This document shows positions 1-64,000 of a stretch of DNA of 64,000 bases, in pieces. The stretch is from the IMG/VR virus record IMGVR_UViG_3300035458_000037, positions 1-64,000 of that record, one strand, 5' to 3'. Source of the DNA: a virus. Position 1 is the stretch's first letter; each line of letters starts with the position of its first letter. The notes beneath the pieces are model-generated. The model was given only the letters and a program-made list of their open reading frames with translations. It searched no databases and had not been told where the DNA came from. The position numbers and the translations under genes are program-made.

Positions 1-70
1 TAGTTAGACCAACCAGATTAGTCTGATCAAACGTGTCAAACTAGTCTAACAAGCTCTTCGGCTAAACAAA

Positions 71-124
71 GGCACCCAGGCACCCAGGCACCCAGGCACC
101 CAGGCACCCAGGCACCCAGGCACC
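71..124. repeat. 8-bp tandem repeat, unit GGCACCCA
   Basis: Six complete head-to-tail copies of GGCACCCA are followed by a six-base partial copy, all identical. The tract is non-coding. The period of 8 is not a multiple of three, so it does not look like a remnant of a coding repeat. There are no spacers, so it is not a CRISPR array. Confidence 0.95.
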
Positions 125-294
125 GGGTTGAAACTCAACATCCCTCCGAAGCACTCCCTCAAACCCGTCTTCCAGGGGCACTGATACGCCTATGAGATTC
201 TAAAAATCTCTCAACCTCTCCTAGCCTGGGTAACCCACTTTTTTTATCTATGATTAAACCAGGAGTGCATCGAGTGAAAAAACTCTTATTTTTA

Positions 295-303
295 TGTTAT
301 AAT
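295..303 (+). promoter_or_regulatory. Extended -10 promoter TGTTATAAT pointing into an opposite-strand gene
   Basis: This is an exact TGTTATAAT, the same word that precedes many plus-strand genes in this window. It points right, towards the 3' end of the minus-strand gene at 317-688. Transcription from it would be antisense to that gene. A 7-bp inverted repeat (TGAGAAT / ATTCTCA) lies just downstream. Confidence 0.5.
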
Positions 304-316
304 ATAACTGAGAATC

Positions 317-688
317 TTATTTAGCGTCATCGATAATCGAAAATACATTCTCATCATCGTCGGTGGTGAGGCGCTTCTTTTTACGCATTCCAGGAAGTCG
401 TTTGATATCAACTTTTGATATCTGCCGCGCCAGGTCGTCAAGGTTGACTTTGTAGCGCCCCCGGCTGACCGGCCCCGCCCCGCCCCCGCCGAAAGAGGGT
501 GAACCCTCCAGGGGTTCACTGCCTAAGGATTTCAAGAACTCATTGAGATGCAAAGCGTTGTAGTTGCGGATCAACTCATCCAGCACTTCCTCAACCCGGA
601 GGTGATGATGTGCTGCAATAAGTGCCAGCAACTTGAGCTGTCCCTGGTCCAAGCGATTCCTGATGATCCTGAAGGGTTTTTCTTCCAT
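317..688 (-). CDS. Hypothetical protein, 123 aa
   Basis: Function not recognised. The N-terminal half (about residues 1-55) is predicted helical and charged. A GC-rich stretch then encodes a glycine-rich linker (about 62-75), and the C-terminus is basic and then acidic. The ATG at 688 has no Shine-Dalgarno on the minus strand, so expression may be leaderless or the start may be wrong. The GC-rich patch holds a CCTCCAGGGG copy at 505-514 inside a perfect inverted repeat (499-519). Amino-acid composition supports a real gene, but the isolated location keeps confidence moderate. Confidence 0.5.
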   Translation of the reverse strand: MEEKPFRIIRNRLDQGQLKLLALIAAHHHLRVEEVLDELIRNYNALHLNEFLKSLGSEPLEGSPSFGGGGAGPVSRGRYKVNLDDLARQISKVDIKRLPGMRKKKRLTTDDDENVFSIIDDAK

Positions 689-826
689 TTTGACACGACG
701 CGGAAAGGAGGTTGATAATAATAAGATTAACTAGGAAAAAATCGGCATCCCTTAAATAAAAAAATAAAAAAAACAAATAAAAGTAAGATTATTATTGTTA
801 TTCTTATTCTTATGTATATATGGTTT

Positions 827-857
827 GGGGTAGGAGGCTATGTAGGTCTCCTACCCC
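827..857. terminator. Strong hairpin, possible terminator
   Basis: There is a perfect 10-bp stem (GGGGTAGGAG 827-836, CTCCTACCCC 848-857) with an 11-nt loop. The following plus-strand bases are T-rich but broken (TTGTTCGTGTTT). It lies in the roughly 270-base gap between the two small minus-strand genes, where nothing else is seen. Confidence 0.45.
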
Positions 858-956
858 TTGTTCGTGTTTAAAAATGGAATTTTGTAAGTGTTAGCTTGTT
901 TGTGTTTGAGAAGGCTCGTAACATGCCGTGTAAGAAATGAAGCTGATAATTAATCC

Positions 957-1229
957 TTACGTGCGGGTGAGATTCTTTTTTAAAAAATGAAGCACATCAT
1001 CATGTGTCGTTGCGGGCGCGTCATGTAGGGATTGTTTAACATCATCATTTTGAAAAAAGTATGTTTTTACCCCGCCTAAATCAAATAATTTCGACATTTC
1101 CATTTTTGCTTTTTGAGAAGAGAACAAGGTGTCTGAGTTTGCAGAGGTGCCCATGTGACCCGGAATAGAAAAAACGCCTACAGTATCAAGCTCTTGTGCT
1201 GGATACCGAGGCGTGTTACGATTATTCAT
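957..1229 (-). CDS. Hypothetical protein, 90 aa
   Basis: No family recognised. I chose the ATG at 1229 because GGAG lies 8 nt upstream. The frame stays open to a TTG at 1298, but that start has no good ribosome site. The protein is soluble-looking with a charged, helical C-terminus. It diverges from the large gene that starts at 1344, so the region between them should hold two promoters. Confidence 0.6.
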   Translation of the reverse strand: MNNRNTPRYPAQELDTVGVFSIPGHMGTSANSDTLFSSQKAKMEMSKLFDLGGVKTYFFQNDDVKQSLHDAPATTHDDVLHFLKKNLTRT

Positions 1230-1343
1230 TAGGCCAACTCCATTCATGTGGAAATGGTAATGCACGGTAATCTTCTCACACTCTAGGGTCGAAGTCAAGC
1301 GTTTATTTTCGGAAGTTCCATAACCAAAGAAGGAGTGTTACGC

Positions 1344-3344
1344 ATGAAGATAGTAATCATCAGAAACTATGAAGATGTAGAAATAGAATTATATGATCTT
1401 CAATTTTGGAATAGACGACTATTTTGCAAAGGTGATATAGATAATAAAACTTATAAGTTTATTTCTACAGAAGGATTCGAAAATCTTCTTATCAAGATTG
1501 AAGAAGGTGAAGAGTATGAATTTAATCCTAAAGAAGATATTAAATATAAATTTGAACTTAACAGAAAATTCAATCCATATACTTCTGAATATGTGCCAGT
1601 GAGAAATGAGCTATCAGGTAATAATACTAGATCTTATTTTTCTAGATTGCAAATAAAAGCATATGTTAAAGTTTTAAATAAACCTAGGAAATATAGAGAT
1701 AATATAGTTAATATCAAAGATAGAAAATTCAAAAGAATTACTTATGAAGATATAGATATAAGAACTGCGAAAACGATTAAGAAAAGAAAATATGTAAGTT
1801 TTTCAAGTAAGGATACAAATGTTACTTTACGCAAAGTAAAGTTTAAAACAGATGAGTTTATAGAGAGAAAATATATAAAACCTATTAAAGACGTAGGACC
1901 AAACGATTTTTCCGGTGATTACAAACTTATTCAATCATTAGGTCCATTAATCGATAACATGTTCTTCGAAACTGTTGATTTTGATTATCCAGAATTTGAT
2001 TTATGGAAATATCAGAATAATGAAAACTATAGAATGATGAACTATTCTCACCAAAGAAATATTAAACCAAAACTTATAAAGATGAGCGGGGGAAATTTAT
2101 TCTCATCTGATGATCCTCAAAAGATTATTCACGCTGTTCGCAAATCAGAAGATGAAAATAATGTTATCTCATATGAAGACTTCTTCAACACCAATATTCT
2201 CATAAAGATATTTGATTTTGATGCACCAACCCGTGGAGGTTCTACGTTCAGGAGGGTTTTGAAAGAAACTTGTGATAACTCAAATTATACTCGAATAAAG
2301 ATGGTAATCGAATTTATTAGTTATCAGAAATACCTCAAGAAGATTATAGGTGAAAATGATAAATGGATTCACATTTTATTCGATACTTACAGAAGAAACC
2401 GCAAGTATGAGCTTCGGCACTTCTTTGAATATAAAATGCTTATAAAACCATGGCTGATCAGTGGGCGTAGCCGCCCCCTGGACCCCGAGTTCAAGGCGGC
2501 GAAGCGAGGGGGATTGTGGGGCCACAGATTCGTTCTACATAGTGAAATAACCCCCGGAGAGTTCACCCTAGCCTACTACCGCAACGACACCCCAGTTAAT
2601 GAGCTAGAAACGCTTTTTCTTATAAATACAAAATTAACAGCAACACCTTTGTTTCATGTAAAATTACAATATGACTTTGATAAAAAAAGATTAATGATAG
2701 ATGGATATGAAAATAAATATAAATTATCTCAAGATATTGTAAAATACACTAGTATCTCTCATTCTATTACTGTCAGTAATATTTTAGCAAACCTAGATAA
2801 GAATGGAAAGATAGAAATGAAATTATCAAAGACTAAAATGAGACTTTATATAGCCGCAGAAACATTAATTAATCTATATGATTTATTTGAAACATTTGGA
2901 AGTCATGTAGGTAAAGTTAGAGATAATCTGAAGTTAGAATATGTTCGAACTAAAGTCCTTAATGAAATATTTGAATTTGATTTTTACTCGATTACTAAAG
3001 TATTATCTTTACGATCAGGTTTACTTGAAATAAACGATCACCCATTAGATTTAAATGAAATTGCTGTAACTATCTATCAAGCTATTGATTTTATTGTTAA
3101 AATGAAAGATGAAGAATATAGCACTAAGACTCATTATAAAAATATGAAAGAACATGGAATTGATGTTAGTCATAAAAACAAAATGGGAGATAGAAGTGCT
3201 AAGATAAGAACTTGGTATAGTGATGCGAATAAGCTTATTCTATTTGCGTCTAACTTTCAACCGGACGAATATGTTCCAACTTTAAATGAATGGAGTGAAA
3301 ATGCGAAGAATAGCATTGCTCTTACTAATAGTATCTTGTCGTAA
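1344..3344 (+). CDS. Large hypothetical protein, 666 aa
   Basis: Function unknown. The start is ATG 1344 with AAGGAG ending 8 nt upstream; an upstream GTG at 1335 overlaps that site. The protein is rich in Lys, Asn, Tyr and Ile, with no signal peptide, membrane segment or motif I can name. A tryptophan- and proline-containing stretch around residues 370-420 is encoded by a GC-rich island (2455-2600) inside otherwise very AT-rich sequence. The last 44 bases overlap the lipoprotein gene that follows, so the two are probably co-translated. Confidence 0.8.
   Translation: MKIVIIRNYEDVEIELYDLQFWNRRLFCKGDIDNKTYKFISTEGFENLLIKIEEGEEYEFNPKEDIKYKFELNRKFNPYTSEYVPVRNELSGNNTRSYFSRLQIKAYVKVLNKPRKYRDNIVNIKDRKFKRITYEDIDIRTAKTIKKRKYVSFSSKDTNVTLRKVKFKTDEFIERKYIKPIKDVGPNDFSGDYKLIQSLGPLIDNMFFETVDFDYPEFDLWKYQNNENYRMMNYSHQRNIKPKLIKMSGGNLFSSDDPQKIIHAVRKSEDENNVISYEDFFNTNILIKIFDFDAPTRGGSTFRRVLKETCDNSNYTRIKMVIEFISYQKYLKKIIGENDKWIHILFDTYRRNRKYELRHFFEYKMLIKPWLISGRSRPLDPEFKAAKRGGLWGHRFVLHSEITPGEFTLAYYRNDTPVNELETLFLINTKLTATPLFHVKLQYDFDKKRLMIDGYENKYKLSQDIVKYTSISHSITVSNILANLDKNGKIEMKLSKTKMRLYIAAETLINLYDLFETFGSHVGKVRDNLKLEYVRTKVLNEIFEFDFYSITKVLSLRSGLLEINDHPLDLNEIAVTIYQAIDFIVKMKDEEYSTKTHYKNMKEHGIDVSHKNKMGDRSAKIRTWYSDANKLILFASNFQPDEYVPTLNEWSENAKNSIALTNSILS
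2455..2600. other. GC-rich island inside an AT-rich gene
   Basis: In 2461-2520, 43 of 60 bases are G or C; in 2341-2400 of the same gene only 17 of 60 are. The reading frame continues through it. It contains CCCCTGGA at 2475-2482. Confidence 0.9.
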
Positions 3345-3618
3345 CCCCACTCCCACCACCGCAGTCCTTGTGCCTGTAGAAGTCAATATAAGCGAGATTG
3401 ACGGCAAGCCAACAGGCCATTTCTTTAGGAGGTCACTTGTAATAGAACCAGGTAATCACACAATCACATTGCACATGGAAAGGGATCACAGGACGCATAA
3501 AGTAAAAACGAAGTTCATAGAGTTCAAGGCCGAGGCTGGTCATAAGTATCAACTCTACGAAGAAACACTCACAGATATCACGTCTAGGAGACGTAAACAC
3601 AAAGAGGATGAGGAATGA
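3301..3618 (+). CDS. Small lipoprotein, 105 aa
   Basis: From ATG 3301 (GGAG 5 nt upstream) the N-terminus reads as a lipoprotein signal: basic residues, a run of leucines and isoleucines, then a lipobox ending VSC with Cys13. The mature part is beta-rich and ends in a very basic then acidic tail. It overlaps the preceding gene by 44 bases. The role is unknown. Phage lipoproteins often act in superinfection exclusion or as spanins, but nothing here identifies either. Confidence 0.75.
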   Translation: MRRIALLLLIVSCRNPTPTTAVLVPVEVNISEIDGKPTGHFFRRSLVIEPGNHTITLHMERDHRTHKVKTKFIEFKAEAGHKYQLYEETLTDITSRRRKHKEDEE

Positions 3619-4082
3619 GACAATTAGCGATTTTTGATCTGGATAATAATATACAAACATTGAGGCGTCATGAATTTGAGATAATAGTAGGATTGCCTAT
3701 TTCACCAAATAGAGTTAATACTAATATTTTTACTTTAATGCTTTATATGATAATGGGTGGAGTTGATGTTGAAATCTTATCATCATCTTATTATTGTGAG
3801 CAAGATATTAAGCGTTGGATTTTAAAAAGAGTACCATCTCTTGAACATTATATAGATAGGGTGAGAATAATTACGTGCGACTATGAACAAGAGGCACAAG
3901 GCGAAGAATTTAAAAAAGAATATCTATATGGATTTTTATTAAATAAAACATATAATTTAATTGATGTCATTAGAGATACTGATATAATAACTTCGATTAT
4001 TTTGAAAGAAGATAGCTATTATGATTTTTCAATAACAAAAACTAATGATTATCGTGATACAATCAAATATACAGAGGATTAA
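3615..4082 (+). CDS. HAD-like hypothetical protein, 155 aa
   Basis: The N-terminus has the look of a HAD-superfamily first strand (AIFDLDNN at residues 5-12), but the second catalytic Asp position and the usual Thr/Val after it are not canonical. The rest is alpha/beta with many Tyr and Ile. The start ATG overlaps the preceding stop (ATGA). It could be a degenerate phosphatase or nucleotidase, or an unrelated Rossmann-like fold. Confidence 0.65.
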   Translation: MRQLAIFDLDNNIQTLRRHEFEIIVGLPISPNRVNTNIFTLMLYMIMGGVDVEILSSSYYCEQDIKRWILKRVPSLEHYIDRVRIITCDYEQEAQGEEFKKEYLYGFLLNKTYNLIDVIRDTDIITSIILKEDSYYDFSITKTNDYRDTIKYTED

Positions 4083-4084
4083 TC

Positions 4085-4447
4085 ATGATAATTACTGGAG
4101 AGGAGGTGCATAAATACATTTGTAAATATCAATATTCGTATTATGGACATTATCTACGTGCCATGAGACAAATCGGTATGGTTAGAGAGATAATAGAAGG
4201 TAATAGTATGAATGACGTAGCTTTTTATTATAATGTCACTAATCATACTATAAGCGAGCAGTTAGATATATTATTTCACAAGCTTATGTTTTGTTTAGGA
4301 TATGGTAAAACATTTGAAGAATATCTTTCAGAGTTATCCAAACTTACTGACGAAGATATTTTAAAAATGGTTATAAGCAATTCTCATCAACGTGAACTTG
4401 GAAGATTAGGTAAACAACTCGAAACTATAACGTGGGAGGAAAAGTGA
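4085..4447 (+). CDS. Putative helix-turn-helix protein, 120 aa
   Basis: Residues about 39-65 (NSMNDVAFYYNVTNHTISEQ and on) resemble a sigma/LuxR-type helix-turn-helix, suggesting a DNA-binding regulator. The start is ATG 4085 with GAGG about 8 nt upstream. The stop overlaps the GTG start of the next gene. Confidence 0.65.
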   Translation: MIITGEEVHKYICKYQYSYYGHYLRAMRQIGMVREIIEGNSMNDVAFYYNVTNHTISEQLDILFHKLMFCLGYGKTFEEYLSELSKLTDEDILKMVISNSHQRELGRLGKQLETITWEEK

Positions 4448-4734
4448 CGGTAACTCACCTTGAAGTAGATCTATGTCCAAATTGTGGTGCAAGATTAGAT
4501 ACAACCACATCAATTAAAACAGAGCGTAAACCTAAACCAGGTGATTTTTCAATATGTATGTATTGCGGAGCTGCATTGACATTTGATGAAAAACTATTAC
4601 ATGTCAAAATGACAGGTGAGATCTTTAACTCAGAAGCAGCAATTTTATTCAGGCAGATCTACCATAGATTTAATCTTAAGTTAAAGAAAGAAGTTCAGCA
4701 AAAGCTTAAGCAAAAATCTGAAACGGATAACTGA
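4444..4734 (+). CDS. Zinc-ribbon protein, 96 aa
   Basis: Two CxxC knuckles (CPNC near residue 11 and CMYC near residue 38) form a classic zinc ribbon, followed by a helical basic tail. GTG 4444 is chosen as the start because GGGAGGA ends just upstream. A GTG at 4432 would lie upstream of that site. It probably binds nucleic acid or protein. The partner is unknown. Confidence 0.75.
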   Translation: MTVTHLEVDLCPNCGARLDTTTSIKTERKPKPGDFSICMYCGAALTFDEKLLHVKMTGEIFNSEAAILFRQIYHRFNLKLKKEVQQKLKQKSETDN

Positions 4735-4735
4735 A

Positions 4736-5083
4736 ATGAATTTTTATGAAAATTACAAGAAGTTTCGGGGCCGGTGCCGGGAGCTGTCCGAGCTGGCGGT
4801 GAAGAATGATCCTACGCTCCGGCTGGTACGTGGGTATTACTGGTGCCCCGTCATCAACGACAAGGAGCCGCATTGGTGGACTGTGAGGCCGGATGGATCG
4901 ATCTATGACCCTTCGTGCCTCCAGTTCCCCTCAGCGGGCCAGGGTGAATACACGGAGTTTGATGGCTGGGTTGAATGCGCCCGGTGCGGGAAACGAATTC
5001 TTGAAGAGGACATATATGACTTCGTATACAAGCAGCCTTGCTGCTCATACGAATGTGCCCTTGAATATAGTGGATCAAACTAA
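4736..5083 (+). CDS. Conserved phage-type protein with C-terminal zinc knuckle, 115 aa
   Basis: The middle (residues about 33-75, with WCPVINDKEPHWW) and a C-terminal pair of cysteine clusters (CARC and CCSYEC) match a type of small protein I know from many phages, of unknown role. The 5' two thirds are GC-rich, unlike the flanking genes. That fits the patchy composition of the window. Confidence 0.75.
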   Translation: MNFYENYKKFRGRCRELSELAVKNDPTLRLVRGYYWCPVINDKEPHWWTVRPDGSIYDPSCLQFPSAGQGEYTEFDGWVECARCGKRILEEDIYDFVYKQPCCSYECALEYSGSN

Positions 5084-5095
5084 ACAGGAGTTTTT

Positions 5096-5395
5096 ATGAA
5101 AGTATGCCTTTACTGTTGCGCAGTGGCAATGTGCTTGGCCTTGGGCTGCGCCCCTTCCAAACCCCTGGAGGTGCCTGAGGACCAGACGGAGTTCATGCGA
5201 TTGAATTATCGTTACGTTGGAACTTTGCCCAATGGTAAAAAGGTTTATGTTACTTCCGTAAGATTCAAAGATGGTGATGATATCCAGACTCATTATATTT
5301 ATTTCAATGAGTCCGGCGAAATCAATAACAATTTCCTGTTTTACAAAGGTAAGTATCGTCGTCGTAAAGTCATAGCAGACATGGAGGGGAAATGA
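5096..5395 (+). CDS. Small lipoprotein, 99 aa
   Basis: A signal peptide ends in the lipobox LALGC (Cys18). The mature domain is short and beta-rich and ends in basic residues. AGGAG lies 5 nt before ATG 5096. A GC-rich patch near the lipobox holds CCCCTGGAGG at 5162-5171. It is the second of three lipoproteins in this window; the role is unknown. Confidence 0.75.
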   Translation: MKVCLYCCAVAMCLALGCAPSKPLEVPEDQTEFMRLNYRYVGTLPNGKKVYVTSVRFKDGDDIQTHYIYFNESGEINNNFLFYKGKYRRRKVIADMEGK

Positions 5396-5718
5396 GTGAA
5401 GAAGAATTTACGGATCATGTTTACAAATGCAATTGCACTACCTATGGAGTCAAAGGTATAGACATTAATAAGATGAAGGATATGTCACGTTCCGTGACAT
5501 ATGAAACAATGAAAAAACATTGTGATATTGATGGTATATTAGAAAAATGTTTTCCAGGTATTTATGCGAAACGCAAGAATGATGGTCTGACTATTAAGAA
5601 TGATTGGCACATTCGATATTCTAAATCATATTATAAAGGTCAACCATGTTATTACTTTACCCATTCTGGTATTGAATATATTTTCGTAAGGAGGGGAGAT
5701 GAAAGATTATGTTTATAA
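5392..5718 (+). CDS. Hypothetical protein, 108 aa, first of a tandem paralogous pair
   Basis: It shares VTYETMKKHCDI and a C-terminal PCYYFTHSGIEYIFV pattern with the next gene (VKYETMQKHCDI, PCYYVMCQGIAYVFV), so the two arose by tandem duplication. Cysteines are numerous. The start overlaps the preceding stop (ATGA). Function unknown. Confidence 0.75.
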   Translation: MSEEEFTDHVYKCNCTTYGVKGIDINKMKDMSRSVTYETMKKHCDIDGILEKCFPGIYAKRKNDGLTIKNDWHIRYSKSYYKGQPCYYFTHSGIEYIFVRRGDERLCL

Positions 5719-5974
5719 AAAAAATTCTCTTTATATGAGAGATTGTAATTTTCAAGATATGGTAATGACGTCAACTCCAGTGAAGTATGAAACGATGCAA
5801 AAGCATTGTGATATAAAAACAGTTCTTAATAAAGTAATTCCAGATCTATTTCCTCACAATAGAAATAAATGTGGGTATGTGATATCTTACAATAAATCTA
5901 TGATAAGAAGTGTTCCTTGTTATTATGTAATGTGTCAAGGTATTGCTTACGTTTTCGTAAAGAAGGAGGATTGA
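5699..5974 (+). CDS. Hypothetical protein, 91 aa, second of a tandem paralogous pair
   Basis: It is a paralogue of the gene at 5392-5718, with the same central YETMxKHCDI block and C-terminal PCYY...YVFVKKED block. It starts at ATG 5699 straight after GGAGGGGAG, inside the end of its partner. It lacks part of the partner's middle. Function unknown. Confidence 0.75.
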   Translation: MKDYVYKKNSLYMRDCNFQDMVMTSTPVKYETMQKHCDIKTVLNKVIPDLFPHNRNKCGYVISYNKSMIRSVPCYYVMCQGIAYVFVKKED

Positions 5975-6501
5975 TGGGTTGTCCAGGATATTGCTGTCGG
6001 TGTTTTATTCTTTCTCATGGGCCGGAAGAAATTGACGAAGCGCTTTCTAAGGATGGAAATGAATTATGGTTTAAAGTTTATAGCGATTATCGTAATGGAG
6101 TCCATACAGTATTAATAGATAGAAAAGAACTTGAACAATTAAAAGATATATTAATTCCATTAGGAAGAGATCCATCAAAGTTTGATGAAAGAAATCTTCC
6201 AGCACTTAAAGACACAGTTAATAGAGAAAGAAGAATTCTTAATACTTCGCAATGTTATTATTCTTGCAAAGAGTATGATTGGGATACTCACCTTTGTAAG
6301 ATTTATGAGAATAGACCTAAGATGTGCAGAAATTATCCAAATGGTAATGCATGTGAATTTGCAGGATGTGACGAGGGGTCATCAGCACTTATAAATATAG
6401 GCATTCCTAAAAGGAGAAGTAAAGATGTGCAAGAGTCAATACGCAGATCTCTTGAACAGATTAGTGGAGATGCAGAGATCGCCGTATTACGTGATGGTTA
6501 G
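5974..6501 (+). CDS. YkgJ-like zinc/iron-chelating cluster protein, 175 aa
   Basis: Cysteines near the N-terminus (CPGYCCRC, residues 3-10) and the block from about residue 90 (CYYSC, then RPKMCRNYP, then CEFAGCD) match the spacing of the YkgJ/UPF0153 metal-chelating family. This is a short protein whose substrate is not established. ATG 5974 overlaps the previous stop (TGATG), with AAGGAGG upstream. In-frame codons further upstream lack a ribosome site. Confidence 0.75.
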   Translation: MGCPGYCCRCFILSHGPEEIDEALSKDGNELWFKVYSDYRNGVHTVLIDRKELEQLKDILIPLGRDPSKFDERNLPALKDTVNRERRILNTSQCYYSCKEYDWDTHLCKIYENRPKMCRNYPNGNACEFAGCDEGSSALINIGIPKRRSKDVQESIRRSLEQISGDAEIAVLRDG

Positions 6502-6595
6502 AATGCATCTGATTCAAGCCGAAACAACAATCATTTACCTTGAGAACAAGGTCAAGGAGTTAGAGTGCAAACTAAATTCAACATCGACCAATTAG
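6494..6595 (+). CDS. Possible 33-aa coiled-coil peptide
   Basis: A small frame running from ATG 6494 bridges the otherwise empty 63 bases between two genes and overlaps the next gene by about 30 bases. The peptide looks like a short heptad-type helix (residues 10-28) ending in STSTN. The Shine-Dalgarno is weak, so this is a tentative call. Confidence 0.35.
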   Translation: MVRMHLIQAETTIIYLENKVKELECKLNSTSTN

Positions 6596-6885
6596 TTTAT
6601 GTTATTAGATCAGAAATCAAAACAGAATGGGATGAATGTCCTGCATGTGATGGGAGGGGCGCTTTATTGGTGGATGGTATTCCAGAAATATGTAATTGCC
6701 ATCACGGGACAATACCAAAGATCAATACAATCACAATTGTAAGAGATTTTTTAATTAAGAAAATTGTTATTTCTGATGAAATTGAAATATATTATTATGA
6801 TGATGAAGAAGAGGATGCTAATTACGCTTTTATTGAAAGTAAGATTTTTGCAACTAGAGAAGAAGCGGAGGCATCTCGTGGATGA
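6565..6885 (+). CDS. Zinc-finger protein, 106 aa
   Basis: A DnaJ-like CPACDGRG motif near residue 25 pairs with CNC near residue 43 to form a metal site. The C-terminus carries an acidic tyrosine-rich stretch. The start is GTG 6565 with AAGGAG 6 nt upstream. The exact role is unknown. Confidence 0.75.
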   Translation: MQTKFNIDQLVYVIRSEIKTEWDECPACDGRGALLVDGIPEICNCHHGTIPKINTITIVRDFLIKKIVISDEIEIYYYDDEEEDANYAFIESKIFATREEAEASRG

Positions 6886-7231
6886 TAGAACATCAAAGCT
6901 CTTAATAAGTTTTACGCAACTTGTAAGAAGTGATATTGATATTATGAATAGCACTCTTACTTTATTATCAAAAATAGCAAATAAGAAAGAGTTAGAATTA
7001 GATGAAGAAACTACATTAAAACTTAAAAGCACTATGTCAAAGTTGAAAGTTGTAATTACTATGGATATGGAAGTAATAAATACATTGATTGATATGGGAG
7101 GAAGAGCGCATGCAGCCAAAGTACGAACTGAATCAGAAAGTCTATTACAAGTTGCGGCACCGCGCTCATGTGGCCGCTCCATGCCCAGAATGTCACGGAA
7201 AGGTAGGATTCATCGTCAGTGGAAATATTAG
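6878..7231 (+). CDS. Helical hypothetical protein, about 117 aa
   Basis: It starts at GTG 6878 after GGAGG, overlapping the previous gene by 8 bases. The first 75 residues are helical and credible. The last 40 residues overlap a second, better-supported reading frame (7110-7256) and look low quality. The original stop may have been lost, so the functional protein may be only the first part. Confidence 0.6.
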   Translation: MDDRTSKLLISFTQLVRSDIDIMNSTLTLLSKIANKKELELDEETTLKLKSTMSKLKVVITMDMEVINTLIDMGGRAHAAKVRTESESLLQVAAPRSCGRSMPRMSRKGRIHRQWKY

Positions 7232-7256
7232 AGAGGAGGCTTTAGATGCCAAGTAA
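7110..7256 (+). CDS. 48-aa zinc-knuckle protein
   Basis: The ATG at 7110 has GGGAGG 7-8 nt upstream. The product has a glycine-rich CPECHGKVGF knuckle (residues 27-36), which makes it convincing despite its size. It lies almost entirely inside the 3' end of the gene at 6878 and overlaps the start of the next gene by 11 bases. Confidence 0.65.
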   Translation: MQPKYELNQKVYYKLRHRAHVAAPCPECHGKVGFIVSGNIREEALDAK

Positions 7257-7524
7257 GATATTTACTAAAGAATACTTAAAAAGTATTCTCAACAAAGAAA
7301 TTGAAGGTGCTTCTGTTATCTCAGATGAGATAGTTGATCATCGTCGATGGGCTGTTGCTCATGAATTGATCTTCAAGGATGTAGATGGATTATTTTATAA
7401 AACGAGTTATGATCGTGGCGCTACAGAGTATCAGGATGAAGGAGCAGACTTTCATTCTGATGAAGTAAAATGTATTCAGGTTCATCAAGTTGAACAAACG
7501 GTCTTGGTATGGGAGGAATGCTAA
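7246..7524 (+). CDS. Conserved phage-type hypothetical protein, 92 aa
   Basis: The pattern of residues 20-92 (SDEIVDHRRW near 26-35, YKTSYDRGATE near 47-57, then a hydrophobic TVLVWEEC end) matches a small protein I know from many unrelated phages, without assigned function. GAGGAGG lies upstream of ATG 7246. Confidence 0.8.
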   Translation: MPSKIFTKEYLKSILNKEIEGASVISDEIVDHRRWAVAHELIFKDVDGLFYKTSYDRGATEYQDEGADFHSDEVKCIQVHQVEQTVLVWEEC

Positions 7525-7538
7525 AAACACATCTTTTT

Positions 7539-7581
7539 TGTTATAATTAAATTGAGGAACATTTAAGTTCCTCTTTTTTTT
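7539..7581 (+). promoter_or_regulatory. Extended -10 promoter with leader stem-loop
   Basis: TGTTATAAT at 7539-7547 is followed by a 7-bp stem (GAGGAAC 7554-7560, GTTCCTC 7567-7573) and eight T residues. This looks like an intrinsic terminator placed between the promoter and the ribosome site of the gene at 7592. It could be an attenuator or a 5'-end stabiliser. Confidence 0.7.
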
Positions 7582-7591
7582 AGGAGTAAAG

Positions 7592-8020
7592 ATGCACGAA
7601 GAAATGCGAAGTTTCAACGATATCCTTAATGACATGATAGTCATTATGGAGCAACACTCAGAAGTATTAAGATTAATTATTAGAGGTGATTATACTGCAA
7701 CTTTTATTGTAGAAGAGCTTGAAAAGTCAAATCAAAGAATTGAACTTATCAAAGGATGTATGGATAGATTTAATTCTAATGGAATCTATTTTGGTGTTAG
7801 TAAAACTGCTTTACTCAAGTATGCCTCAGTCTTATCTTCTAATGAACATGTAACAGAGTATATGTGGATGGCTACAAAAGAAATGATAGAACATGGATTT
7901 CATTCGGATAAAGCTATTTTTACACCAATAGCTCCAACTTCAAAACCTAACTCTAGAACCGCTATTTTCGCTATGAAGACAGGCGAGCCTTTTCCACTTG
8001 ATGCACATGTAATTTGGTAG
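7592..8020 (+). CDS. Hypothetical protein, 142 aa
   Basis: First gene after the promoter and stem-loop at 7539-7581. It is mainly helical and soluble. I recognise no family. AGGAG lies 6 nt before ATG 7592. Its last bases overlap the ribosome site of the next gene. Confidence 0.75.
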   Translation: MHEEMRSFNDILNDMIVIMEQHSEVLRLIIRGDYTATFIVEELEKSNQRIELIKGCMDRFNSNGIYFGVSKTALLKYASVLSSNEHVTEYMWMATKEMIEHGFHSDKAIFTPIAPTSKPNSRTAIFAMKTGEPFPLDAHVIW

Positions 8021-8028
8021 GAGATGAA

Positions 8029-8442
8029 ATGGATAGTAGAATAAATTCGGAAAAAGCTACTTATTGGATTATAAAATATAAAGGAAAACGTAAGAATTAT
8101 GTTTGTGGTGATCTTGCATATTTTTGCGGTAGAGTTGGATTAGATATATTTACTGTTAGAAGAGCATTATCTCAAGCCGAAGTAATACATCTAGAAGGTT
8201 GGGAGATTATGCGTTTTACAAATGCAGATCTTGGGCAAGAATTGGAAGATGATGGTTTCGTGCTGAGACCGGAAACGCAAAAAGTTGTAGCTATAATACC
8301 CGTTAAGAAAGAATTCCAAACGGAAGATGATATTACCGTGCTAAGTATTTTCACTAAACTACAAACCCTTGAGGAGGAAGAGAATGCAAGAATTAAAGCA
8401 GAAAGAAAAGCTGCTAGAATGGGTAAAAAGCAATCAGAATAA
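8029..8442 (+). CDS. Hypothetical protein, 137 aa
   Basis: The ATG at 8029 has TAGGAG 6 nt upstream and is preferred to a TTG at 8014. An N-terminal region (residues 8-60) could be a small alpha/beta DNA-binding domain. The C-terminus is a charged helix. It overlaps the next gene by 59 bases. Function unknown. Confidence 0.7.
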   Translation: MDSRINSEKATYWIIKYKGKRKNYVCGDLAYFCGRVGLDIFTVRRALSQAEVIHLEGWEIMRFTNADLGQELEDDGFVLRPETQKVVAIIPVKKEFQTEDDITVLSIFTKLQTLEEEENARIKAERKAARMGKKQSE

Positions 8443-8836
8443 ATGGATTGATGCAATTACTTTAGCAAATGAGCTTGGGATAAAGAAAACTTCTACATAT
8501 GCTCTCATTAATTTTGTTGGTAAGTATACTTTAGAATTAATAATAGATAAACGTGATGAAAATGGGACGAGACTTTATAGTTTTTCACTTAAACAGACTA
8601 CATCAAATAATGGAGTCGTTGATGTTCAACTACCTCCAATGACACTTGATAAATCTACAGCGATAGATTTATTTCGTCAATTTGCAATCTTGCTTGATAA
8701 CATGAACAAAAATATGGAAGAGAATCTAAGACTCATTAATAAAAGACTCGATAAAATCGAAGCCAGAAAAGAAGTTGAATTTTCACGAAGTATAATGGTT
8801 CTTCAAGAAGAGATTCTTGAACGCTTGCCGCGCTAG
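8384..8836 (+). CDS. Putative winged-helix protein with coiled coil, 150 aa
   Basis: Residues 1-65 read as a winged-helix fold (ITLANELGIKKTSTYALINF followed by a strand pair), and residues 95-150 form a charged coiled coil. It is probably a DNA-binding regulator. The start is ATG 8384 with GGAGG 5 nt upstream; the gene begins inside the end of its neighbour. Confidence 0.65.
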   Translation: MQELKQKEKLLEWVKSNQNKWIDAITLANELGIKKTSTYALINFVGKYTLELIIDKRDENGTRLYSFSLKQTTSNNGVVDVQLPPMTLDKSTAIDLFRQFAILLDNMNKNMEENLRLINKRLDKIEARKEVEFSRSIMVLQEEILERLPR

Positions 8837-8856
8837 CAAAAAGACTTCGTTTTCGG

Positions 8857-8886
8857 TTATAATATAATTGGAAACGAAGTTTCAAT
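8857..8886 (+). promoter_or_regulatory. TATAAT promoter with leader stem-loop
   Basis: TATAAT at 8858-8863 (preceded by GGT rather than TGT) is followed at once by a hairpin (GAAAC 8871-8875, loop GAA, GTTTC 8879-8883, extended by ATT/AAT). It serves the gene at 8906. Confidence 0.6.
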
Positions 8887-8905
8887 TGTTTTCCATGGAG
8901 AGGAT

Positions 8906-9265
8906 ATGAGAGATTTAACTTCTTTAGTTAATATATTACACAATATTCACACGTCCTTAGAAGTCTTTAATGAAAGACGCGGAACTAAGGCTGGTAATTA
9001 TTGGAATATTAAACAAATATGCGATGATATTGCGGTAGTAAGTAATCATCTCAAATGTCATTGTTGTAAAGAAGATTTGAAGAACAATGATTTAATGTTA
9101 TCCAATAGAATTCATTATCATGATATGTTGGACAAAGCAATTGATTCAGCAAGAGACAATGAACCTTTCCTCGGAGCGTTTGTTAATCTTCTCGTAAAGG
9201 AGTTGAATGATGAGTTCACTGAGGAATTCATGAAAAACGAGGCCTTCAAAAGGAAACATAAATGA
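8906..9265 (+). CDS. Hypothetical protein, 119 aa
   Basis: Mainly helical, with a CHCC cluster in the middle that might bind metal. It is the first gene after the promoter at 8858, with GGAGAGG upstream of ATG 8906. It overlaps the next start (ATGA). Function unknown. Confidence 0.75.
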   Translation: MRDLTSLVNILHNIHTSLEVFNERRGTKAGNYWNIKQICDDIAVVSNHLKCHCCKEDLKNNDLMLSNRIHYHDMLDKAIDSARDNEPFLGAFVNLLVKELNDEFTEEFMKNEAFKRKHK

Positions 9266-9699
9266 CAGAATCACATGATTACACCGTAGAAGATAATATA
9301 GGTATCAATAAATTAATGGAAGATACAGAAAAACGCATGATGAATAAAGATATCGATACAGTTGTTGTAGGAGTTGTTACAAAATTTCACGATAAACATC
9401 TTGTTGTTTATACAGATATGTCATTAACAGTATTACTAAGAAAAGGTTTTGTTTATTATTTAGAATCAAGTATATTTAACGATCCACACACTGTTGCTTT
9501 TTCGGCATCGATAATAGGACCAAGTAATTTTATTACCGTTGGAATGACCAAAGAACCACCAATTAAATTTGTGAGATCTTCTGAATATGAAATTATATGT
9601 AATGAAAAAGTAATTATAAATACTATTATAAAGAACAAAAGTGAAATGGGATCTATAAGTAGAGACAGCTTCATGTCAACCATGAACATAAGGAGATAG
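9262..9699 (+). CDS. Hypothetical protein, 145 aa
   Basis: An alpha/beta protein with a hydrophobic strand block (VVVGVV near residue 34) and no recognised motif. Translation is probably coupled to the preceding gene through a 4-base overlap. Confidence 0.7.
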   Translation: MTESHDYTVEDNIGINKLMEDTEKRMMNKDIDTVVVGVVTKFHDKHLVVYTDMSLTVLLRKGFVYYLESSIFNDPHTVAFSASIIGPSNFITVGMTKEPPIKFVRSSEYEIICNEKVIINTIIKNKSEMGSISRDSFMSTMNIRR

Positions 9700-9700
9700 A

Positions 9701-9928
9701 ATGAACAAGTATATCGTAGCATACATCAACTTTTTTGATAATGCAATCCAACTTGACATCTTCGATGCCGTAAGTTGGAGAGATGCGTTAATCAAAATGC
9801 TTGAGAAACTTGATCCCGAAGCAAAAGATGTAGATCCATTTAAAGAATTTGGAGATATTTCTTATAAGGAAGCTCGGTTACAAGCTGCTGACATGGAATT
9901 TGGATTTGCAGTAAAGGAGATTCGATGA
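9701..9928 (+). CDS. Small hypothetical protein, 75 aa
   Basis: Small acidic alpha/beta protein with an aromatic N-terminus. AAGGAG lies upstream of ATG 9701 and the stop overlaps the next start. Function unknown. Confidence 0.75.
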   Translation: MNKYIVAYINFFDNAIQLDIFDAVSWRDALIKMLEKLDPEAKDVDPFKEFGDISYKEARLQAADMEFGFAVKEIR

Positions 9929-10146
9929 AAGAATATACGTTAACCGAAGAAGAATTGCAGGAATTATTTGATGCTGCCAAACCAGTTCCGTATATGATTA
10001 TAGGCGGCAATCCTCCTCCAAGTTCTTACAATAGATCTCTATCGGTATGGAAAAGAGTTGCTGAAAGAGTAAACTGTGACGTGAACACTATACAAGGCAG
10101 TGATCCAAAGAATCCTCATTTATTCAAAGCGAAGTCACTCGATTAA
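9925..10146 (+). CDS. Small hypothetical protein, 73 aa
   Basis: The helix (LTEEELQELFDAA) followed by a glycine/proline loop (GGNPPPS) and VWKRVA resembles small phage proteins of unknown role. It ends the operon that begins at 8906 and is followed directly by a strong terminator. Confidence 0.75.
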   Translation: MKEYTLTEEELQELFDAAKPVPYMIIGGNPPPSSYNRSLSVWKRVAERVNCDVNTIQGSDPKNPHLFKAKSLD

Positions 10147-10151
10147 CAAAT

Positions 10152-10185
10152 AAGCCCCTCAATCGAGGGGCTTTATTTTATCTAT
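10152..10185. terminator. Bidirectional intrinsic terminator
   Basis: A 9-bp stem (AAGCCCCTC 10152-10160, GAGGGGCTT 10165-10173) is followed by TATTTTAT. It sits between convergent genes and can serve both strands. Confidence 0.85.
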
Positions 10186-10200
10186 TATAATAAGTTATAT

Positions 10201-10614
10201 TTATCTCGGAGCATATATCATCGGCTTCTTATTCTTCGGATCTGCAAATGGATTACCAAATAACCTCACTCCTTGATATATATACCACGCTCTAAATTTC
10301 CAAGTTCCATCTTCAAGAATTATCTTGCGCAGTATCTTATCCGCATCTTCTCGATATGTATCATGATCTAAATACTTAGTTCTCATTAATTGATAAAGTG
10401 CATCATGAATTAAAGATCCTCTCATAACATTTAATGTATCTATTACTGGACCACTTGGACCATCCCATGCATATCCTTCCTTTATTTTTAAAATTCCGCT
10501 TATACTTAATTTTATATATTCAGTATCGATATCTTTGGATGGTCTAATAGGAATCGTAACAAAACAAGGTTCCTTTAATTGATATTTATATCCGTTTTGA
10601 TATTTAATTAACAT
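10201..10614 (-). CDS. DUF1353-family phage protein, 137 aa
   Basis: The central block (GYAWDGPSGP, then a GSLIHDALYQLMR-type segment, then GVRLFG near the C-terminus) is the signature of DUF1353, a family common in phages whose biochemical role is not settled. It is the only minus-strand gene in the 1.3-25 kb block. A ribosome site (AGGGGG) and a minus-strand extended -10 (TGATACAAT, 10632-10640) lie directly upstream. Confidence 0.85.
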   Translation of the reverse strand: MLIKYQNGYKYQLKEPCFVTIPIRPSKDIDTEYIKLSISGILKIKEGYAWDGPSGPVIDTLNVMRGSLIHDALYQLMRTKYLDHDTYREDADKILRKIILEDGTWKFRAWYIYQGVRLFGNPFADPKNKKPMIYAPR

Positions 10615-10631
10615 ATTACACCCCCTACTTT

Positions 10632-10640
10632 ATTGTATCA
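10632..10640 (-). promoter_or_regulatory. Minus-strand extended -10 promoter
   Basis: The minus strand reads TGATACAAT, a one-step variant of the TGTTATAAT word used elsewhere. It lies about 20 nt upstream of the DUF1353 start at 10614. Confidence 0.5.
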
Positions 10641-10668
10641 TAGATAGCTGCAAAAATAGACATAATCT

Positions 10669-10700
10669 TGTTACAATATAATTGAGGGTAATGTTACCCT
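10669..10700 (+). promoter_or_regulatory. Extended -10 promoter with leader stem-loop
   Basis: TGTTACAAT at 10669-10677 is followed 8 nt later by a perfect 7-bp stem (AGGGTAA 10685-10691, TTACCCT 10694-10700), then the ribosome site of the gene at 10714. Confidence 0.7.
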
Positions 10701-10713
10701 GTTCGGAGGCTTC

Positions 10714-11052
10714 ATGTCAAATAGGGGATTCTACGTCTTCACTACTATTAATAGTGCAAGTGTGGAATTAAAAGAAGAACCCAAACTGTTTGACTTAATC
10801 AGAATGAAAATGCATCTGGAAAATATGTGTGGCCTCATGGGGAATATGAGTGCTACAGCATTGGCGTGCGTTACTAAAGATGGTATGCGGGAAAAAGTTA
10901 GTGTGCTATCAATCGTGATGGTTTTCAAGAAATCATTATCAGAAAAGAATAAACAATCTCTAAGAGCAATTGCCGTCAAGTTTTGCGATGATCCCTCTTG
11001 TGAAGAAATTCAATATTTAATAAAAATGTTTAAAGAATATCACAATTATTAA
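10714..11052 (+). CDS. Hypothetical protein, 112 aa
   Basis: A single-gene transcription unit between the promoter at 10669 and the terminator at 11117. It is alpha/beta with a central hydrophobic strand and several cysteines. CGGAGG lies upstream of ATG 10714. Function unknown. Confidence 0.7.
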   Translation: MSNRGFYVFTTINSASVELKEEPKLFDLIRMKMHLENMCGLMGNMSATALACVTKDGMREKVSVLSIVMVFKKSLSEKNKQSLRAIAVKFCDDPSCEEIQYLIKMFKEYHNY

Positions 11053-11090
11053 ATTAATAAATTAATAAATTAATAAATTAATAAATTAGT
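11051..11090. repeat. 8-bp tandem repeat, unit AAATTAAT
   Basis: Four identical copies and a fifth with one change (AAATTAGT) run head to tail, starting at the stop codon of the preceding gene. Like the repeat at 71-124, the period is 8 bp. Confidence 0.95.
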
Positions 11091-11110
11091 AAATCTATTT
11101 ACCATAAAGG

Positions 11111-11137
11111 AAAAAAGATTCTTGCGAATCTTTTTTT
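11111..11137 (+). terminator. Intrinsic terminator
   Basis: An A-run and GATTC (11111-11121), loop TTGC, GAATC (11126-11130) and a run of seven T residues. It ends the unit at 10714. Confidence 0.85.
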
Positions 11138-11169
11138 CTTTATGTATCTAGCAAAAACCCCAGTCTTTT

Positions 11170-11205
11170 TGTTATAATTCAATTGTGGAGTTATAGTAAT
11201 TCCAC
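11170..11205 (+). promoter_or_regulatory. Extended -10 promoter with leader stem-loop
   Basis: TGTTATAAT at 11170-11178 is followed by a 9-bp hairpin with one G-U pair (GTGGAGTTA 11185-11193, loop TAG, TAATTCCAC 11197-11205). The next feature is the ribosome site of the RNA-ligase-like gene. Confidence 0.7.
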
Positions 11206-11227
11206 CTTACAACCCAAAGGAGTTTTT

Positions 11228-11920
11228 ATGTTTAAGTCTTACGATAAGATACCACATCTAATGTTAAGTAAAGTTCAACCGGGAGATAGATTTTTGGAAA
11301 CATCATTTGTTAAAATAGCAACTGAGAAATCTAGAGATGAACATGATAGGATTATTGTATCTGAATTAATGGATGGATTACATCTTGCTGTTTGTAAAGA
11401 GAACGGAATTATTATCCCTAAACTTAGAGATGGATCATTAGCTTCTACTCTCAAAGAAAAGAGTATTGAAATATTTTTGACATGGATATCTAAGAATGAA
11501 CATGTATTTAAAAATCTTCTTCAAGATGGAGAAAGATTATGCGGAGAATGGATGACCCAACAATATGGAACAAGTTACAAGGATCTAGTTGCGCGTTATT
11601 TCATTTTTGATATAATAAGAAATGGGAAGAGGGTTCTTTTTGATGAGCTTTCTTCGAGAATTAAATCAATAAATTTTCCAGAAATTAAAATGGTTCCGAT
11701 CTTGTTTGATTCGAATCGTGCAGTTGATATCCAGACTGCACTAGCTAGATTAGGGAAGATGGGAATGTGTAATGCTCTTGATTATCCTGAAGGTGTAGTT
11801 TATCGAGTAGAGAGAAAAGGAAGCGTTGAATTTTGCGCCAAGTTTGTATGTCTCAACAAAGATAAGTATGCACATGTAACTGGTAATAAGGTGGCATGGA
11901 ACTCATTTGATATTAAATAA
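11228..11920 (+). CDS. RNA ligase-like nucleotidyltransferase lacking the motif I lysine, 230 aa
   Basis: The layout is that of an Rnl2-type ATP-dependent RNA ligase: motif I region SELMDG (residues 45-50), motif III region with GEWM followed about 20 residues on by FIFDI, motif IV EGVVYR (about 197-202) and motif V AKFV (about 212-215). In the family, motif I is KxDG with the lysine carrying AMP. Here that position is Leu47 (codon TTA), so covalent adenylation as known should not be possible. It may be a pseudoenzyme, a ligase acting only on pre-activated ends, or a broken gene. AAGGAG lies 6 nt before ATG 11228; the unit has its own promoter at 11170. Confidence 0.75.
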   Translation: MFKSYDKIPHLMLSKVQPGDRFLETSFVKIATEKSRDEHDRIIVSELMDGLHLAVCKENGIIIPKLRDGSLASTLKEKSIEIFLTWISKNEHVFKNLLQDGERLCGEWMTQQYGTSYKDLVARYFIFDIIRNGKRVLFDELSSRIKSINFPEIKMVPILFDSNRAVDIQTALARLGKMGMCNALDYPEGVVYRVERKGSVEFCAKFVCLNKDKYAHVTGNKVAWNSFDIK

Positions 11921-11930
11921 TTTAAATATC

Positions 11931-11971
11931 TTGACTTATCTCTAATATGAATTATTCTACCCTGCGAGGGT
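11931..11971 (+). promoter_or_regulatory. Putative -35/-10 promoter with stem-loop
   Basis: TTGACT (11931-11936), a 16-nt spacer and TATTCT (11953-11958) are followed directly by a hairpin (ACCCT GCG AGGGT, 11959-11971). It would serve the lipoprotein gene at 11991. It is less certain than the TGTTATAAT sites. Confidence 0.45.
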
Positions 11972-11990
11972 TCCTGTGCGGAGGCATTCC

Positions 11991-14051
11991 ATGCGGTCCT
12001 TAATCTTGATCCTCACCCTTTTTATGGCCTGCACACCAGCTGACTCAAAGCGGCCTTATCCGGTGTCTGCAATAAGCCAGGAAGAATACAAAGCCCACCT
12101 AGAGCGTAGGGCGCACCAACCCAAACTCCCCCTCGCAGAAATAAACGTAGGAGGCCCTGAAGATTCTGATCTTGAGGAAGTCGAAGGCATAAACCTTTTC
12201 TCGTATCTGAATTTCAGGGCCTGTGGGGGCATAGCTGGGTGGAATCAGAACCTCTATAACCCTCATAATAATGGATGCATATGGGCATCTACTGCAGCCT
12301 GCTCTATCATGCGTGGCCTCAATATTTCCACCCCACAACTATTTTCTGTGGAATGGTTCAAATTGAGTTATCCGGAAAAAGCTAAGTCTAATAAACCTAT
12401 CAATAATGATGTATATTCTTTTGCAAATTGGTATAATGATAATCCAAAATTCATGCCATGGTATTGTGGGAATACCCCTTCAATCAATGGGGTTGATCTC
12501 ACTATACCGGTGAACACTGTTACTGCACATGAGATTCCGACACAAGGTGTTTCACAAGCTCAAGCTATAGCGAACATTAAAGCTGCCTTAGATGACAATA
12601 AACCTGTGGTAATGACGATCTATCTTCCAGGGGGAGGATGGGAGGATTTCTTTAAATGGTGGGACAATTCACCTGAAAATGTAGCTTACGCCGATATTGA
12701 TAAATTCAATGGTTATCGTTTCAGAATGCCAGTCAGCTCGCACAGTGTATGCATCATCGGTTACAACGATACCAGAGAGACTTGGGTAATCCTCAACAGC
12801 TGGGGCACTACCCCTGGAAGACTCCATGGCCTCTTTGAGCTGCCTCAGAACATGTGCTACGGCAGCACCATCACGTACGGGCAGACGCCAATTCGCCAAT
12901 ATGAGTTCGATATCCTGAAGGTGAATTGGCTGGCCGCCATGATTACGCACCCGGCGCCAAACACCACGGTAACCCCAGAGTCAAGTGTATTCTTTTCAGC
13001 ATTAAAGAATCAAAGTTCTACGATCCTCTACACCTGGGACTTCGGCGATGGCACCAGCCTTTCAGATCCTCACCGCCCAGACACCACCCATATCTTTCAC
13101 AAACCTGGGAGCTACAAAGTTACCCTCAAAGTCAACAATATTCTTGGCGGGGAAACCTCTGATTCTCGGGTGCTCATCGTTCAACCTTATCTGCGTCAGC
13201 ACCCATTTTCATATTCACATCCACTTCAAAAGAAAGGAGCTTTAGACGAGTGGATCTGGGGTTTGACGACAGATGACCCAACCGTTAAAACAAGTCAACA
13301 GATTAATTCCTTAAAATCGTTTTCTACAAGAATGACCTTAAGAACAGTTTTTGACCCAGGAATGACCGCAGATTACTATTTATCTTCGGTCAAATCTCTC
13401 TCAAATGTTTCTGATATAATGGGGCTGCTCGTTGATTCTTATGATATGAAAACAATAGATTTAGAAGATATAAAGAATAGAGCCGAAGACTTTATTAGTA
13501 CATTGAATCCTTATGTAAAAATTTGGGAGATTGGCAATGAAGTAAATGGAGATTGGCTGGGTGATGGTGTGATAGAAAAGATAGAAGCCGTATACGATTA
13601 CGCTAGAAACTCAGGTAAAAGCACGGCTCTCACGCTTTTTTATAATGCGGAAGACAGCTCTCAGATGGTTGAATGGGTTGATGAAAATCTTCCTGTCGGA
13701 CACAGGATGAGAGGTGGCTTAGATTATGTATTTGTTAGCTATTATGAGCAAAGTAATAATAATCATAAATTAACTCAAGAAGAAGTTAACTTAATATTTA
13801 ATCAATTAGCAGTTAGATTTCCAAACTCAAAATTGGGTTTTGGAGAGTGTGGCTGGACTGGCACTCAGAAGGTTTCTGATGCTAACAGGATTGCTTTCTA
13901 CAAACGTTTTTATGCTTTGAGATGCCCAGAAGTTCCATTTTTTGTAGGAGGTTATTTCTTCTGGAACTTCAGGCAAAAAATGGTTCCGAAAACAACAGTT
14001 GACTGGAAAACTCTTAATAATATGATAAAGAAAGGAGCCAACACCTATTAG
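11991..14051 (+). CDS. Lipoprotein with papain-like protease, PKD and glycoside hydrolase domains, 686 aa
   Basis: Residues 1-14 are a lipoprotein signal with lipobox LFMAC. Residues about 80-300 are papain-like (C1 family): Cys96 in GCIWAS, His251 in SHSVCIIGY and Asn269 in ILNSWG give the catalytic order Cys-His-Asn with the usual His-Asn spacing. Residues about 325-400 form a PKD domain (WDFGDGT). Residues about 415-686 look like a TIM-barrel glycoside hydrolase with two candidate acids, Glu517 in WEIGNEV and Glu619 in GFGECGW. The start is ATG 11991 after GGAGG. It is predicted to be exported and lipid-anchored, so it may degrade host surface or extracellular polymers. It is followed by a membrane protein and a lytic transglycosylase. 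A virion role is possible but less likely with a lipobox. Confidence 0.8.
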   Translation: MRSLILILTLFMACTPADSKRPYPVSAISQEEYKAHLERRAHQPKLPLAEINVGGPEDSDLEEVEGINLFSYLNFRACGGIAGWNQNLYNPHNNGCIWASTAACSIMRGLNISTPQLFSVEWFKLSYPEKAKSNKPINNDVYSFANWYNDNPKFMPWYCGNTPSINGVDLTIPVNTVTAHEIPTQGVSQAQAIANIKAALDDNKPVVMTIYLPGGGWEDFFKWWDNSPENVAYADIDKFNGYRFRMPVSSHSVCIIGYNDTRETWVILNSWGTTPGRLHGLFELPQNMCYGSTITYGQTPIRQYEFDILKVNWLAAMITHPAPNTTVTPESSVFFSALKNQSSTILYTWDFGDGTSLSDPHRPDTTHIFHKPGSYKVTLKVNNILGGETSDSRVLIVQPYLRQHPFSYSHPLQKKGALDEWIWGLTTDDPTVKTSQQINSLKSFSTRMTLRTVFDPGMTADYYLSSVKSLSNVSDIMGLLVDSYDMKTIDLEDIKNRAEDFISTLNPYVKIWEIGNEVNGDWLGDGVIEKIEAVYDYARNSGKSTALTLFYNAEDSSQMVEWVDENLPVGHRMRGGLDYVFVSYYEQSNNNHKLTQEEVNLIFNQLAVRFPNSKLGFGECGWTGTQKVSDANRIAFYKRFYALRCPEVPFFVGGYFFWNFRQKMVPKTTVDWKTLNNMIKKGANTY

Positions 14052-14061
14052 GAGGTAATAC

Positions 14062-14463
14062 ATGGCCATTTTTTATAAACAGTCTGAACGAAAGCGTAAC
14101 TTGATACATACCGCTTTTGTAGCACTTGCATTATCGGCTTTATCAGTGAGTATTTGGTATATGTTGTCAAATGCTCATGAGACTCTAGAGATAGGGTCCA
14201 CTGATTATGAAAATATATTGCAAACAAAGATAATGTGGTATAAACTTAAATTCTCTGTTGGGTTAGTTGGTATTGGGACTTTGGCCGCTTACCTATTATT
14301 TCAAGCTGTTTCACATTCTCCATTGGGAGCTTGCATGTGGATTTATGATAAGGAAAAAGATTGCCCACATGTAAAAGCTGCAAAGACATTATCAATGGGG
14401 GTTGTCTTTGCTTCATTTGTCATGGGAATGTTTTACGTGGTATCATCTATAATTGGGAGATAA
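14062..14463 (+). CDS. Small membrane protein, candidate holin, 133 aa
   Basis: Three hydrophobic segments are seen, at about residues 16-36, 65-85 and 112-131, with a basic N-terminus. It lies between the protease/hydrolase lipoprotein and the lytic transglycosylase, a position often held by holins, but the size and topology are not diagnostic. The second candidate holin of the window is at 28675-28944. TAGGAGG lies upstream of ATG 14062. Confidence 0.65.
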   Translation: MAIFYKQSERKRNLIHTAFVALALSALSVSIWYMLSNAHETLEIGSTDYENILQTKIMWYKLKFSVGLVGIGTLAAYLLFQAVSHSPLGACMWIYDKEKDCPHVKAAKTLSMGVVFASFVMGMFYVVSSIIGR

Positions 14464-14470
14464 TAACACG

Positions 14471-15055
14471 ATGAAAAATTCGTCCATAGTTAAGGCTATT
14501 AGGATTGTTATCATCATGACTGCTTTTCAAGCAGTCATGATGGCCCAATTTTCTCCCAAGGCTCCTAAAGTGGCTCCTGGATGTGTCGTGCCATACCAAA
14601 AGACTTTTGTAGAAATTAATTCTAGACTATGGACAATGCGTGCAGCTCAAGTTTGGTGTGAGAGTAACTTTAATCCACGAGCAAAGTCTTCGGTTGCTCG
14701 TGGATTAGCTCAATTTACAAATGGTGCATGGAGGACATGGGGGGTAAAAGGTAAAACCCCATTTGATCCTTATGCTGCTTTAGTATCTCAAAATAAATAC
14801 ATGGGATATTTAGAAATACAATGTGACAATAATTTAAATGCGGCAACTGCAAGTTACAATTGTGGACTCGAAAATGTTATTCGTGCTCAAAATCTCGCCA
14901 AGCGTTTGCGATTGGGAGGACAGGATGCCTGGCTGCGAACGTTACCAAGAATAACTGGAAGACACTCAAGAGAGACGATCAACTACATTTCCAACAATAA
15001 AAAGAAACGTAAGATTATTCAAGATCTCTTGAATCAAAAGCGGGGAAAAAAATAA
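14471..15055 (+). CDS. Lytic transglycosylase (SLT domain), 194 aa
   Basis: It cleaves the glycan strands of peptidoglycan. Residues 1-28 form an uncleaved or cleavable hydrophobic signal. The SLT core follows: Glu64 in VWCESNFNP is the expected catalytic acid, with GLAQFTNGAWRTWG as the next conserved block and a YNCG segment later. The C-terminus is very basic. ATG 14471 lies 10 nt after GGGAGA; a TTG at 14453 would add six residues. It is a likely endolysin or infection-phase muralytic enzyme. Confidence 0.85.
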   Translation: MKNSSIVKAIRIVIIMTAFQAVMMAQFSPKAPKVAPGCVVPYQKTFVEINSRLWTMRAAQVWCESNFNPRAKSSVARGLAQFTNGAWRTWGVKGKTPFDPYAALVSQNKYMGYLEIQCDNNLNAATASYNCGLENVIRAQNLAKRLRLGGQDAWLRTLPRITGRHSRETINYISNNKKKRKIIQDLLNQKRGKK

Positions 15056-15073
15056 TTTCATAGGAGTCGTGTC

Positions 15074-15586
15074 ATGGCGTTTATCGCTCTTAGTGATTCT
15101 GTAGTTGTGTCTGATCCTTATTATTATAAAGGATCAGTTTTTTGTTTAAGACTAAATATTAAATCAGGAACATGGTCTTGTAATAAACATCGCAATAAAG
15201 ATACTCATGGATTTGTAATACGTTTAGAAAAATCTTATGAGATGACAATATTAGATGATTTTCAACCATTACCATTTTATCTAATATCTAATTCAGGAAA
15301 GATTGGCATATTCGATAGTTCAATTTATCCATCTTTAGAAAGTATCGAAGAAGGAACTGACGATTTATATGAAACATGTTGCAGTAAATTCAGTGAATAT
15401 GATATGGTTGCACCCATAAAAGAAAAAGGTATTTGTATGCTAGGTCCACAAGAATCCATTTATGCTATCTCAATCGCAATGGATAATGACAAACATATAG
15501 TTGGTGTAAAGATGGATTATTTAGGAGAATCGCACAATGACAGAGGACGACATTTGCGGTATATGCGGACTGCCATGTGCGAATAA
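15074..15586 (+). CDS. Hypothetical protein, 170 aa
   Basis: A beta-rich soluble protein starting with an SDSVVVSDPYYY segment. I cannot assign a family. AGGAG lies upstream of ATG 15074. The last 50 bases overlap the next gene. Confidence 0.7.
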   Translation: MAFIALSDSVVVSDPYYYKGSVFCLRLNIKSGTWSCNKHRNKDTHGFVIRLEKSYEMTILDDFQPLPFYLISNSGKIGIFDSSIYPSLESIEEGTDDLYETCCSKFSEYDMVAPIKEKGICMLGPQESIYAISIAMDNDKHIVGVKMDYLGESHNDRGRHLRYMRTAMCE

Positions 15587-15740
15587 GAAACCGCACGAAT
15601 GTTACTGGCCGGGTGAAAAACGTCCTAATACTCCAATGGTTCACAGTGAATGTGAAAATGAAGAATGTGAAAGAGCATTCTTAGCTCTACCAGAAGATGT
15701 GATATTTAAATCCATCTTAGAAGGAGATCACGATGCGTAA
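15537..15740 (+). CDS. Zinc-finger protein, 67 aa
   Basis: An N-terminal CGICGLPC motif and later His/Cys residues (MVHSECENEEC) form one or two metal sites. TAGGAG lies about 9 nt before ATG 15537. Function unknown; it is one of many small zinc-ribbon proteins in this block. Confidence 0.75.
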   Translation: MTEDDICGICGLPCANKKPHECYWPGEKRPNTPMVHSECENEECERAFLALPEDVIFKSILEGDHDA

Positions 15741-15850
15741 AAGGAGGGAATATCAAGCTGCTTAAAGAAATCGCGGAGTTCATTGCAAATGTCGTTGACG
15801 GATTGATAGGTCTGTGTCACGATTTAATCAGTTGCATTAAACGTAAATAG
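15733..15850 (+). CDS. Possible small amphipathic peptide, non-standard start or +1 frameshift
   Basis: The frame from 15752 to the stop at 15850 encodes 32 residues forming one amphipathic, hydrophobic helix (LLKEIAEFIANVVDGLIGL and on) with a basic end, but it has no ATG, GTG or TTG. ATG 15733, with a good AAGGAG 6 nt upstream, opens a 10-codon frame that contains adjacent AGG AGG codons. A +1 shift there would join it to the amphipathic frame. Initiation at CTG 15758 after AAAGGAGGG is an alternative. If real, it could be a membrane-active lysis or toxin-like peptide. Confidence 0.3.
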
Positions 15851-15866
15851 ACTCGGGAGGAAAGAT

Positions 15867-16076
15867 ATGAAGATAGAAACAATTCTCGAAAAGCTTGCTG
15901 TGGGAGAAACTGTAATCTTAAATACAAACGAATATATTTACGTTGATCATCTATGTCATTGTCAGGCCAAGATTCCTGAATCACACATTTCTATTATTGG
16001 TAATAGACTGACGATAACACCCATCCAAAAAAACTTTATTCCGTCAATTACAACGGAACAGAAATGCGACCTATGA
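15867..16076 (+). CDS. Small hypothetical protein, 69 aa
   Basis: A small protein with CHCQ in the middle and a beta-rich C-terminus. GGGAGG lies upstream of ATG 15867. It overlaps the next gene by 13 bases. Function unknown. Confidence 0.7.
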   Translation: MKIETILEKLAVGETVILNTNEYIYVDHLCHCQAKIPESHISIIGNRLTITPIQKNFIPSITTEQKCDL

Positions 16077-16321
16077 TTATATTTTGCCAAGTCATTTTTG
16101 TAATCTATGCATTAATAGGAATAGCTATTCCTGTATATGGAATATACTTTTTAATAAAAATATTTAATAAGAGAAACCCAATGTTCTTATGCGAATATTT
16201 CAGCATGCACTTAGCACCAGAGAAACCCATTGAATACAAAGGAAAGTTGTGTGGTATTTGTCCTAGATGTTATCGGACAATATATCTGTGTCGAGACTCG
16301 TGGAGAGAGATGGAGTTCTGA
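16064..16321 (+). CDS. Small membrane protein with zinc knuckle, 85 aa
   Basis: One transmembrane helix (about residues 4-30) is followed by a basic stretch and a CGICPRC knuckle (about 62-68). It is predicted to be membrane-anchored with a cytoplasmic metal-binding tail. Function unknown. Confidence 0.65.
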   Translation: MRPMIIFCQVIFVIYALIGIAIPVYGIYFLIKIFNKRNPMFLCEYFSMHLAPEKPIEYKGKLCGICPRCYRTIYLCRDSWREMEF

Positions 16322-16322
16322 A

Positions 16323-16892
16323 ATGGAAGATATAGGAAAAGTGTGTGAAAGATTATTTAAATCTTCTGCTGGAATGGGTATTGAAGGACCATTTATAGAA
16401 ATGGATCAAATAACATTAAGGTTAATGATAACTCAACTCGAAGATCAGTTTTTTGAACATGAAGAAGATAAAGCTACATTAATAGGATTGATAACAGAAT
16501 CACCAGTAGATCCCGGAAGATTTGGTATGATTATGTTATTTCCAGAAATAGCTGGATTATATAGTGCGAAAGATATAATGGATATTTTCAATGTTTTGAG
16601 TGTATGCCCACTAACTTTGGCTTCATTTATAATTGTGCAGGCTAAATCAAATAAAATGTCTCCATCTAAGTTTATATATAATCTTGAGAATATTTATAAT
16701 TATGATAATGATGAATTTGAAGATACACTTTATGTGATTGCTAGACAAAAAGATTTTATGTTACATAGATATACTCCATATAAGTGTAATGAAAACGGCA
16801 AATTTATTCGTTCTGGTCTTACAATATCTAGAGACTCAATAGAAAATGATATACCAACTACATTTTTTATTTCTGCACCTGCAAGAAACTAA
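16323..16892 (+). CDS. Hypothetical protein, 189 aa
   Basis: It starts at ATG 16323, 8 nt after GGAG that lies within the end of the previous gene. It is mainly helical and acidic, without recognisable motifs. It ends the unit just before the promoter at 16900. Confidence 0.7.
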   Translation: MEDIGKVCERLFKSSAGMGIEGPFIEMDQITLRLMITQLEDQFFEHEEDKATLIGLITESPVDPGRFGMIMLFPEIAGLYSAKDIMDIFNVLSVCPLTLASFIIVQAKSNKMSPSKFIYNLENIYNYDNDEFEDTLYVIARQKDFMLHRYTPYKCNENGKFIRSGLTISRDSIENDIPTTFFISAPARN

Positions 16893-16899
16893 TCTTAAA

Positions 16900-16931
16900 T
16901 GTTATAATATGGTTGTAGGGTAATTATCCTA
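16900..16931 (+). promoter_or_regulatory. Extended -10 promoter with leader stem-loop
   Basis: TGTTATAAT at 16900-16908 is followed by a stem (TAGGGT 16916-16921, ATCCTA 16926-16931, one G-U pair). A full terminator lies a few bases further on, ahead of the NDK gene. Confidence 0.7.
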
Positions 16932-16940
16932 TTAGCCAGG

Positions 16941-16979
16941 CTCCCGTCGTTTCCACTCCTTTCCGGCGGGAGTTTTTTT
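16941..16979 (+). terminator. Terminator or attenuator in the NDK leader
   Basis: A 9-bp stem with one G-U pair (CTCCCGTCG 16941-16949, CGGCGGGAG 16964-16972) is followed by seven T residues. It lies downstream of the promoter at 16900 and upstream of the gene at 17007. It would either stop a 60-nt leader RNA or attenuate the operon. Confidence 0.75.
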
Positions 16980-17006
16980 AAGTTGTAAGTCTACATGGAG
17001 AATAAA

Positions 17007-17429
17007 ATGAACCCTTGGTTTAAAGTTCAAGTAGTGCGTTGTATCCCAGGTAATATTACCTGTGGAATAATCAAACCTGATGCTTATGATGATCACAAAA
17101 GCATCATAGATATGATAGAATACGATTACAAATTTTACGTATCGAATATAGTTCCTCGTATATTTACAGAAGATGATGTAAGAGCACTTTATTATCGTCA
17201 TATTAATAAAGACTTTTTTGAAAGAAACAAAGAGTTTCTCATGAACGGGCCATCGTTATGTATGGCAATCTCCGGGCAAGATGCACTCAAAATTTGGAGA
17301 TGTGATATAATGCCCAGAATACGAGGTGATGTTAGCACATTGAAAGATCATGAAAAGCATTTAACAAAAGTTCATGGTTCTGATTCTGAAGAAAATGCGT
17401 TTAGAGAACTTCAATACTTTTTTGGATAG
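17007..17429 (+). CDS. ndk: Nucleoside diphosphate kinase, 140 aa
   Basis: It transfers the gamma phosphate between NTPs and NDPs, completing dNTP synthesis. The family signatures are in order: IKPDA near residues 21-25, the FY..H..K.FF-like segment in the middle, the MNGPSL and ISG blocks, RGDVST, and the active-site His123 in VHGSDS. Length is normal for the family. GGAG lies 6 nt before ATG 17007. It fits with the phage dUTPase and dNMP kinase at 23.8-25.1 kb. It is the first gene after a promoter and attenuator-like terminator. Confidence 0.9.
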   Translation: MNPWFKVQVVRCIPGNITCGIIKPDAYDDHKSIIDMIEYDYKFYVSNIVPRIFTEDDVRALYYRHINKDFFERNKEFLMNGPSLCMAISGQDALKIWRCDIMPRIRGDVSTLKDHEKHLTKVHGSDSEENAFRELQYFFG

Positions 17430-17437
17430 GAGTAGCA

Positions 17438-17677
17438 ATGCGAACCACGGTTATTATCGCAAAACGTGCCAACAGTTTTATATCGACCGTATCTGGTCAA
17501 CACGGAGAAGGTCATTCAGAACAACCTGCTGGAAACTCTATTGAAGAAGCTGCCACTACAGCAGAAAAACTCATGAATGAATATGCAATAAACAATCCGG
17601 AAGGGGGTGACTTAATAGCGCCTGAGAAACTAAGAATCCTAGTCCCAGAACATCTTCGTATTGTGAAAGGAGTGTAA
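17438..17677 (+). CDS. Small hypothetical protein, 79 aa
   Basis: Alpha/beta, with residues 1-10 as a strand and a helix at about 34-50. AGGAG lies upstream of ATG 17438. It follows ndk by 8 bases. Function unknown. Confidence 0.7.
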   Translation: MRTTVIIAKRANSFISTVSGQHGEGHSEQPAGNSIEEAATTAEKLMNEYAINNPEGGDLIAPEKLRILVPEHLRIVKGV

Positions 17678-17679
17678 TA

Positions 17680-18243
17680 ATGGAGCGCCTGAATGAATAC
17701 TGTGTATATAAATATACTGATGGTTTAGGAAAACATTTTTATAGAATATGGAAGAAAAGATGGTGGCTTCCGATTTATATTCCGATGTTTTTAGAATGTC
17801 CAGATGAGTATGAAACTTTTAGTGAGACACAGTTAGTTATCGATGGAAAGAATAAAGAGTATCTTTCGAAGAAACGCATTTGCATGGGCGTTGCTCGCAA
17901 GGAATTATTACCTGAAAATTATAAAATTTCATCCAAGTTTGATATGAATGGTAGAACATTAGAAGAAGTTATGTTCATAATGAATAAAATATTTGATCCA
18001 GCCACAGGAACTGTAACAGGGTTTTTTAATATAATGCATTCTGAATTAAATCCGAATCAAGCTGAGATAATAGTTAAAAGATCATTCAGCGAAGATAGAC
18101 CTAAGATGAATAAATTCTTTCCAAACTTAGAATATTTGGATGCAGCATTATTATTACTTTCGTATGAAATCGATAGAAATAGCGATAGTTTTGCAGAGAA
18201 ACTTGCTGAAGATATAAAGAGTTTTGGGAAGGTTGTAAAATGA
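17680..18243 (+). CDS. Hypothetical protein, 187 aa
   Basis: It carries an aromatic and basic N-terminus (KKRWWLPIYIPMF) and a helical C-terminus. No family recognised. AAAGGAG lies upstream of ATG 17680 and the end overlaps the next start. Confidence 0.7.
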   Translation: MERLNEYCVYKYTDGLGKHFYRIWKKRWWLPIYIPMFLECPDEYETFSETQLVIDGKNKEYLSKKRICMGVARKELLPENYKISSKFDMNGRTLEEVMFIMNKIFDPATGTVTGFFNIMHSELNPNQAEIIVKRSFSEDRPKMNKFFPNLEYLDAALLLLSYEIDRNSDSFAEKLAEDIKSFGKVVK

Positions 18244-18524
18244 AAGATCTTTATACAGATATATTATTTGTATGTTTGATGTTAAACAATCAATCTCTAT
18301 CATGGAGATCAAAAATAACATCAAATGGAGATGATCTTACAGACACGTTTATTGGAGGTATCAGTTTAAATACCGGAGCTATATCAAGAGAATTGGATGG
18401 TAAATTATGGCCATTACTAGATAGATCATATGTTAGAACTTTACCACAAGCTTTTCGTGTAAGTGTAAAATCTAGTGATGAAGAAAAGTTAATAAAATGG
18501 GCGTTGGACAGTATAACCAAATAG
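18240..18524 (+). CDS. WDGH-domain-like small protein, 94 aa
   Basis: The SWRSKITSNGD stretch followed by FIGGIS, then LWPLLD and a C-terminal helix, resembles the small phage WDGH-type domain, which has no established activity alone. The likeness is moderate. It overlaps its neighbours on both sides. Confidence 0.6.
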   Translation: MKDLYTDILFVCLMLNNQSLSWRSKITSNGDDLTDTFIGGISLNTGAISRELDGKLWPLLDRSYVRTLPQAFRVSVKSSDEEKLIKWALDSITK

Positions 18525-18532
18525 GAGGAAAG

Positions 18533-20170
18533 ATGTTTGTCGCGTCGTCAACAATGAACTTACAACTGAAGGTTCAGGAATCACCAGAATACATGGAATT
18601 TGTAGCCACACTTCAAAGGTCAATAGATGAGCTTCTGCCGGATGAAGGACCAGTTTTTACTACAAATGCATCTGGATTGTTTAAAGTTTATCTCATGAAT
18701 TTAAGTCCAAATAATCGTCAAGAACATAATTGTCATACTTGCAGAAGATTTTTCGAAAAGTATGGAGGATTAGTTACAATCTGTAAAGAAACTGGATTTC
18801 AAACGCCATTGTTATGGTCAAAAAATCATTACTATGGAATTAATTATGATCAAGCAGTTCAGGTTCTTCGTGAGATTGTTAAGAGCGCCATGATAACCGG
18901 TGTCTTTTATGATGACAAGAAGGAATGGGGTATCAAAGAAGCGGGTGGTAGAGGACATTTTATTGTATATCCCAAGCCATTCATGATATTCAAAGACAAA
19001 CTTAAGACTCCTGAAGAAGCCATGGCTGAGAAACTTGAAGATTGCAGTATGCTTAGTAGAACATTGAACATTTACAAATTAAAAGATATCCAAGAGGCTT
19101 ATGATATATTAGCGTCAGACATATTATATAGATCCGACAAAGTTATTGGTCCTATGAAATGGTTTTTGGATTTGAAAAAGCAGATGAAACCATCTGTTAC
19201 TATCTCGCAACGTAATAATTTGATCTGGAGAGCCGCAGCCACCGCGCCACCCGGCTTCTGCCATGTCAGATCATCCATGGCCGGATCACTGCTTGAGGAT
19301 CTTGAGCAGGGCTACCCCCTGGAGGACGTGAAGAGAAGGTTTGCTGCAAAGATGCAGCCAGATCAGTACCTGCGCCCCCAGGCCCCTGCCAGTGCCGGTA
19401 ATGCCATCCAGGGGGAGAAGATCATCAAGAAGTTGGGATGCACTCTCTCCCTTTCACGGCGTTACCTACAGTTGGATGAGGTCAAGTATCTTCGGAAGTT
19501 TCGAAAGCTTCCGCCTCCATTTCGTAAACGGCGTCCGACAGGCGTATTTAAAGACGTGGTTTCCGAGCCCAGGATGGCCCCAGAAAGCTCCAGAATCGGT
19601 GACCCTAGTAAAGGGTTCCAGACCGTTAATATCACGTGGAGGAAATTTAGAGAGACGTTTCTTCCTCAGGTAACTCAAATGGAAGTTTTTATCCGATCTC
19701 AAAAATATGCATTTATCGCTTTAACAACTGCTGTTTATGCAGATGCACCACCAATTCTAAAATGGGATTCAGAAGAAAAAAGAAATCCTGTTTCTAGTTA
19801 CGTTTATACCTATGGATCATATCCTGGCAGTTGGGGTCTAAAAGGAGAGACTTTTGTTGAAGTAATTGGAATATGTTTTAATCCAGAATGTTGGCAAAAA
19901 GAGCAGGAAAATAAGAGTATAATATTCTTGTTAAAGGATGCAGAAGATTCTGGTAGTGATTCATGTGGGTTAGCATTATTTCCAGAAAATCTCATTTCTG
20001 AATTACATTCAATTAGATCTACGATTGAAAAATTCAGTAAGGGAGGTAAATTGAAAAAGGTTGATAGTCCAGCTTGCGGAGTTTGTTTCGGTGATGGTAA
20101 TTGGAATATTCTCTTGAGAGTAAAACTTCTAAACTATGTTAGGGATTTCATAATCGATAGGTTCGATTAA
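18533..20170 (+). CDS. Conserved phage-type protein, 545 aa, unknown function
   Basis: The start is ATG 18533 after AGGAGG. The segment near residues 64-80 (NCHTCRRFFEKYGGL) is a motif I associate with large hypothetical proteins in several phages; its role is unknown. Middle residues (about 230-375) are encoded by a GC-rich island (19225-19660) with two CCCCTGGA copies in inverse orientation, at 19316 and 19408. A terminator follows the gene. Confidence 0.75.
   Translation: MFVASSTMNLQLKVQESPEYMEFVATLQRSIDELLPDEGPVFTTNASGLFKVYLMNLSPNNRQEHNCHTCRRFFEKYGGLVTICKETGFQTPLLWSKNHYYGINYDQAVQVLREIVKSAMITGVFYDDKKEWGIKEAGGRGHFIVYPKPFMIFKDKLKTPEEAMAEKLEDCSMLSRTLNIYKLKDIQEAYDILASDILYRSDKVIGPMKWFLDLKKQMKPSVTISQRNNLIWRAAATAPPGFCHVRSSMAGSLLEDLEQGYPLEDVKRRFAAKMQPDQYLRPQAPASAGNAIQGEKIIKKLGCTLSLSRRYLQLDEVKYLRKFRKLPPPFRKRRPTGVFKDVVSEPRMAPESSRIGDPSKGFQTVNITWRKFRETFLPQVTQMEVFIRSQKYAFIALTTAVYADAPPILKWDSEEKRNPVSSYVYTYGSYPGSWGLKGETFVEVIGICFNPECWQKEQENKSIIFLLKDAEDSGSDSCGLALFPENLISELHSIRSTIEKFSKGGKLKKVDSPACGVCFGDGNWNILLRVKLLNYVRDFIIDRFD
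19225..19660. other. GC-rich island with an inverted pair of CCCCTGGA words
   Basis: In 19381-19440, 35 of 60 bases are G or C, within a gene that is otherwise AT-rich. CCCCTGGAGG lies at 19316-19325 and its inverse CATCCAGGGG at 19405-19414. The frame is uninterrupted. Confidence 0.85.
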
Positions 20171-20192
20171 TCCCTATCATCAATTTTAAAAT

Positions 20193-20219
20193 AAAAAGCA
20201 CCTGTAATGGGTGCTTTTT
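20193..20219 (+). terminator. Intrinsic terminator
   Basis: AAAAAGCACC (20193-20202) pairs with GGTGCTTTTT (20210-20219), with an A-run before and a T-run after. It ends the ndk unit before the gene at 20236. Confidence 0.85.
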
Positions 20220-20235
20220 ATTTTTCGGAGATGCA

Positions 20236-20595
20236 ATGAACAAAACAGCACAACAAGTAATTAACGAAATGTTGAATGAAGATCTAAATGAACTTGAGAC
20301 TAGGAAATGTAGTTCATTTCTAGTTAAGGCATTTCCTTTAAAACTCCAGGTAGAACAAACTATAAAACTGCCATTAGGATGTAACATTCTCACATTATTG
20401 ATTGATCCAGAAGATATTAAACTATATGTAGAATATGATAATAATGTTGAGCATTATACCGAAAGAAAATTTGCTATTTACGCAGATGAACAATTTTTTC
20501 ATCATAATTATAATCGTGCTTACGTAGGAACTATTCAGAGATATATGATGCCAACAATTCATGTTTATGAGCTATTAGGCGATGCAATAAAATAA
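20236..20595 (+). CDS. Hypothetical protein resembling DUF7352, 119 aa
   Basis: The middle (QTIKLPLGCNILTLLID, then a later KFAIYADEQ) resembles a small phage family that I recall as DUF7352; function unknown. CGGAG lies upstream of ATG 20236, just behind the terminator. No promoter word is seen between them, so read-through may express it. Confidence 0.6.
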   Translation: MNKTAQQVINEMLNEDLNELETRKCSSFLVKAFPLKLQVEQTIKLPLGCNILTLLIDPEDIKLYVEYDNNVEHYTERKFAIYADEQFFHHNYNRAYVGTIQRYMMPTIHVYELLGDAIK

Positions 20596-20602
20596 CGAAA
20601 AA

Positions 20603-20634
20603 TGTTATAATATAGATGTAGGCAATTATCTACA
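20603..20634 (+). promoter_or_regulatory. Extended -10 promoter with leader stem-loop
   Basis: TGTTATAAT at 20603-20611 is followed by a 5-bp stem (TGTAG 20617-20621, CTACA 20630-20634). AAGGAG and the GTG start at 20645 follow. Confidence 0.7.
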
Positions 20635-20644
20635 AGGAGATGCT

Positions 20645-21142
20645 GTGTCTAAAGAACAAATGCTTAACGATCCGTGGTGGCAAGCTTGGACCGATGAATT
20701 TTTAAATAGTAATACTTTTGAGTTAACAACTTCAATGAGTGATAATCTTGGTCTTTTCATAGTTAATTTATTAGTAATGGAAGTGCATGATTTACCACAA
20801 ACTCCAGAACAACAGAAATTATTTGATGAGAATTTTCTTGTTCAAATATTTTTATTAAAAGCAAAATATTATGAATTGGATATATCAGATCTAGCTATTT
20901 TATTGATAGCTGGTAATTGTTCTAATCCGGGAATGATTGTCATGTATGTTCATGCAATGCTAAGATTGCAAGATAAAATAAAAAAGAAAATTCATGTTCG
21001 AGATATTCTTAAAGTATACGAAAGTGGATTTCCTTCTGAGAAAACTTTGTATAATCTTTGGGAAAAGCAAAAATGTAAAATTAAAAATAATAAATTGGAT
21101 TCGTTCGACAACGAGAAAGGAGGGAGTATGCCAGATATATGA
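20645..21142 (+). CDS. Hypothetical protein, 165 aa
   Basis: It starts at GTG 20645 after AAGGAG. Mainly helical, with a basic lysine-rich C-terminal third. Function unknown. The 80 bases that follow hold only very short frames. Confidence 0.7.
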   Translation: MSKEQMLNDPWWQAWTDEFLNSNTFELTTSMSDNLGLFIVNLLVMEVHDLPQTPEQQKLFDENFLVQIFLLKAKYYELDISDLAILLIAGNCSNPGMIVMYVHAMLRLQDKIKKKIHVRDILKVYESGFPSEKTLYNLWEKQKCKIKNNKLDSFDNEKGGSMPDI

Positions 21143-21224
21143 AATTTCACACAACAGCCAAATAGCATTATTTGCCGAATCAGTAAATCTAAGCGTTATG
21201 CGCTAATCAGTAATCGGAGGCAAG

Positions 21225-21428
21225 ATGAAGATGCACAATTCGATAACCCCCGAAAGAATACTCGGGGCAGTCAAATCATCAATGTTCGATAACGAACACA
21301 TAGGATTCTGTGTGGCGTGCGGTGAGGAGTTCACCAATATCGAACCAGATTTACGTGAGGGCATATGTAAAATCTGCAAACAGCCCAAAGTATTTGGGGC
21401 AGAATCCATTCTTCCTTATTTATCGTAA
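21225..21428 (+). CDS. Small zinc-ribbon phage protein, 67 aa
   Basis: CVACGEEF and CKICKQ give a four-cysteine metal site, followed by VFGAESIL. This arrangement is common in small phage proteins without known function. CGGAGG lies upstream of ATG 21225. Confidence 0.8.
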   Translation: MKMHNSITPERILGAVKSSMFDNEHIGFCVACGEEFTNIEPDLREGICKICKQPKVFGAESILPYLS

Positions 21429-21439
21429 GGAAGGATCAC

Positions 21440-22033
21440 ATGCCCAGACAAACAGCTTGCCGTAAAATTATGTCATTGGAATTGGAAATTCAATGGTATT
21501 CCACCGCCTTGTGTTACATGATGGCTTTGCGTGATTATTGTAAGCCAAGCGAAGTTGCGGTAGATTATGCTATTAAAATCATAGCACAATCTATTTGTTC
21601 ATGTTTTGGTGGAAGATTTACCTCTTTCTTTTCTCCTACTGATGTGGATCTTGAAAATTCGCGGTTAGGAACGAAAATAGGAGATAAATATCGTTTCGTT
21701 ATGTGTCTTGTTAATGTGTTTGCAAAATTTAAAGATAAAGGCAAAAGAGATATTGTAGTAATGAATTTATTGACTAACGCGATAAATTCGGCAGGTAAAA
21801 TAAAGAGTAGTAAAAAGTGTATATTCATAACTATACTCTCTCACTTATATGCACTAACCAAATTTTATAGCAATTGTGATCAGGAATTAGGGCCAGATAA
21901 TATCTCTATAAAACCAATACGTGATATCTCTAATCTTATAGAGATGGTTATGTGTCGTGAATATGGAGGTAATGAAGCTATGGCAATTTCAACCGAAGCT
22001 GTTAAACTGTCAAGGCGGATATATGGCGAATAA
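21440..22033 (+). CDS. Hypothetical helical protein, 197 aa
   Basis: Mainly helical with scattered cysteines. AAGGAAGG lies upstream of ATG 21440. It overlaps the next start by 11 bases. No family recognised. Confidence 0.7.
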   Translation: MPRQTACRKIMSLELEIQWYSTALCYMMALRDYCKPSEVAVDYAIKIIAQSICSCFGGRFTSFFSPTDVDLENSRLGTKIGDKYRFVMCLVNVFAKFKDKGKRDIVVMNLLTNAINSAGKIKSSKKCIFITILSHLYALTKFYSNCDQELGPDNISIKPIRDISNLIEMVMCREYGGNEAMAISTEAVKLSRRIYGE

Positions 22034-22244
22034 TATGCCCGTAAAGAATAAAAATGGCAAGGTTATAGTTAGATGCCCAGAGTGTGATTCGAAATGCACA
22101 AACCCTAAATCGACAGGATCTGGGTTGTCATGGGTATGTGAAACATGCGAAAATAAATTTGTAACCGGTAAGGTAAAACCAACCAAAGATATCGTGGATA
22201 GCTTAGTAGATAATGCTTTCCACATTTTTGATATCTTCAGCTAA
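22023..22244 (+). CDS. Zinc-ribbon protein, 73 aa
   Basis: CPECDSKC and CETCENKF form a typical two-knuckle ribbon (residues about 17-45). ATG 22023 overlaps the end of the preceding gene, with AAGGCGG upstream. Confidence 0.75.
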   Translation: MANNMPVKNKNGKVIVRCPECDSKCTNPKSTGSGLSWVCETCENKFVTGKVKPTKDIVDSLVDNAFHIFDIFS

Positions 22245-22257
22245 ACAAGGAGATGAC

Positions 22258-22551
22258 ATGTTAATATGTGATTGCGAAAAACGTAAGAAATATTTAATCA
22301 AGAGAATCAAAAAAGGTAAGTTTGTTAGAAAGAATAGAAAAATTAATGTTGAGTCTCGTTTGTTTATGATGTTTCTTGAAATTAACATCAGGTATGAGAT
22401 TAGTAAATTTAGAAATCTTATAACATATAATATTGAGAAGAAGAATCCTGATGATGTTCATAAGAAGATCTCTGGATTAACCAAGAGATTAATCAATTCA
22501 ATTTATCGGGCATCTATTGATGCAGAAAGATATACACCACTCGTAGCATAA
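22258..22551 (+). CDS. Basic hypothetical protein, 97 aa
   Basis: Strongly basic N-terminal half (many Lys/Arg at residues 8-30) and helical C-terminus, suggesting nucleic-acid binding. AAGGAG lies upstream of ATG 22258. A terminator follows directly. Confidence 0.7.
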   Translation: MLICDCEKRKKYLIKRIKKGKFVRKNRKINVESRLFMMFLEINIRYEISKFRNLITYNIEKKNPDDVHKKISGLTKRLINSIYRASIDAERYTPLVA

Positions 22552-22557
22552 TCTATA

Positions 22558-22586
22558 GTGCCCAGATTATCTGGGCACCTTTTTTT
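22558..22586 (+). terminator. Intrinsic terminator
   Basis: A 9-bp stem (GTGCCCAGA 22558-22566, TCTGGGCAC 22570-22578) with a 3-nt loop, followed by C and seven T residues. Confidence 0.9.
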
Positions 22587-22606
22587 AGCCAATGCGAAGG
22601 AGATAT

Positions 22607-22960
22607 ATGGACAAAGAGATGACTTTCCAAGAGCTTTCTGATAAGGAGCGATCAGAAGCAATAGCTTTTCTTGGAACACAAATGATCCATGACATAGTTC
22701 ATGATAATTTTGCTGCCGAAAAAGTATCTGATAATAAATATTGGTTAGATACAATACTTAGGGTAAAGCAAGAGTTAGGGAATTGTGAAGGTGATTCTGA
22801 TTTAATACATGGTTTGTATGTTAGCGCATATACATTATGCAGTAATGAGATTATTTCATATTTAGTAAAAAATATTATACCTAACACAACGTTTTCAAGG
22901 AGATTTATTGATACGAGATCTATTCCAGTTACACCGAATGTAAATGCAAGGGATAATTAA
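22607..22960 (+). CDS. Hypothetical protein, 117 aa
   Basis: Helical and acidic, with a start at ATG 22607 after AAGGAG, just behind a terminator. No family recognised. Confidence 0.7.
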   Translation: MDKEMTFQELSDKERSEAIAFLGTQMIHDIVHDNFAAEKVSDNKYWLDTILRVKQELGNCEGDSDLIHGLYVSAYTLCSNEIISYLVKNIIPNTTFSRRFIDTRSIPVTPNVNARDN

Positions 22961-23245
22961 ATGATCAAAAATATTGAACTACCCAAAGATCCTATCAACG
23001 AAGTTTATTGTGATGTCTGCAAAGAACTCGTTGAAATCACCGGGATTCCCGATGATGAAAAACCTGTGTTACAAAAAGAGATGTCAGCCCTCCTCTCGAT
23101 TGCTTGCGGAAAAAATAGTAAGTATGAAGGATTATTCACAAATATCCATTTCTGTAACACATGTGCCGATAAATTAATATATTTACTTTCAGAAGAACTT
23201 GGGTTAGAATTATCTTCTGAAGATGCATTTGAGGGAGCGGAATAA
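22961..23245 (+). CDS. Zinc-binding hypothetical protein, 94 aa
   Basis: CDVCKEL near residue 17 and CNTCADKL near residue 66 form a split zinc site on a helical scaffold. It abuts the previous stop. Function unknown. Confidence 0.75.
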   Translation: MIKNIELPKDPINEVYCDVCKELVEITGIPDDEKPVLQKEMSALLSIACGKNSKYEGLFTNIHFCNTCADKLIYLLSEELGLELSSEDAFEGAE

Positions 23246-23246
23246 T

Positions 23247-23597
23247 ATGTCTGACGGTAGCAGTAATCTCATATCTGATTCGATCCAGGATGTTACTGAA
23301 GAAATATTCAGTAGACTCACTTTCCCAGATTTTCCTTTTGAATTCGTAATTTCAAAAGAAGAAACGTGGGAAGGTATATGGATTTATAGGATTTATCATC
23401 CTATGGGTAAACTTCACAAGTCAATAAGTGAAAGAGAGTTTACTCGATTAAGATATAGAATGATTTCTGCTACCGAGGCATTCAACGGAAATGATCATCT
23501 ATACGCAAAAATCAAACTTAACGATTTAGTGAAAGAATGGGAGTTTCATTATGGAGATGAAGTCAAAAATTTCAAGTGCAATAATGATACAAATTGA
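23247..23597 (+). CDS. Hypothetical protein, 116 aa, first of a second paralogous pair
   Basis: The block KSISEREFTRLRYRMISATEAF (residues about 62-83; the middle is shown only in part here) matches SLNQKEFSRLRY...STEAAL in the next gene. The two are therefore tandem paralogues. GGGAG lies upstream of ATG 23247. Function unknown. Confidence 0.7.
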   Translation: MSDGSSNLISDSIQDVTEEIFSRLTFPDFPFEFVISKEETWEGIWIYRIYHPMGKLHKSISEREFTRLRYRMISATEAFNGNDHLYAKIKLNDLVKEWEFHYGDEVKNFKCNNDTN

Positions 23598-23865
23598 AAT
23601 ACCGCTTCATCCTGCAATTTTTATTGGGATGAAAAAAGATGGAACTAATGAAATTCAAATACCAGAAATGAAATATCGTGAATCCTTAAATCAAAAAGAA
23701 TTTTCTAGATTACGTTATATAGCAATGTCTACCGAAGCTGCTTTGAAGGTTGGTAGTAAGCATTATATTGATCTCAAACAATGTGAATTGATGAAAGCTC
23801 TAATGCCATACATTACTAAAAGTTACAACGGAGGAAAGAGTGTTCAAGTTAATCCCACTGCATGA
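23551..23865 (+). CDS. Hypothetical protein, 104 aa, second of a paralogous pair
   Basis: It shares the EFxRLRYxxMSxTEA core with the gene before it and starts inside its 3' end (ATG 23551, GGAG 8 nt upstream). It overlaps the dUTPase start by 26 bases. Function unknown. Confidence 0.7.
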   Translation: MEMKSKISSAIMIQIEIPLHPAIFIGMKKDGTNEIQIPEMKYRESLNQKEFSRLRYIAMSTEAALKVGSKHYIDLKQCELMKALMPYITKSYNGGKSVQVNPTA

Positions 23866-24292
23866 TCATATTGATATGTCACAATATCGATATGCTACAA
23901 AGCTATCCTCTGGCATCGATCTTCGTGCTAACCTGCTGGGGATGGAGTTGGAACCTCCAGGGGAACTACTGGTCTGGATCAATCAGCCTATCGTTGTGCC
24001 TACTGGTCTTACGTGTCAATTTCGGAACCGAGATATTGAAGCCCAGGTGCGCTCACGGGGAGGTCTTGCTGCCAAGCATGGCGTCTTCGTCCTGAACTCC
24101 CCCGGAACGATTGATGCGGATTATGAAGGAGAAATCAAAATAATACTTTGCAATACTATGAATGTTCCATTTAAGATTAAGCATGGAGATAGAATTGCTC
24201 AATTAGTAATTGCTCCGATTATAAGAATTCCTGAATATATGTCTGATCGTTATCGTGGAGAAGGACATCTTAGTTCCACAGGTATATCATAA
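23840..24292 (+). CDS. dut: dUTP diphosphatase (dUTPase), 150 aa
   Basis: It hydrolyses dUTP to dUMP, keeping uracil out of phage DNA and feeding thymidylate synthesis. All five trimeric dUTPase motifs are seen: SSGIDLRA (I), VRSRGGLA (II, with Gly in place of the usual Ser), GTIDADYEGE (III), GDRIAQLV (IV) and RGEGHLSSTG (V, with unusual residues before the STG). It starts at GTG 23840 after GGAGG. Motifs II and III lie inside a GC-rich island (23925-24115) that holds CCTCCAGGGG at 23954-23963. Confidence 0.92.
   Translation: MFKLIPLHDHIDMSQYRYATKLSSGIDLRANLLGMELEPPGELLVWINQPIVVPTGLTCQFRNRDIEAQVRSRGGLAAKHGVFVLNSPGTIDADYEGEIKIILCNTMNVPFKIKHGDRIAQLVIAPIIRIPEYMSDRYRGEGHLSSTGIS
23925..24115. 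other. GC-rich island covering the dUTPase core
   Basis: In 23941-24000, 32 of 60 bases are G or C, against 14 of 60 in 24121-24180. The island encodes conserved dUTPase motifs, so it is not an inserted element. Confidence 0.85.
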
Positions 24293-24570
24293 TGATTAAA
24301 CCTCAATTTAGTGTTAGAATGTTTAAATCTTTGGGGATTGAGGAATGGCAAAAAGAAGATAGACGTGTAGCTGACAATCTTGGAACGAAAGGGAAGATTA
24401 TGCGCAAGGACGTTTCACTTGAGGTGGTGGAAGCCCTTCTACATGATGCTCTTTTGTATCGAGATATATATGACGCAAACTTTCATTTAGAGGGAGCACC
24501 ATGCGAATTGGTTTCTGTTATAAACAGCGAGCCGGTAAAGACACAGCAGCCGACTATCTTATCAATCTGA
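24292..24570 (+). CDS. Hypothetical protein, 92 aa
   Basis: Coupled to dUTPase by TAATG. The protein is mainly helical and basic to the middle. The last 70 bases overlap the kinase gene in another frame. Function unknown. Confidence 0.65.
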   Translation: MIKPQFSVRMFKSLGIEEWQKEDRRVADNLGTKGKIMRKDVSLEVVEALLHDALLYRDIYDANFHLEGAPCELVSVINSEPVKTQQPTILSI

Positions 24571-25073
24571 CAGGCGGCATTAAACTGAAGTTTGCAGATC
24601 CCTTGTATGAACTAGAATCACATTGCTATAAATTCATGGGACTTGGAAATCCTGAATCTTACGATAAGAGTTCTCGTCGTATTTTCTTACAATTCATAGC
24701 TACCGATTGGGCACGAAGATTAGATCCAGATGTTTTTGTTAAAAAAATGTATATTAGATTACAGCAAATGAATATGATGTGCCCTGTGTTATTCTCAAGT
24801 AAAGAATGTGAAACCAATTTATTTATTAGTGACGTAAGATTTCCAAATGAATTTCATATGCTTAGGAACAATGGATTTATTCTTGTGAAAATCAATAGAG
24901 ATGAAGCGTTGCGTGTAGCAGCAGGTGCAGTTAGTTTGGATCATAAGTCAGAAACTCTACTTGACGCATATCCAGATGAAGCATTTGATTATGTGATTGA
25001 TAACAATGGAACCTTCAAGGATTTCTATTTTAAGATAGACGAAATGTTAAACTATATAGGAGTGCAAAAATAG
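24501..25073 (+). CDS. Deoxynucleoside monophosphate kinase, 190 aa
   Basis: It is expected to phosphorylate dNMPs with ATP. The P-loop is near residues 6-16 (CYKQRAGKDTA), followed by KFADPLYE, and an ISDVRFPNE segment (about residues 112-120) typical of the phage dNMP kinase family. GGGAG lies upstream of ATG 24501. With dut and ndk it forms a dNTP-supply set. Confidence 0.85.
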   Translation: MRIGFCYKQRAGKDTAADYLINLTGGIKLKFADPLYELESHCYKFMGLGNPESYDKSSRRIFLQFIATDWARRLDPDVFVKKMYIRLQQMNMMCPVLFSSKECETNLFISDVRFPNEFHMLRNNGFILVKINRDEALRVAAGAVSLDHKSETLLDAYPDEAFDYVIDNNGTFKDFYFKIDEMLNYIGVQK

Positions 25074-25082
25074 CCAATTTCC

Positions 25083-25154
25083 TGTTATAAGATATTTGAT
25101 AGCAATAATGCTATTATCTCCCCTGCGATCAGGGGCCTTTGTGCCTAAGGGCAC
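25083..25154 (+). promoter_or_regulatory. Promoter and three-hairpin leader
   Basis: TGTTATAAG at 25083-25091 is followed by a stem (ATAGCA 25099-25104, TGCTAT 25109-25114), a second perfect stem (CCCCTG 25120-25125, CAGGGG 25130-25135) and a third (GTGCC 25141-25145, GGCAC 25150-25154). The ribosome site of the gene at 25167 comes next. Confidence 0.65.
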
Positions 25155-25166
25155 GCGGAGGATGTA

Positions 25167-26126
25167 ATGCGCCAGGAAATCGAATTCAGCTTGTATGATA
25201 TGATCGACATCTCTAACAGGATGGGCAAGGATTGGGATATCAGCGAAAGGCTGATCAAGCCAGTATTGGAATTGTGTGACAAGGTTAGTAACAAATATAT
25301 TACCTTGCGGTCAGGTCATAGTATCTATCGTTTCACCGCAGTTGGTGGATGTTTGGTTTTGGACATCAATCAGGATGAACTAGTTAGAATGAAATTGCAG
25401 TCAAAAGATGCGCAGGAAAAAATTGACAAACTCACCAAAGAAAAAGGTGAAGAAATGAAGAAGTGTAAGAAAGAAGACATCGATAAAGTAACAAATAAGT
25501 TTGATGAAAAAATCAAGAAGGTGATGGAAGAAAGCGGAAAGGATGGAGAAGAATATAACAAAGCTGTGGAAGCGTTTGACGAAGAAATATTCAAGATTCC
25601 ACAGATTGCTGCGAAGTTGATAGAAGTGTTTGGGCCAGTTCTTCATAGTTTCCTGGTGCCCAGCCCCATGATTCCTTCTCAGCCGGAGGCACCCAAAGCT
25701 GAAGCGCCTAAGCCTGAGGCTAAGCCCGAAGCACCCAAGGCTGAAACAGAGCATATGGTTCCGCCATATGAAGATCGAAAATCTTTTGCCGAAACCGCAA
25801 GGGATAACATGAATGAAGTTCTCAAGAAATTTGATACCAACAAACAAAAAGATTTTGGAATTGTTCTAGCGTTGAGAATGGTAACTGTGGAAAATTTAAT
25901 GAAAACCAATAACTCCACATTTTGGCAAATCATTCAATGGAATGCCGATGTTGCAAAAGGAATTATCAAAGAAGAAGAGATCTATGCCAAAAGCTGCGCC
26001 ATTGCAACTCACTTTCTGAGAGCCTCTGATGCTCATTTATCCGAAGAATTAGTTGGCCAAATCTCCAAGGATTTTGGAAACAGGATGGTGGAAATCCATT
26101 ACGAAGAACAAAGGAAAGCAGCATAA
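25167..26126 (+). CDS. Hypothetical protein with coiled coil and PEAPKAE repeats, 319 aa
   Basis: Three parts are visible: an N-terminal alpha/beta region (1-75), a lysine/glutamate coiled coil (75-140), then a proline-rich linker (about 170-195) with repeated PEAPKAE-like units, and a helical C-terminal domain. The linker suggests two folded domains joined flexibly. It is a single-gene unit between its own promoter and a terminator. Function unknown. Confidence 0.75.
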   Translation: MRQEIEFSLYDMIDISNRMGKDWDISERLIKPVLELCDKVSNKYITLRSGHSIYRFTAVGGCLVLDINQDELVRMKLQSKDAQEKIDKLTKEKGEEMKKCKKEDIDKVTNKFDEKIKKVMEESGKDGEEYNKAVEAFDEEIFKIPQIAAKLIEVFGPVLHSFLVPSPMIPSQPEAPKAEAPKPEAKPEAPKAETEHMVPPYEDRKSFAETARDNMNEVLKKFDTNKQKDFGIVLALRMVTVENLMKTNNSTFWQIIQWNADVAKGIIKEEEIYAKSCAIATHFLRASDAHLSEELVGQISKDFGNRMVEIHYEEQRKAA

Positions 26127-26132
26127 TAAAAG

Positions 26133-26168
26133 CAATCCCCCATTCACATGGATGGGGGATTGTTTTTT
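26133..26168. terminator. Bidirectional terminator between convergent blocks
   Basis: An 11-bp stem (CAATCCCCCAT 26133-26143, ATGGGGGATTG 26152-26162) is followed by six T residues on the plus strand. The minus strand has a short A/T flank. It separates the plus block from the minus-strand membrane-protein block. Confidence 0.85.
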
Positions 26169-26991
26169 ACCTATGTATTATTCTTCTTATCAAATCTCTC
26201 ATTGAAGCTAGTTTTTCAAACCAGGGTTGATGTTCAATCTTTCCCCATCCAACAGTGATTTCACGAGCTTTCAAGGCAGCGATTGGATCATTGAGATTTA
26301 GATCAGGATGATACTTCTTCATAGCATCTCGGTATATTTTCTTAGCCTCTGCTTTGGTAGTTATTTGCGTATGGGATTTATTACCCCATTTCATAAAGAA
26401 AGATTCATGCTCATTATCTATGCTACCTGGCATAGGAGGTGGAGTATATTTCTTTCCGAAGTTTTGCCAATTTTCTTCTTTAAAACTATTCTTATTATAT
26501 TCTTGCCAATTCTCTTTTGCTTTCTGATCGTGATAATTATCCCAAAATGTCTTTTGTTTTCTTTCAAATTCTTGTCTTGATCTACTAGCATAATTTTCTT
26601 CTCTGGCTCTTGCACGTATTCTTTCAAGATTTCGTTCAGCGGTACTCAATTCATGTTCAGCCTTGTGCATGGCCATACCAAAGCCTACGCCACCCGCCAG
26701 GGCTCCCAGGCCAGCACCGATCCAGGCACCCGTATTCTCTTCCTTGGTATCGAATGCGCTACCAAGTAGGGCACCACCCAGGCCACCCACCACCGCCCCG
26801 CCCAGTGCGGCAAGCGGCACCGCAGATGCCATCTTGACTATCCCGCCAGATCGCTTAATCCCAGTAGCGATAGCTGTGCCCTCGCCACCGCCATTGCGCA
26901 GGATGGCATTAGCAATTTCAATGGCCTTCTTCCTGCGCCTTATAGATAAATTTTTCATTGAATTCGGGTAGTCGGTTTCTGTCCAGGGCAT
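26167..26991 (-). CDS. ChaB-like/glycine-zipper/J-domain protein, 274 aa
   Basis: Residues 1-46 (PWTETDYPNSMKNL, then KKAIEIANAI) resemble the ChaB-like N-terminal segment found in many phage proteins. Residues about 55-108 form two glycine-zipper hydrophobic segments that could insert in a membrane. Residues about 115-175 are a charged coiled coil. The C-terminus has a J-domain-like helix pair with HPD at 228-230 (KKYHPDLN). J domains stimulate Hsp70 ATPase, so this protein may bring host DnaK to a membrane or virion structure. GAGG lies upstream of ATG 26991. Confidence 0.7.
   Translation of the reverse strand: MPWTETDYPNSMKNLSIRRRKKAIEIANAILRNGGGEGTAIATGIKRSGGIVKMASAVPLAALGGAVVGGLGGALLGSAFDTKEENTGAWIGAGLGALAGGVGFGMAMHKAEHELSTAERNLERIRARAREENYASRSRQEFERKQKTFWDNYHDQKAKENWQEYNKNSFKEENWQNFGKKYTPPPMPGSIDNEHESFFMKWGNKSHTQITTKAEAKKIYRDAMKKYHPDLNLNDPIAALKAREITVGWGKIEHQPWFEKLASMRDLIRRIIHR
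26655..26935. other. GC-rich island in the glycine-zipper region
   Basis: The glycine-zipper part of the gene at 26167-26991 is clearly GC-richer than the J-domain part. Part of this follows from Gly/Ala codons, so this island is weaker evidence than those in dnaE or dut. Confidence 0.5.
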
Positions 26992-26993
26992 CT

Positions 26994-27278
26994 TTATTCC
27001 TCTTTTTTTTTAAAAGCGCCATGAAGGATTAGTGGTTCAACCGTGCTGAGGATACCACCATACATCGCGCCTTCTTTCAGTCCCTTGACAACCTTCTGCC
27101 GGAAGACAGGCCCCGCAGCATGCCGCGCCTTCCATGCCGCCAGACCAGCATCAGCCGCAGCGATACCCCCGGTCAGAGCTATTCCGCTGGCAAGATAAGG
27201 GTGCCGTTGCGCCCACCCACCTAGGCCGCCTTGTTGGTTGTTGTCTCTACTTTGGGCAGCCAGCTTTACAAGGCTCAT
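26994..27278 (-). CDS. Small glycine-rich membrane-type protein, 94 aa, MSLVKLA N-terminus
   Basis: It begins MSLVKLA, the motif shared with three neighbouring genes, and has a hydrophobic glycine/alanine segment at about residues 28-48. ATG 27278 follows GGGGA on the minus strand and is preferred to an upstream in-frame ATG without a ribosome site. It overlaps the preceding gene by about 30 bases. Confidence 0.7.
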   Translation of the reverse strand: MSLVKLAAQSRDNNQQGGLGGWAQRHPYLASGIALTGGIAAADAGLAAWKARHAAGPVFRQKVVKGLKEGAMYGGILSTVEPLILHGAFKKKEE

Positions 27279-27423
27279 GTTTCCCCTTCGCTTTTTTGAG
27301 TTCTTCCACATCATCGGCAAGCAACTCTTTAACTTCCCCCTGGATGTGTTTGAAAGTTTTATCGTCCTTAGTCATATGTTTGCTATCAACGATCATTTTC
27401 TTTGCCAACTTGATAATTCCCAT
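27247..27423 (-). CDS. 58-aa protein with MGIIKLA N-terminus
   Basis: ATG 27423 has GGAG 6 nt upstream on the minus strand and opens 58 codons: MGIIKLAKKM, a charged helix, and a cysteine end CKAGCPK. The N-terminus matches the MSLIKLA motif of its neighbours. It holds a CCCCTGGATG word (plus strand 27337-27346). Function unknown, probably virion or membrane associated like its neighbours. Confidence 0.65.
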   Translation of the reverse strand: MGIIKLAKKMIVDSKHMTKDDKTFKHIQGEVKELLADDVEELKKAKGKHEPCKAGCPK

Positions 27424-27436
27424 GTCATCTCCTAAT

Positions 27437-27829
27437 TTAGATGTTTCTTATCGGAACGATAATTGGGGTAGGAGTAGAATTACGTTTTAAATAATTTTCA
27501 ACACCCGTAAATTCGTGTAATCTCTTTTTCAAAGAAGGATTATTTTCAATAGCTCTACTTTCTGCTTCGTAATTCCGTCTATCTTCAGCAACTCCAAGTC
27601 CTAATCCTAATCCAAGTATGCCTCCAATAGCTCCCCCAAATAACGCATTTTCTTTCTTCATCAAATGTCCTATGCCAGCACCTATTCCAGCGCCAGCAAG
27701 ACCACCTATCATTCCGTGGGAAAGATATTTACCCTTGATCGAATTGTAATGTGGTCGAACTTCATTTTCAATCGCTTCACCTTCTCTCAGGTGATGATAT
27801 AGATCAGTAGCCAATTTGATTAAACTCAT
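27437..27829 (-). CDS. Glycine-zipper membrane protein, 130 aa, MSLIKLA N-terminus
   Basis: It starts MSLIKLA (ATG 27829 after GGGGGATG) and has two glycine-rich hydrophobic stretches at about residues 40-85 of the glycine-zipper type. The C-terminus is polar. Its start overlaps the stop of the upstream gene. Function unknown. Confidence 0.7.
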   Translation of the reverse strand: MSLIKLATDLYHHLREGEAIENEVRPHYNSIKGKYLSHGMIGGLAGAGIGAGIGHLMKKENALFGGAIGGILGLGLGLGVAEDRRNYEAESRAIENNPSLKKRLHEFTGVENYLKRNSTPTPIIVPIRNI

Positions 27830-27969
27830 TTCTTCATCCCCCAATTCATGACAGTTTTATTTGGCTTCTTAGTCATTTCTGGCTTGAGCCTTTCTGTCAT
27901 AGGTAGAAGCCGAGGATCTTTCGGATTCTCAAATAGATTACTGGCTATTGCTAGTTTGATCAAGCTCAT
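27826..27969 (-). CDS. 47-aa protein with MSLIKLA N-terminus
   Basis: A short frame from ATG 27969 to 27826. It begins MSLIKLAIAS and ends in a lysine-rich tail (VMNWGMKK). Both ends overlap neighbours by 4 bases (ATGA), the hallmark of a translated operon gene. It is the third of four adjacent genes with the same N-terminal heptad. Confidence 0.65.
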   Translation of the reverse strand: MSLIKLAIASNLFENPKDPRLLPMTERLKPEMTKKPNKTVMNWGMKK

Positions 27970-28682
27970 TTGGCTACCTGCACAGCTGTGAACATTACGG
28001 CGGCACCGCCGATGAAGTAACAGACCTTCTCTATCGTGCTTCTCTTTTTTTCTAAAGTTAGACTTTTGTTTAAGTCATCAATCATTGTTTGATTAGTTGT
28101 TACTTGTGATGTTTGTAGTTTGAAGTTTTTATCAAGATTTGTTATAGATATAGATTGTTGATTAATCAATGAATCCTTTGAAGCTACTTCTTTTTCAAGT
28201 GCTGATATTACTTCTCCATTTTTTGATAAATTAGTTTGAAAAATAGGATAATTTATTTTCCAACTTACAGCATCTGTAACTATTGCATATGTAGTATTAG
28301 TGCATATCATAAATCTATCGTTGAGAAAAGTTACTGTATCATCATTGTAATAAGTCTTAATCTGTTTAGTTACCTCTCCATTATTTTTAATAGGAGTAAC
28401 TACTACAGGTTTCTTCAATTTATTTAATTCACTCAATGCCTTAGATGCTATAGAATTAGCCTTATTAACGTTAGTCGTTAAATTAGCAATTTTTTGTTTA
28501 TCTTCCTGTGATACTTTCTGTCCTTCTTCAACAGACTTTGCTAAAGACTCCTTTTCGCTTTTCAAACTTTCTACTTTTTTGTTTAGATCAATCTTCTCCA
28601 TTTCGTATCCATAGATGAGTTTTGCACCCACCCCAAGGATAATCAGCAAAATGAACATAACAGTAGCGAAGGCTTTACTCAT
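27966..28682 (-). CDS. Coiled-coil protein with two membrane anchors, 238 aa
   Basis: A transmembrane helix lies near the N-terminus (about residues 5-25) and another at the very C-terminus (about 218-236), with long coiled coils between. ATG 28682 follows AAGGAG on the minus strand. Directly downstream of a holin-like gene, it could be an inner-membrane spanin-like or tail-associated protein, but no Rz family motif is seen. Confidence 0.65.
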   Translation of the reverse strand: MSKAFATVMFILLIILGVGAKLIYGYEMEKIDLNKKVESLKSEKESLAKSVEEGQKVSQEDKQKIANLTTNVNKANSIASKALSELNKLKKPVVVTPIKNNGEVTKQIKTYYNDDTVTFLNDRFMICTNTTYAIVTDAVSWKINYPIFQTNLSKNGEVISALEKEVASKDSLINQQSISITNLDKNFKLQTSQVTTNQTMIDDLNKSLTLEKKRSTIEKVCYFIGGAAVMFTAVQVAK

Positions 28683-28944
28683 CTTTCTTCTCCTTACTAG
28701 ACGCCGACACTTCGGTTTTTTTATTGATGATTCCACTTGTGGTGCTGGCTCCAATAGCTCCACCCAACAAGAGCAACACTCCGCTATCTATTTTAATTCT
28801 TCGTAATACACAGATCATAACTAAGACCATGGTAGTTATATTCCAAAGATATCTAATAATACGATCACTTGAAATACATCCATCGTTGCCAGTAATACTA
28901 TTCTTTATTGTTTGAATAAAACCAGTGGCCATTAATATGTTCAC
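28675..28944 (-). CDS. Holin-like protein, 89 aa
   Basis: Two hydrophobic helices (about residues 32-48 and 55-72) with a short basic turn, a polar DGCISSDR segment before the first helix, and a charged tail are typical of small phage holins. I chose GTG 28944 because GGAGG lies 6 nt upstream. Upstream in-frame codons run into the promoter region. It would form the membrane lesion releasing the lytic transglycosylase. Confidence 0.65.
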   Translation of the reverse strand: MNILMATGFIQTIKNSITGNDGCISSDRIIRYLWNITTMVLVMICVLRRIKIDSGVLLLLGGAIGASTTSGIINKKTEVSASSKEKKDE

Positions 28945-28998
28945 GACAGCCTCCGAAGTAAAAGTGTAACACCTCTTACGCAAAAAGGAAGTAAAATT

Positions 28999-29007
28999 TG
29001 TTATAAT
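28999..29007 (+). promoter_or_regulatory. Extended -10 promoter TGTTATAAT
   Basis: An exact TGTTATAAT in the divergent gap between the minus-strand block and the gene at 29141. The leader holds a mini-ORF (29051-29071) and a strong hairpin (29086-29108). Confidence 0.7.
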
Positions 29008-29050
29008 ATATATGTAGTGATTATATTTATCCGAGAGGAGGTGATTGGCA

Positions 29051-29071
29051 ATGTGGCATCCGTTCTTATAG
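29051..29071 (+). CDS. Leader mini-ORF, six codons
   Basis: AGGAGG (29036-29041) lies 9 nt before ATG, and the frame encodes MWHPFL and stops. It sits between the promoter and a hairpin. It could be a leader peptide for attenuation or simply a ribosome-loading site. Confidence 0.35.
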   Translation: MWHPFL

Positions 29072-29085
29072 AAAGGTAAAACGCC

Positions 29086-29124
29086 AGAAGCGGGATTTTC
29101 CCGCTTCTCAACAGGATATTTTTT
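29086..29124 (+). terminator. Leader hairpin, attenuator-like
   Basis: A 10-bp stem (AGAAGCGGGA 29086-29095, TCCCGCTTCT 29099-29108) is followed after about 10 nt by a T-run (ATATTTTTTA). It lies in the leader of the gene at 29141, downstream of the mini-ORF. Confidence 0.55.
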
Positions 29125-29140
29125 AGCAAGGAGAACGAAA

Positions 29141-29410
29141 GTGATCAAAAATATTATTACTCAATTAGTGAATATCGTTAGAGAAGATCCTGCTGAAATT
29201 TACAATAAAATTTACAATATGCGTGGAATAAGCACAAGGTCAAAAATAAGCATTATAGCCGCCTGTCTAAATGATCAAAAAAGTATTGATTTACACGATA
29301 AGGATTTGGAAACCCGATATCATGTAATCTATAGGATAATCAAGTCATTACGGAAAACAATTAATAAAAAAAATGGTTGCACATCTGAGGAGAGTGTGTC
29401 ACCGTTGTAG
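29141..29410 (+). CDS. Small helical hypothetical protein, 89 aa
   Basis: The start is GTG 29141 with AAGGAG upstream. Helical and basic, no motif recognised. It opens the unit that contains the ribbon-helix-helix protein and SSB, so a DNA-related role is plausible but not shown. Confidence 0.65.
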   Translation: MIKNIITQLVNIVREDPAEIYNKIYNMRGISTRSKISIIAACLNDQKSIDLHDKDLETRYHVIYRIIKSLRKTINKKNGCTSEESVSPL

Positions 29411-29424
29411 TATGAGGCATTCTA

Positions 29425-29583
29425 ATGATTAAAAAGAAACCACATGTTTTTAGGCGACGGTTTATAACGATAAGAGTATCAATCCAAGAAAAAGAGATTC
29501 TCGTAAAAAAAGCCGAAAGTTTAAATAAGGATGTCTCTACGTATATTCGAGAGAAGCTCGAATTAACTAATAAGGAGATTTGA
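29425..29583 (+). CDS. Ribbon-helix-helix DNA-binding protein, 52 aa
   Basis: ATG 29425 follows GAGG by 8 nt. The strand RFITIRVS followed by two helices (residues about 20-34 and 37-47, with STYIREKL) has the order of an Arc/CopG-type ribbon-helix-helix repressor. It stops at the start of ssb. A regulator of this operon is the simplest reading. Confidence 0.65.
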   Translation: MIKKKPHVFRRRFITIRVSIQEKEILVKKAESLNKDVSTYIREKLELTNKEI

Positions 29584-30065
29584 TGAGTAGTAATTCTTGT
29601 TTTCTGCACGGCTTTGTTGGTAAAGATTCGGAGTTGAAAATGACTCCGAGTGGAATGGCGTTGCTTTCTTTTAGTTTGGCTACTACAGAATCATGGAAAA
29701 CTCAGGCAGGTGAAAAGAAAGAGAAAACACAATGGCATCAGATTAAGGTTTGGGGGAAACAAGCTGAAGCTCTTGAGAAATATGTAAAAAAAGGTATTGA
29801 ACTTGTTGTTATGGGAAAGATTGAATATACGGAAGCTCCAGATAAAGACAATCCAAACAAAAAGGTTTATTTTACGAACATCATATCAGACAAGGTTGAT
29901 TTCTGTGGGAAGAGAGGTGATTCGTCTGGTCATAGAGAATCTCCAGATCCAGAACCGCCTGCGCATATTCAGGGACAATCAAACGGTGGCTCGGATGATC
30001 GTAGACAATCTAGTAGTGCTCCTGCTTCACAACCTAATTACGGAGACGAGGATATTCCATTTTGA
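29583..30065 (+). CDS. ssb: Single-stranded DNA-binding protein, 160 aa
   Basis: It coats single-stranded DNA during replication and recombination. An OB-fold of the bacterial SSB type fills residues 1-108 (the GFVGKDSELK start, WHQIKVWGKQAE in the middle), followed by a polar Gln/Ser/Pro linker and the acidic tip DEDIPF that recruits partner proteins. ATG 29583 overlaps the preceding stop, with AAGGAG upstream. A terminator follows. It pairs naturally with the DnaE polymerase at 31.9 kb. Confidence 0.92.
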   Translation: MSSNSCFLHGFVGKDSELKMTPSGMALLSFSLATTESWKTQAGEKKEKTQWHQIKVWGKQAEALEKYVKKGIELVVMGKIEYTEAPDKDNPNKKVYFTNIISDKVDFCGKRGDSSGHRESPDPEPPAHIQGQSNGGSDDRRQSSSAPASQPNYGDEDIPF

Positions 30066-30100
30066 TATTTATACTAAACTTTGTAGATAAGTATTAAACA

Positions 30101-30130
30101 AAAACACCCACATGAATGTGGGTGTTTTCG
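30101..30130 (+). terminator. Intrinsic terminator after ssb
   Basis: AAAACACCCACAT (30101-30113) pairs with ATGTGGGTGTTTT (30116-30128), a 13-bp stem with flanking A and T runs. Confidence 0.85.
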
Positions 30131-30142
30131 TTAGGAGCTTCA

Positions 30143-30691
30143 ATGGAAATTGAGGAGTCAAACAATGGTGTATGTAGGTATAACGGATTCGTTGGTCACC
30201 TCGAACGTGATCCAGGCTGTGAAAATCCCAGGAACTCAAATGTGTTGTGTCACATGGTATGCGGTCATAAACGATATACCCTCGGTGATACTCACTCTTA
30301 CAATTTAAAAGATTTTGATGGATGGGATTCTTTAGAGGCTAAAATTAAACAAGATAGTCCTGGTTGTTATATCTTACCAATATATATGCTCGATCATAGT
30401 GGTCTCTGGATATCTACGAGATCATTTTCATGTCCATGGGATAGTGGGCAGATTGGATTTATTTATCTTTCCAAAGAAACATTCGAAGCAGAGTTTTCAG
30501 ATACTTCAGAAGATCTTGCAGAATCAATTATGAAAGATGAAATAGAAATATACGATCAATACTTAAAAGGAGAATGTTATGGATACATCATTGAGAATCA
30601 GGATAGAGAAGAGGTTGATAGTTGCTGGGGATATATAGGTCGCAGTAACGCGAGATCTGCACTTCTTGACGCAATCCAACGCATTTCTTGA
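30143..30691 (+). CDS. Conserved phage-type hypothetical protein, 182 aa
   Basis: The central motif (YMLDHSGLWISTRSFSCPWD, about residues 78-97) and the C-terminal YGYI segment match a family I know from phages and plasmids, still without function. TAGGAG lies upstream of ATG 30143. Confidence 0.75.
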   Translation: MEIEESNNGVCRYNGFVGHLERDPGCENPRNSNVLCHMVCGHKRYTLGDTHSYNLKDFDGWDSLEAKIKQDSPGCYILPIYMLDHSGLWISTRSFSCPWDSGQIGFIYLSKETFEAEFSDTSEDLAESIMKDEIEIYDQYLKGECYGYIIENQDREEVDSCWGYIGRSNARSALLDAIQRIS

Positions 30692-30702
30692 GTGGGAATA
30701 AT

Positions 30703-30909
30703 ATGCAAGGTCATAAGCTTATCTATATCTCCAACCTGAAGAATGGTTTTATCATTGAGCCGGTGAAAGGTGACGATGAAGAAACGATTCCAGATGCGGT
30801 AATGGCGGCAGGTAAAAATGATAAAGAAAGAATTATTAATCTGTTAAAAGCAATATGCGATGAATTTGGATTTGAGTTATCCGATACTGTAATAGTATAC
30901 GAGAAGTAA
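30703..30909 (+). CDS. Small hypothetical protein, 68 aa
   Basis: Small alpha/beta protein with an acidic middle. ATG 30703 has only a weak ribosome site; a TTG at 30688 is the alternative. Lies one base before the radical SAM gene. Confidence 0.6.
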   Translation: MQGHKLIYISNLKNGFIIEPVKGDDEETIPDAVMAAGKNDKERIINLLKAICDEFGFELSDTVIVYEK

Positions 30910-30910
30910 T

Positions 30911-31555
30911 ATGTATATACAATTAACAACTAGATGTAATATGGAATGTCCTCATTGTTGTTTTTCATGTACTAATCGCGGGAATGATATGACCAAGCGA
31001 ACCTTTAAAAAAGCTTGCGAAATAGCATGTTATTATGGTGATACGATCGTATTAGGAGGTGGCGAACCGACATTGCATCCTTTATTTGAAGAATTCCTTG
31101 GAATAGCTATGATAGCTACCGCTAGAAATGATCTAGGTATTTATATCGCAACAAATGGAACTAACGAATACTTAACCCTTAACTTATTAGAATTATCAAA
31201 GAGAAGTGAAGGTCTTTTGTGTTGTCAAGTGAGTCATGACAATTATCATGAAATGGATCTTGTATCAGATAAAGTATATGAATTAGCAGAAAAGTATCAT
31301 GCCTTGAAACCAGCATATCATATAGCTGCTGCTGGTAGAGCTAAAGGAAAATTAGATGCAGAAAAGAGATGTTGCTGTGACGACTTATTTATCAATCCAC
31401 ACGGAGACGTTTATCTTTGTGGTTGTAGAATAAGTAAGTTATGTAATATAACGCATAAGAAAAATATAAGTATAATAGAAAAGTATTATAATAATTATGA
31501 TATTGAAGATAAATGCGAAAAATATGGAGACATATTACAAGCATTGTCTGCGTAA
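30911..31555 (+). CDS. Radical SAM protein, 214 aa
   Basis: CNMECPHC at residues 9-16 is the CxxxCxxC that holds the [4Fe-4S] cluster for cleaving S-adenosylmethionine. GGGEPT (about 50-55) is the SAM-contacting motif. A second cysteine set near residues 152-182 (CCCDD, then CGC and C) suggests an auxiliary cluster of the SPASM/twitch kind. The substrate is unknown. It is shorter than most members. It ends the unit upstream of a terminator and the dnaE leader. Confidence 0.8.
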   Translation: MYIQLTTRCNMECPHCCFSCTNRGNDMTKRTFKKACEIACYYGDTIVLGGGEPTLHPLFEEFLGIAMIATARNDLGIYIATNGTNEYLTLNLLELSKRSEGLLCCQVSHDNYHEMDLVSDKVYELAEKYHALKPAYHIAAAGRAKGKLDAEKRCCCDDLFINPHGDVYLCGCRISKLCNITHKKNISIIEKYYNNYDIEDKCEKYGDILQALSA

Positions 31556-31568
31556 CACAAGAACAAAA

Positions 31569-31599
31569 AACAAAAAGGTGCTAGCCCTTTTTGTTTTTT
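31569..31599 (+). terminator. Intrinsic terminator
   Basis: AACAAAAAGG (31569-31578) pairs with CCTTTTTGTT (31586-31595), flanked by A and T runs. Confidence 0.8.
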
Positions 31600-31624
31600 A
31601 GCTATGCAATTTATCATTGAAATA

Positions 31625-31678
31625 TGTTATAATATATATGGTAGGGAGAGATATCTGTTAGGCGTATCTCCAAATACC
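31625..31678 (+). promoter_or_regulatory. Extended -10 promoter with leader stem-loop for dnaE
   Basis: TGTTATAAT at 31625-31633 is followed by a two-part stem: GGTA (31640-31643) with TACC (31675-31678), and GAGATA (31648-31653) with TATCTC (31665-31670). Confidence 0.7.
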
Positions 31679-31885
31679 AAAAGCAATACTGACTTGAATA
31701 AAAAAGGTCGCACAGTAATTGTCAGTGCCTAGTGGCACGGAAAGGGGCAGTAATGAAAGATAAAACAATACTTTCAGAGATAGTGAATCAGCCTAACTGG
31801 AGTGGAAGATGCAAGACCCATTCCAGTTAAACAAAAAGAAAGGGGGCTTAGCCCCCGGATATTTTAACTATGCAAAGGAGGTAAT
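31640..31885 (+). ncRNA. Structured leader upstream of dnaE
   Basis: This roughly 250-nt segment holds no normal gene but several paired elements: the promoter-proximal stem above, ACTGAC/GTCAGT arms (about 31688 and 31721), a GTGCC TAGT GGCAC hairpin (about 31726-31739), AACTGGA/TCCAGTT arms (about 31798 and 31823) and a GGGGGC/GCCCCC hairpin (31842-31856). A 25-codon frame starts at ATG 31753. It could be a regulatory leader of dnaE or a separate small RNA. No known riboswitch class was recognised. Confidence 0.45.
31753..31830 (+). CDS. Possible 25-aa leader peptide
   Basis: ATG 31753 after GGGGCAG opens 25 codons with mixed polar composition. It overlaps one arm of the leader inverted repeat. 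It is credible only as a leader peptide. Confidence 0.3.
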   Translation: MKDKTILSEIVNQPNWSGRCKTHSS

Positions 31886-34800
31886 TTGTATTGTGATATC
31901 GGTTTTCATACAGATCTCACTCTTGGTAGATCAGCGCTTAGATTTAAGTATCTGAAAAATTTAAAATTTAATAATCCAATAGCTATTTGTGATAACGGAA
32001 ATATGTCTCAATTAGTAAAGAGTTTAAGTTTAAATAAAATGAATATTCCAGCCGTTGAATTATTTGTTACCACTTCATATAAAGCGAAATATAGAACGAA
32101 TGATGCATTAAGATTTTTTGCATTTGATGATGAGGGGTATCAATCATTATGTAAAATGATTTATATAGCAAATGTTAATAAATATTATGTGCCACGTATT
32201 GAAATACAGGATCTAATATTCAATGGAAACATTGTCTGCGTAGCAGACAATGATTTTCTGTTTATAGAAGAATTGCCTATTGATAAAACATTTATTGCCA
32301 TCAATGAAAGTAGTAACCCAGGTGACGAAATCTATCTTAAATATAATCCAATATTTTATTATAGCTCATACGCTTTGCATAAAAGAAGTCTAGATGCCAT
32401 ATCACTTTTATCAGAACGTCAATTCACTCATGACGGAAATGTATGGTATTATGACGATTCGCATTATGCGATTGCATCTTTGATACCTGATGCAATTGCA
32501 AATTACAGCAATCTGCTGAAGAAGCATTCCTCTCCAATCATAAAAATGGAAGATAGATATCCAGTCTTTTGTCCAGAAGCCGATCAGCTTTTTGATGCAT
32601 TAGTTGAATCAGGTTTTGATAGGAAATGTCCACAAACACCGCAGTATAGAAATAGACTTGAGTTTGAGAAGTCTGTAATCAAAAAGATGAAGTATGAAAA
32701 CTATTTTTTGGTTAACTGGGACTTCATTAATTGGGCTCGCAACAATGACATACCCATTGGACCAGGTAGAGGATCTGCGGCAGGATCATTAATTGCATAT
32801 TGTCTCGATATCACCAAATTAGATCCAGTATCTAATGGATTGTATTTCGAAAGATTTTTGAATCCTGAGCGAATATCTCCTCCAGATATTGATACTGATG
32901 TTGACTCAGAAGACAGATCTAAGGTTGTTACATATATAAAAAATAAATATGGAAGTGACCATGTTTCGAAGATCGTCACCTTCACAGAGTTGAAGTCCAA
33001 GTCGGCCCTGAAGGACGCAGCGCGGCTGTATGCCATTGCGCCGGATGAGATCAATGACATCACCGCTCTCTTTCCGCCCGCTGTCTTCGGCGTTACACCA
33101 CCCCTGGAGGAGGCCTATGAGGTTGCCGCTATCAAAACCTGGGCGGATGCACATCCAGGGGTCTGGAAGGACGCCAGGGAGCTGGAAGGGTTCGTCCGGG
33201 GAACTGGCGTGCATGCCGCTGGTGTGGTGATCGCTCCCAAGAAGCTGAATGAAATAGTTGGAGTGAACACAATAGATGGTGAAGAAATATGTCAGTTGGA
33301 TAAGGATGATGCAGAAAAGTTTGGACTTCTCAAATTAGATTTGCTTGGATTAGAAACACTTCATTTGATTAAATCGACTCTTACGAAGATTGGTAAATCG
33401 TATTATTCAATGGAGGATATATCGCTTAACGACGCAAGCGTCATTAAACGGTTCGCGTCTGGTGACACTCATGGCATATTCCAATTTGAATCCGACAATA
33501 TGCGCAAGCTGCTTGTGAGAGTCAATCCCACATCATTTGCCGATATTGCTGCTGTAACCGCTCTTTATCGTCCCGGCCCACTTACATCAGGGCTTACAGA
33601 AGATTACATTAAGAATAAAAATTCTGAGAATCCCGAATATTCATTTCCTGAATTCAAAGATTTATTATCTGAGACTTATGGAATCTTTGTTTATCAAGAA
33701 CAAGTTATGCTTGTGTCTCAGGTAATATCAGGATTTAGTTTGTCTCGTGCTGATACTTTGCGAAAAGCTATAGGTAAAAAGAATAAAGAATTGATGATAG
33801 TTCTTGAACGCGAGTTTATTGATGGAGCTGTTAATAAAGGATACAACGAAGTTGATGTTACAAAACTATGGAATCAAATATTGAAGTTTGCAGATTATTG
33901 TTTCAACAAATCACATTCATATGCATACACAATGTTATCGTATTGGTCAATGTATCTGAAAGTATATCATACCAATGAATTCATAGCTGCGAAACTTTCT
34001 TGTGACATGAAAGATACTTCTGAATTGAGAAAAGATTTTTATGAATTTAAAAAAGATACAGAATTCTTTGATCCATGTATTAATAAATCAGATGAATCAT
34101 TCGTTCTCTCTGAAAGTACGGGCGTCATGATAGGTTTAGGAGCTATCAAAGGATTAGGTAATCTAGGAAAGGAGATTATCAAATATAGGCCATATGATAA
34201 AATTGCACAATTCTTTGATAAGGTTAAGATAGATAAGTCTCAATTGATATCTTTGATTTATGCTGGTGCTTTTGATTGTTTTGAGAAAGATAAAAGTGTC
34301 TTACTAGGTAATGTAGAAAGATTCTTAAAGTTTAATAAGGATAAATCCCATTCGACAATCATTGAGCTTTTTGATCCGAGCGATGTCTTCGACCTGGACC
34401 TGTCGAAGTGCCAAATCCCGCCCGACGCAAGCACCATGGAAAGGGCCTGCTATGGCTTCAATCTGCGCCATGGGTTCATCAATGAGCGGAGGTGGGTGGT
34501 TGAGCACCTGAAGGATAATCACGTCGTAGGGACTATTACAGACGTGAAGCGCACAAAAACCAAAAAGAGTAAGGAGGATATGGCTATAGTATCAATCTAT
34601 ACTCATAATAAAACAATGAAGGTTTTGTTATTTGGTCAAGAATATGAAAAGTATAATAATCTGCTGGTGAAAGAAACAACATGTGGATTTACTGGGGAGC
34701 TAAAAGAAGGAGAAGAACCAACGATATTTGTTACAAAGATGTGTGACGAATGTAGTATTAAAATTACTCGTGCAGATGTAACTATAAAGTTATCCGCAAG

Positions 34801-34999
34801 CAATGAGAGATTAAAAGAGAGATTTGATTTATTGATGTCTACACACGAGAATGGCGATACAACAATGTCATTGTTTAAGTCTAATGCCATAGGAGAAGCT
34901 GAATATGTCTATGATTACGAAAGAAAAATATTATATAATAGAGCCTTACATTCATTTCTCAAGGATACAAAATTTGAGATTGTGTTAGAAATTTTCTAG
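31886..34999 (+). CDS. dnaE: DNA polymerase III alpha subunit (DnaE type), 1037 aa
   Basis: The replicative polymerase of the phage. It starts at TTG 31886, 4 nt after AAAGGAGG. Residues 1-200 are a PHP domain with altered metal ligands (AICDNGNM where ALTDHGN is usual), so exonuclease activity is doubtful. The palm carries GPGRGSAAGS (about 289-298) and the catalytic PDIDTD (333-338). FESDNMRKL, YRPGPL and YQEQVM segments follow in family order. The C-terminus has an OB-type fold (about 880-945) and lacks a clear tau-binding tail. The length is shorter than in bacteria. GC-rich islands lie at 33000-33240 and 34380-34560. Confidence 0.93.
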   Translation: MYCDIGFHTDLTLGRSALRFKYLKNLKFNNPIAICDNGNMSQLVKSLSLNKMNIPAVELFVTTSYKAKYRTNDALRFFAFDDEGYQSLCKMIYIANVNKYYVPRIEIQDLIFNGNIVCVADNDFLFIEELPIDKTFIAINESSNPGDEIYLKYNPIFYYSSYALHKRSLDAISLLSERQFTHDGNVWYYDDSHYAIASLIPDAIANYSNLLKKHSSPIIKMEDRYPVFCPEADQLFDALVESGFDRKCPQTPQYRNRLEFEKSVIKKMKYENYFLVNWDFINWARNNDIPIGPGRGSAAGSLIAYCLDITKLDPVSNGLYFERFLNPERISPPDIDTDVDSEDRSKVVTYIKNKYGSDHVSKIVTFTELKSKSALKDAARLYAIAPDEINDITALFPPAVFGVTPPLEEAYEVAAIKTWADAHPGVWKDARELEGFVRGTGVHAAGVVIAPKKLNEIVGVNTIDGEEICQLDKDDAEKFGLLKLDLLGLETLHLIKSTLTKIGKSYYSMEDISLNDASVIKRFASGDTHGIFQFESDNMRKLLVRVNPTSFADIAAVTALYRPGPLTSGLTEDYIKNKNSENPEYSFPEFKDLLSETYGIFVYQEQVMLVSQVISGFSLSRADTLRKAIGKKNKELMIVLEREFIDGAVNKGYNEVDVTKLWNQILKFADYCFNKSHSYAYTMLSYWSMYLKVYHTNEFIAAKLSCDMKDTSELRKDFYEFKKDTEFFDPCINKSDESFVLSESTGVMIGLGAIKGLGNLGKEIIKYRPYDKIAQFFDKVKIDKSQLISLIYAGAFDCFEKDKSVLLGNVERFLKFNKDKSHSTIIELFDPSDVFDLDLSKCQIPPDASTMERACYGFNLRHGFINERRWVVEHLKDNHVVGTITDVKRTKTKKSKEDMAIVSIYTHNKTMKVLLFGQEYEKYNNLLVKETTCGFTGELKEGEEPTIFVTKMCDECSIKITRADVTIKLSASNERLKERFDLLMSTHENGDTTMSLFKSNAIGEAEYVYDYERKILYNRALHSFLKDTKFEIVLEIF
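33000..33240. other. GC-rich island in dnaE with an inverted pair of CCCCTGGA words
   Basis: In 33121-33180, 37 of 60 bases are G or C, against 14 of 60 in 32161-32220 of the same gene. CCCCTGGAGG lies at 33101-33110 and the inverse CATCCAGGGG at 33152-33161. The encoded protein stays collinear with the DnaE family. Confidence 0.9.
34380..34560. other. Second GC-rich island in dnaE
   Basis: A compact GC-rich stretch in the 3' third of dnaE, without an exact CCCCTGGA copy. Flanks return to AT-rich within about 20 bases. Confidence 0.8.
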
Positions 35000-35014
35000 A
35001 TTAATAGGGATTCG

Positions 35015-35023
35015 TGATAATAT
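35015..35023 (+). promoter_or_regulatory. Weak extended -10 candidate
   Basis: TGATAATAT lies in the 44-base gap after dnaE, ahead of the virion-type genes. It departs from TGTTATAAT at several positions, so it is uncertain. Confidence 0.3.
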
Positions 35024-35043
35024 GAATAGCTGAGGTCAAGCGC

Positions 35044-35955
35044 ATGACTGTATATAACATTACGGAAGTTCCGCAATCTACAACAGCCCCAGCTATTCGA
35101 AATGATATTCCTGTATTTATTGGAAAGTCTTCGATACTTAATCATAAATCAATAAGTTTTATTAATGGCGATTATACAAAAGCAACATTATCACTTGATG
35201 TTTCTGTGCAACAATTTAATGAAAACTTTGTAATTTCATATTGGCGTGATTTAGTAACTCCATTTAATGCAACTACATTAGTAAATGGACAAACATTAAT
35301 CAGTGTCAATGCAACGGTTGTTGCAAATTTGGATGCGACAAAGTTGATATTTGCTCTGATTGATAATAGTGGAACATTACTGTTCACATCTCCCGTAAGT
35401 AATATAGTTTTTTCTCCAGATAATACAAAAGTATTAAGCGTAATAATCAAAGATCCACTTGTAGTTAGCACACAAACAAAAGGCTCTATCTTAGGAATAG
35501 CGCAGGAAAGTATACCTTATACTTACAGCATGATTACTAAAGTTTATACTTTGAATTATACCCCGTTATCTTCTGTGACTGGACTATCTGTAGTGACTTC
35601 GAAATCATATGTTGAATATGAGACTCTCAATACAAGTGATTATTCTGTAATCACAGATGAATCTGTGATTACAGAGTCCAACCAAGATATTTTACGTGGT
35701 CTCAATGCATCAGAGCAAGCTGTCGTCATTCCAGCTTACTCTGATGCAGATATTTCAAATGTAATTAATATTTTAAATATCCTAACTCCAGGATATTATA
35801 TTACCCCGATAGGAATGTCGGATACTTTTAATTTAGCTATTGCAAACTATGTAAAAAGTATTACTAAAAGTAAACCTTATTCAGCTGTATTACCGCCTGC
35901 TGCAATAGTAACTCAAAATACATTAGTAAGTGGTGCTACATATGTCAAATCTTAA
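35044..35955 (+). CDS. Putative virion protein, 303 aa
   Basis: Rich in Thr, Ser, Val and Asn with beta-strand character, low in charge, like phage structural proteins. Its last residues (SGATYVKS) resemble the end of the first sheath gene (TSATYTKS). It opens the structural block after dnaE. Exact position in the virion unknown. Confidence 0.6.
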   Translation: MTVYNITEVPQSTTAPAIRNDIPVFIGKSSILNHKSISFINGDYTKATLSLDVSVQQFNENFVISYWRDLVTPFNATTLVNGQTLISVNATVVANLDATKLIFALIDNSGTLLFTSPVSNIVFSPDNTKVLSVIIKDPLVVSTQTKGSILGIAQESIPYTYSMITKVYTLNYTPLSSVTGLSVVTSKSYVEYETLNTSDYSVITDESVITESNQDILRGLNASEQAVVIPAYSDADISNVINILNILTPGYYITPIGMSDTFNLAIANYVKSITKSKPYSAVLPPAAIVTQNTLVSGATYVKS

Positions 35956-37387
35956 AAAGATTGTCAAACCACAACATCATCAATCTGAAGCTGTAGAACA
36001 ACTTGATAAGTCTAACTCTATCATTGCGTATCATGGTTTAGGCTCCGGTAAAACTCTTACTTCTATTTTGGCAGCAGAGGAAGCTAAGGGGCCAAAACTT
36101 ATATTAGCTCCCGCTTCTCTCCTGGGCAATTATCGTAAAGAATTAAAGAAGTTTAATGTGGACGATAAAGATTATCATTTACTTTCTTACGAAAGATTTA
36201 GGAAAAATCCAGAACATTACATTGATAAAATCAAACCATCCATAATGATTGCAGATGAGTTTCATAGAACTCAAAATGTTGATTCGATAACTGGAGAAGC
36301 TATTCGAAGGACAAGGCCCAAAGTTAAAAAGTTTATGGGTCTCACTGGCACTATTGCTCAAAATCGTCCTTCTGAAATTGGTTCATTGGTTAATACTGCA
36401 ACAGGACAACCGCTATTAGGTAAAGATGAAAATGAATTTAATCAGCGCTTTGTAGCAGAGCGGCGTATCAGTCCAGGTATTATTGGAAGGTTACTTGGTA
36501 GAAGACCTGGCGTAGTAGAAGAAGCTAAAAATCTTGATAAGTTTAAAAAAATCACTCAGCCTTATGTAAACACATTCGCTGGCGATGAAGAATACATGAA
36601 GCACATTCCAAAGGTAACTCGCAATGTAGTGCGAATACCTATGAATAAAGAGCAGAATAGAATTTATGATTATACATTTAATGATGTTCCTGCTTGGATC
36701 AAATTTAAAATTAAGAATAATCTCCCTCCATCTAAACAAGAATCTAGAAATTTAAATGCTTTCCTTTTAGGATCTAGACAAGCGAGTAATTCACTTCAAC
36801 CTTTTGGTGAATATGAAAGCACTCCAAAGCTTCGTGCTGTAGTTCATGATATTGAATCAGGTATAAAGGGTGATCCCAATTTTAAGGGAGTTGTTTATAG
36901 CAACTTCTTGGAAGCTGGCTTAAAGCCACTTGCATCAAAATTGAAAAAACATAATATTCCATACGGAATGTTTACCGGAGAACAACCTGATGTTGAACGT
37001 AATCAAATGGTGCAAGACTACAACAAAGGTAAATTAAAATCGCTTCTCATATCGCCCGCAGGTGGGGAAGGCTTGGATTTAAGAGGCACCAAGTACATGG
37101 GTATTCTTGATCCAGGGTGGAACCCCGCGAAGACAGAACAAGCTATCGGGCGGGCAGCGCGGTTCAAATCTCATGAACATCTACCGGAAAATGAACGCAC
37201 TGTCACTGTAAAACAGTATTTATCAGAACCACGATTGGGTCTTGTCGGTAAGATAAAAAAGATCTTCCGGCCCGATACTCATGCGATTGGCACGGACGAG
37301 TACATTTACAACAGGGCTCAAGAGAAAGCTCGGTTGAATCAGCAGTTCACGAATGCGCTTAAAGCACCAGGTGTCCCAGTTGAGTAA
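35942..37387 (+). CDS. SNF2/DEAD-type superfamily 2 helicase, about 481 aa
   Basis: Walker A GLGSGKT at residues 32-38, a DEFH motif II at about 105-108, TGTIAQN as motif III, and a C-terminal helicase half with a motif VI (QAIGRAAR starting at residue 400). The layout is that of an SF2 ATPase that translocates on double-stranded DNA. The start is unclear: ATG 35942 has no strong ribosome site, GTG 35930-35933 are alternatives. It lies inside the structural block, overlapping a baseplate-like gene by 35 bases. Possible roles are DNA packaging, ejection or late transcription. Confidence 0.85.
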   Translation: MSNLKKIVKPQHHQSEAVEQLDKSNSIIAYHGLGSGKTLTSILAAEEAKGPKLILAPASLLGNYRKELKKFNVDDKDYHLLSYERFRKNPEHYIDKIKPSIMIADEFHRTQNVDSITGEAIRRTRPKVKKFMGLTGTIAQNRPSEIGSLVNTATGQPLLGKDENEFNQRFVAERRISPGIIGRLLGRRPGVVEEAKNLDKFKKITQPYVNTFAGDEEYMKHIPKVTRNVVRIPMNKEQNRIYDYTFNDVPAWIKFKIKNNLPPSKQESRNLNAFLLGSRQASNSLQPFGEYESTPKLRAVVHDIESGIKGDPNFKGVVYSNFLEAGLKPLASKLKKHNIPYGMFTGEQPDVERNQMVQDYNKGKLKSLLISPAGGEGLDLRGTKYMGILDPGWNPAKTEQAIGRAARFKSHEHLPENERTVTVKQYLSEPRLGLVGKIKKIFRPDTHAIGTDEYIYNRAQEKARLNQQFTNALKAPGVPVE

Positions 37388-38942
37388 CGAAATTTTCAAT
37401 CTCTTGCCATCGTTTTATCGCGATGTATTTGTTGACTCTAATGGTCGGAGTCTGATCCTCCCGTTACTCCAACAATATGCAAACTATATGGGCGATTTAT
37501 TTTACAGGATGCAACAAACTGCGTCTGTAAGATCACTTGAATTATGTCCTGCGGTCATTGAGGAAAGACTTAAAACAATAGATATTTCAAATGCAAATCT
37601 TGATACAACGTATTCTGGACAAAGATTTTTTATCAAATCAAGCATTGTCGCTTATGATAAACTTTATTATGATTATTTATTTCTTAATCCAGTAAATATT
37701 AATTATACAATTACAGTTGATGAGGTTAATCAAAAGACATATATTGAATTTAACACACCGATCGATCAGAAATATTTGACTCTATATGCACCAATTGCAT
37801 ATCATAATCCAAATCTAGTGCGTGATCTTTATGGTAAATTATTAAACTATCAAACTGTAACTTATGTATATACAAGTCTCGAAGACTTTATATATAGCGT
37901 AGAAGTATACAGACAGCAATTACTAGCTATTTTATTTGGTATGCGCCATACAACCAGCTTGAATAATGTAGCTCAATGCATAGGATTATGGCTTGGATTA
38001 CAATACGCCCCATACGACGGATTTGTTAACGCAATAAGTGCAGATTCTATTAGTATTGAAAATCTTCTTGATGGAACTACTACTACAATTACAGCTACAG
38101 GTGAAATAGATACAGTAAACTATTATATTGGCAAAAGGGTTTCTAAGTATGATATACTTCAAATCCAGCACTATAAAGTTTATGATATTTTCTCTGATCC
38201 TGCTCGCTTTACTCAATTGCTTCTTCAGGATAGTGGAGCGGTATTGCTCTCGTTATTGGCGATAGATATTAATAACAAAGAGAAATACGCTTCATTATTC
38301 TTTGATAAAAACATTTTATTTGATTCTGCAAATTTGTATTGGGATATGGGTAATAATACTGGTGTATCACCAGACCCAACCGACGCCACTGTATATCCTG
38401 AAGTTTGGATGAGTTTGTTTGTTACAAATTTCAGTGCATATGTTGATTCAAGATGGCAAAGTCAAAAACTTTATGAGATGTTTAGAAATGTTTTCATAGT
38501 TGAATTAGATCTTTCTCTGCAAGGAAATATTTCTACGTTGAAACCTTTTATATCAATATTGTTGAATATAATCAAATCAAGCAAGACCAAGTATTTGATT
38601 CCAGCTCCAGTAACAACTCCAATTGAGCCTTACTTTGGATTGGTCACTATTTGGGATATGTCAGTTTATCCTCCAACGAAAGTATTTGATGCGTGGGATG
38701 ATCTTGCTCAATATTATGTAACTAATGTTAATTTACCATTTAATAAACCTCCTCACAATATTAACTGGAAATATGATTTTACAACTAATATGCTAGATGG
38801 ATCTCCAGAAGTGTTAGTTGCCGATTATCTTGGATTAACAGATGTTCCAATGACATATAGCACTAGCGTAAAATCTGATTGGGAAGATTGGATTCCATAT
38901 GGAAGAAGTTATGTTAACCTGTCAGCGGAATTTAATTCATAG
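37353..38942 (+). CDS. Putative baseplate/tail structural protein, 529 aa
   Basis: The N-terminus (LLPSFYRDVF, then LLQQYANYMGDLFYRM) fits a baseplate-type protein of large phages. The long body is rich in Tyr, Asn and Ile without enzymatic motifs. It overlaps the helicase gene and is followed by fibre-like genes. Confidence 0.65.
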   Translation: MRLKHQVSQLSNEIFNLLPSFYRDVFVDSNGRSLILPLLQQYANYMGDLFYRMQQTASVRSLELCPAVIEERLKTIDISNANLDTTYSGQRFFIKSSIVAYDKLYYDYLFLNPVNINYTITVDEVNQKTYIEFNTPIDQKYLTLYAPIAYHNPNLVRDLYGKLLNYQTVTYVYTSLEDFIYSVEVYRQQLLAILFGMRHTTSLNNVAQCIGLWLGLQYAPYDGFVNAISADSISIENLLDGTTTTITATGEIDTVNYYIGKRVSKYDILQIQHYKVYDIFSDPARFTQLLLQDSGAVLLSLLAIDINNKEKYASLFFDKNILFDSANLYWDMGNNTGVSPDPTDATVYPEVWMSLFVTNFSAYVDSRWQSQKLYEMFRNVFIVELDLSLQGNISTLKPFISILLNIIKSSKTKYLIPAPVTTPIEPYFGLVTIWDMSVYPPTKVFDAWDDLAQYYVTNVNLPFNKPPHNINWKYDFTTNMLDGSPEVLVADYLGLTDVPMTYSTSVKSDWEDWIPYGRSYVNLSAEFNS

Positions 38943-38951
38943 GAGGATAGC

Positions 38952-39818
38952 GTGACAATAGTTGCAATGAATACACCATGCACTAATTCATCTACGGCGA
39001 ATTTTCGGGCATGGGGCAGTGCCATTTCCGCTGCTATGGCTGCATTCGGATGGGTTAAATCATCTGACGTTGGGCAGATCGATTGGACTTCCGTTGTTGC
39101 ACCTACCGGGATCAGTCAAGTAATGGGATATGAAGTATGGGCAATGGCTGATACTTTGCAGGCCACTTATCCTGTTTACCTAAAGATTCAATATGGTAGT
39201 GGTGGAGCTGGCGCAAATTATCCTGCAATTACTCTTACTCCTGCAACTGGATATACCGGCTCAAGCGGAACTATGAGTGGCCAGATAGGAACAGCTGTTA
39301 GTTTGTCGCCGGGATCGCAAAGTGGATCTTCATATGCTTCTTATGTTAGTGGAACTATATCTAGAGCTACGATGTTTCTTTGGGGATCTACACCTACTTA
39401 TAGCGTATATTTTACAGTAGAAAGATCATTAAATGCTTCTGCTTTAAATAGTAATGCAGGTATTGCTTTTGTAAATGGTGTGTATGGTCAATCCAATCAA
39501 TATAGTCAATTCATTCCTGCCTCGGGAACAATTCCAGATAAATATCAAAACCTCCTGTGTCTAATGCCTCCAAGCGGAACTACCACTGTTGGTAATAATG
39601 TTTATGTTTATCCCATTCGAATATTTGGTCCTGGCGAAAATTGTCCGATCCTTGGTTTTGGTTCGTATCTACTTTCTGATATCGCAGCTTCTTCTCAAAT
39701 TACAGTATTAGATTGGGCTGGTAATCCTCATAATTACTATACTACGCCGAGTCTAAATGTGCCCACAGCTTATGGTCGTTCTATCGGAACAACTGGATTG
39801 GTGATTCTATATGAGTAA
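38952..39818 (+). CDS. Virion-associated tail protein, 288 aa
   Basis: It starts at GTG 38952 after AGGAGG. The motif string with QIDWTSVVAP, YEVWAMADTLQ and LKIQYGSG, and the Gly/Ser/Thr-rich C-terminal body, matches a family of tail or fibre-associated phage proteins. Function probably structural. Confidence 0.65.
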   Translation: MTIVAMNTPCTNSSTANFRAWGSAISAAMAAFGWVKSSDVGQIDWTSVVAPTGISQVMGYEVWAMADTLQATYPVYLKIQYGSGGAGANYPAITLTPATGYTGSSGTMSGQIGTAVSLSPGSQSGSSYASYVSGTISRATMFLWGSTPTYSVYFTVERSLNASALNSNAGIAFVNGVYGQSNQYSQFIPASGTIPDKYQNLLCLMPPSGTTTVGNNVYVYPIRIFGPGENCPILGFGSYLLSDIAASSQITVLDWAGNPHNYYTTPSLNVPTAYGRSIGTTGLVILYE

Positions 39819-39966
39819 TACTTATCTTATGCAAGCAGTTGTAGCAAAAGCTTCAATGACAGCTACAAGAAATTATATAATGCAAACTGGACCACTTGGT
39901 TTCAATATAGTCCAGATTATGTTCTCCAACGATAGGGGGCTTCAGCAAGTTTCAATCGTTAATTAA
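39811..39966 (+). CDS. Small protein, 51 aa, overlapping the tail gene
   Basis: ATG 39811 opens a 51-codon frame that overlaps the end of the preceding gene by 8 bases and fills what would otherwise be a 170-base gap. Composition is balanced (hydrophobic N-terminal helix, polar end). No family recognised. Confidence 0.55.
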   Translation: MSNTYLMQAVVAKASMTATRNYIMQTGPLGFNIVQIMFSNDRGLQQVSIVN

Positions 39967-39990
39967 CGTATCAACGAGTAGGAGTCGCCA

Positions 39991-40206
39991 GTGGAAGTCA
40001 ATAGTTTAGGTTTCGCGGCCTATCTAGTTATGCTTGGATATAAATTATCCGGTCCTCAAGAACGTAGTAAAACCGGTAAGTTTATATTCAATATAGAAAT
40101 TGATGAGGATAAAAGCAAGGAACTTTTTCTTAAGTATTCTAGTGGTCGTTTCAGCAAATTTGACGCTATACTGATGAACCTGAAACGCATGATGCCACGG
40201 GGTTGA
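39991..40206 (+). CDS. DUF5659-like small protein, 71 aa
   Basis: The FAAYLVMLGYKL start, a GKFIFNIEID strand and the LKRMM end fit the small DUF5659-type phage domain. GTG 39991 follows AGGAG. Function unknown. Confidence 0.65.
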   Translation: MEVNSLGFAAYLVMLGYKLSGPQERSKTGKFIFNIEIDEDKSKELFLKYSSGRFSKFDAILMNLKRMMPRG

Positions 40207-40207
40207 A

Positions 40208-40591
40208 ATGGTTGCGGTATTAAAAGGCGCAAAATGTGAATTGAAGTTTAAGATTCTCAGTGATTACATTCATCGTCATCCTGTAGATCTTAGCAAATAC
40301 AATGAATTCATCTGCGCCGTTACCGAAGATGGGAAACTACTCATTGAAAAGAAATTCAGCACCAATGGAGTAAAAACATCTACGAATATTGTAGACGGTT
40401 TTCCATATATAATAACTGTAGTATTCAATTCTGAAGATACAAAAGATCTTTCTCTTAATCCTGCAAGCGAAGAGCGTCAAAGAACATTGGAGCTATTTGG
40501 CATCGGTTTCAATGACGCAGTAATTAGATTTCTTGTAACCGATTTCAATCTGGAAGGATCTGGATATTATGTACGTAGAAATCGAAGCTAA
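40208..40591 (+). CDS. Putative virion-associated protein, 127 aa
   Basis: Beta-rich, starts right after the preceding stop. It sits among fibre-like genes, suggesting a tail accessory role. Family not recognised. Confidence 0.6.
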   Translation: MVAVLKGAKCELKFKILSDYIHRHPVDLSKYNEFICAVTEDGKLLIEKKFSTNGVKTSTNIVDGFPYIITVVFNSEDTKDLSLNPASEERQRTLELFGIGFNDAVIRFLVTDFNLEGSGYYVRRNRS

Positions 40592-40615
40592 TACATTCTA
40601 TGTGGAGATTGAAGT

Positions 40616-41581
40616 ATGTTATCCTTCCTAGAGTCGTCTATAGCTATTGATGCAACTGGATTATCCTTTGGTGGTGCAGCTACAGCGACAGCTTATTTAA
40701 CACTTGATCAACGCAGTAGTGCTGGAATAGTTTCATTCACAGTAACAGTTCCGCCTAATGGTGACTCATCGGTTCCATATACTGCAACTTTAACATTTGT
40801 TGATACTCAAAAATGTTTACTTACAATTACATTTGGCCAACCTATGGCCAATGTTCATTTTAACGAAATAAGAACTCTTACTATTACAGCCAATAATAGT
40901 GATACGTATAATCTTGATTTGCAAATCAATTATACAGATGCTTTCATTCTAGCTAATTGGCAGAATTCCGCTGACATTGCAGCTATATCAGATCTTGCAA
41001 CATCTTCGCCGTTGACTACGCCACTTGTCAACAATAGGTTTTTGGCTTTACTTCGGTTTGCTATTACGGGGCTTAATAAAGCTAAGGAACTTATTAGCAG
41101 ATACGCGATCAAAAAGAGCTTACCAGACATAATTGACTTCGCAATTATGTCTGGCACATCCCCCATACCAGCCACTGCCACATTAACCACCGACAGCAAT
41201 TGTAATATTCTCACTTTGACCACCGTTTATAGTGATGCGGTTAGGGGAGTATCACAAAAGATTCTTGTTACATATACATATTCTACATATACGATCAAGC
41301 GTGTTATTAAAAGAAATAATAATTTCTTAGAAGTTACCAATGAAAACATTTCTCTTTTGAGTTCATTGACTATTGATGCTTTGGATAATTCTAATAATAT
41401 TATCTATCACCTAGGAACGGTGACAATCAATAGAACTGAAACTATTATAGCGGTTCCAGGTATACCGGATTACAATGATACACTTCCTCCCGAAACAATT
41501 AATACAGATCCAAATAATATCGTTTCAGATTACAAATATTACAAGACATTTGTAATAACTGGATGGACGGTTGTTGCATGA
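40616..41581 (+). CDS. Putative tail fibre-type protein, 321 aa
   Basis: Long Thr/Ala/Ser-rich beta repeats and a helical centre (about 135-165) indicate a fibrous virion protein. GGAG lies upstream of ATG 40616. It overlaps the next gene (ATGA). Confidence 0.6.
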   Translation: MLSFLESSIAIDATGLSFGGAATATAYLTLDQRSSAGIVSFTVTVPPNGDSSVPYTATLTFVDTQKCLLTITFGQPMANVHFNEIRTLTITANNSDTYNLDLQINYTDAFILANWQNSADIAAISDLATSSPLTTPLVNNRFLALLRFAITGLNKAKELISRYAIKKSLPDIIDFAIMSGTSPIPATATLTTDSNCNILTLTTVYSDAVRGVSQKILVTYTYSTYTIKRVIKRNNNFLEVTNENISLLSSLTIDALDNSNNIIYHLGTVTINRTETIIAVPGIPDYNDTLPPETINTDPNNIVSDYKYYKTFVITGWTVVA

Positions 41582-43542
41582 GATATGACATCGAAACTAT
41601 AAAAGTATGGTTCAAGGGTATCACAGATACCGTCTTGAACGTTAATACTAGACTAGGAGTAGTTGAAACCGAGTATACTGATCTGGAAGATAAGTATACT
41701 CGTAATCTTGTTTTAGCAAATGAAATTGAAGGCCGTCAATCTCAACTCGTTTCAATAACTACGACGTTCGGTAATGCAGATATTAGTGATCCAAATATAA
41801 AAACATTCACATTTAATAATGGAGCTAGTCTTCGATACTTAAAAACGACTTCGTTAACTGGAACTGATCCTTATCAAGTTGTTAATTTGCAAGCTCTTAA
41901 AAACATATTAGCTCAAATCAATGATCTGATTACAGAATCATTAACAGGGCTTCTACCCAAACATAATGGTTCTGCCACAGGTAATTATACTATTACCGCA
42001 AACGGTGTTGAGAAAAACTTTAGTTTTATTGGGATGTCGATAATTACAGATCCAGATACTGATTTATCTTTACATCATGGCGAAGTTCTTAATGTAGATG
42101 ATGGTAATACCAACGCTATAGTGAATGTTGGCTTTGTAAACAGTAAAATATCTGGATACTCCGCACCCCAGCCCCGGTTCATTTCCGGGAAGATCAAGTT
42201 CAAATCCGATCCCTTCGACGCTTCGGTGATTTCGCTCTACCCGGTGACGACCTCAGATTTCAATGGCGCGACGAACAAATACTTCAAACTTTTGAAATAC
42301 AACGCCAATATCGGGTCAGACTTGTCTTGGGTCCAGCGCTTTACTTCCACACCCCCTGGAAGCATCCCAGGCTCAGCATTGCCTATTGCTGTGGGTGTCA
42401 TACCCTACCCAGTTTCATTTCGACTGTTTATGGAATATACCGTGGAAGGAGGCTCTGCCCCCTTCCCCAGCCGCGCCACCTTCCGCGCCTCCATGCCCAA
42501 CTTCATTCAGGATGGTGATAATTTCTTCCGCTGGGGTGTGCTGATTGACGCGGATGGAGACCTGGGCCTGATCCTCTCAACCTCCGGTTTCTTGAGTCTG
42601 CCGGTTATTGCCAATCTGGGTATCAGTAATGAGAATATGGATCTGAAGTTTTATCTCATGATTGATAGCTGGTCTTACTACCCACCTTCTGAGGATTATG
42701 CAGATGGTTCAGTAATAAGTTTAGCGAAAATATCATTTCCAGTTAGCGGCCATTTTGACTTTACTGATTTACAACCAATAGGTGGTTTTACTTATAAACT
42801 TTATTACGCAAATATTCCATCATCAGCAACATGGACTTCTAGTTCTCCAGATATTACAATTGATGCAATTGGCAGCACTTATGTTACTCTCAGAATGATA
42901 TTTGTAGATCCTACTACTACTCTTACCGGTAACATTACAGCAAGTTATCTCGTTGGTTCCACTCCTACAACTAAAGTTCAAAATGTTACATTCAATTTTA
43001 TTACCGATCCTCTTGCAATTATTCCACTGACTATTAGTTGTCCTTATTATCTAACCACAGCATTTCCGCTTACACCAATTGGTATTTCTGCAATACCTAC
43101 TACACAATATGCTAAAGGCGCGGTAAGTTGGGAAATTGATGGACCGAATACTGTTGGATGCACAGCTTCATTTACTCTATCTGGTAAACTAGTAGTGACA
43201 GAAATAGATGCTTCTACCCCAGGAGCGACTGTAGGTATTATTGCAAAAGATACGAGATATTATTTGACTACAGGAACATTGGATTGCGCCAGTGATGGCA
43301 TAACACTCACAGTAGCTACTGGAACTGTAGATACAAGTAAAGTAATCGGAGCGCAAATCATCGTAGATAGCACTGGTCCTGTAACACGCACGATTCTTAC
43401 TGCATCTGGCGGTCCAGTCGTCATTACAGTTGATAGTGCCATTCCCGGAGCACCATTTACCGGAGCTTCATTCCAGATTGAAGTTATCAATGGCAAAGCA
43501 TCTTACATCGTTCCTGTTAATATGGTTAACCAGGATACCTAA
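41578..43542 (+). CDS. Tail fibre/adhesin-like protein, 654 aa
   Basis: A helical N-terminus (residues about 1-60) is followed by beta-rich domains, some Ig-like near the C-terminus (about 400-650). A GC-rich island (42160-42660) covers the middle third and contains CCCCTGGAAG at 42353-42362. ATG 41578 overlaps the previous stop; an in-frame ATG 41563 is the alternative. Likely host recognition or tail fibre. Confidence 0.65.
   Translation: MRYDIETIKVWFKGITDTVLNVNTRLGVVETEYTDLEDKYTRNLVLANEIEGRQSQLVSITTTFGNADISDPNIKTFTFNNGASLRYLKTTSLTGTDPYQVVNLQALKNILAQINDLITESLTGLLPKHNGSATGNYTITANGVEKNFSFIGMSIITDPDTDLSLHHGEVLNVDDGNTNAIVNVGFVNSKISGYSAPQPRFISGKIKFKSDPFDASVISLYPVTTSDFNGATNKYFKLLKYNANIGSDLSWVQRFTSTPPGSIPGSALPIAVGVIPYPVSFRLFMEYTVEGGSAPFPSRATFRASMPNFIQDGDNFFRWGVLIDADGDLGLILSTSGFLSLPVIANLGISNENMDLKFYLMIDSWSYYPPSEDYADGSVISLAKISFPVSGHFDFTDLQPIGGFTYKLYYANIPSSATWTSSSPDITIDAIGSTYVTLRMIFVDPTTTLTGNITASYLVGSTPTTKVQNVTFNFITDPLAIIPLTISCPYYLTTAFPLTPIGISAIPTTQYAKGAVSWEIDGPNTVGCTASFTLSGKLVVTEIDASTPGATVGIIAKDTRYYLTTGTLDCASDGITLTVATGTVDTSKVIGAQIIVDSTGPVTRTILTASGGPVVITVDSAIPGAPFTGASFQIEVINGKASYIVPVNMVNQDT
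42160..42660. other. GC-rich island in the fibre gene
   Basis: A 500-base GC-rich patch with sharp edges in an otherwise AT-rich gene. It includes CCCCTGGA at 42353-42360. Confidence 0.85.
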
Positions 43543-43545
43543 CCA

Positions 43546-44775
43546 ATGATCGAGAAACCAGAAATAGAAGTTATCAAAGATGTATATTTGAAGTCTGCTC
43601 TTTCGCAGATCTTCGAAGCTTTTGTAAAACTCCAGCAATTAGGAATTACTATTGATGATATTTATACACAATTAAATAAAAAAGTAAATCTTGTATCGGA
43701 CATGCTTGATGGTGAAACTACTGCTAAAATATTAGGCCCAGGAACTGTAACCGCAAGCAGCACTAATGTAGTTGGAACAAATACATTCTTCAAGCGATAT
43801 ATGATGCCGGGAAATCAGATTCAAATAGGATCTGAGATTTCAACTATCGATGTGATTACAGATGATACTCATATGACGGTGATGACGCCATTTGTTAGCA
43901 GTTATACTGATGTAATTTATTCAATCATCCGTGATGCTACTAGAGAAGAGCTTATGGGTGATTTCAATTTTGGTCAGCTTAACGGCGAACAATTTAGAGG
44001 AGTAATTCAAGAGGGAAGTTATTTAGAGCATTATGGAAGAATAGCAACTCCGAATGATGTAGTAAACGTTCGCTATGTTCAAAAATCAGTTGGACCTGCA
44101 ATTGTATTAGCTCAGAATGCTATTAAAAGAAGCGGGGATACCGTTGGTGCAGTTCCTATAAGTGGAACTCTTCCTACTGCCTTTAATTTTATAAACTGTG
44201 ATTTCTTATTTGACGAACATTGCACTTTGCGTTTTAAAGGTGTAGTTAGCGAACTTGATTTAACGCAAGTAGCTACGGTTAAATATGTTAATGATATGAT
44301 ACAAACTCATGTTGATACATATATAGCGCAACTATTTTACGCTCAATGGGTTTGCGATAATTGTCAAAGTTTATCTGGCGCTGGTGGATTATGGAGACCA
44401 TTATCAGTTACACCGTTTACTCATAATACAAATGGCTCTCAGTATAATGAATATTTTACAATTGGCACTTATGGATTGACATGTATAAAAGCTTGTTCGA
44501 TACTTCTAACAATGGATACTTTCCAGGATAGTTATCATAATAATTCTCAAAATGAAGGATCACTTTTAGTTGGAAATATAACCCAAAATGCAATACAGTT
44601 AAGTGCCGGTCAATCTTTCATGGAAGCTTCGAATACTATTGGTTCTGAACATAAACCAGCTTTTTCATGTTCAGCTATCATAGAATGTTCAATAGGTGAT
44701 GTAATTGCTTGTGGTGTCGTAGGTAACCGCCCAGGTGCAATCCATGCTTATACTTCTCTCACTCGCTTGAGGTAA
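43546..44775 (+). CDS. Tail fibre protein with C1q-like end, 409 aa
   Basis: An N-terminal helical region, a middle of GTxxxxGTNTFF-type beta turns, a DGET/NGEQ fibre repeat region and a C-terminal domain (about 290-409) with the look of a C1q/TNF-like trimerising head. Position after the adhesin gene supports a fibre tip role. Confidence 0.6.
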   Translation: MIEKPEIEVIKDVYLKSALSQIFEAFVKLQQLGITIDDIYTQLNKKVNLVSDMLDGETTAKILGPGTVTASSTNVVGTNTFFKRYMMPGNQIQIGSEISTIDVITDDTHMTVMTPFVSSYTDVIYSIIRDATREELMGDFNFGQLNGEQFRGVIQEGSYLEHYGRIATPNDVVNVRYVQKSVGPAIVLAQNAIKRSGDTVGAVPISGTLPTAFNFINCDFLFDEHCTLRFKGVVSELDLTQVATVKYVNDMIQTHVDTYIAQLFYAQWVCDNCQSLSGAGGLWRPLSVTPFTHNTNGSQYNEYFTIGTYGLTCIKACSILLTMDTFQDSYHNNSQNEGSLLVGNITQNAIQLSAGQSFMEASNTIGSEHKPAFSCSAIIECSIGDVIACGVVGNRPGAIHAYTSLTRLR

Positions 44776-44779
44776 CCAA

Positions 44780-45709
44780 ATGCTTATCGATCACATACAC
44801 GATCAATTGGGCCGGCACAGGGTTGGCATCATAAGTGAGTCGATGCCGGAATTTATAAAAGTTGCGGAAGAAGAGATAGTATCTGAGGATCTGACAAAAC
44901 TCGCTGATGGATGTTTTGCATATTCAAATCGGGTAGAAAGATTCTTTCCGATACATACTCCTGAACATACGTGGTTGAGCCATGCGTATTTCAATAAATT
45001 TGCATCTGAAATAGATGAGAAAGAAGTAAATGAGATTCGTATTAAAATCGACGATGCCTGTAAAGCATTTGGTTTTAATGAAGATTCGTTGGTAAAGATT
45101 GCCGCGCATGAAGATGAGATTGACGCTCTTCATACTTTATCTGTCGAATTAAATAAATTTGTAAACAATTACAAAAAACTGAAGCCAGAAGAGAGACGGC
45201 AGCGGGCAAAAGAGTTGGCTCATCATGCCAAAGCTTTGAATCGGGAGCACTCTCTTCATGATGTGGTGCATCGGTATTCCGGGGATCATCTCCGGCGTGA
45301 CTACCACCAGGCCTTTGGGCATCGCATGGGCTACTTCCACCACGGGGCACCGGAGCGGAAGATGCTGATGGAGATGCAGGACAATGCCCACGAGCACGTA
45401 CCTGAAAGAGTGGCGCGGGCGCTGACGATCTTTGACCGAAATGCTGGGCTGGATAGCCATTACGATCAGGATCTGGATGACCCCTATTCCGCGCTGCTAA
45501 CCGGCCAGGAGCCCGACGCGGATGATGTCGAGGTCGAAGGACACCGGATTCCCAGGCACCTCTTCCAGGAGTTCAACTGGGACTCTTTACAGGATCTGCT
45601 TGCCGAAGAGAGACTGGCCGCGCTCAAGGCCTCACCCCTGGAGGGCCTCAGAGGAATGGAGCCCTCCGTTCGTATGATTATCATTCGCAAGATTCATCAT
45701 CATGCATGA
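44780..45709 (+). CDS. Structural-type protein with KxxFPIHTPEHT motif, 309 aa
   Basis: Residues about 54-70 (RFFPIHTPEHTWLSHAYF) match a motif I recall in capsid-associated proteins of large phages. Several short EK/IKxA-like helices are spaced along the first 150 residues. The 3' half is a GC-rich island (45180-45680) with CCCCTGGAGG at 45635-45644. Role unknown. Confidence 0.6.
   Translation: MLIDHIHDQLGRHRVGIISESMPEFIKVAEEEIVSEDLTKLADGCFAYSNRVERFFPIHTPEHTWLSHAYFNKFASEIDEKEVNEIRIKIDDACKAFGFNEDSLVKIAAHEDEIDALHTLSVELNKFVNNYKKLKPEERRQRAKELAHHAKALNREHSLHDVVHRYSGDHLRRDYHQAFGHRMGYFHHGAPERKMLMEMQDNAHEHVPERVARALTIFDRNAGLDSHYDQDLDDPYSALLTGQEPDADDVEVEGHRIPRHLFQEFNWDSLQDLLAEERLAALKASPLEGLRGMEPSVRMIIIRKIHHHA
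45180..45680. other. GC-rich island, 3' half of the gene at 44780
   Basis: In 45301-45360, 39 of 60 bases are G or C. The change occurs within one reading frame and ends at the next gene. Confidence 0.9.
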
Positions 45710-46148
45710 TTGGGATAACGAAGCGATCCTTTTGGTTAACGAAGATAAGCTCAGCGAAATAGAGCTTGAGACAATCTTTGCACTGAAAGCGTTAAAAGCT
45801 AATCCAGAAATATTAAATTCTGTTTTATATTTCGAGAAATTAGTTTATGTATTGAATAAGCTCAAACCTAATACATGGAGTTTTGAACCAGTATCGATAC
45901 TTCATCTATGTAAAGCTTTTGAGTTTTTCAAAAAGGAATATCCAAATAAAGTATGGGATCATGAGATAGTAGAATATATAGCTCACATTGCTCATGACGA
46001 AGGATGGGTTACGCTTCCTGAAAATTTAATATTTGCTCAGAACGCGCTTGACTCATTAGGAAATCGTGTCACACTTGATGAAGAGCAGTTGGAACTTCAA
46101 AAATTGAAGCATCAAGCTGTTGAAATGTATCTTCATCATAAGGAGTAA
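45702..46148 (+). CDS. Hypothetical helical protein, 148 aa
   Basis: Helical, acidic, overlapping its neighbour by 8 bases. It lies immediately upstream of three tiny genes and the portal. No family recognised. Confidence 0.65.
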   Translation: MHDWDNEAILLVNEDKLSEIELETIFALKALKANPEILNSVLYFEKLVYVLNKLKPNTWSFEPVSILHLCKAFEFFKKEYPNKVWDHEIVEYIAHIAHDEGWVTLPENLIFAQNALDSLGNRVTLDEEQLELQKLKHQAVEMYLHHKE

Positions 46149-46149
46149 T

Positions 46150-46374
46150 ATGTTTCTAAACAATTGCTATGCCGATAGTGATACCGGAATCATGAAAGTT
46201 TTCATGGCGTATAGTTCAGATATGCAATTATTCGCTATGGATGTAAAAGCGCTTTGCCATAATGATCCTACGCAAAACAATGGTATGAGTGTGATCTTTG
46301 AATTTTCTCCTGAAGATAGATTTGGAAATTTCATTGAATTTGATAGATTGTTTAGACTTCAGTTTGGATGTTGA
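46150..46374 (+). CDS. Small hypothetical protein, 74 aa
   Basis: AAGGAG lies upstream of ATG 46150. Compact alpha/beta composition; family not recognised. Confidence 0.6.
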   Translation: MFLNNCYADSDTGIMKVFMAYSSDMQLFAMDVKALCHNDPTQNNGMSVIFEFSPEDRFGNFIEFDRLFRLQFGC

Positions 46375-46375
46375 T

Positions 46376-46510
46376 ATGACCTACAGGATAAGCAAGTTTG
46401 CATTAATGATAATTGCTAATTATGAAATACGTCCTCAATTAGGGATATCTTTAAAGCTTCTCCATGGAGATGAAACCTGGAGTGCTAGTAAGGTTGCGTA
46501 TGAAAGATGA
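46376..46510 (+). CDS. Very small hypothetical protein, 44 aa
   Basis: It follows the previous stop by one base and overlaps the next start, with no strong ribosome site, so it depends on coupling. Tentative. Confidence 0.4.
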   Translation: MTYRISKFALMIIANYEIRPQLGISLKLLHGDETWSASKVAYER

Positions 46511-46673
46511 ACGAATCAAAGAATATATGATACAGATAGGTCATGAAAATAGCATATCTTTATACTCAACATTGAAGATGTTAATTAATGAAGTTGAAAT
46601 AGAGACTCGTAAAGATTGTATAAGAATTATTGAGCAGGGCGGAACTCATAAAGATTTACTGTGGGGAAGGTAA
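46500..46673 (+). CDS. Small hypothetical protein, 57 aa
   Basis: Helical and charged, ending just before portal. ATG 46500 follows AAGG; ATG 46464 is an in-frame alternative. Confidence 0.5.
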   Translation: MKDERIKEYMIQIGHENSISLYSTLKMLINEVEIETRKDCIRIIEQGGTHKDLLWGR

Positions 46674-48500
46674 ATGACATATTCATCCAGTAAGTCAGTA
46701 GCCAATGCGATAAGTGTCAAGAGTAATTTTGTCAATTATCCTATCCGCTTTTTTAACATGATGCATTTTCAGCGTCCCAATACGCTGAATGAAATATTTA
46801 AATGGTGCGGCATTCTTACTGAATCATCCGGTCTCTTCGACCGTATGACCGACACCATGGCTCGTTATCCAGTCACTCCCGTTGCCACAACAGATGATAT
46901 TGGAACTGATCAAAACTACTGGCAGAATTTTCTTAATGAAGAACTTTGTATTCAAAATGAATTAGTATCTAATGGTAAGGATTTCTATACATTTGGTAAT
47001 TGTATCTGTAGCTTTGTTCCACCCTTTAGACGTTATCTGGTATGTTCAAAGTGTAATTCATATCTTTATCATTGTATTAATCATGATAACATGGATGATA
47101 CAAAATTTGAGTGGATGTATAAAGGTTATAATTTTTACGGCAAGTGTATGAATAAAGATTGCAAACATCACGGTATGATGGAAGTGAAAGATGAATACCT
47201 TACTGGAGATGATTTCGTAAAGAATATCAAAATTCATAGATGGCCAATTCTTAATATCAAAATCAGAGATTTAGGTATTGCTGGTAAGAAGAGAATTTAT
47301 TATAAGATAGAACGTAAATATTCAAAAGGCATTGAGAAAGGAGACAGGTTTGTTGTCGCCAATGTTCCATACACATTTATTCTTGCGTGTAAGAAAAATC
47401 AGCTTACTCCCATTATCGAATTACCTTCCGAACTTACATTTCATTACAATCATGAAACTATTACGGAACCTGAATGGGAAGGGCTGAGTAAACCTTTCTT
47501 TTTCTCAGCATGGAAAGATCTCTTTATGAGCTTTGTGCTGCGCAAAGCTCAGGAGATGATTGCGGCTGATCACATGATCCCTAATAGGTTCCTGTTCCCG
47601 CAGACGGCCCCAGGCGGTCGTGATCCGCTTTCACAAATCGACGGCGGGAGCTGGGTCAACATCATCAGCACCCAGATCAAGCGCCAGCAGAATGACCCAA
47701 GCGAATTTGGTATCGTACCCTTCCCAATTGGTTACCAGGCGCTAGGTGGGCAGGGCAAAAACATGTCTCTGCGCGAAGAGATCGAGCTTCAGGATCGAAG
47801 AATCTTGACTCAGATGGGTATTCCACCAGAACTCATTTACGGCGGTATGACATGGAGCGGTAGTAATATTTCACTCAGAATGCTTGAAAATCTATTCTTG
47901 TATTATATTCATAAACATAATGTTTTCTTAAGATCCTTCGTGAATTATGCCGCAAGAATGTCTGGTAAGAAAGCGCCAGGAACCGTTAAATTAAAGCCCT
48001 TTAAAATGGCCGATGATATTCAACAGATTCAACTTCGATCTACCCTTGGTATTCAAGGCAGAATCAGCGAAACTACAGCGCTTGCTCATGTGGATGGAAT
48101 TAATCTTGAAGCAGAAGCTGATCAAGCTGAGAAAGAAGCGACATTTGTTCAACGTATTACCGCTGCTCGTCAACTCACGGCAGCCAAAGTCAATCTTGAA
48201 GTCTCTAAGACAACCAATGAAGGTCAAGTTGATATTCAAACTGAGACTGCTATGCGACAAAATCAAGATAATACCGCAGCTCAAACTGCAATTACCGATG
48301 GATTTGTAGCCAATACTACCCAAGGATTGATTAATAAATTGAACGCCATGCCTTATCAACAACGCCAGCTTGAATTGAAGAATCTTCAGCAGCAAGATCC
48401 GCAGAAGTTCAACGAAGTCACTACCGCCATGATGGGCGGTGCCAGTCAACTTCCAGAAAAACGCGCTCCCCGGCGCGGCCCTGAAACAGCCCAGGTGTAA
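46674..48500 (+). CDS. Portal protein with zinc-ribbon insertion, 608 aa
   Basis: The portal ring connects head and tail and is the channel for DNA. The core (GSWVNIISTQIK, IGYQALGGQGKN, REEIELQDRRILTQMGIPP, ELIYGG) and the long coiled C-terminus fit large-phage portals. Unusual is a cysteine-rich insertion: CSKC at 124-127, Cys134, then Cys158 and Cys163 before KHHG, which should bind zinc. GGGGAAGG lies upstream of ATG 46674. A GC-rich island covers about 47530-47770. Confidence 0.85.
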   Translation: MTYSSSKSVANAISVKSNFVNYPIRFFNMMHFQRPNTLNEIFKWCGILTESSGLFDRMTDTMARYPVTPVATTDDIGTDQNYWQNFLNEELCIQNELVSNGKDFYTFGNCICSFVPPFRRYLVCSKCNSYLYHCINHDNMDDTKFEWMYKGYNFYGKCMNKDCKHHGMMEVKDEYLTGDDFVKNIKIHRWPILNIKIRDLGIAGKKRIYYKIERKYSKGIEKGDRFVVANVPYTFILACKKNQLTPIIELPSELTFHYNHETITEPEWEGLSKPFFFSAWKDLFMSFVLRKAQEMIAADHMIPNRFLFPQTAPGGRDPLSQIDGGSWVNIISTQIKRQQNDPSEFGIVPFPIGYQALGGQGKNMSLREEIELQDRRILTQMGIPPELIYGGMTWSGSNISLRMLENLFLYYIHKHNVFLRSFVNYAARMSGKKAPGTVKLKPFKMADDIQQIQLRSTLGIQGRISETTALAHVDGINLEAEADQAEKEATFVQRITAARQLTAAKVNLEVSKTTNEGQVDIQTETAMRQNQDNTAAQTAITDGFVANTTQGLINKLNAMPYQQRQLELKNLQQQDPQKFNEVTTAMMGGASQLPEKRAPRRGPETAQV

Positions 48501-48502
48501 CG

Positions 48503-48952
48503 ATGGAGAAACCGCCAGTTCAGAAGTCGCGTTCAGCACTTTTTAATTTGAGTCAGAAAGAAGAGTTAGAAAAATATATTAAAGTTTTAGATAAGATTGC
48601 AAATAATAATCATAAGTATATCATTTTAAATAATCAAATTCAAAATGACAATTATGGTGATCCTTTTGTAATCATGCATTATATTGATATGATCGGAGAG
48701 GAAGAAAGGAGTAATAATAAAATTCATTATTCCGCAGAAATACTTAATGTTCCTGGTGATCTAGATAGATTTGATACTCTAATGGAAAAGATATGGAGCA
48801 AAGAAATTATTCTAACTTTTCTAGAAGATTTTAAACATCAGGAAAAAGATTTCTTTTACATGTATAAACTGATCTTCTATTACAAGACATCTCCCAAGAC
48901 TATACTCAAAAAAGATACATTTCTTAACACAATGCCCGTCGCGTCCAAGTAG
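48503..48952 (+). CDS. Hypothetical protein, 149 aa, portal-adjacent
   Basis: A helical protein with a central alpha/beta segment. It abuts the portal gene and precedes neck-like genes, so a head-tail junction role is possible. Family not recognised. Confidence 0.6.
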   Translation: MEKPPVQKSRSALFNLSQKEELEKYIKVLDKIANNNHKYIILNNQIQNDNYGDPFVIMHYIDMIGEEERSNNKIHYSAEILNVPGDLDRFDTLMEKIWSKEIILTFLEDFKHQEKDFFYMYKLIFYYKTSPKTILKKDTFLNTMPVASK

Positions 48953-48960
48953 GAGAGCAA

Positions 48961-49434
48961 ATGAGTTTATCGGATCTTCGTTTTAATGCAGGGTGGTTTC
49001 CTTCAGAAAGGGATAGATTGCTTGAAAAATTTGCAGATAAAAACTCTTCAGATGATAAGATAGTTACCCCTGAATTTTTTATCGCAAAGATGACGTGCTA
49101 TCAATTTGAAAGTGTAATACGTCCGGAGGATAACGCTCTTGTAATTCACTTGAAACATTTGGCTCCAGCTCTTAGGAATAGGAAGTTCTTTGATTATGCT
49201 GCACAATTCATTCGTGATAGGATAGGTAAGTTCGCTACCATGGACGCAAGTTTTATTGGCGAAGTTGATAAGGTAAATAAATTGAATAGCCTTGATTTAA
49301 TTTTCACTCAGTATTACCCGGCAAGAATGCATGACATGGAATTCATCAAAAAGCATACGGCAAAAATTGGATACGATCTTGATCAGACTATAATTCGTGA
49401 GCTTGGAGCCGCCGCTAGTGCAAATATACCTTGA
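48961..49434 (+). CDS. Putative head-tail or virion protein, 157 aa
   Basis: Mainly helical with AGGAG upstream of ATG 48961. It carries LLEKFADKN near residue 21. Located between portal and sheath, where neck proteins are expected. It overlaps the next gene. Confidence 0.55.
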   Translation: MSLSDLRFNAGWFPSERDRLLEKFADKNSSDDKIVTPEFFIAKMTCYQFESVIRPEDNALVIHLKHLAPALRNRKFFDYAAQFIRDRIGKFATMDASFIGEVDKVNKLNSLDLIFTQYYPARMHDMEFIKKHTAKIGYDLDQTIIRELGAAASANIP

Positions 49435-50245
49435 ATGTCGTGAGATTTCATATGAGTCAATTGTTCTTTATTGGACGGTTGATAAAGAAGCTCATGAACG
49501 AGTTACGGATTTTTTGTTTACGGTTGAAAAGTCGGAGTCACCCAATGGCCCGTGGTCACCGTTGCCGGGAACTCCCGTTAGCGCCTTTGGATATATAGAT
49601 ACGGATACTCAGCGTGGAATGATTGATATCCGAATTTATTATCGTGTTCGCGCTAACAATAAAACTGGTAAGGAATACTCCTCAAATACACAGTGCATAT
49701 TTGAGGAGGAACGTAATTTCATTACCAATTACATCGCTGAATGCGAAGATCGTTACATGCTTCAGCGATATAATGGTAATGAATTTTTGCATTTTTCTCG
49801 TAAAAAATTTGGCGATAGATGCCATCATTGTTATGATGAAGTGGAACGTAAATCAATTAAGCCAAAATGTCCATTCTGTTATGGAACTACTTATGAAGGC
49901 GGATTCTTTACTCCTACGCGAATTCTTATTAATGTAGATCCAAAAGCGAAAGTTGCAGATAGAAATGAGTATGGAGTATTAGAAAACTTTGCTCATTCTG
50001 GCTGGACATCTAATCGAGTTATTATCGAAGAACTCGATATGGTTGTATCGTTAGATAAATCATCTATTAGATATCTTGTTAACCAAGTGATCCCTACTGG
50101 TATTCATGGATCTGTAACAAGACAGCAATTGAATCTAACGCAATTAAAAGTTGATAGTCCTTATCAATTACTATCTGTTGATGTAGAAGCCTATCCTATA
50201 TATGAATTAAATGTTTTCAGAAGAGATTGGCAGATACACTCCTGA
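49418..50245 (+). CDS. Virion protein with FN3-like and zinc-ribbon segments, 275 aa
   Basis: GTG 49418 follows GGAG. Residues about 1-95 read as a fibronectin-III-like fold (WTVDKEAHE, PWSPLPGT, YYRVRANN). Then CHHC and CPFC (about 136-156) form a zinc ribbon, and the C-terminus is beta-rich. Neighbours suggest neck or tail completion. Confidence 0.65.
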   Translation: MQIYLECREISYESIVLYWTVDKEAHERVTDFLFTVEKSESPNGPWSPLPGTPVSAFGYIDTDTQRGMIDIRIYYRVRANNKTGKEYSSNTQCIFEEERNFITNYIAECEDRYMLQRYNGNEFLHFSRKKFGDRCHHCYDEVERKSIKPKCPFCYGTTYEGGFFTPTRILINVDPKAKVADRNEYGVLENFAHSGWTSNRVIIEELDMVVSLDKSSIRYLVNQVIPTGIHGSVTRQQLNLTQLKVDSPYQLLSVDVEAYPIYELNVFRRDWQIHS

Positions 50246-50254
50246 GAGTAAACT

Positions 50255-50896
50255 ATGATTTACAAAGATTTCGTTCAAAGTAAAACATTCAATGTTGGAT
50301 ATTATGGCGTTAGAGCCATTATTTTATATTTAGTAGAACGTTTTAGCAATAATCAAGATCTGGAGTATAAAGTATATACTGATGAATTGAATAGAATAGA
50401 TTCATACGGATCTTTGTTGATTACATCAAGGTATGATTGGGAAACAAAGTTCAGGGGCAAGCGTCCGGCTATTTTTGTGTCACGCGGAAATCTGTTGACC
50501 GGGGCCAATGGCACTGTGGCTCAATCCAAATTGTTCAGCGTCACCGACAATGGAGAAACTACTTCCTATATGGATCTGGTTTCTTTCCCTATCGTGATAG
50601 AATGTCTAGCAGAGAGCGACATCGAAAGTGAAGCTCTGGGTTCTATGATTGCTACTTTCATAGGATTAGATGTTAGACCTTTGAGAAGTTTAGGATTACA
50701 AATACAAGGTGGAATCACTCAATCACCACCAGTATTATTCGAAAAGGATAACATTTCTTTTATCTCTTCCGTAATTATTCAAACTCAAATATCTAGACAA
50801 TACAGAGCACGGATTATGGGCAGCGAAACTCTTGAGAACATCAGAACCCTCCTTAATCAAAAACTGCTTTCCGAAATAAATGAGGATACGGTATGA
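50255..50896 (+). CDS. Putative tail completion/neck protein, 213 aa
   Basis: Alpha/beta, placed directly before the sheath genes, where tail completion proteins usually lie. The middle (about 95-120) is GC-richer. The end overlaps the sheath start. No specific motif known. Confidence 0.55.
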   Translation: MIYKDFVQSKTFNVGYYGVRAIILYLVERFSNNQDLEYKVYTDELNRIDSYGSLLITSRYDWETKFRGKRPAIFVSRGNLLTGANGTVAQSKLFSVTDNGETTSYMDLVSFPIVIECLAESDIESEALGSMIATFIGLDVRPLRSLGLQIQGGITQSPPVLFEKDNISFISSVIIQTQISRQYRARIMGSETLENIRTLLNQKLLSEINEDTV

Positions 50897-51864
50897 CATA
50901 CAAGCTTCCTGCTCCGTCCGTTACCAAATTACTGGTTCAGCCTAGTCAAAATTTGGCAGACAGTCAGCTTCTTCCGTGTTTGGTTGGGCCTCTCAATCAG
51001 GTTGTAAAGTCAGCCCCGATCGCTCTTATTTATCCGGTATCCAATGCTACAATAGCTTATCCTGGTATGAAACCTGGCGCTATTATTAGCACAAGTAGTA
51101 TTGGAGTGGTTGTTAATAATGCTATAGTTCAGATTAATGCATCACCGATAAGTGCAGGTGGAAATTTTGTTGCTGGCACTAATACAATTCATATTGCCAG
51201 TGCATTTACGAATGCATTAGCAGGTGATATCATTACATTGAGCGCAGCAGGTGGTGTGTATACTATTGCAACGGTTGTTGATAATGATCATGCTACTACC
51301 GTTGAAACGATTCATCATACAACTTCTGCTGAAACGTTTAATATTACACGAGCAATTGCATCAGCTACCGCGAAACTGAATGGAGTGGTTTACAACACTA
51401 CGTTTATGACCGTCGTATCTATGACTTACGGCACTAATGACTACGTATTTGTAGATGGTGATGCGGTAATCAGTTATGTGGCAGCTCGTAAAGATCTTCT
51501 TGGATTTTATACAGTGGACAATCCGGATACTTTGGCTGCGGATATGGATGTGGACATTTTGAATCCGTTGGGATTTGATTTGGGCATTGCAATGGCTGGA
51601 GCTGGCGCAGCAACACGATTGGCATATATCACTAGGGATGGCAGTCAAAATTCTTATATCGCAGCTCTTGCAGATTTGGCTACTCGGCGCGGTCCCTACA
51701 TGATTTCCAGTGTCAATTTTGCAGACTCCACCATCCAGGGGTTCTTTGCTACGCATGCCGAGACAGTTTCGATGCCAAGTGTTAGCATGTTCAGAGCTGC
51801 TTTGTTGACCACAGACATTGTGAAACAGCTCACGCTGACCAGCGCCACTTACACCAAGTCTTAA
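50893..51864 (+). CDS. Tail sheath, N-terminal part as separate gene, 323 aa
   Basis: The segment AVISYVAARKDLLGFYTVDN and the following NPLGFDLGIAMAGAG, YIAALADLA and FFATHAETVSMPSV are in the order of the N-terminal and middle part of large-phage tail sheaths. A normal sheath would continue for another 300-odd residues. Here it ends at TSATYTKS and the rest is in the next gene. Translation is coupled to the preceding gene by an ATGA overlap. A CCAGGGG word lies at 51735-51741. Confidence 0.8.
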   Translation: MTYKLPAPSVTKLLVQPSQNLADSQLLPCLVGPLNQVVKSAPIALIYPVSNATIAYPGMKPGAIISTSSIGVVVNNAIVQINASPISAGGNFVAGTNTIHIASAFTNALAGDIITLSAAGGVYTIATVVDNDHATTVETIHHTTSAETFNITRAIASATAKLNGVVYNTTFMTVVSMTYGTNDYVFVDGDAVISYVAARKDLLGFYTVDNPDTLAADMDVDILNPLGFDLGIAMAGAGAATRLAYITRDGSQNSYIAALADLATRRGPYMISSVNFADSTIQGFFATHAETVSMPSVSMFRAALLTTDIVKQLTLTSATYTKS

Positions 51865-51878
51865 GATCTGGAGATCGC

Positions 51879-52850
51879 ATGTCTATTACAATTACCGTAG
51901 CTGGAAAAACACTCCTAACTTCAGGAGTGAGTATTGGGCATGAGATGGTAGTGACAGATGTTACTAATCCTACGTCTACGCCAGCCGGTGTATTACTGGC
52001 TGATGGAAGTCATAATCCGATCTTATATGAACAACTTCTTGTTACAGAAGTTGTAAGCGAAACAAGCTTAAAGTTTGATGCATATTCAAATGGCACTGCA
52101 TTGGGTCTTACTGATGCAAATTTGAATCTGGCATCTACCGAACATTTCACATTCAGTATTGTTCAGCATCTTAGCACTGATCAGCAAGTAGATCATCTCG
52201 TGGCCATCGCAAGCTCTTATGATTCTGAAAGAGTTTTGATGATCTGGCCTCCTGAGGCTGAATGGGATCAGAATGGAACAGTAGTCAATGGCTCGACTAT
52301 GGCGGCGATCTGTTCTGCCGCAATGTCTGTTTATCCAGCACAGCAAGGTTTCACCAATCTGTCGTTCTCCGGCCCTTACAATCTGCATTACTCCAATACA
52401 TACTTTACGCCTGCGCAACTTAATAGATTGAGTGCCGCAGGATTCTTTGTTTTGGTTCAAGATACTCCTGGTGCAGAAGTCTATTGCAGACATCAGAAAA
52501 CAACTTCTCAGTCTGCTGAGATTGCTAGACAGGAGTTCAGTATCACCAAGGGATCTGATAAGGTAGGTCTTGACTTATACAATACGGTTAAGCCATATAT
52601 TGGTAAATACAACATCACTCAGGATCTACTGACAGCTGTGAATGAAGTAATTGGTAATTACTTATTCAAAGCAAAAAGCACTAAAGCTCCATTCTGTGGT
52701 AGCCTAATTATTGATTATAGCAATCTATCGCTTCGTGCAAATCTCGATGGTGAGAATACAGATTTACCAAAAGATACAATCGAAATATCAGTAACGATTG
52801 AAATGGGTTACCCAGCTAATTACATCGACATTCTGTTATACGTGCAATAG
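51879..52850 (+). CDS. Tail sheath, C-terminal part as separate gene, 323 aa
   Basis: It contains the C-terminal sheath signature: QGFTNLSFSGPY, YFTPAQLNRLSAAGFFVL, YCRHQKTT, REFS-like REF/QEFSITKGSD, GKYNIT and a final YPANYIDILLYV. It has its own ribosome site (TGGAG) 14 bases after the stop of the first part, in another frame. The split is therefore two genes rather than one frameshifted gene. The halves must assemble together to form a contractile sheath. Confidence 0.82.
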   Translation: MSITITVAGKTLLTSGVSIGHEMVVTDVTNPTSTPAGVLLADGSHNPILYEQLLVTEVVSETSLKFDAYSNGTALGLTDANLNLASTEHFTFSIVQHLSTDQQVDHLVAIASSYDSERVLMIWPPEAEWDQNGTVVNGSTMAAICSAAMSVYPAQQGFTNLSFSGPYNLHYSNTYFTPAQLNRLSAAGFFVLVQDTPGAEVYCRHQKTTSQSAEIARQEFSITKGSDKVGLDLYNTVKPYIGKYNITQDLLTAVNEVIGNYLFKAKSTKAPFCGSLIIDYSNLSLRANLDGENTDLPKDTIEISVTIEMGYPANYIDILLYVQ

Positions 52851-52858
52851 GAGATATC

Positions 52859-53587
52859 ATGGCCGCAAATGGCGTTTCAATAAAAGACCTATTGGGCGTT
52901 GATAGTGGGGCGAATGACTGGCAGTGGAGAGAGAACTTCGTCCAGTTGGACGAGAACATGGCCACCCCTGGATTATTCATTGCCGCAGAGTCCACTTTGG
53001 TTGCTTTTGGTCCTGCAACAGCCACCTCAGCTTTCGACGTGGTGAAGGTGGGTTTATGCCCCAATATCGCAATCTCTCAGCAGATTCCGCAGCAACGACT
53101 TCCCGAGATCGGATCGATCCGGGTACATATCCTGAACGGGGTTCCTATTGGCGGTGGATCGATGTCGCGCTTGGTCTACAACGGCCCTAGCCTTATGCGC
53201 TACGCTTACGGCAACCTGTACGATGACAATGGCGCTCCAACTCCCTTGGCACTCGCAGGAATGGCTACTGGAGTAGGCCCCGCTCAGGACTTTACAACAA
53301 ATGCCTGGAAAAATCTGGTGAAGTCACCGGATAAAGTGATGCAAGGGCATGTGTTCACGGATCTATGGATTTCCTGCTGGGACTCCAGATTGAAAGCGCC
53401 ATTTGGCCTGTGCATGTATTTCCAGGATATTGCTGGTAATGCAGTAGGTGGTGTTTATGCTGAAGGCACCAAGATCAATTCTCATAACTTGACGCAATCT
53501 GCCGGTCAGTTGATTATGATGGAAGGTATCTCATTTGCGTTTGATAGGCTTGTTCCTATCCGTGGCGTTGGAAGGAGTCAATTATGA
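52859..53587 (+). CDS. Tail tube protein, 242 aa
   Basis: The tube polymerises inside the sheath. PNIAISQQIPQQRLPEIGS (about 68-86) and the C-terminal blocks APFGLCMYFQD and SAGQLIMMEG match tail tubes that follow sheath genes in large phages. Position right after the sheath supports it. The 5' two thirds are GC-rich, with CCCCTGGATT at 52965-52974. Confidence 0.82.
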   Translation: MAANGVSIKDLLGVDSGANDWQWRENFVQLDENMATPGLFIAAESTLVAFGPATATSAFDVVKVGLCPNIAISQQIPQQRLPEIGSIRVHILNGVPIGGGSMSRLVYNGPSLMRYAYGNLYDDNGAPTPLALAGMATGVGPAQDFTTNAWKNLVKSPDKVMQGHVFTDLWISCWDSRLKAPFGLCMYFQDIAGNAVGGVYAEGTKINSHNLTQSAGQLIMMEGISFAFDRLVPIRGVGRSQL

Positions 53588-53931
53588 GTATTGTTAAGAT
53601 TGCAGCAGCTAAGTGGCGAAAGTTAGCAAAAAGTCTTGTTAGTAAAAGTGGATATCTTAATGAAGGAGAAAAGAATTTTGCAAACAAAATGACTTCTCAT
53701 ATGCATAGTGATATAGGTAAAATACAAAATAGATTGGGAGTAGCTAAACATGATTTGTCTATAAACAATCCACATCACAATCATTTTTTTAACGCTAAGG
53801 ATTATAAGCATCCTTCTAATTTTAAAAAATATAATGATGATCAAAGCCTAACATTAAAAGAAGCTTTGAAACAAAAAGCTGAAGAAGCTCCAAGGTCAAC
53901 ATGGTTACCTGCTCCAAAGTTTAATTTGTAA
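53584..53931 (+). CDS. Small basic protein, 115 aa, MSIVKIA N-terminus
   Basis: It begins MSIVKIA, similar to the MSLIKLA set at 27-28 kb. Basic, helical, with many His and Asn. AAGGAG lies upstream. It overlaps the tube stop and ends at a terminator. Possibly virion associated. Confidence 0.6.
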   Translation: MSIVKIAAAKWRKLAKSLVSKSGYLNEGEKNFANKMTSHMHSDIGKIQNRLGVAKHDLSINNPHHNHFFNAKDYKHPSNFKKYNDDQSLTLKEALKQKAEEAPRSTWLPAPKFNL

Positions 53932-53954
53932 TAATCAAAGTTGTAACTCAATCA

Positions 53955-53978
53955 AAACCTCCTTTTGGAGGTTTTTTT
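53955..53978 (+). terminator. Intrinsic terminator after the tail genes
   Basis: AAACCTCC (53955-53962), loop TTTT, GGAGGTTT (53967-53974) and a T-run. It ends the structural block. Confidence 0.85.
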
Positions 53979-54000
53979 ATTGCAATAATTTATAAATATA

Positions 54001-54067
54001 TGTTATAATATATTTGGTAATAATTAAATTATCTAAACTCATAGGAGGAAGTATGAATACTTTTTAA
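54001..54067 (+). promoter_or_regulatory. Extended -10 promoter with AT-rich leader and mini-ORF
   Basis: TGTTATAAT at 54001-54009, a weak AT-rich dyad (about 54020-54032), then AGGAGG (54043-54048) and a four-codon frame MNTF (54053-54067). Another AGGAGG lies at 54107-54112 before the first gene. Confidence 0.6.
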
Positions 54068-54129
54068 TAACTATTCTAGGTCTTAACACTCTACTTATGA
54101 AATGAAAGGAGGATGAGATACGCAAAGTA

Positions 54130-54339
54130 ATGATTAAATCACTAGGTTCCTTAATGTGGGATCTTGCAATAATATTAAGTGAAACTGAAATATATATTTA
54201 TAAAGTATCACAAGTAGATATAAAGCTAGCGATGGCAACGAAACGAGAAAATGAAGATTGGGTAGAATGCTGGTTAAGATATTTAGAGGCTCCAGATGAA
54301 CGAAGAGTGGATAGACAACGAGTATGCTTACACCGGTAA
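54130..54339 (+). CDS. Small hypothetical protein, 69 aa
   Basis: ATG 54130 is joined by TAATG to a five-codon frame beginning right after AAAGGAGG, so translation may be coupled to it. It is helical. The last 44 bases overlap the next gene. Function unknown. Confidence 0.5.
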   Translation: MIKSLGSLMWDLAIILSETEIYIYKVSQVDIKLAMATKRENEDWVECWLRYLEAPDERRVDRQRVCLHR

Positions 54340-54502
54340 ACGTAATGATGGTGCAAGAGTAGGGGGATTCTGGCTTAATGGAAAGTTAGAATGGTGGGCC
54401 TATCCTTCAAATTATTCAATGAAATTGAATAATGCGCTAGGCCCCTTTTCAACAATGAACGCAGCGAAGGATGCGTTAGATGGATGCGTGAGGATAAAAT
54501 GA
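54296..54502 (+). CDS. Small hypothetical protein, 68 aa
   Basis: Aromatic, compact (GGFWLNGKLEWWAYP), with GAGG upstream of ATG 54296. Family not recognised. Confidence 0.65.
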   Translation: MNEEWIDNEYAYTGKRNDGARVGGFWLNGKLEWWAYPSNYSMKLNNALGPFSTMNAAKDALDGCVRIK

Positions 54503-54813
54503 CGGATGCATTAAAGCGTTTATTGAAATTAGATTTATCTAATTTTCAAGAAGGTGATAGAATAGTATTTTGTCCAGATTGTGAATTTCAAGATAAAGTT
54601 AATAGACGTTCACTAGCTAATTGTAAATGTCATTGTCATCTGGAAACAATTAGAGTCACAGATATACTTATTGGTTATATAAAATCAACTAAAGTTAAAG
54701 ATATTTATGAACAGGCTCTTAGAAATATAGTATTGAATGATAATAGAGATTTCCAAAAAGCAGTAGCTGAAGATGCATTAATACTTGGAAGCGAGGTGAC
54801 TTATGATGTTTGA
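54499..54813 (+). CDS. Zinc-binding protein, 104 aa, first of a third paralogous pair
   Basis: CPDC and CKCHCH (about residues 25-48) bind metal; the following helix EQALRNIVLN and AEDALIL match the next gene (EQALKDILYT, AQDTLKI). GAGG lies 5 nt before ATG 54499. Function unknown. Confidence 0.7.
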   Translation: MTDALKRLLKLDLSNFQEGDRIVFCPDCEFQDKVNRRSLANCKCHCHLETIRVTDILIGYIKSTKVKDIYEQALRNIVLNDNRDFQKAVAEDALILGSEVTYDV

Positions 54814-55135
54814 TTTAAATCTTATTGGTTACGCAGACAATGATATAGTAATTGTTTGTTCAAATTGTAAAATGTTGCCAAAAGATTCTGGCATAACTCC
54901 AAAATGTCAATGTGTAACTAAAGCACAATTTGACAAAACTAGAGACTTATTTTATATGTATGAACAAGCATTGAAAGACATTCTTTATACCATGCAATAT
55001 TTAAAAAGAGAAGTAGAATCAAGTGGCGATAAATTCAATGGTAGTGAAGCTGTTATATTAAATAATAATCTAAATTTTATAAAAGGAATAGCTCAAGATA
55101 CGTTAAAAATTGTAGAATCATACAATGTTGTATAG
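54803..55135 (+). CDS. Zinc-binding protein, 110 aa, second of a paralogous pair
   Basis: A tandem paralogue of the gene at 54499 with CSNC and CQC in place of its clusters and the shared YEQAL helix. GAGG lies upstream of ATG 54803. Function unknown. Confidence 0.7.
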   Translation: MMFDLNLIGYADNDIVIVCSNCKMLPKDSGITPKCQCVTKAQFDKTRDLFYMYEQALKDILYTMQYLKREVESSGDKFNGSEAVILNNNLNFIKGIAQDTLKIVESYNVV

Positions 55136-55307
55136 AGTCGCCCTTCTACAAGATTTTGATAGAACTGCACACTTTTTAGATTTAGAAGGTCCAGAAAAAA
55201 TTACGTTTAATGATATCGCTAAATGGGAAAGGCATGTTAATGATCGATGCAGGCACATATCTTTTACGATAATGTCATGGAGTCCGATACATCAGGAGAA
55301 AATATGA
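55125..55307 (+). CDS. Small hypothetical protein, 60 aa
   Basis: It overlaps both neighbours (11 bases before, ATGA after), supporting a translated gene. Composition alpha/beta. Family not recognised. Confidence 0.6.
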   Translation: MLYRVALLQDFDRTAHFLDLEGPEKITFNDIAKWERHVNDRCRHISFTIMSWSPIHQEKI

Positions 55308-55492
55308 TACATGATATCAAGAAATATTCTACATTCAATAATGGAGAAGAAGATCTTGTAGCTGTTCCAGAAAAAGTATATCTTGATTTAAGAAAGAGTG
55401 AAGATATTCTACAAGCATTACAAGCATACGGAGTTGATAATTGGGATGGATACTCCCAAGCGATGTCAGAAATAGAAGATGAGGAGGAGTAA
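55304..55492 (+). CDS. Small acidic protein, 62 aa
   Basis: AGGAG lies upstream of ATG 55304. The C-terminus is acidic (SEIEDEEE). Two short helices resemble small phage proteins of unknown function. Confidence 0.65.
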   Translation: MIHDIKKYSTFNNGEEDLVAVPEKVYLDLRKSEDILQALQAYGVDNWDGYSQAMSEIEDEEE

Positions 55493-55984
55493 TTGATAGT
55501 AGAAATAGCGCCAGACCTTAACATCACGATTGATGATGTAGATAAACGTATTGTAGAAAAACGTAAATGGTATTTACATTCAAATAAGAGAAGTATCATA
55601 GCCTGCTTTTGGGATGGTGATAGAAAAAGAACATTTACGTTAGGAAGATATATTTTATCTGAGTATGGACATATCTTTGATGAAAATGAACTGGTATGCT
55701 ATAAGGATCATGATTTTTTGAATAATAAAAAAAGTAATCTTGTTGTTAGAACTAAGTCCGAGAATAATAAGAACAGGAGACCCAAGATGATTAAAGGTAG
55801 TCTAACTAGAAGATCATTGCCTTATGGTGTATATCGTAATAAAAAAGGTAAAAAGTATAGTTCTGCTATTAGAATAAAAGGAAAATTGATTTGGTTAGGA
55901 TCTTTTGCATCTAAAAATAACGCAGAAAGAGCAACCAGTGAGGCAGTAGAACGATTTGGATACCAAAGGAAATCAAATGGATGA
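55493..55984 (+). CDS. HNH-type endonuclease-like protein with AP2-like domain, 163 aa
   Basis: The N-terminal half has the strand order and KDHDFLNNKKSNL segment of HNH homing endonucleases (KDHD where xHIDG is usual, then the NN...NL signature). The C-terminal half (about 110-150) with YGVYRNKKGKKYSSAIR and KLIWLGSF looks like the AP2 DNA-binding domain commonly fused to them. TTG 55493 follows GGAGG. It probably spreads itself and adjacent DNA; the transporter pair lies just downstream. Confidence 0.7.
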   Translation: MIVEIAPDLNITIDDVDKRIVEKRKWYLHSNKRSIIACFWDGDRKRTFTLGRYILSEYGHIFDENELVCYKDHDFLNNKKSNLVVRTKSENNKNRRPKMIKGSLTRRSLPYGVYRNKKGKKYSSAIRIKGKLIWLGSFASKNNAERATSEAVERFGYQRKSNG

Positions 55985-56231
55985 TTTGTTATGTAAATGC
56001 ACTCAGCAAAGAGGACTCGAAAGATTTGCTACATCCAATAAATTTGATCTAAATGGAGGTAGGTATACATCATTCCAGGTTTTCAAGTGTTTATCATGCA
56101 ATAAGGCTACATTCTTCCCTACTGAAAATGGAGAACTTGCGTTGAAGGAAGGGACAGAACGTTGTTTGCGTGAACTAAAAGAATGCATAGAAATGAATGC
56201 CTATAAGGAATCGTCCTATATAGGTGTCTGA
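55977..56231 (+). CDS. Zinc-binding small protein, 84 aa
   Basis: CKCTQQ near the N-terminus and CLSCNKA in the middle suggest a zinc site; a helical C-terminus follows. AAAGG lies upstream of ATG 55977. Function unknown. Confidence 0.65.
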   Translation: MDDLLCKCTQQRGLERFATSNKFDLNGGRYTSFQVFKCLSCNKATFFPTENGELALKEGTERCLRELKECIEMNAYKESSYIGV

Positions 56232-56258
56232 TCAAAACGAATTCACTATGGAGGAATT

Positions 56259-57539
56259 GTGAATCAAACTCAAAGACATCCATTAACGTGGGTGCCATCT
56301 CTATTCACTATTGAGGGAATGGGAGGCATCATACTTGGACTTGTAATTCCAACTATTTATAAGAGTTTGGGATTATCAAATACAAAGATAAGCTTTTGGC
56401 TTTCCTTAGCGGGAATGCTAATGCTTTGTCGGCCTTTGATTGTGCCATTCATCGAAATGACATGTTCAAAGAAGAATGTGGTTATCTTTTCGCAAGTATT
56501 TATGTCTTTGAGTTTTATTGCAGTTGGTTTTTCGCTAAAGACATCTAGTTTCTTTTTGGTATCATTATGCGTTGTGGCAGTTCTCACTTTACTTGTTCAA
56601 ATTCATGACCCCTGCGCAGACGGAACCTTCATTGAGGTTCTGGATGTAGCAGCACAAACCAAGTATGTGGGGTGGATGTCAGCCGGTTATCAGATTGGCA
56701 AAGTCATTTGTCAAGGCGGCATTGTTCTGGGTGCTGGTTATCTTATCGAGAATATGAAAATGGAAACCTCATCCGCTTGGATGGCTGCCATGATCATATC
56801 AGGTTTTATACTGCTAATCGTTGCTGCGTATCATGGAGTGGTAATACCTCCCACTCCTAGAAATGAAAATGCTAGGGTTGAGACTACAAAAGAATATTTC
56901 TCTAAGTTTTATGAAATCACAAAAGAATACTTCATGAAACCTGGTATTTGGTGGTGTATTCTTTTCTTTTTCTTCTATCGATTGGCTGAAGAACAAGCGA
57001 TGAATATCTTTGGGTTGTTCTTAATTGATTCACCTGCAAAAGGTGGATTGGGAATGACTATCAAAGAACTGGGTATGACTTATGGATTCTTCCCGCCAAT
57101 AGCTCTTTTCATTGGAGCTTTAGTAGCTGGTCCTGTAATGGAGAAGATGGGAGGGTTTAGAAAAGCAATTCCTCTTTTTGCGGTAATTTATAATATACCA
57201 CTTCTTCTTTATGGAATTGTTGCTTATACACTTCCAAATAATCCATACCTAATTACATTTATTTGTTGCTGCGAATATTTTGGATATGGATTTGGATGGA
57301 ATGGACTATTAGTGTGCAACCAACAGTATGCCGCTCCGGGAAGATTCAAAACTGCGCATCTGGCAATTGGGACTGCCATTGTCCATGGCGTCTCCAAATT
57401 GCCAGTTGGGTTATCTGGCTATATGTCTGACCTACTTGGATACAAACACTTCTTTGTTCATTACACATTAGCAATGATGATTCCTTCGATTATCATTGCC
57501 TTTGTAGTTTCAAAGAAATTGCGAGAAATAGAACGATAA
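56259..57539 (+). CDS. AmpG-like MFS transporter, 426 aa
   Basis: A polytopic membrane protein with about 12 transmembrane helices. HPLTWVPSLFTIEGMGGII at the N-terminus, LSNTKISFWLSL and the DPCADG-like and GVVIPP segments fit the AmpG/peptidoglycan-fragment branch of the major facilitator superfamily. AmpG proteins import anhydro-muropeptides from the periplasm in Gram-negative cells. The substrate of this member is inferred only. GTG 56259 follows GGAGG. It lies 13 bases before the POT gene. Confidence 0.75.
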   Translation: MNQTQRHPLTWVPSLFTIEGMGGIILGLVIPTIYKSLGLSNTKISFWLSLAGMLMLCRPLIVPFIEMTCSKKNVVIFSQVFMSLSFIAVGFSLKTSSFFLVSLCVVAVLTLLVQIHDPCADGTFIEVLDVAAQTKYVGWMSAGYQIGKVICQGGIVLGAGYLIENMKMETSSAWMAAMIISGFILLIVAAYHGVVIPPTPRNENARVETTKEYFSKFYEITKEYFMKPGIWWCILFFFFYRLAEEQAMNIFGLFLIDSPAKGGLGMTIKELGMTYGFFPPIALFIGALVAGPVMEKMGGFRKAIPLFAVIYNIPLLLYGIVAYTLPNNPYLITFICCCEYFGYGFGWNGLLVCNQQYAAPGRFKTAHLAIGTAIVHGVSKLPVGLSGYMSDLLGYKHFFVHYTLAMMIPSIIIAFVVSKKLREIER

Positions 57540-57552
57540 CCAAGGAGAGTTT

Positions 57553-59121
57553 ATGAATCCAGTCTTTTATCTTCCGCTGATAACAATGTCCATTCTTGGT
57601 GTTTGGACTGCTTTGATCATTAAGATCAAACGTAAGCAACATCCTGATGCATTGTTTAAGTTATTTATGGTTGAAATTTGGGAGCGATTTTCGTATTATG
57701 GCATGAGAGCAATGTTGATTCTATTCCTTTCTGCTGCTGCTACAGGTGGACTCCGTGGCGGCCTGGGAATGAATAGATCAGAAGCAATTGGTATTTACGC
57801 AGCATTTGTATCTTTGGTTTATATTACACCTCTTTTAGGTGGGAAACTGTCAGATAAAATTCTAGGTATAAAGACAGCAGTTATACTTGGATCATCTATG
57901 ATGGCTATGGGTCAATTCTGTCTGGCTTTTAGTGGCGGGAATAGAATCTTGGTCTATCTTGGGTTAGCAATATTGACGGTTGGTAATGGATTTTTTAAAC
58001 CAAACATATCTGCGCTTATAGGTAAATTATATAAGCCGGGAGACGCTAGACGTGATGGAGCGTTTACTATCTTTTACATGGGTATTAATATAGGAGCGTG
58101 GGTAGCACCATTACTTTGTGGTGCTCTTCGTGATTCTATTGGATGGAGTCCGGCTTTTGCTACCGCTGGTCTTGGCATGATTCTAGGTTTGATAATCTTC
58201 ATTTGGACGATGCGAACAGAAAAAGAAATTGCGAACTTCGCAGCGGCACCTACACCAGTTACTATTATAAAAGAAACGAATACCGTTACTCGCACCAAAG
58301 CATTTATCATTATTATATGCGCAATTCCAATTACTTGTTTGTTAATTATTAAAAACGGCTTGATGGATTGGTTATTAGGTGGAACTATTATTAGTATGAT
58401 CTCTTATATGCTTTATCTTTCTATAAAAATGGAAAAAATAGCACGCGAAAGAGTTGTTGCTTTAATTTCTCTTTTTGGTTTTTGCGTTGTATTTTGGTCT
58501 CTTTTTGAATTAGCTGGATCAGCTATTAACATTTTTACAGAGAATAATGTAGAGAAATCTTTATTCGGAGTTAAACTAACTACGGAAAGCTTTCAAAGTT
58601 TCAATGCGGCATTTGTGGTTGCCCTTGCTCCATTGATGGATAAACTGTGGTCATGGATGGCCAAAATAGGAAAGATGGCTCAAGCTCCAATCCAGTTTGG
58701 GTCAGCTTTAATATTAGTTGGTCTTGGATTTGTTTTACTCAAATTTGGAGTTCCATTTGCATCCAAATTGGGTATGATGCCAGCAATGTTTTTGGCTGGC
58801 ATGTATCTTCTTCATACTGTTGGTGAGTTATCGATTTCACCAATTGGTTTATCACTGGTCACGAAACTTGCGCCGGCATCTATGGTTTCGTTCTTTATGG
58901 GATTCTGGTTTCTTGCTACAGCTTGTGCTGGTCAGGTTGGCAAATGGATCTCACGCGCTGCGATTCCTGATGTCGTTGGAGCAACACCACTTCAAACGTT
59001 ACATACATCAGTGCATACGTTTGTTATATGTGGAGTAATATCTATTGGATGTGGTTTGATTTTGTATACAATGAATCCAATTATTAAGCGTTGGATGCAT
59101 CAAGATCAAATCCAGAATTAA
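57553..59121 (+). CDS. POT/PTR family peptide transporter, 522 aa
   Basis: Proton-coupled importers of di- and tripeptides. The family's ExxER motif is intact (Glu41, Glu44, Arg45 in EIWERFSYYG), as are GGKLSDK and the FYMGINIG segment, followed by a normal set of about 14 helices and a late FWFLATACAGQVGKW signature. So it looks functional rather than decayed. AAGGAG lies upstream of ATG 57553. It forms a two-gene unit with the AmpG-like gene, ending at the terminator at 59128. Such a transporter is unusual on a phage. Confidence 0.88.
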   Translation: MNPVFYLPLITMSILGVWTALIIKIKRKQHPDALFKLFMVEIWERFSYYGMRAMLILFLSAAATGGLRGGLGMNRSEAIGIYAAFVSLVYITPLLGGKLSDKILGIKTAVILGSSMMAMGQFCLAFSGGNRILVYLGLAILTVGNGFFKPNISALIGKLYKPGDARRDGAFTIFYMGINIGAWVAPLLCGALRDSIGWSPAFATAGLGMILGLIIFIWTMRTEKEIANFAAAPTPVTIIKETNTVTRTKAFIIIICAIPITCLLIIKNGLMDWLLGGTIISMISYMLYLSIKMEKIARERVVALISLFGFCVVFWSLFELAGSAINIFTENNVEKSLFGVKLTTESFQSFNAAFVVALAPLMDKLWSWMAKIGKMAQAPIQFGSALILVGLGFVLLKFGVPFASKLGMMPAMFLAGMYLLHTVGELSISPIGLSLVTKLAPASMVSFFMGFWFLATACAGQVGKWISRAAIPDVVGATPLQTLHTSVHTFVICGVISIGCGLILYTMNPIIKRWMHQDQIQN

Positions 59122-59127
59122 ATTAAT

Positions 59128-59152
59128 AGCCCCAGCAATGGGGCTTTCTTTT
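59128..59152. terminator. Bidirectional terminator between transporter and head genes
   Basis: AGCCCC (59128-59133) and GGGGCT (59140-59145) with T-rich flank on the plus strand. It also serves the minus-strand head module that ends at 59158. Confidence 0.75.
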
Positions 59153-59157
59153 AGATA

Positions 59158-60006
59158 TTACAGTTTAAACGCAATCATCTGACCCGCAAATCTTGTATCC
59201 GGTGTTAATGGAATATACAAAAGAACATAATTCTTACTTGCGAATTGAATTCCACATCGATTCCTTAAGTCAATGCCAGTATTTGGATCGGTTATACGGA
59301 CATCAACGTCTGTGTTTAAATTGTGGTGAAAAGTTATTTCGTAATGGCCTGTGATAGGGTTGACCACCCAATCAGCCACTAGGAAATTGAGAGGGTCGCT
59401 CTTATGGCCAGGATGAACACCTTCGTAGGGGCGTCCGTCAGCCATTTCTGGAACCATAGAGGGGGCCGCGCTTAAACTGCCCGTGCCGAAGTCATTGAAC
59501 TGGGCTCCAGCGTATAAGCCACTATAATCCCACATACGATACTCGGGGCTCTTGATAATACCGAATGTCTTAGCCACGTTATATGCATACTTGAATTCGC
59601 GTTTCTTCTCTTCCACACGCCTGGACCATAATCCGGCAAGTCCAATATAATTTGGGCCTCTTCCCCATGGATTAGTAGAAACGCCATTGTCATTGAATGG
59701 CATATCATTTCTGTAATACAATACACCGGCAGATTCCAAAGCAAACATTGAAGCAGCGATTATCAACCAATCGAATGCTGGAAATTGTTCAATGGTTATA
59801 GCATTAAGCAATGGGGGTGTGCTATTCCAATCACTCAATGCCATTTCAATGTATAAACCTATTTCTTGATCGGTAGTTTCTTCTCTTCGCCATAGAGCAT
59901 TGAGCTTTGGTTGATCTCGTAAAAACATGCGCACTAAATTAGTTAAAACCCTTTTGTTCATGGGCATATTTGGTTTGACTTGACCCAAATTGCATTCCTG
60001 ATCCAT
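59158..60006 (-). CDS. Head-tail adaptor-like protein, 282 aa
   Basis: ATG 60006 has GGAG 7 nt upstream. The segment EMALSDWNSTPP and the hydrophobic FPAFDWLIIAASMFALES (about 75-95) are typical of large-phage neck or adaptor proteins beside the major capsid gene. No enzymatic motif. Assignment inferred mainly from context. Confidence 0.6.
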   Translation of the reverse strand: MDQECNLGQVKPNMPMNKRVLTNLVRMFLRDQPKLNALWRREETTDQEIGLYIEMALSDWNSTPPLLNAITIEQFPAFDWLIIAASMFALESAGVLYYRNDMPFNDNGVSTNPWGRGPNYIGLAGLWSRRVEEKKREFKYAYNVAKTFGIIKSPEYRMWDYSGLYAGAQFNDFGTGSLSAAPSMVPEMADGRPYEGVHPGHKSDPLNFLVADWVVNPITGHYEITFHHNLNTDVDVRITDPNTGIDLRNRCGIQFASKNYVLLYIPLTPDTRFAGQMIAFKL

Positions 60007-60062
60007 GAGAAGCTCCAATCACTTTCTGAATTTTACCGCGTTCCCAGGTATAAACGCAGAAA

Positions 60063-60084
60063 AGGGCCACGCAAGCGCGGCCCT
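60063..60084 (-). terminator. Minus-strand hairpin terminator
   Basis: On the minus strand AGGGCC GCGC... pairs with GGCCCT around a short loop, followed by TTTT. It lies between the genes at 60105 and 60006, in a 98-base gap. It may be only partly efficient. Confidence 0.55.
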
Positions 60085-60104
60085 CTCCTGCGTACCAGCA
60101 CCCT

Positions 60105-60566
60105 TTAAGCGGACTCTGGGGTTTGTGCCGGGGCTGGAGCTGGGCTCGTGGGAGCAGCAGTCTTGGCAGCCGTCTTTTGTGGAGTAGGGGCTGGGACAGG
60201 CTTGACGGCAGGAGCCACAACTGGAGCTGGCTCCTGGGGCAGATAATTCGTCGGAACCCCATCAATTACAAGGGGTTCCGACTTCGCAAAGTCAATTGTC
60301 GGTGCAGGAACTTGAATGGGCTCGCCATTCTTATCCACGGGAGGATTCAAAGACAAGTAACTTTCGTTGAAAAGTTCCAGGGAGGGTTTGAACTTATATG
60401 CATCTGCTTCGTCTTTTGTATTAAACACTTTGACGAGGCCACGGGCTTCCATCTCTTTGTAGAGTTCTGGATAATCAGTTCGTCCAACTTTCCCTTCCGG
60501 CAAAACAAAATCAGCGGAAGTGATGGTTCCGAAAAGTGATTTTACATACGACACGGTAACTCCCAT
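60105..60566 (-). CDS. Virion-associated protein with Pro/Ala-rich tail, 153 aa
   Basis: The first 90 residues are folded-looking. The last 55 are proline/alanine/threonine-rich, like a flexible linker or tail, encoded by GC-rich DNA. ATG 60566 lacks a clear ribosome site. It lies directly downstream of the capsid gene. Confidence 0.6.
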   Translation of the reverse strand: MGVTVSYVKSLFGTITSADFVLPEGKVGRTDYPELYKEMEARGLVKVFNTKDEADAYKFKPSLELFNESYLSLNPPVDKNGEPIQVPAPTIDFAKSEPLVIDGVPTNYLPQEPAPVVAPAVKPVPAPTPQKTAAKTAAPTSPAPAPAQTPESA

Positions 60567-60583
60567 TTTCAACTAATTATTGA

Positions 60584-61513
60584 TTAGGTCAAACTGGCGA
60601 TGCCAGTGATCTTGGAAACAGAGGAAACGTTGCCGACTTCGATACCCTGATTGGTCCAGGAATACCACTCCAGCATATTACCCTTGCGATCCATTTCCTG
60701 TTGGACATCGCGCAACATAAAGTTGCTGCCCAAGAATTCAGGAGCCGCCACGCAATAGATATAATCATCAGGCCACACACTGGTAATGGAACTATTCACA
60801 GCGTTAATGGAAGTGATGACTTCGTAGCCCAGGAATGTCTTCTCAGGAGCCACGCCATTGAACGCAATGCGATCAACGGAGTTGTAGCCAATCTTATCGG
60901 GTTCAAGCTTTGCCAGATTGAGCCAGGTGCTCTCAGTCATAATCAAACGAGCAGCTCGACGCCTGCGGCCCAGGACGGCCCGGACACCAGCGATAACCGC
61001 ATCTTTGAACACACCTTTGACCGTACCAGCACCAGCCGGAATCACGTTGGTAGAGGTCTGCGCGGCGGCAGCAGCATCCAAACGCAGTTTGAACATGCCG
61101 TCCACCTGTTCCTGGAGATCGAAAACGAAGTTGTTATTAACAACATCGATCAAAGGAAAACGCATAGTCATCAACTCTTCCTGAGTCTTCTTATAATGCT
61201 CAGTTTCGAGTTTGGCAAACCAAACTTCATACTTACGGCCTTCAACAAACTGCGCAGAACCACGCCCACGGAAACCAAGTGTGAAAGCCTTCGAATCAGG
61301 TTCCAACCAAACGCGCTTCAGGGGGAAGTCGTTCTGAGTATTCGTATCAATCTGGGCTTCGGTAAGAACAATTGGTGCAATACAACGATTTGCTACGCAA
61401 GTTTCACGGATACGATCTCGAAGATAATCTTCGGTCAATCCCGCGACTTTTTCCATTCCGTCGCTGGAACCAGTGAACACATCCCATAGCTGGGAAGCAA
61501 GAATTTCTGACAT
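60584..61513 (-). CDS. Major capsid protein (HK97 type), 309 aa
   Basis: It forms the head shell. An E-loop region with GFRGRGSAQFVEGRKY, the spine helix with QEQVDGMFKLRLDAAAA, a TESTWLNLA segment, and a C-terminal P-domain (FLGYEVITS, AAPEFLGSNF, NMLEWYSWTNQG) fit HK97-fold capsid proteins. The N-terminus (MEKVAGLTEDY) carries the EKxA-like motif common in this head module. It lies in usual order with decoration and scaffold-like genes, but on the strand opposite to portal and tail. Confidence 0.88.
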   Translation of the reverse strand: MSEILASQLWDVFTGSSDGMEKVAGLTEDYLRDRIRETCVANRCIAPIVLTEAQIDTNTQNDFPLKRVWLEPDSKAFTLGFRGRGSAQFVEGRKYEVWFAKLETEHYKKTQEELMTMRFPLIDVVNNNFVFDLQEQVDGMFKLRLDAAAAAQTSTNVIPAGAGTVKGVFKDAVIAGVRAVLGRRRRAARLIMTESTWLNLAKLEPDKIGYNSVDRIAFNGVAPEKTFLGYEVITSINAVNSSITSVWPDDYIYCVAAPEFLGSNFMLRDVQQEMDRKGNMLEWYSWTNQGIEVGNVSSVSKITGIASLT

Positions 61514-61557
61514 ATAATCTCCTTGAGCTGTTTAGCTAATTAAGAATTGGCGACCTA

Positions 61558-62004
61558 TTACACCAAGATACGGAATTGAACGATCTTACCGATAGGAGTG
61601 CCCAAGGCAAAGTCAGTGGAAGCAGCTTTTGTTGCGATGCACTTGGCGAAATAAGCACCAGAACTGAGATCGCCAGCAGAAGCCTTCGCAATCTTACCAC
61701 TCACGCAAGTAAGCAGATCACTGGCACCAATAGCACCGTTTGTGGAGTCGTCAATCTGATCGGTTTCGGCTTCAAACACACCGAAAACGACAGAATATTT
61801 CTTCGAAGAATTACCGCTCAAATCTTCAAAGACAAATTCCACCTGACGATAATCGGCAGAAGTAGCAGCAGCCACCAGGGTGCCACTGCCATCAGTCTTG
61901 ACGACAGCTCCCTTGACAAAAGTTGCACCGGTAGACGCACGGCTCACAGTGGCTACCGAGTAAGAGCCTTCCTGAAGGCCACTTAGGATGTTGAAGATCG
62001 CCAT
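61558..62004 (-). CDS. Head decoration protein, 148 aa
   Basis: Small, beta-rich, Ala/Ser/Thr-rich and without charge clusters, next to the capsid gene, typical of head decoration or stabilisation proteins. GAGGAG lies upstream of ATG 62004 on the minus strand. Confidence 0.65.
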   Translation of the reverse strand: MAIFNILSGLQEGSYSVATVSRASTGATFVKGAVVKTDGSGTLVAAATSADYRQVEFVFEDLSGNSSKKYSVVFGVFEAETDQIDDSTNGAIGASDLLTCVSGKIAKASAGDLSSGAYFAKCIATKAASTDFALGTPIGKIVQFRILV

Positions 62005-62048
62005 GAGTTCTCCTCTTTAGCAAGTTTTTGAGAATTTAAGAATTTTGG

Positions 62049-62411
62049 TTAAGCAAGACCCAATTCTTCCATGATTAAAGCTTGTCTTTCATGGAATTTA
62101 TTGTCAGCATTGGAAGCGGTTTTCGTCATCTCTTCGCCAGCTACCCGGCCAAAAGATACCTTTCGACTCAGTGTATCCGCAATTTTCAACATTGCATCAG
62201 CGCCACCATTTTCCTGGGCTTCTTTCAGCATATTCTCGGCTTCTTCATAGGACACGCCAACTTTACCAGCCAATTGTTCGGCTTTTTTATTGAGGCCTTC
62301 TGAGTGCTGACTTTTCTGCTGGAGCTGCGCGGTCATTTCCTGAATGATCGCTGCGCCTTCATCAATGATCTGGAGGGCTTGCTGTAGGGCCTGTTCGAGT
62401 TCAGCGCTCAT
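62049..62411 (-). CDS. Scaffold-like helical protein, 120 aa
   Basis: An almost continuous helix with Gln-rich heptads (residues 1-50) and short EK/KTA motifs. It lies upstream of decoration and capsid genes, where scaffolding proteins are found. It could also be an internal head protein. Confidence 0.6.
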   Translation of the reverse strand: MSAELEQALQQALQIIDEGAAIIQEMTAQLQQKSQHSEGLNKKAEQLAGKVGVSYEEAENMLKEAQENGGADAMLKIADTLSRKVSFGRVAGEEMTKTASNADNKFHERQALIMEELGLA

Positions 62412-62806
62412 TATTTCACCTCCGCAAAGAGACGCTTGCCACGGAGTGCAGCCAGCTTCATGAGCGCGGCCACCTTGATCTGGGTGCCGTCCGGTCGAGC
62501 GATTACTACTGCGCCACCACCTGCCTCTGCGCCAGCACCAGGAGTCTCCCCTTCAGCCGCCTCTTCCCCAGGAGCACCACCCCCTGGAGGCTGATCTCCA
62601 CCTGCGCCCGCTGCCATTTGACCAAGTGAAGCCTTGAATTTCTCAACATTAGCCAAATGAGCTTGAGCGGATGCGAGAATATCACCACCGCCTTGCTGCT
62701 GAGCAGATTCTGTGGGGCCACCATTTTGATCGTTAGCATTTTTCTCAACGGGATCAAGCAATAACTCATCTTGAGCCTCTTTGATAATTTGATCGATTAT
62801 TCCCAT
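62411..62806 (-). CDS. Gly/Ala/Pro-rich head-module protein, 131 aa
   Basis: ATG 62806 follows GAGGGG. N-terminal helix, then a Gly/Ala/Glu/Pro-rich linker (about 60-105) and a basic helix with MKLAAL near the end. GC-rich, with CCCCTGGAGG at 62581-62590 on the plus strand. Probably scaffold or internal head protein. Confidence 0.6.
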   Translation of the reverse strand: MGIIDQIIKEAQDELLLDPVEKNANDQNGGPTESAQQQGGGDILASAQAHLANVEKFKASLGQMAAGAGGDQPPGGGAPGEEAAEGETPGAGAEAGGGAVVIARPDGTQIKVAALMKLAALRGKRLFAEVK

Positions 62807-62807
62807 A

Positions 62808-63332
62808 TCACCCCTCAACCATAGAATTTAGAGCCTGTGAGATTTCGATAGCTTTTTGTTCATCAATAGTCTTCTTCATAATGCCATCATGCAAATCTGT
62901 CTTGACAGCCTTAATAACTTCATTAACTAATGTTGGATAAGCAGATCCCACCGCTTGAACAAAAGGAAGGATTTTATCAGGTTGGCCTGCTTCAATAGCT
63001 TCAATTACAGCATCGTGAACTTGTTGAATATTCAAACCACCAGATTCTGGATTGGCAACAACATTTCCATTCTCTCTACTGCCAGATGCTTGGGGAATAT
63101 CTTCTGTAACTGCACCGCCAGTAATTGGAGGAGCTGTGCTATCTTCGACAGATTGAGCACCCTCATGTTGATCAAGTATTTCAGCTAATTTCTCCATTAC
63201 TAAATAGGCAGTGTAATTAGCAGTTTTCTCCAAAAGAGGTAACATGCTTTCCAAGAGTTCGTTCTGACTATCTTCGGCTAATTTCTGAAGCACTTCTGGT
63301 TCAGTTTCCTCAAGAAATCTACGTAGATCCAT
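62808..63332 (-). CDS. Acidic helical head-module protein, 174 aa
   Basis: ATG 63332 after GAGGCG on the minus strand. Two helical halves are joined by a polar linker (about 65-95). KLAED, EKTAN and EKLAE-like motifs are repeated in the first 55 residues. Likely scaffolding or prohead core. Confidence 0.6.
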   Translation of the reverse strand: MDLRRFLEETEPEVLQKLAEDSQNELLESMLPLLEKTANYTAYLVMEKLAEILDQHEGAQSVEDSTAPPITGGAVTEDIPQASGSRENGNVVANPESGGLNIQQVHDAVIEAIEAGQPDKILPFVQAVGSAYPTLVNEVIKAVKTDLHDGIMKKTIDEQKAIEISQALNSMVEG

Positions 63333-63340
63333 GTGACGCC

Positions 63341-64000
63341 TCATTTACCAGTGAATAGATTTTTGACACCTTTTGCAGTATCAGCAGCAACTGTTTTGGC
63401 GCCTGAATAAAGAGCTTTAGGATTCATGGCACCAAGTCCGCCAATGAGACCTAGTTTACCAGGATTGTTGGCTACAAATTTACCAATTGGTCCAACCTGT
63501 TCACCTCTTTCCATTTTGTTCTGAATATGAGCACTTGCCATGTAAGGGACAGCGAACCCGAGTCCAGCTCTTGCCGCCATTCCTGCGACCCCTGCCTGCT
63601 TGTTTAATTCTTCAATAGCATACGGATCATTACCTATAAAAGTACCGTGATCTGGATGATCTGACATTAAAGCTCCGATACCAGCACCAAGTAATCCATA
63701 AGCACTGAATTTGTGTTCCGCATTCTTTCTGTATAATAGATAAAGCGCAGATAGAATGGAACCCATTCCCACCATGCCGGTAACACCAGCTTCTTTTCTT
63801 AAGCCTTTATCTGTTTCGTAGATTCTATGATCAACCTTGCCTATTGATCTATCATCGATTACATGAGATGGAATAGATCGTGATAGCTTGACGGCATTGT
63901 GCGTAATATCAATATCAGCTAATCCATGAAGCCTATCATCAAGTCCTTTTACTTTGGGCTGAGATAAAACTGCTTTTTTGTTTAGGTATTGATTAGCTAG
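63341..64000 (-). CDS. Glycine-rich membrane-type protein, N-terminus beyond the window
   Basis: The frame stays open from the stop at 63341 to the right edge, giving 219 visible residues. The internal ATG at 63775 has no role as a start, since the upstream 75 codons are open and protein-like (KGLDDRLHGLADIDITHNAV). Two glycine/alanine-rich hydrophobic segments (GLLGAGIGAL and LGLIGGLGAM regions) suggest a virion membrane-interacting or ejection-type protein. The name cannot be given from this part. Confidence 0.65.
   Translation of the reverse strand, partial: LANQYLNKKAVLSQPKVKGLDDRLHGLADIDITHNAVKLSRSIPSHVIDDRSIGKVDHRIYETDKGLRKEAGVTGMVGMGSILSALYLLYRKNAEHKFSAYGLLGAGIGALMSDHPDHGTFIGNDPYAIEELNKQAGVAGMAARAGLGFAVPYMASAHIQNKMERGEQVGPIGKFVANNPGKLGLIGGLGAMNPKALYSGAKTVAADTAKGVKNLFTGK

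Follow-up and report, generated by a model that had tools for sequence, protein, structure and literature searches.

Phage enzymes that degrade polymers mostly occur as parts of the tail or as soluble lysins. The protein studied here, the predicted product of a single phage open reading frame, combines a papain-like region, a PKD domain and a glycoside-hydrolase-like (GH) barrel, and it may be compared with several described systems. As in phage depolymerases and the enzymes of lysis cassettes, a putative polymer-cutting phage enzyme adjoins an SLT transglycosylase gene and a holin-like gene, but the protein is predicted to be lipid-anchored in the cell, with a fused candidate protease, and is neither a tail part nor a soluble endolysin. 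With the papain family of cysteine peptidases (PF00112, clan CA) it shares the Cys/His/Asn order, H-x5-GY-like and NSWG motifs, and one relative (L034), whereas it scores below the Pfam cut-off and has Cys-Ile-Trp instead of Cys-Trp and an Asn at the oxyanion position. The C-terminal domain agrees with clan GH-A (GH10, GH26, GH5, GH128, and GH53) in its (beta/alpha)8 barrel, the Asn-Glu after beta-4, and the Glu ending beta-7; in contrast, it is 9–17% identical to solved structures, and no Pfam family attains its cut-off on it. A fourth system is NfrA/NfrB of E. coli, which putatively synthesizes and secretes an exopolysaccharide; for its partner YbcH, the description goes no further than a putative scaffold in the periplasm (PMC8669469). 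One bacterial GH relative (L019) sits in a neighborhood of this type, whereas the phage gene has no adjoining porin or synthase.

Open reading frame and phage context

The window, i.e., the whole stretch of 64,000 nucleotides that was analyzed, comprises positions 1 to 64,000 of the 84,848-base IMG/VR virus record IMGVR_UViG_3300035458_000037. The record contains one intact copy of the open reading frame, which starts with an ATG at 11991, ends at 14051, and encodes 686 residues, as claimed in an earlier note made from the sequence alone. The lipobox was likewise found, and Cys96, His251, Asn269, Glu517, and Glu619 all stand at the places given there. The features are summarized in Table 1. 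With the GTG at 11976 as an alternative start, the protein would be five residues longer; the ribosome-binding site belongs to the ATG. The promoter match upstream was discarded, as such matches are no more numerous in this region than expected by chance.

Table 1. Coordinates of the features discussed, numbered from the first nucleotide of the window
Feature	Position	Strand	Basis
Weak sigma-70-like promoter match, TTGACT-16-TATTCT, upstream of the lipoprotein gene	11931..11958	+	
Ribosome-binding site, GGAGG	11980..11984	+	Sequence; 6 bases 5' of ATG 11991
Predicted 686-aa lipoprotein (papain-like, PKD, GH-A-like barrel)	11991..14051	+	ORF list, Pfam
Lipobox L-F-M-A-C, residues 10-14, closing the hydrophobic signal peptide; +2 residue Thr	12018..12032	+	Sequence
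Papain-like (clan CA) region, residues ~66-305; Cys96 (12276), His251 (12741), Asn269 (12795)	12186..12905	+	Sequence comparison
PKD domain, residues 324-394	12960..13172	+	Pfam PF00801 E 1.7e-15, PF18911 E 4e-13
Glycoside-hydrolase-like (beta/alpha)8 domain, residues 405-686; Glu517 (13539), Glu619 (13845)	13203..14048	+	Model, fold matches, alignment
Protein of 133 aa resembling a holin in shape only (three hydrophobic segments)	14062..14463	+	Sequence
SLT lytic transglycosylase with N-terminal hydrophobic segment; ATG 14471 also possible	14453..15055	+	Pfam SLT E 9e-11, phrog_669 endolysin E 2.5e-21
MFS importer; relatives beside GH130/GH92/GH3 genes	56259..57539	+	Sequence comparison
POT oligopeptide:H+ symporter	57553..59121	+	PTR2 E 1.1e-51; TIGR00924 353.7 bits, cut-off 130.2

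Because a DnaE-type polymerase, helicases, and a terminase are encoded in the record, together with a weak capsid match, the context of the gene is, judged by gene content, that of a phage. No close relatives of the record were present in the phage collection searched, a terminase search found no sister phages, and no tRNA genes were found in the phage sequence. The GC content of the papain-PKD half is 0.455–0.476 vs. 0.368 in the GH half; as values this high also occur in 26 of 608 equal-sized segments from other genes, this is a mere hint of a recent import of the papain-PKD half, and the idea was not retained. An RNA ligase family gene lies directly 5' of the open reading frame (window 11183-11920, Pfam RNA_ligase E 3.3e-11), and a radical SAM protein is encoded at 30911-31555 (Pfam E 1.9e-9).

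Predicted export and the three parts of the protein

Residues 1-14 of the protein form a short signal peptide that includes the lipobox (MRSLILILTLFMAC), and its LFMAC agrees with the general prokaryotic lipoprotein pattern. The lipobox makes it plausible, at the level of sequence, that the protein is not part of the virion. Two further small predicted lipoproteins are encoded in the phage (window 3286-3618 and 5096-5395), with the lipoboxes IVSC and ALGC and no Pfam family.

The PKD domain is certain, with 57.2 bits against a Pfam cut-off of 23.5 (E 1.7e-15). In the PDB, this region matched PKD chains of collagenases, and for nearly all of the viral relatives L002-L017 the search hits were confined to it.

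For the papain-like region, a search of the whole of Pfam gave Peptidase_C39_2 (E 3.8e-4, 21.5 bits), just under the curated cut-off, and Peptidase_C1 (PF00112; E 1.8e-3, 18.9 bits vs. a cut-off of 20.7). Pairwise BLAST against L034, a Peptidase_C1 protein of another genome with 47 bits to PF00112, yielded E 6e-8 over 104 residues. The Pfam and L034 matches span His251 and Asn269 but not Cys96. Cys96, His251, and Asn269 follow one another in the papain order with NSWG present, and both this motif and the one around the His are well preserved. Cys96 is recognized by the motif NGCIWAS, in which CIWAS resembles the CWAF of papain displaced by one, and six residues before it, where the alignment is uncertain, stands Asn90 vs. 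the usual oxyanion Gln. A single-sequence fold model of this part reached a pLDDT of only 32, too low to be of use. Searches of viral contigs, phages, and plasmids with the papain-like domain gave no match, and no relatives carrying the whole domain were found in our searches.

Thus, within the papain-type Cys-His-Asn set proposed in the earlier note, His251 and Asn269 are supported by sequence, whereas Cys96 is placed by motif, with Asn90 for the oxyanion Gln and Pfam scores below cut-off. Similarly, the proposed exported, lipid-anchored enzyme with two catalytic domains is indicated by the sequence, but its protease activity is insecure. On present comparisons the papain-like part is likely a protease. 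The low Pfam scores, the motif-based Cys96, Asn90, and the lack of relatives with the whole domain also fit another reading, in which the protein is a glycosidase with a single activity and this part a remnant that serves in binding or structure; given the good preservation of the His motif and NSWG and the match of E 6e-8 to a genuine C1 protein, we consider it quite unlikely, a judgment made apart from the three roles weighed below.

For the C-terminal part, a TIM-barrel hydrolase with Glu517 and Glu619 had been proposed, a claim that a model of another fold was to overturn. The model, built from a four-row alignment, is a confident (beta/alpha)8 barrel (pLDDT 81, pTM 0.85) with eight strands alternating with helices, and GH fold matches and the invariant Glu residues further back the proposal. 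Glu517 (domain residue 113, in GNE) directly follows strand 4 (residues 107-112) and is preceded by Asn, and Glu619 (domain residue 215) lies within strand 7 (residues 210-217), at the end of beta-7. Both are invariant in a seven-row alignment, in which the relatives came from a proteobacterial MAG (L019), Fusobacterium vincentii (L020), and the viral contigs L026, L027, L031, and L032. The Fusobacterium sequence used was the intact copy L020; a frameshifted copy lies elsewhere in the same record (L018:5920-6824). Among solved structures, Foldseek ranked GH10 xylanases best, with GH26, GH5, and GH128 lower (best E 4e-8, at the low identities given above). GH53 (PF07745) did not match the window's domain, and weak GH53 matches were seen in two relatives only (one with E 3.5e-4; L036 with 16.1 bits vs. 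a cut-off of 24). Going by the model, we place the domain in clan GH-A, as a barrel not covered by the Pfam families.

The earlier note knew of no phage protein with papain-like, PKD, and GH parts in one chain, and this held throughout everything searched. IMG/VR gave no locus with all three parts, the whole protein had no match among 50,697 phage records, and a whole-protein search of plasmids returned just PKD pieces and one Fusobacterium GH. In the GH relatives examined, the GH domain is never fused to a PKD domain or to a papain-like part; by sequence comparison, the GH domain itself is not unique to this protein. The open-access literature, outside which most subscription papers lie, gave no phage paper uniting a PKD domain, a papain-like part, and a glycoside hydrolase, and nothing on peptide transporters as auxiliary metabolic genes, which weakly supports novelty.

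Distribution of the GH domain

At least six further viral contigs carry the GH domain, which in two of these (L032 and L036) is part of a lipoprotein, and it marks an unclassified clan GH-A group present in several phages and also in a few bacteria. Among phages the family recurs, often as an exported protein or a lipoprotein (L032, L036, and L027). Among bacteria of the phylum of L019 it is rare, with matches in 2 of 399 sampled genomes, one of them marginal and partial. In a tree, the GH domains of the window, L031, and L032 group together with support of 98/98; the tree contained a wrongly framed L036 row as a long branch and was used for this clade only.

In L032, a contig of 88.7 kb, the lipoprotein consists of the GH domain and a C-terminal domain resembling an exported protein encoded just upstream, and its gene is followed by one for an exported trypsin-like protease (Trypsin_2 E 1.1e-7). 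This contig is a second case of a GH domain plus a protease, with an unrelated protease. The three genes (L032:5131-8182), for a LamG-like protein, the GH lipoprotein with its similar C-terminal domain, and the protease, all exported, lie between replication genes; a Cas4/PD-(D/E)XK-like gene, seemingly with an intein, is found at L032:2580-4553. The contig that encodes the GH lipoprotein of L036 also has a terminase-like gene. The GH protein of L027 has a signal peptide, and those of L026 and L031 have no clear one. L035, an entry of the viral collection, carries the GH gene amid transposase-like genes and is perhaps of bacterial origin.

In L031, the GH gene lies ~10 bases from an SLT transglycosylase gene, and no recognized lysis gene is located beside the GH gene in L032, L036, L026, or L027. 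Given these four contigs and the missing clear signal peptides of L031 and L026, neither lysis nor lipidation is general for the family. In L019, the gene for a GH lipoprotein overlaps a DUF4434 gene and is located downstream of a gene for a TPR protein with NfrA_C (NfrA-type porin), a neighborhood that suggests exopolysaccharide.

Candidate roles at the cell surface

The lipoprotein gene is the first in a tight run, separated by 10 bases from the gene for the three-segment protein, which in turn overlaps the transglycosylase gene by 11 bases. The three-segment protein matched no Pfam family above cut-off, no PHROG family, and no holin family. Based on these two genes in the run, and on the GH and SLT genes side by side in L031, we favor a cell-anchored enzyme that degrades surface polymer and probably aids release, a tentative reading to which we assign a probability of about 0.4. 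This reading also draws on the barrel fold with its two invariant Glu residues, the exported or lipoprotein forms in L032, L036, and L027, the neighborhood of the GH gene in L019, and the pairing of GH and protease in L032. In more general terms, the protein probably works on polymers at or around the surface of the infected cell.

According to the favored reading, the lipoprotein would be exported via the Sec route and tethered to the host envelope by an acylated Cys14. The barrel would be a retaining clan GH-A glycosidase, with Glu517 as acid/base and Glu619 as nucleophile, and would cleave a polysaccharide at the cell surface or outside the cell, whereas the N-terminal papain-like cysteine peptidase would cleave proteins of that layer. 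Between them, the PKD domain may act as a spacer or bind substrate. As a whole, the protein would loosen the layer of glycan and protein that surrounds the infected cell. Since its gene heads the run, the lipoprotein would most likely act jointly with the holin-like membrane protein and the transglycosylase, so that lysis would free the progeny.

Phage lipoproteins are known in superinfection exclusion, e.g., Llp of T5, which speaks for another reading: the lipoprotein may strip a glycan or protein receptor from the surface, so that other phages are barred and progeny do not stick to debris. To our knowledge, however, known exclusion lipoproteins are small binders and not enzymes. The bacterial relative L019 adjoins NfrA-type genes, and one report gives the Nfr glycan as the receptor of phage N4 in E. 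coli (PMC8669472); both points count in favor of receptor destruction. Overall, we regard this role as improbable.

A further reading is nutrient scavenging, in which the surface protease and glycosidase digest extracellular glycoprotein or glycan and the POT and MFS importers take up peptides and sugars. The two importer genes are in tandem, 13 bases apart, and flanked by an HNH-like gene and a capsid-like gene, and therefore belong to the phage record. Among the MFS relatives found, the nearest (~35% identity) adjoin genes for mannosyl-GlcNAc phosphorylase (GH130), GH92, and GH3 in Bacteroidota. Furthermore, each importer can be paired with one predicted activity, the protease with peptides and the glycosidase with sugars, but the pairing is by function only. 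The importers are also 42 kb distant from the lipoprotein gene, in a separate gene run, and none of the GH-bearing viral records tested, some of which are fragments, has either importer. Scavenging is, in our view, rather unlikely. That the phage holds a complete set for glycoprotein foraging, with an anchored protease-glycosidase and importers for peptides and oligosaccharides by which infected cells feed, is an unlikely case as well. The presence of the two importers in the same genome makes a nutrient role directly testable.

The unclassified clan GH-A group offers residues ready for mutation. If surface-polymer degradation by the anchored enzyme is true, a lipid-anchored protease and glycosidase in one chain, made inside the cell, would represent a different way of acting on the host surface.
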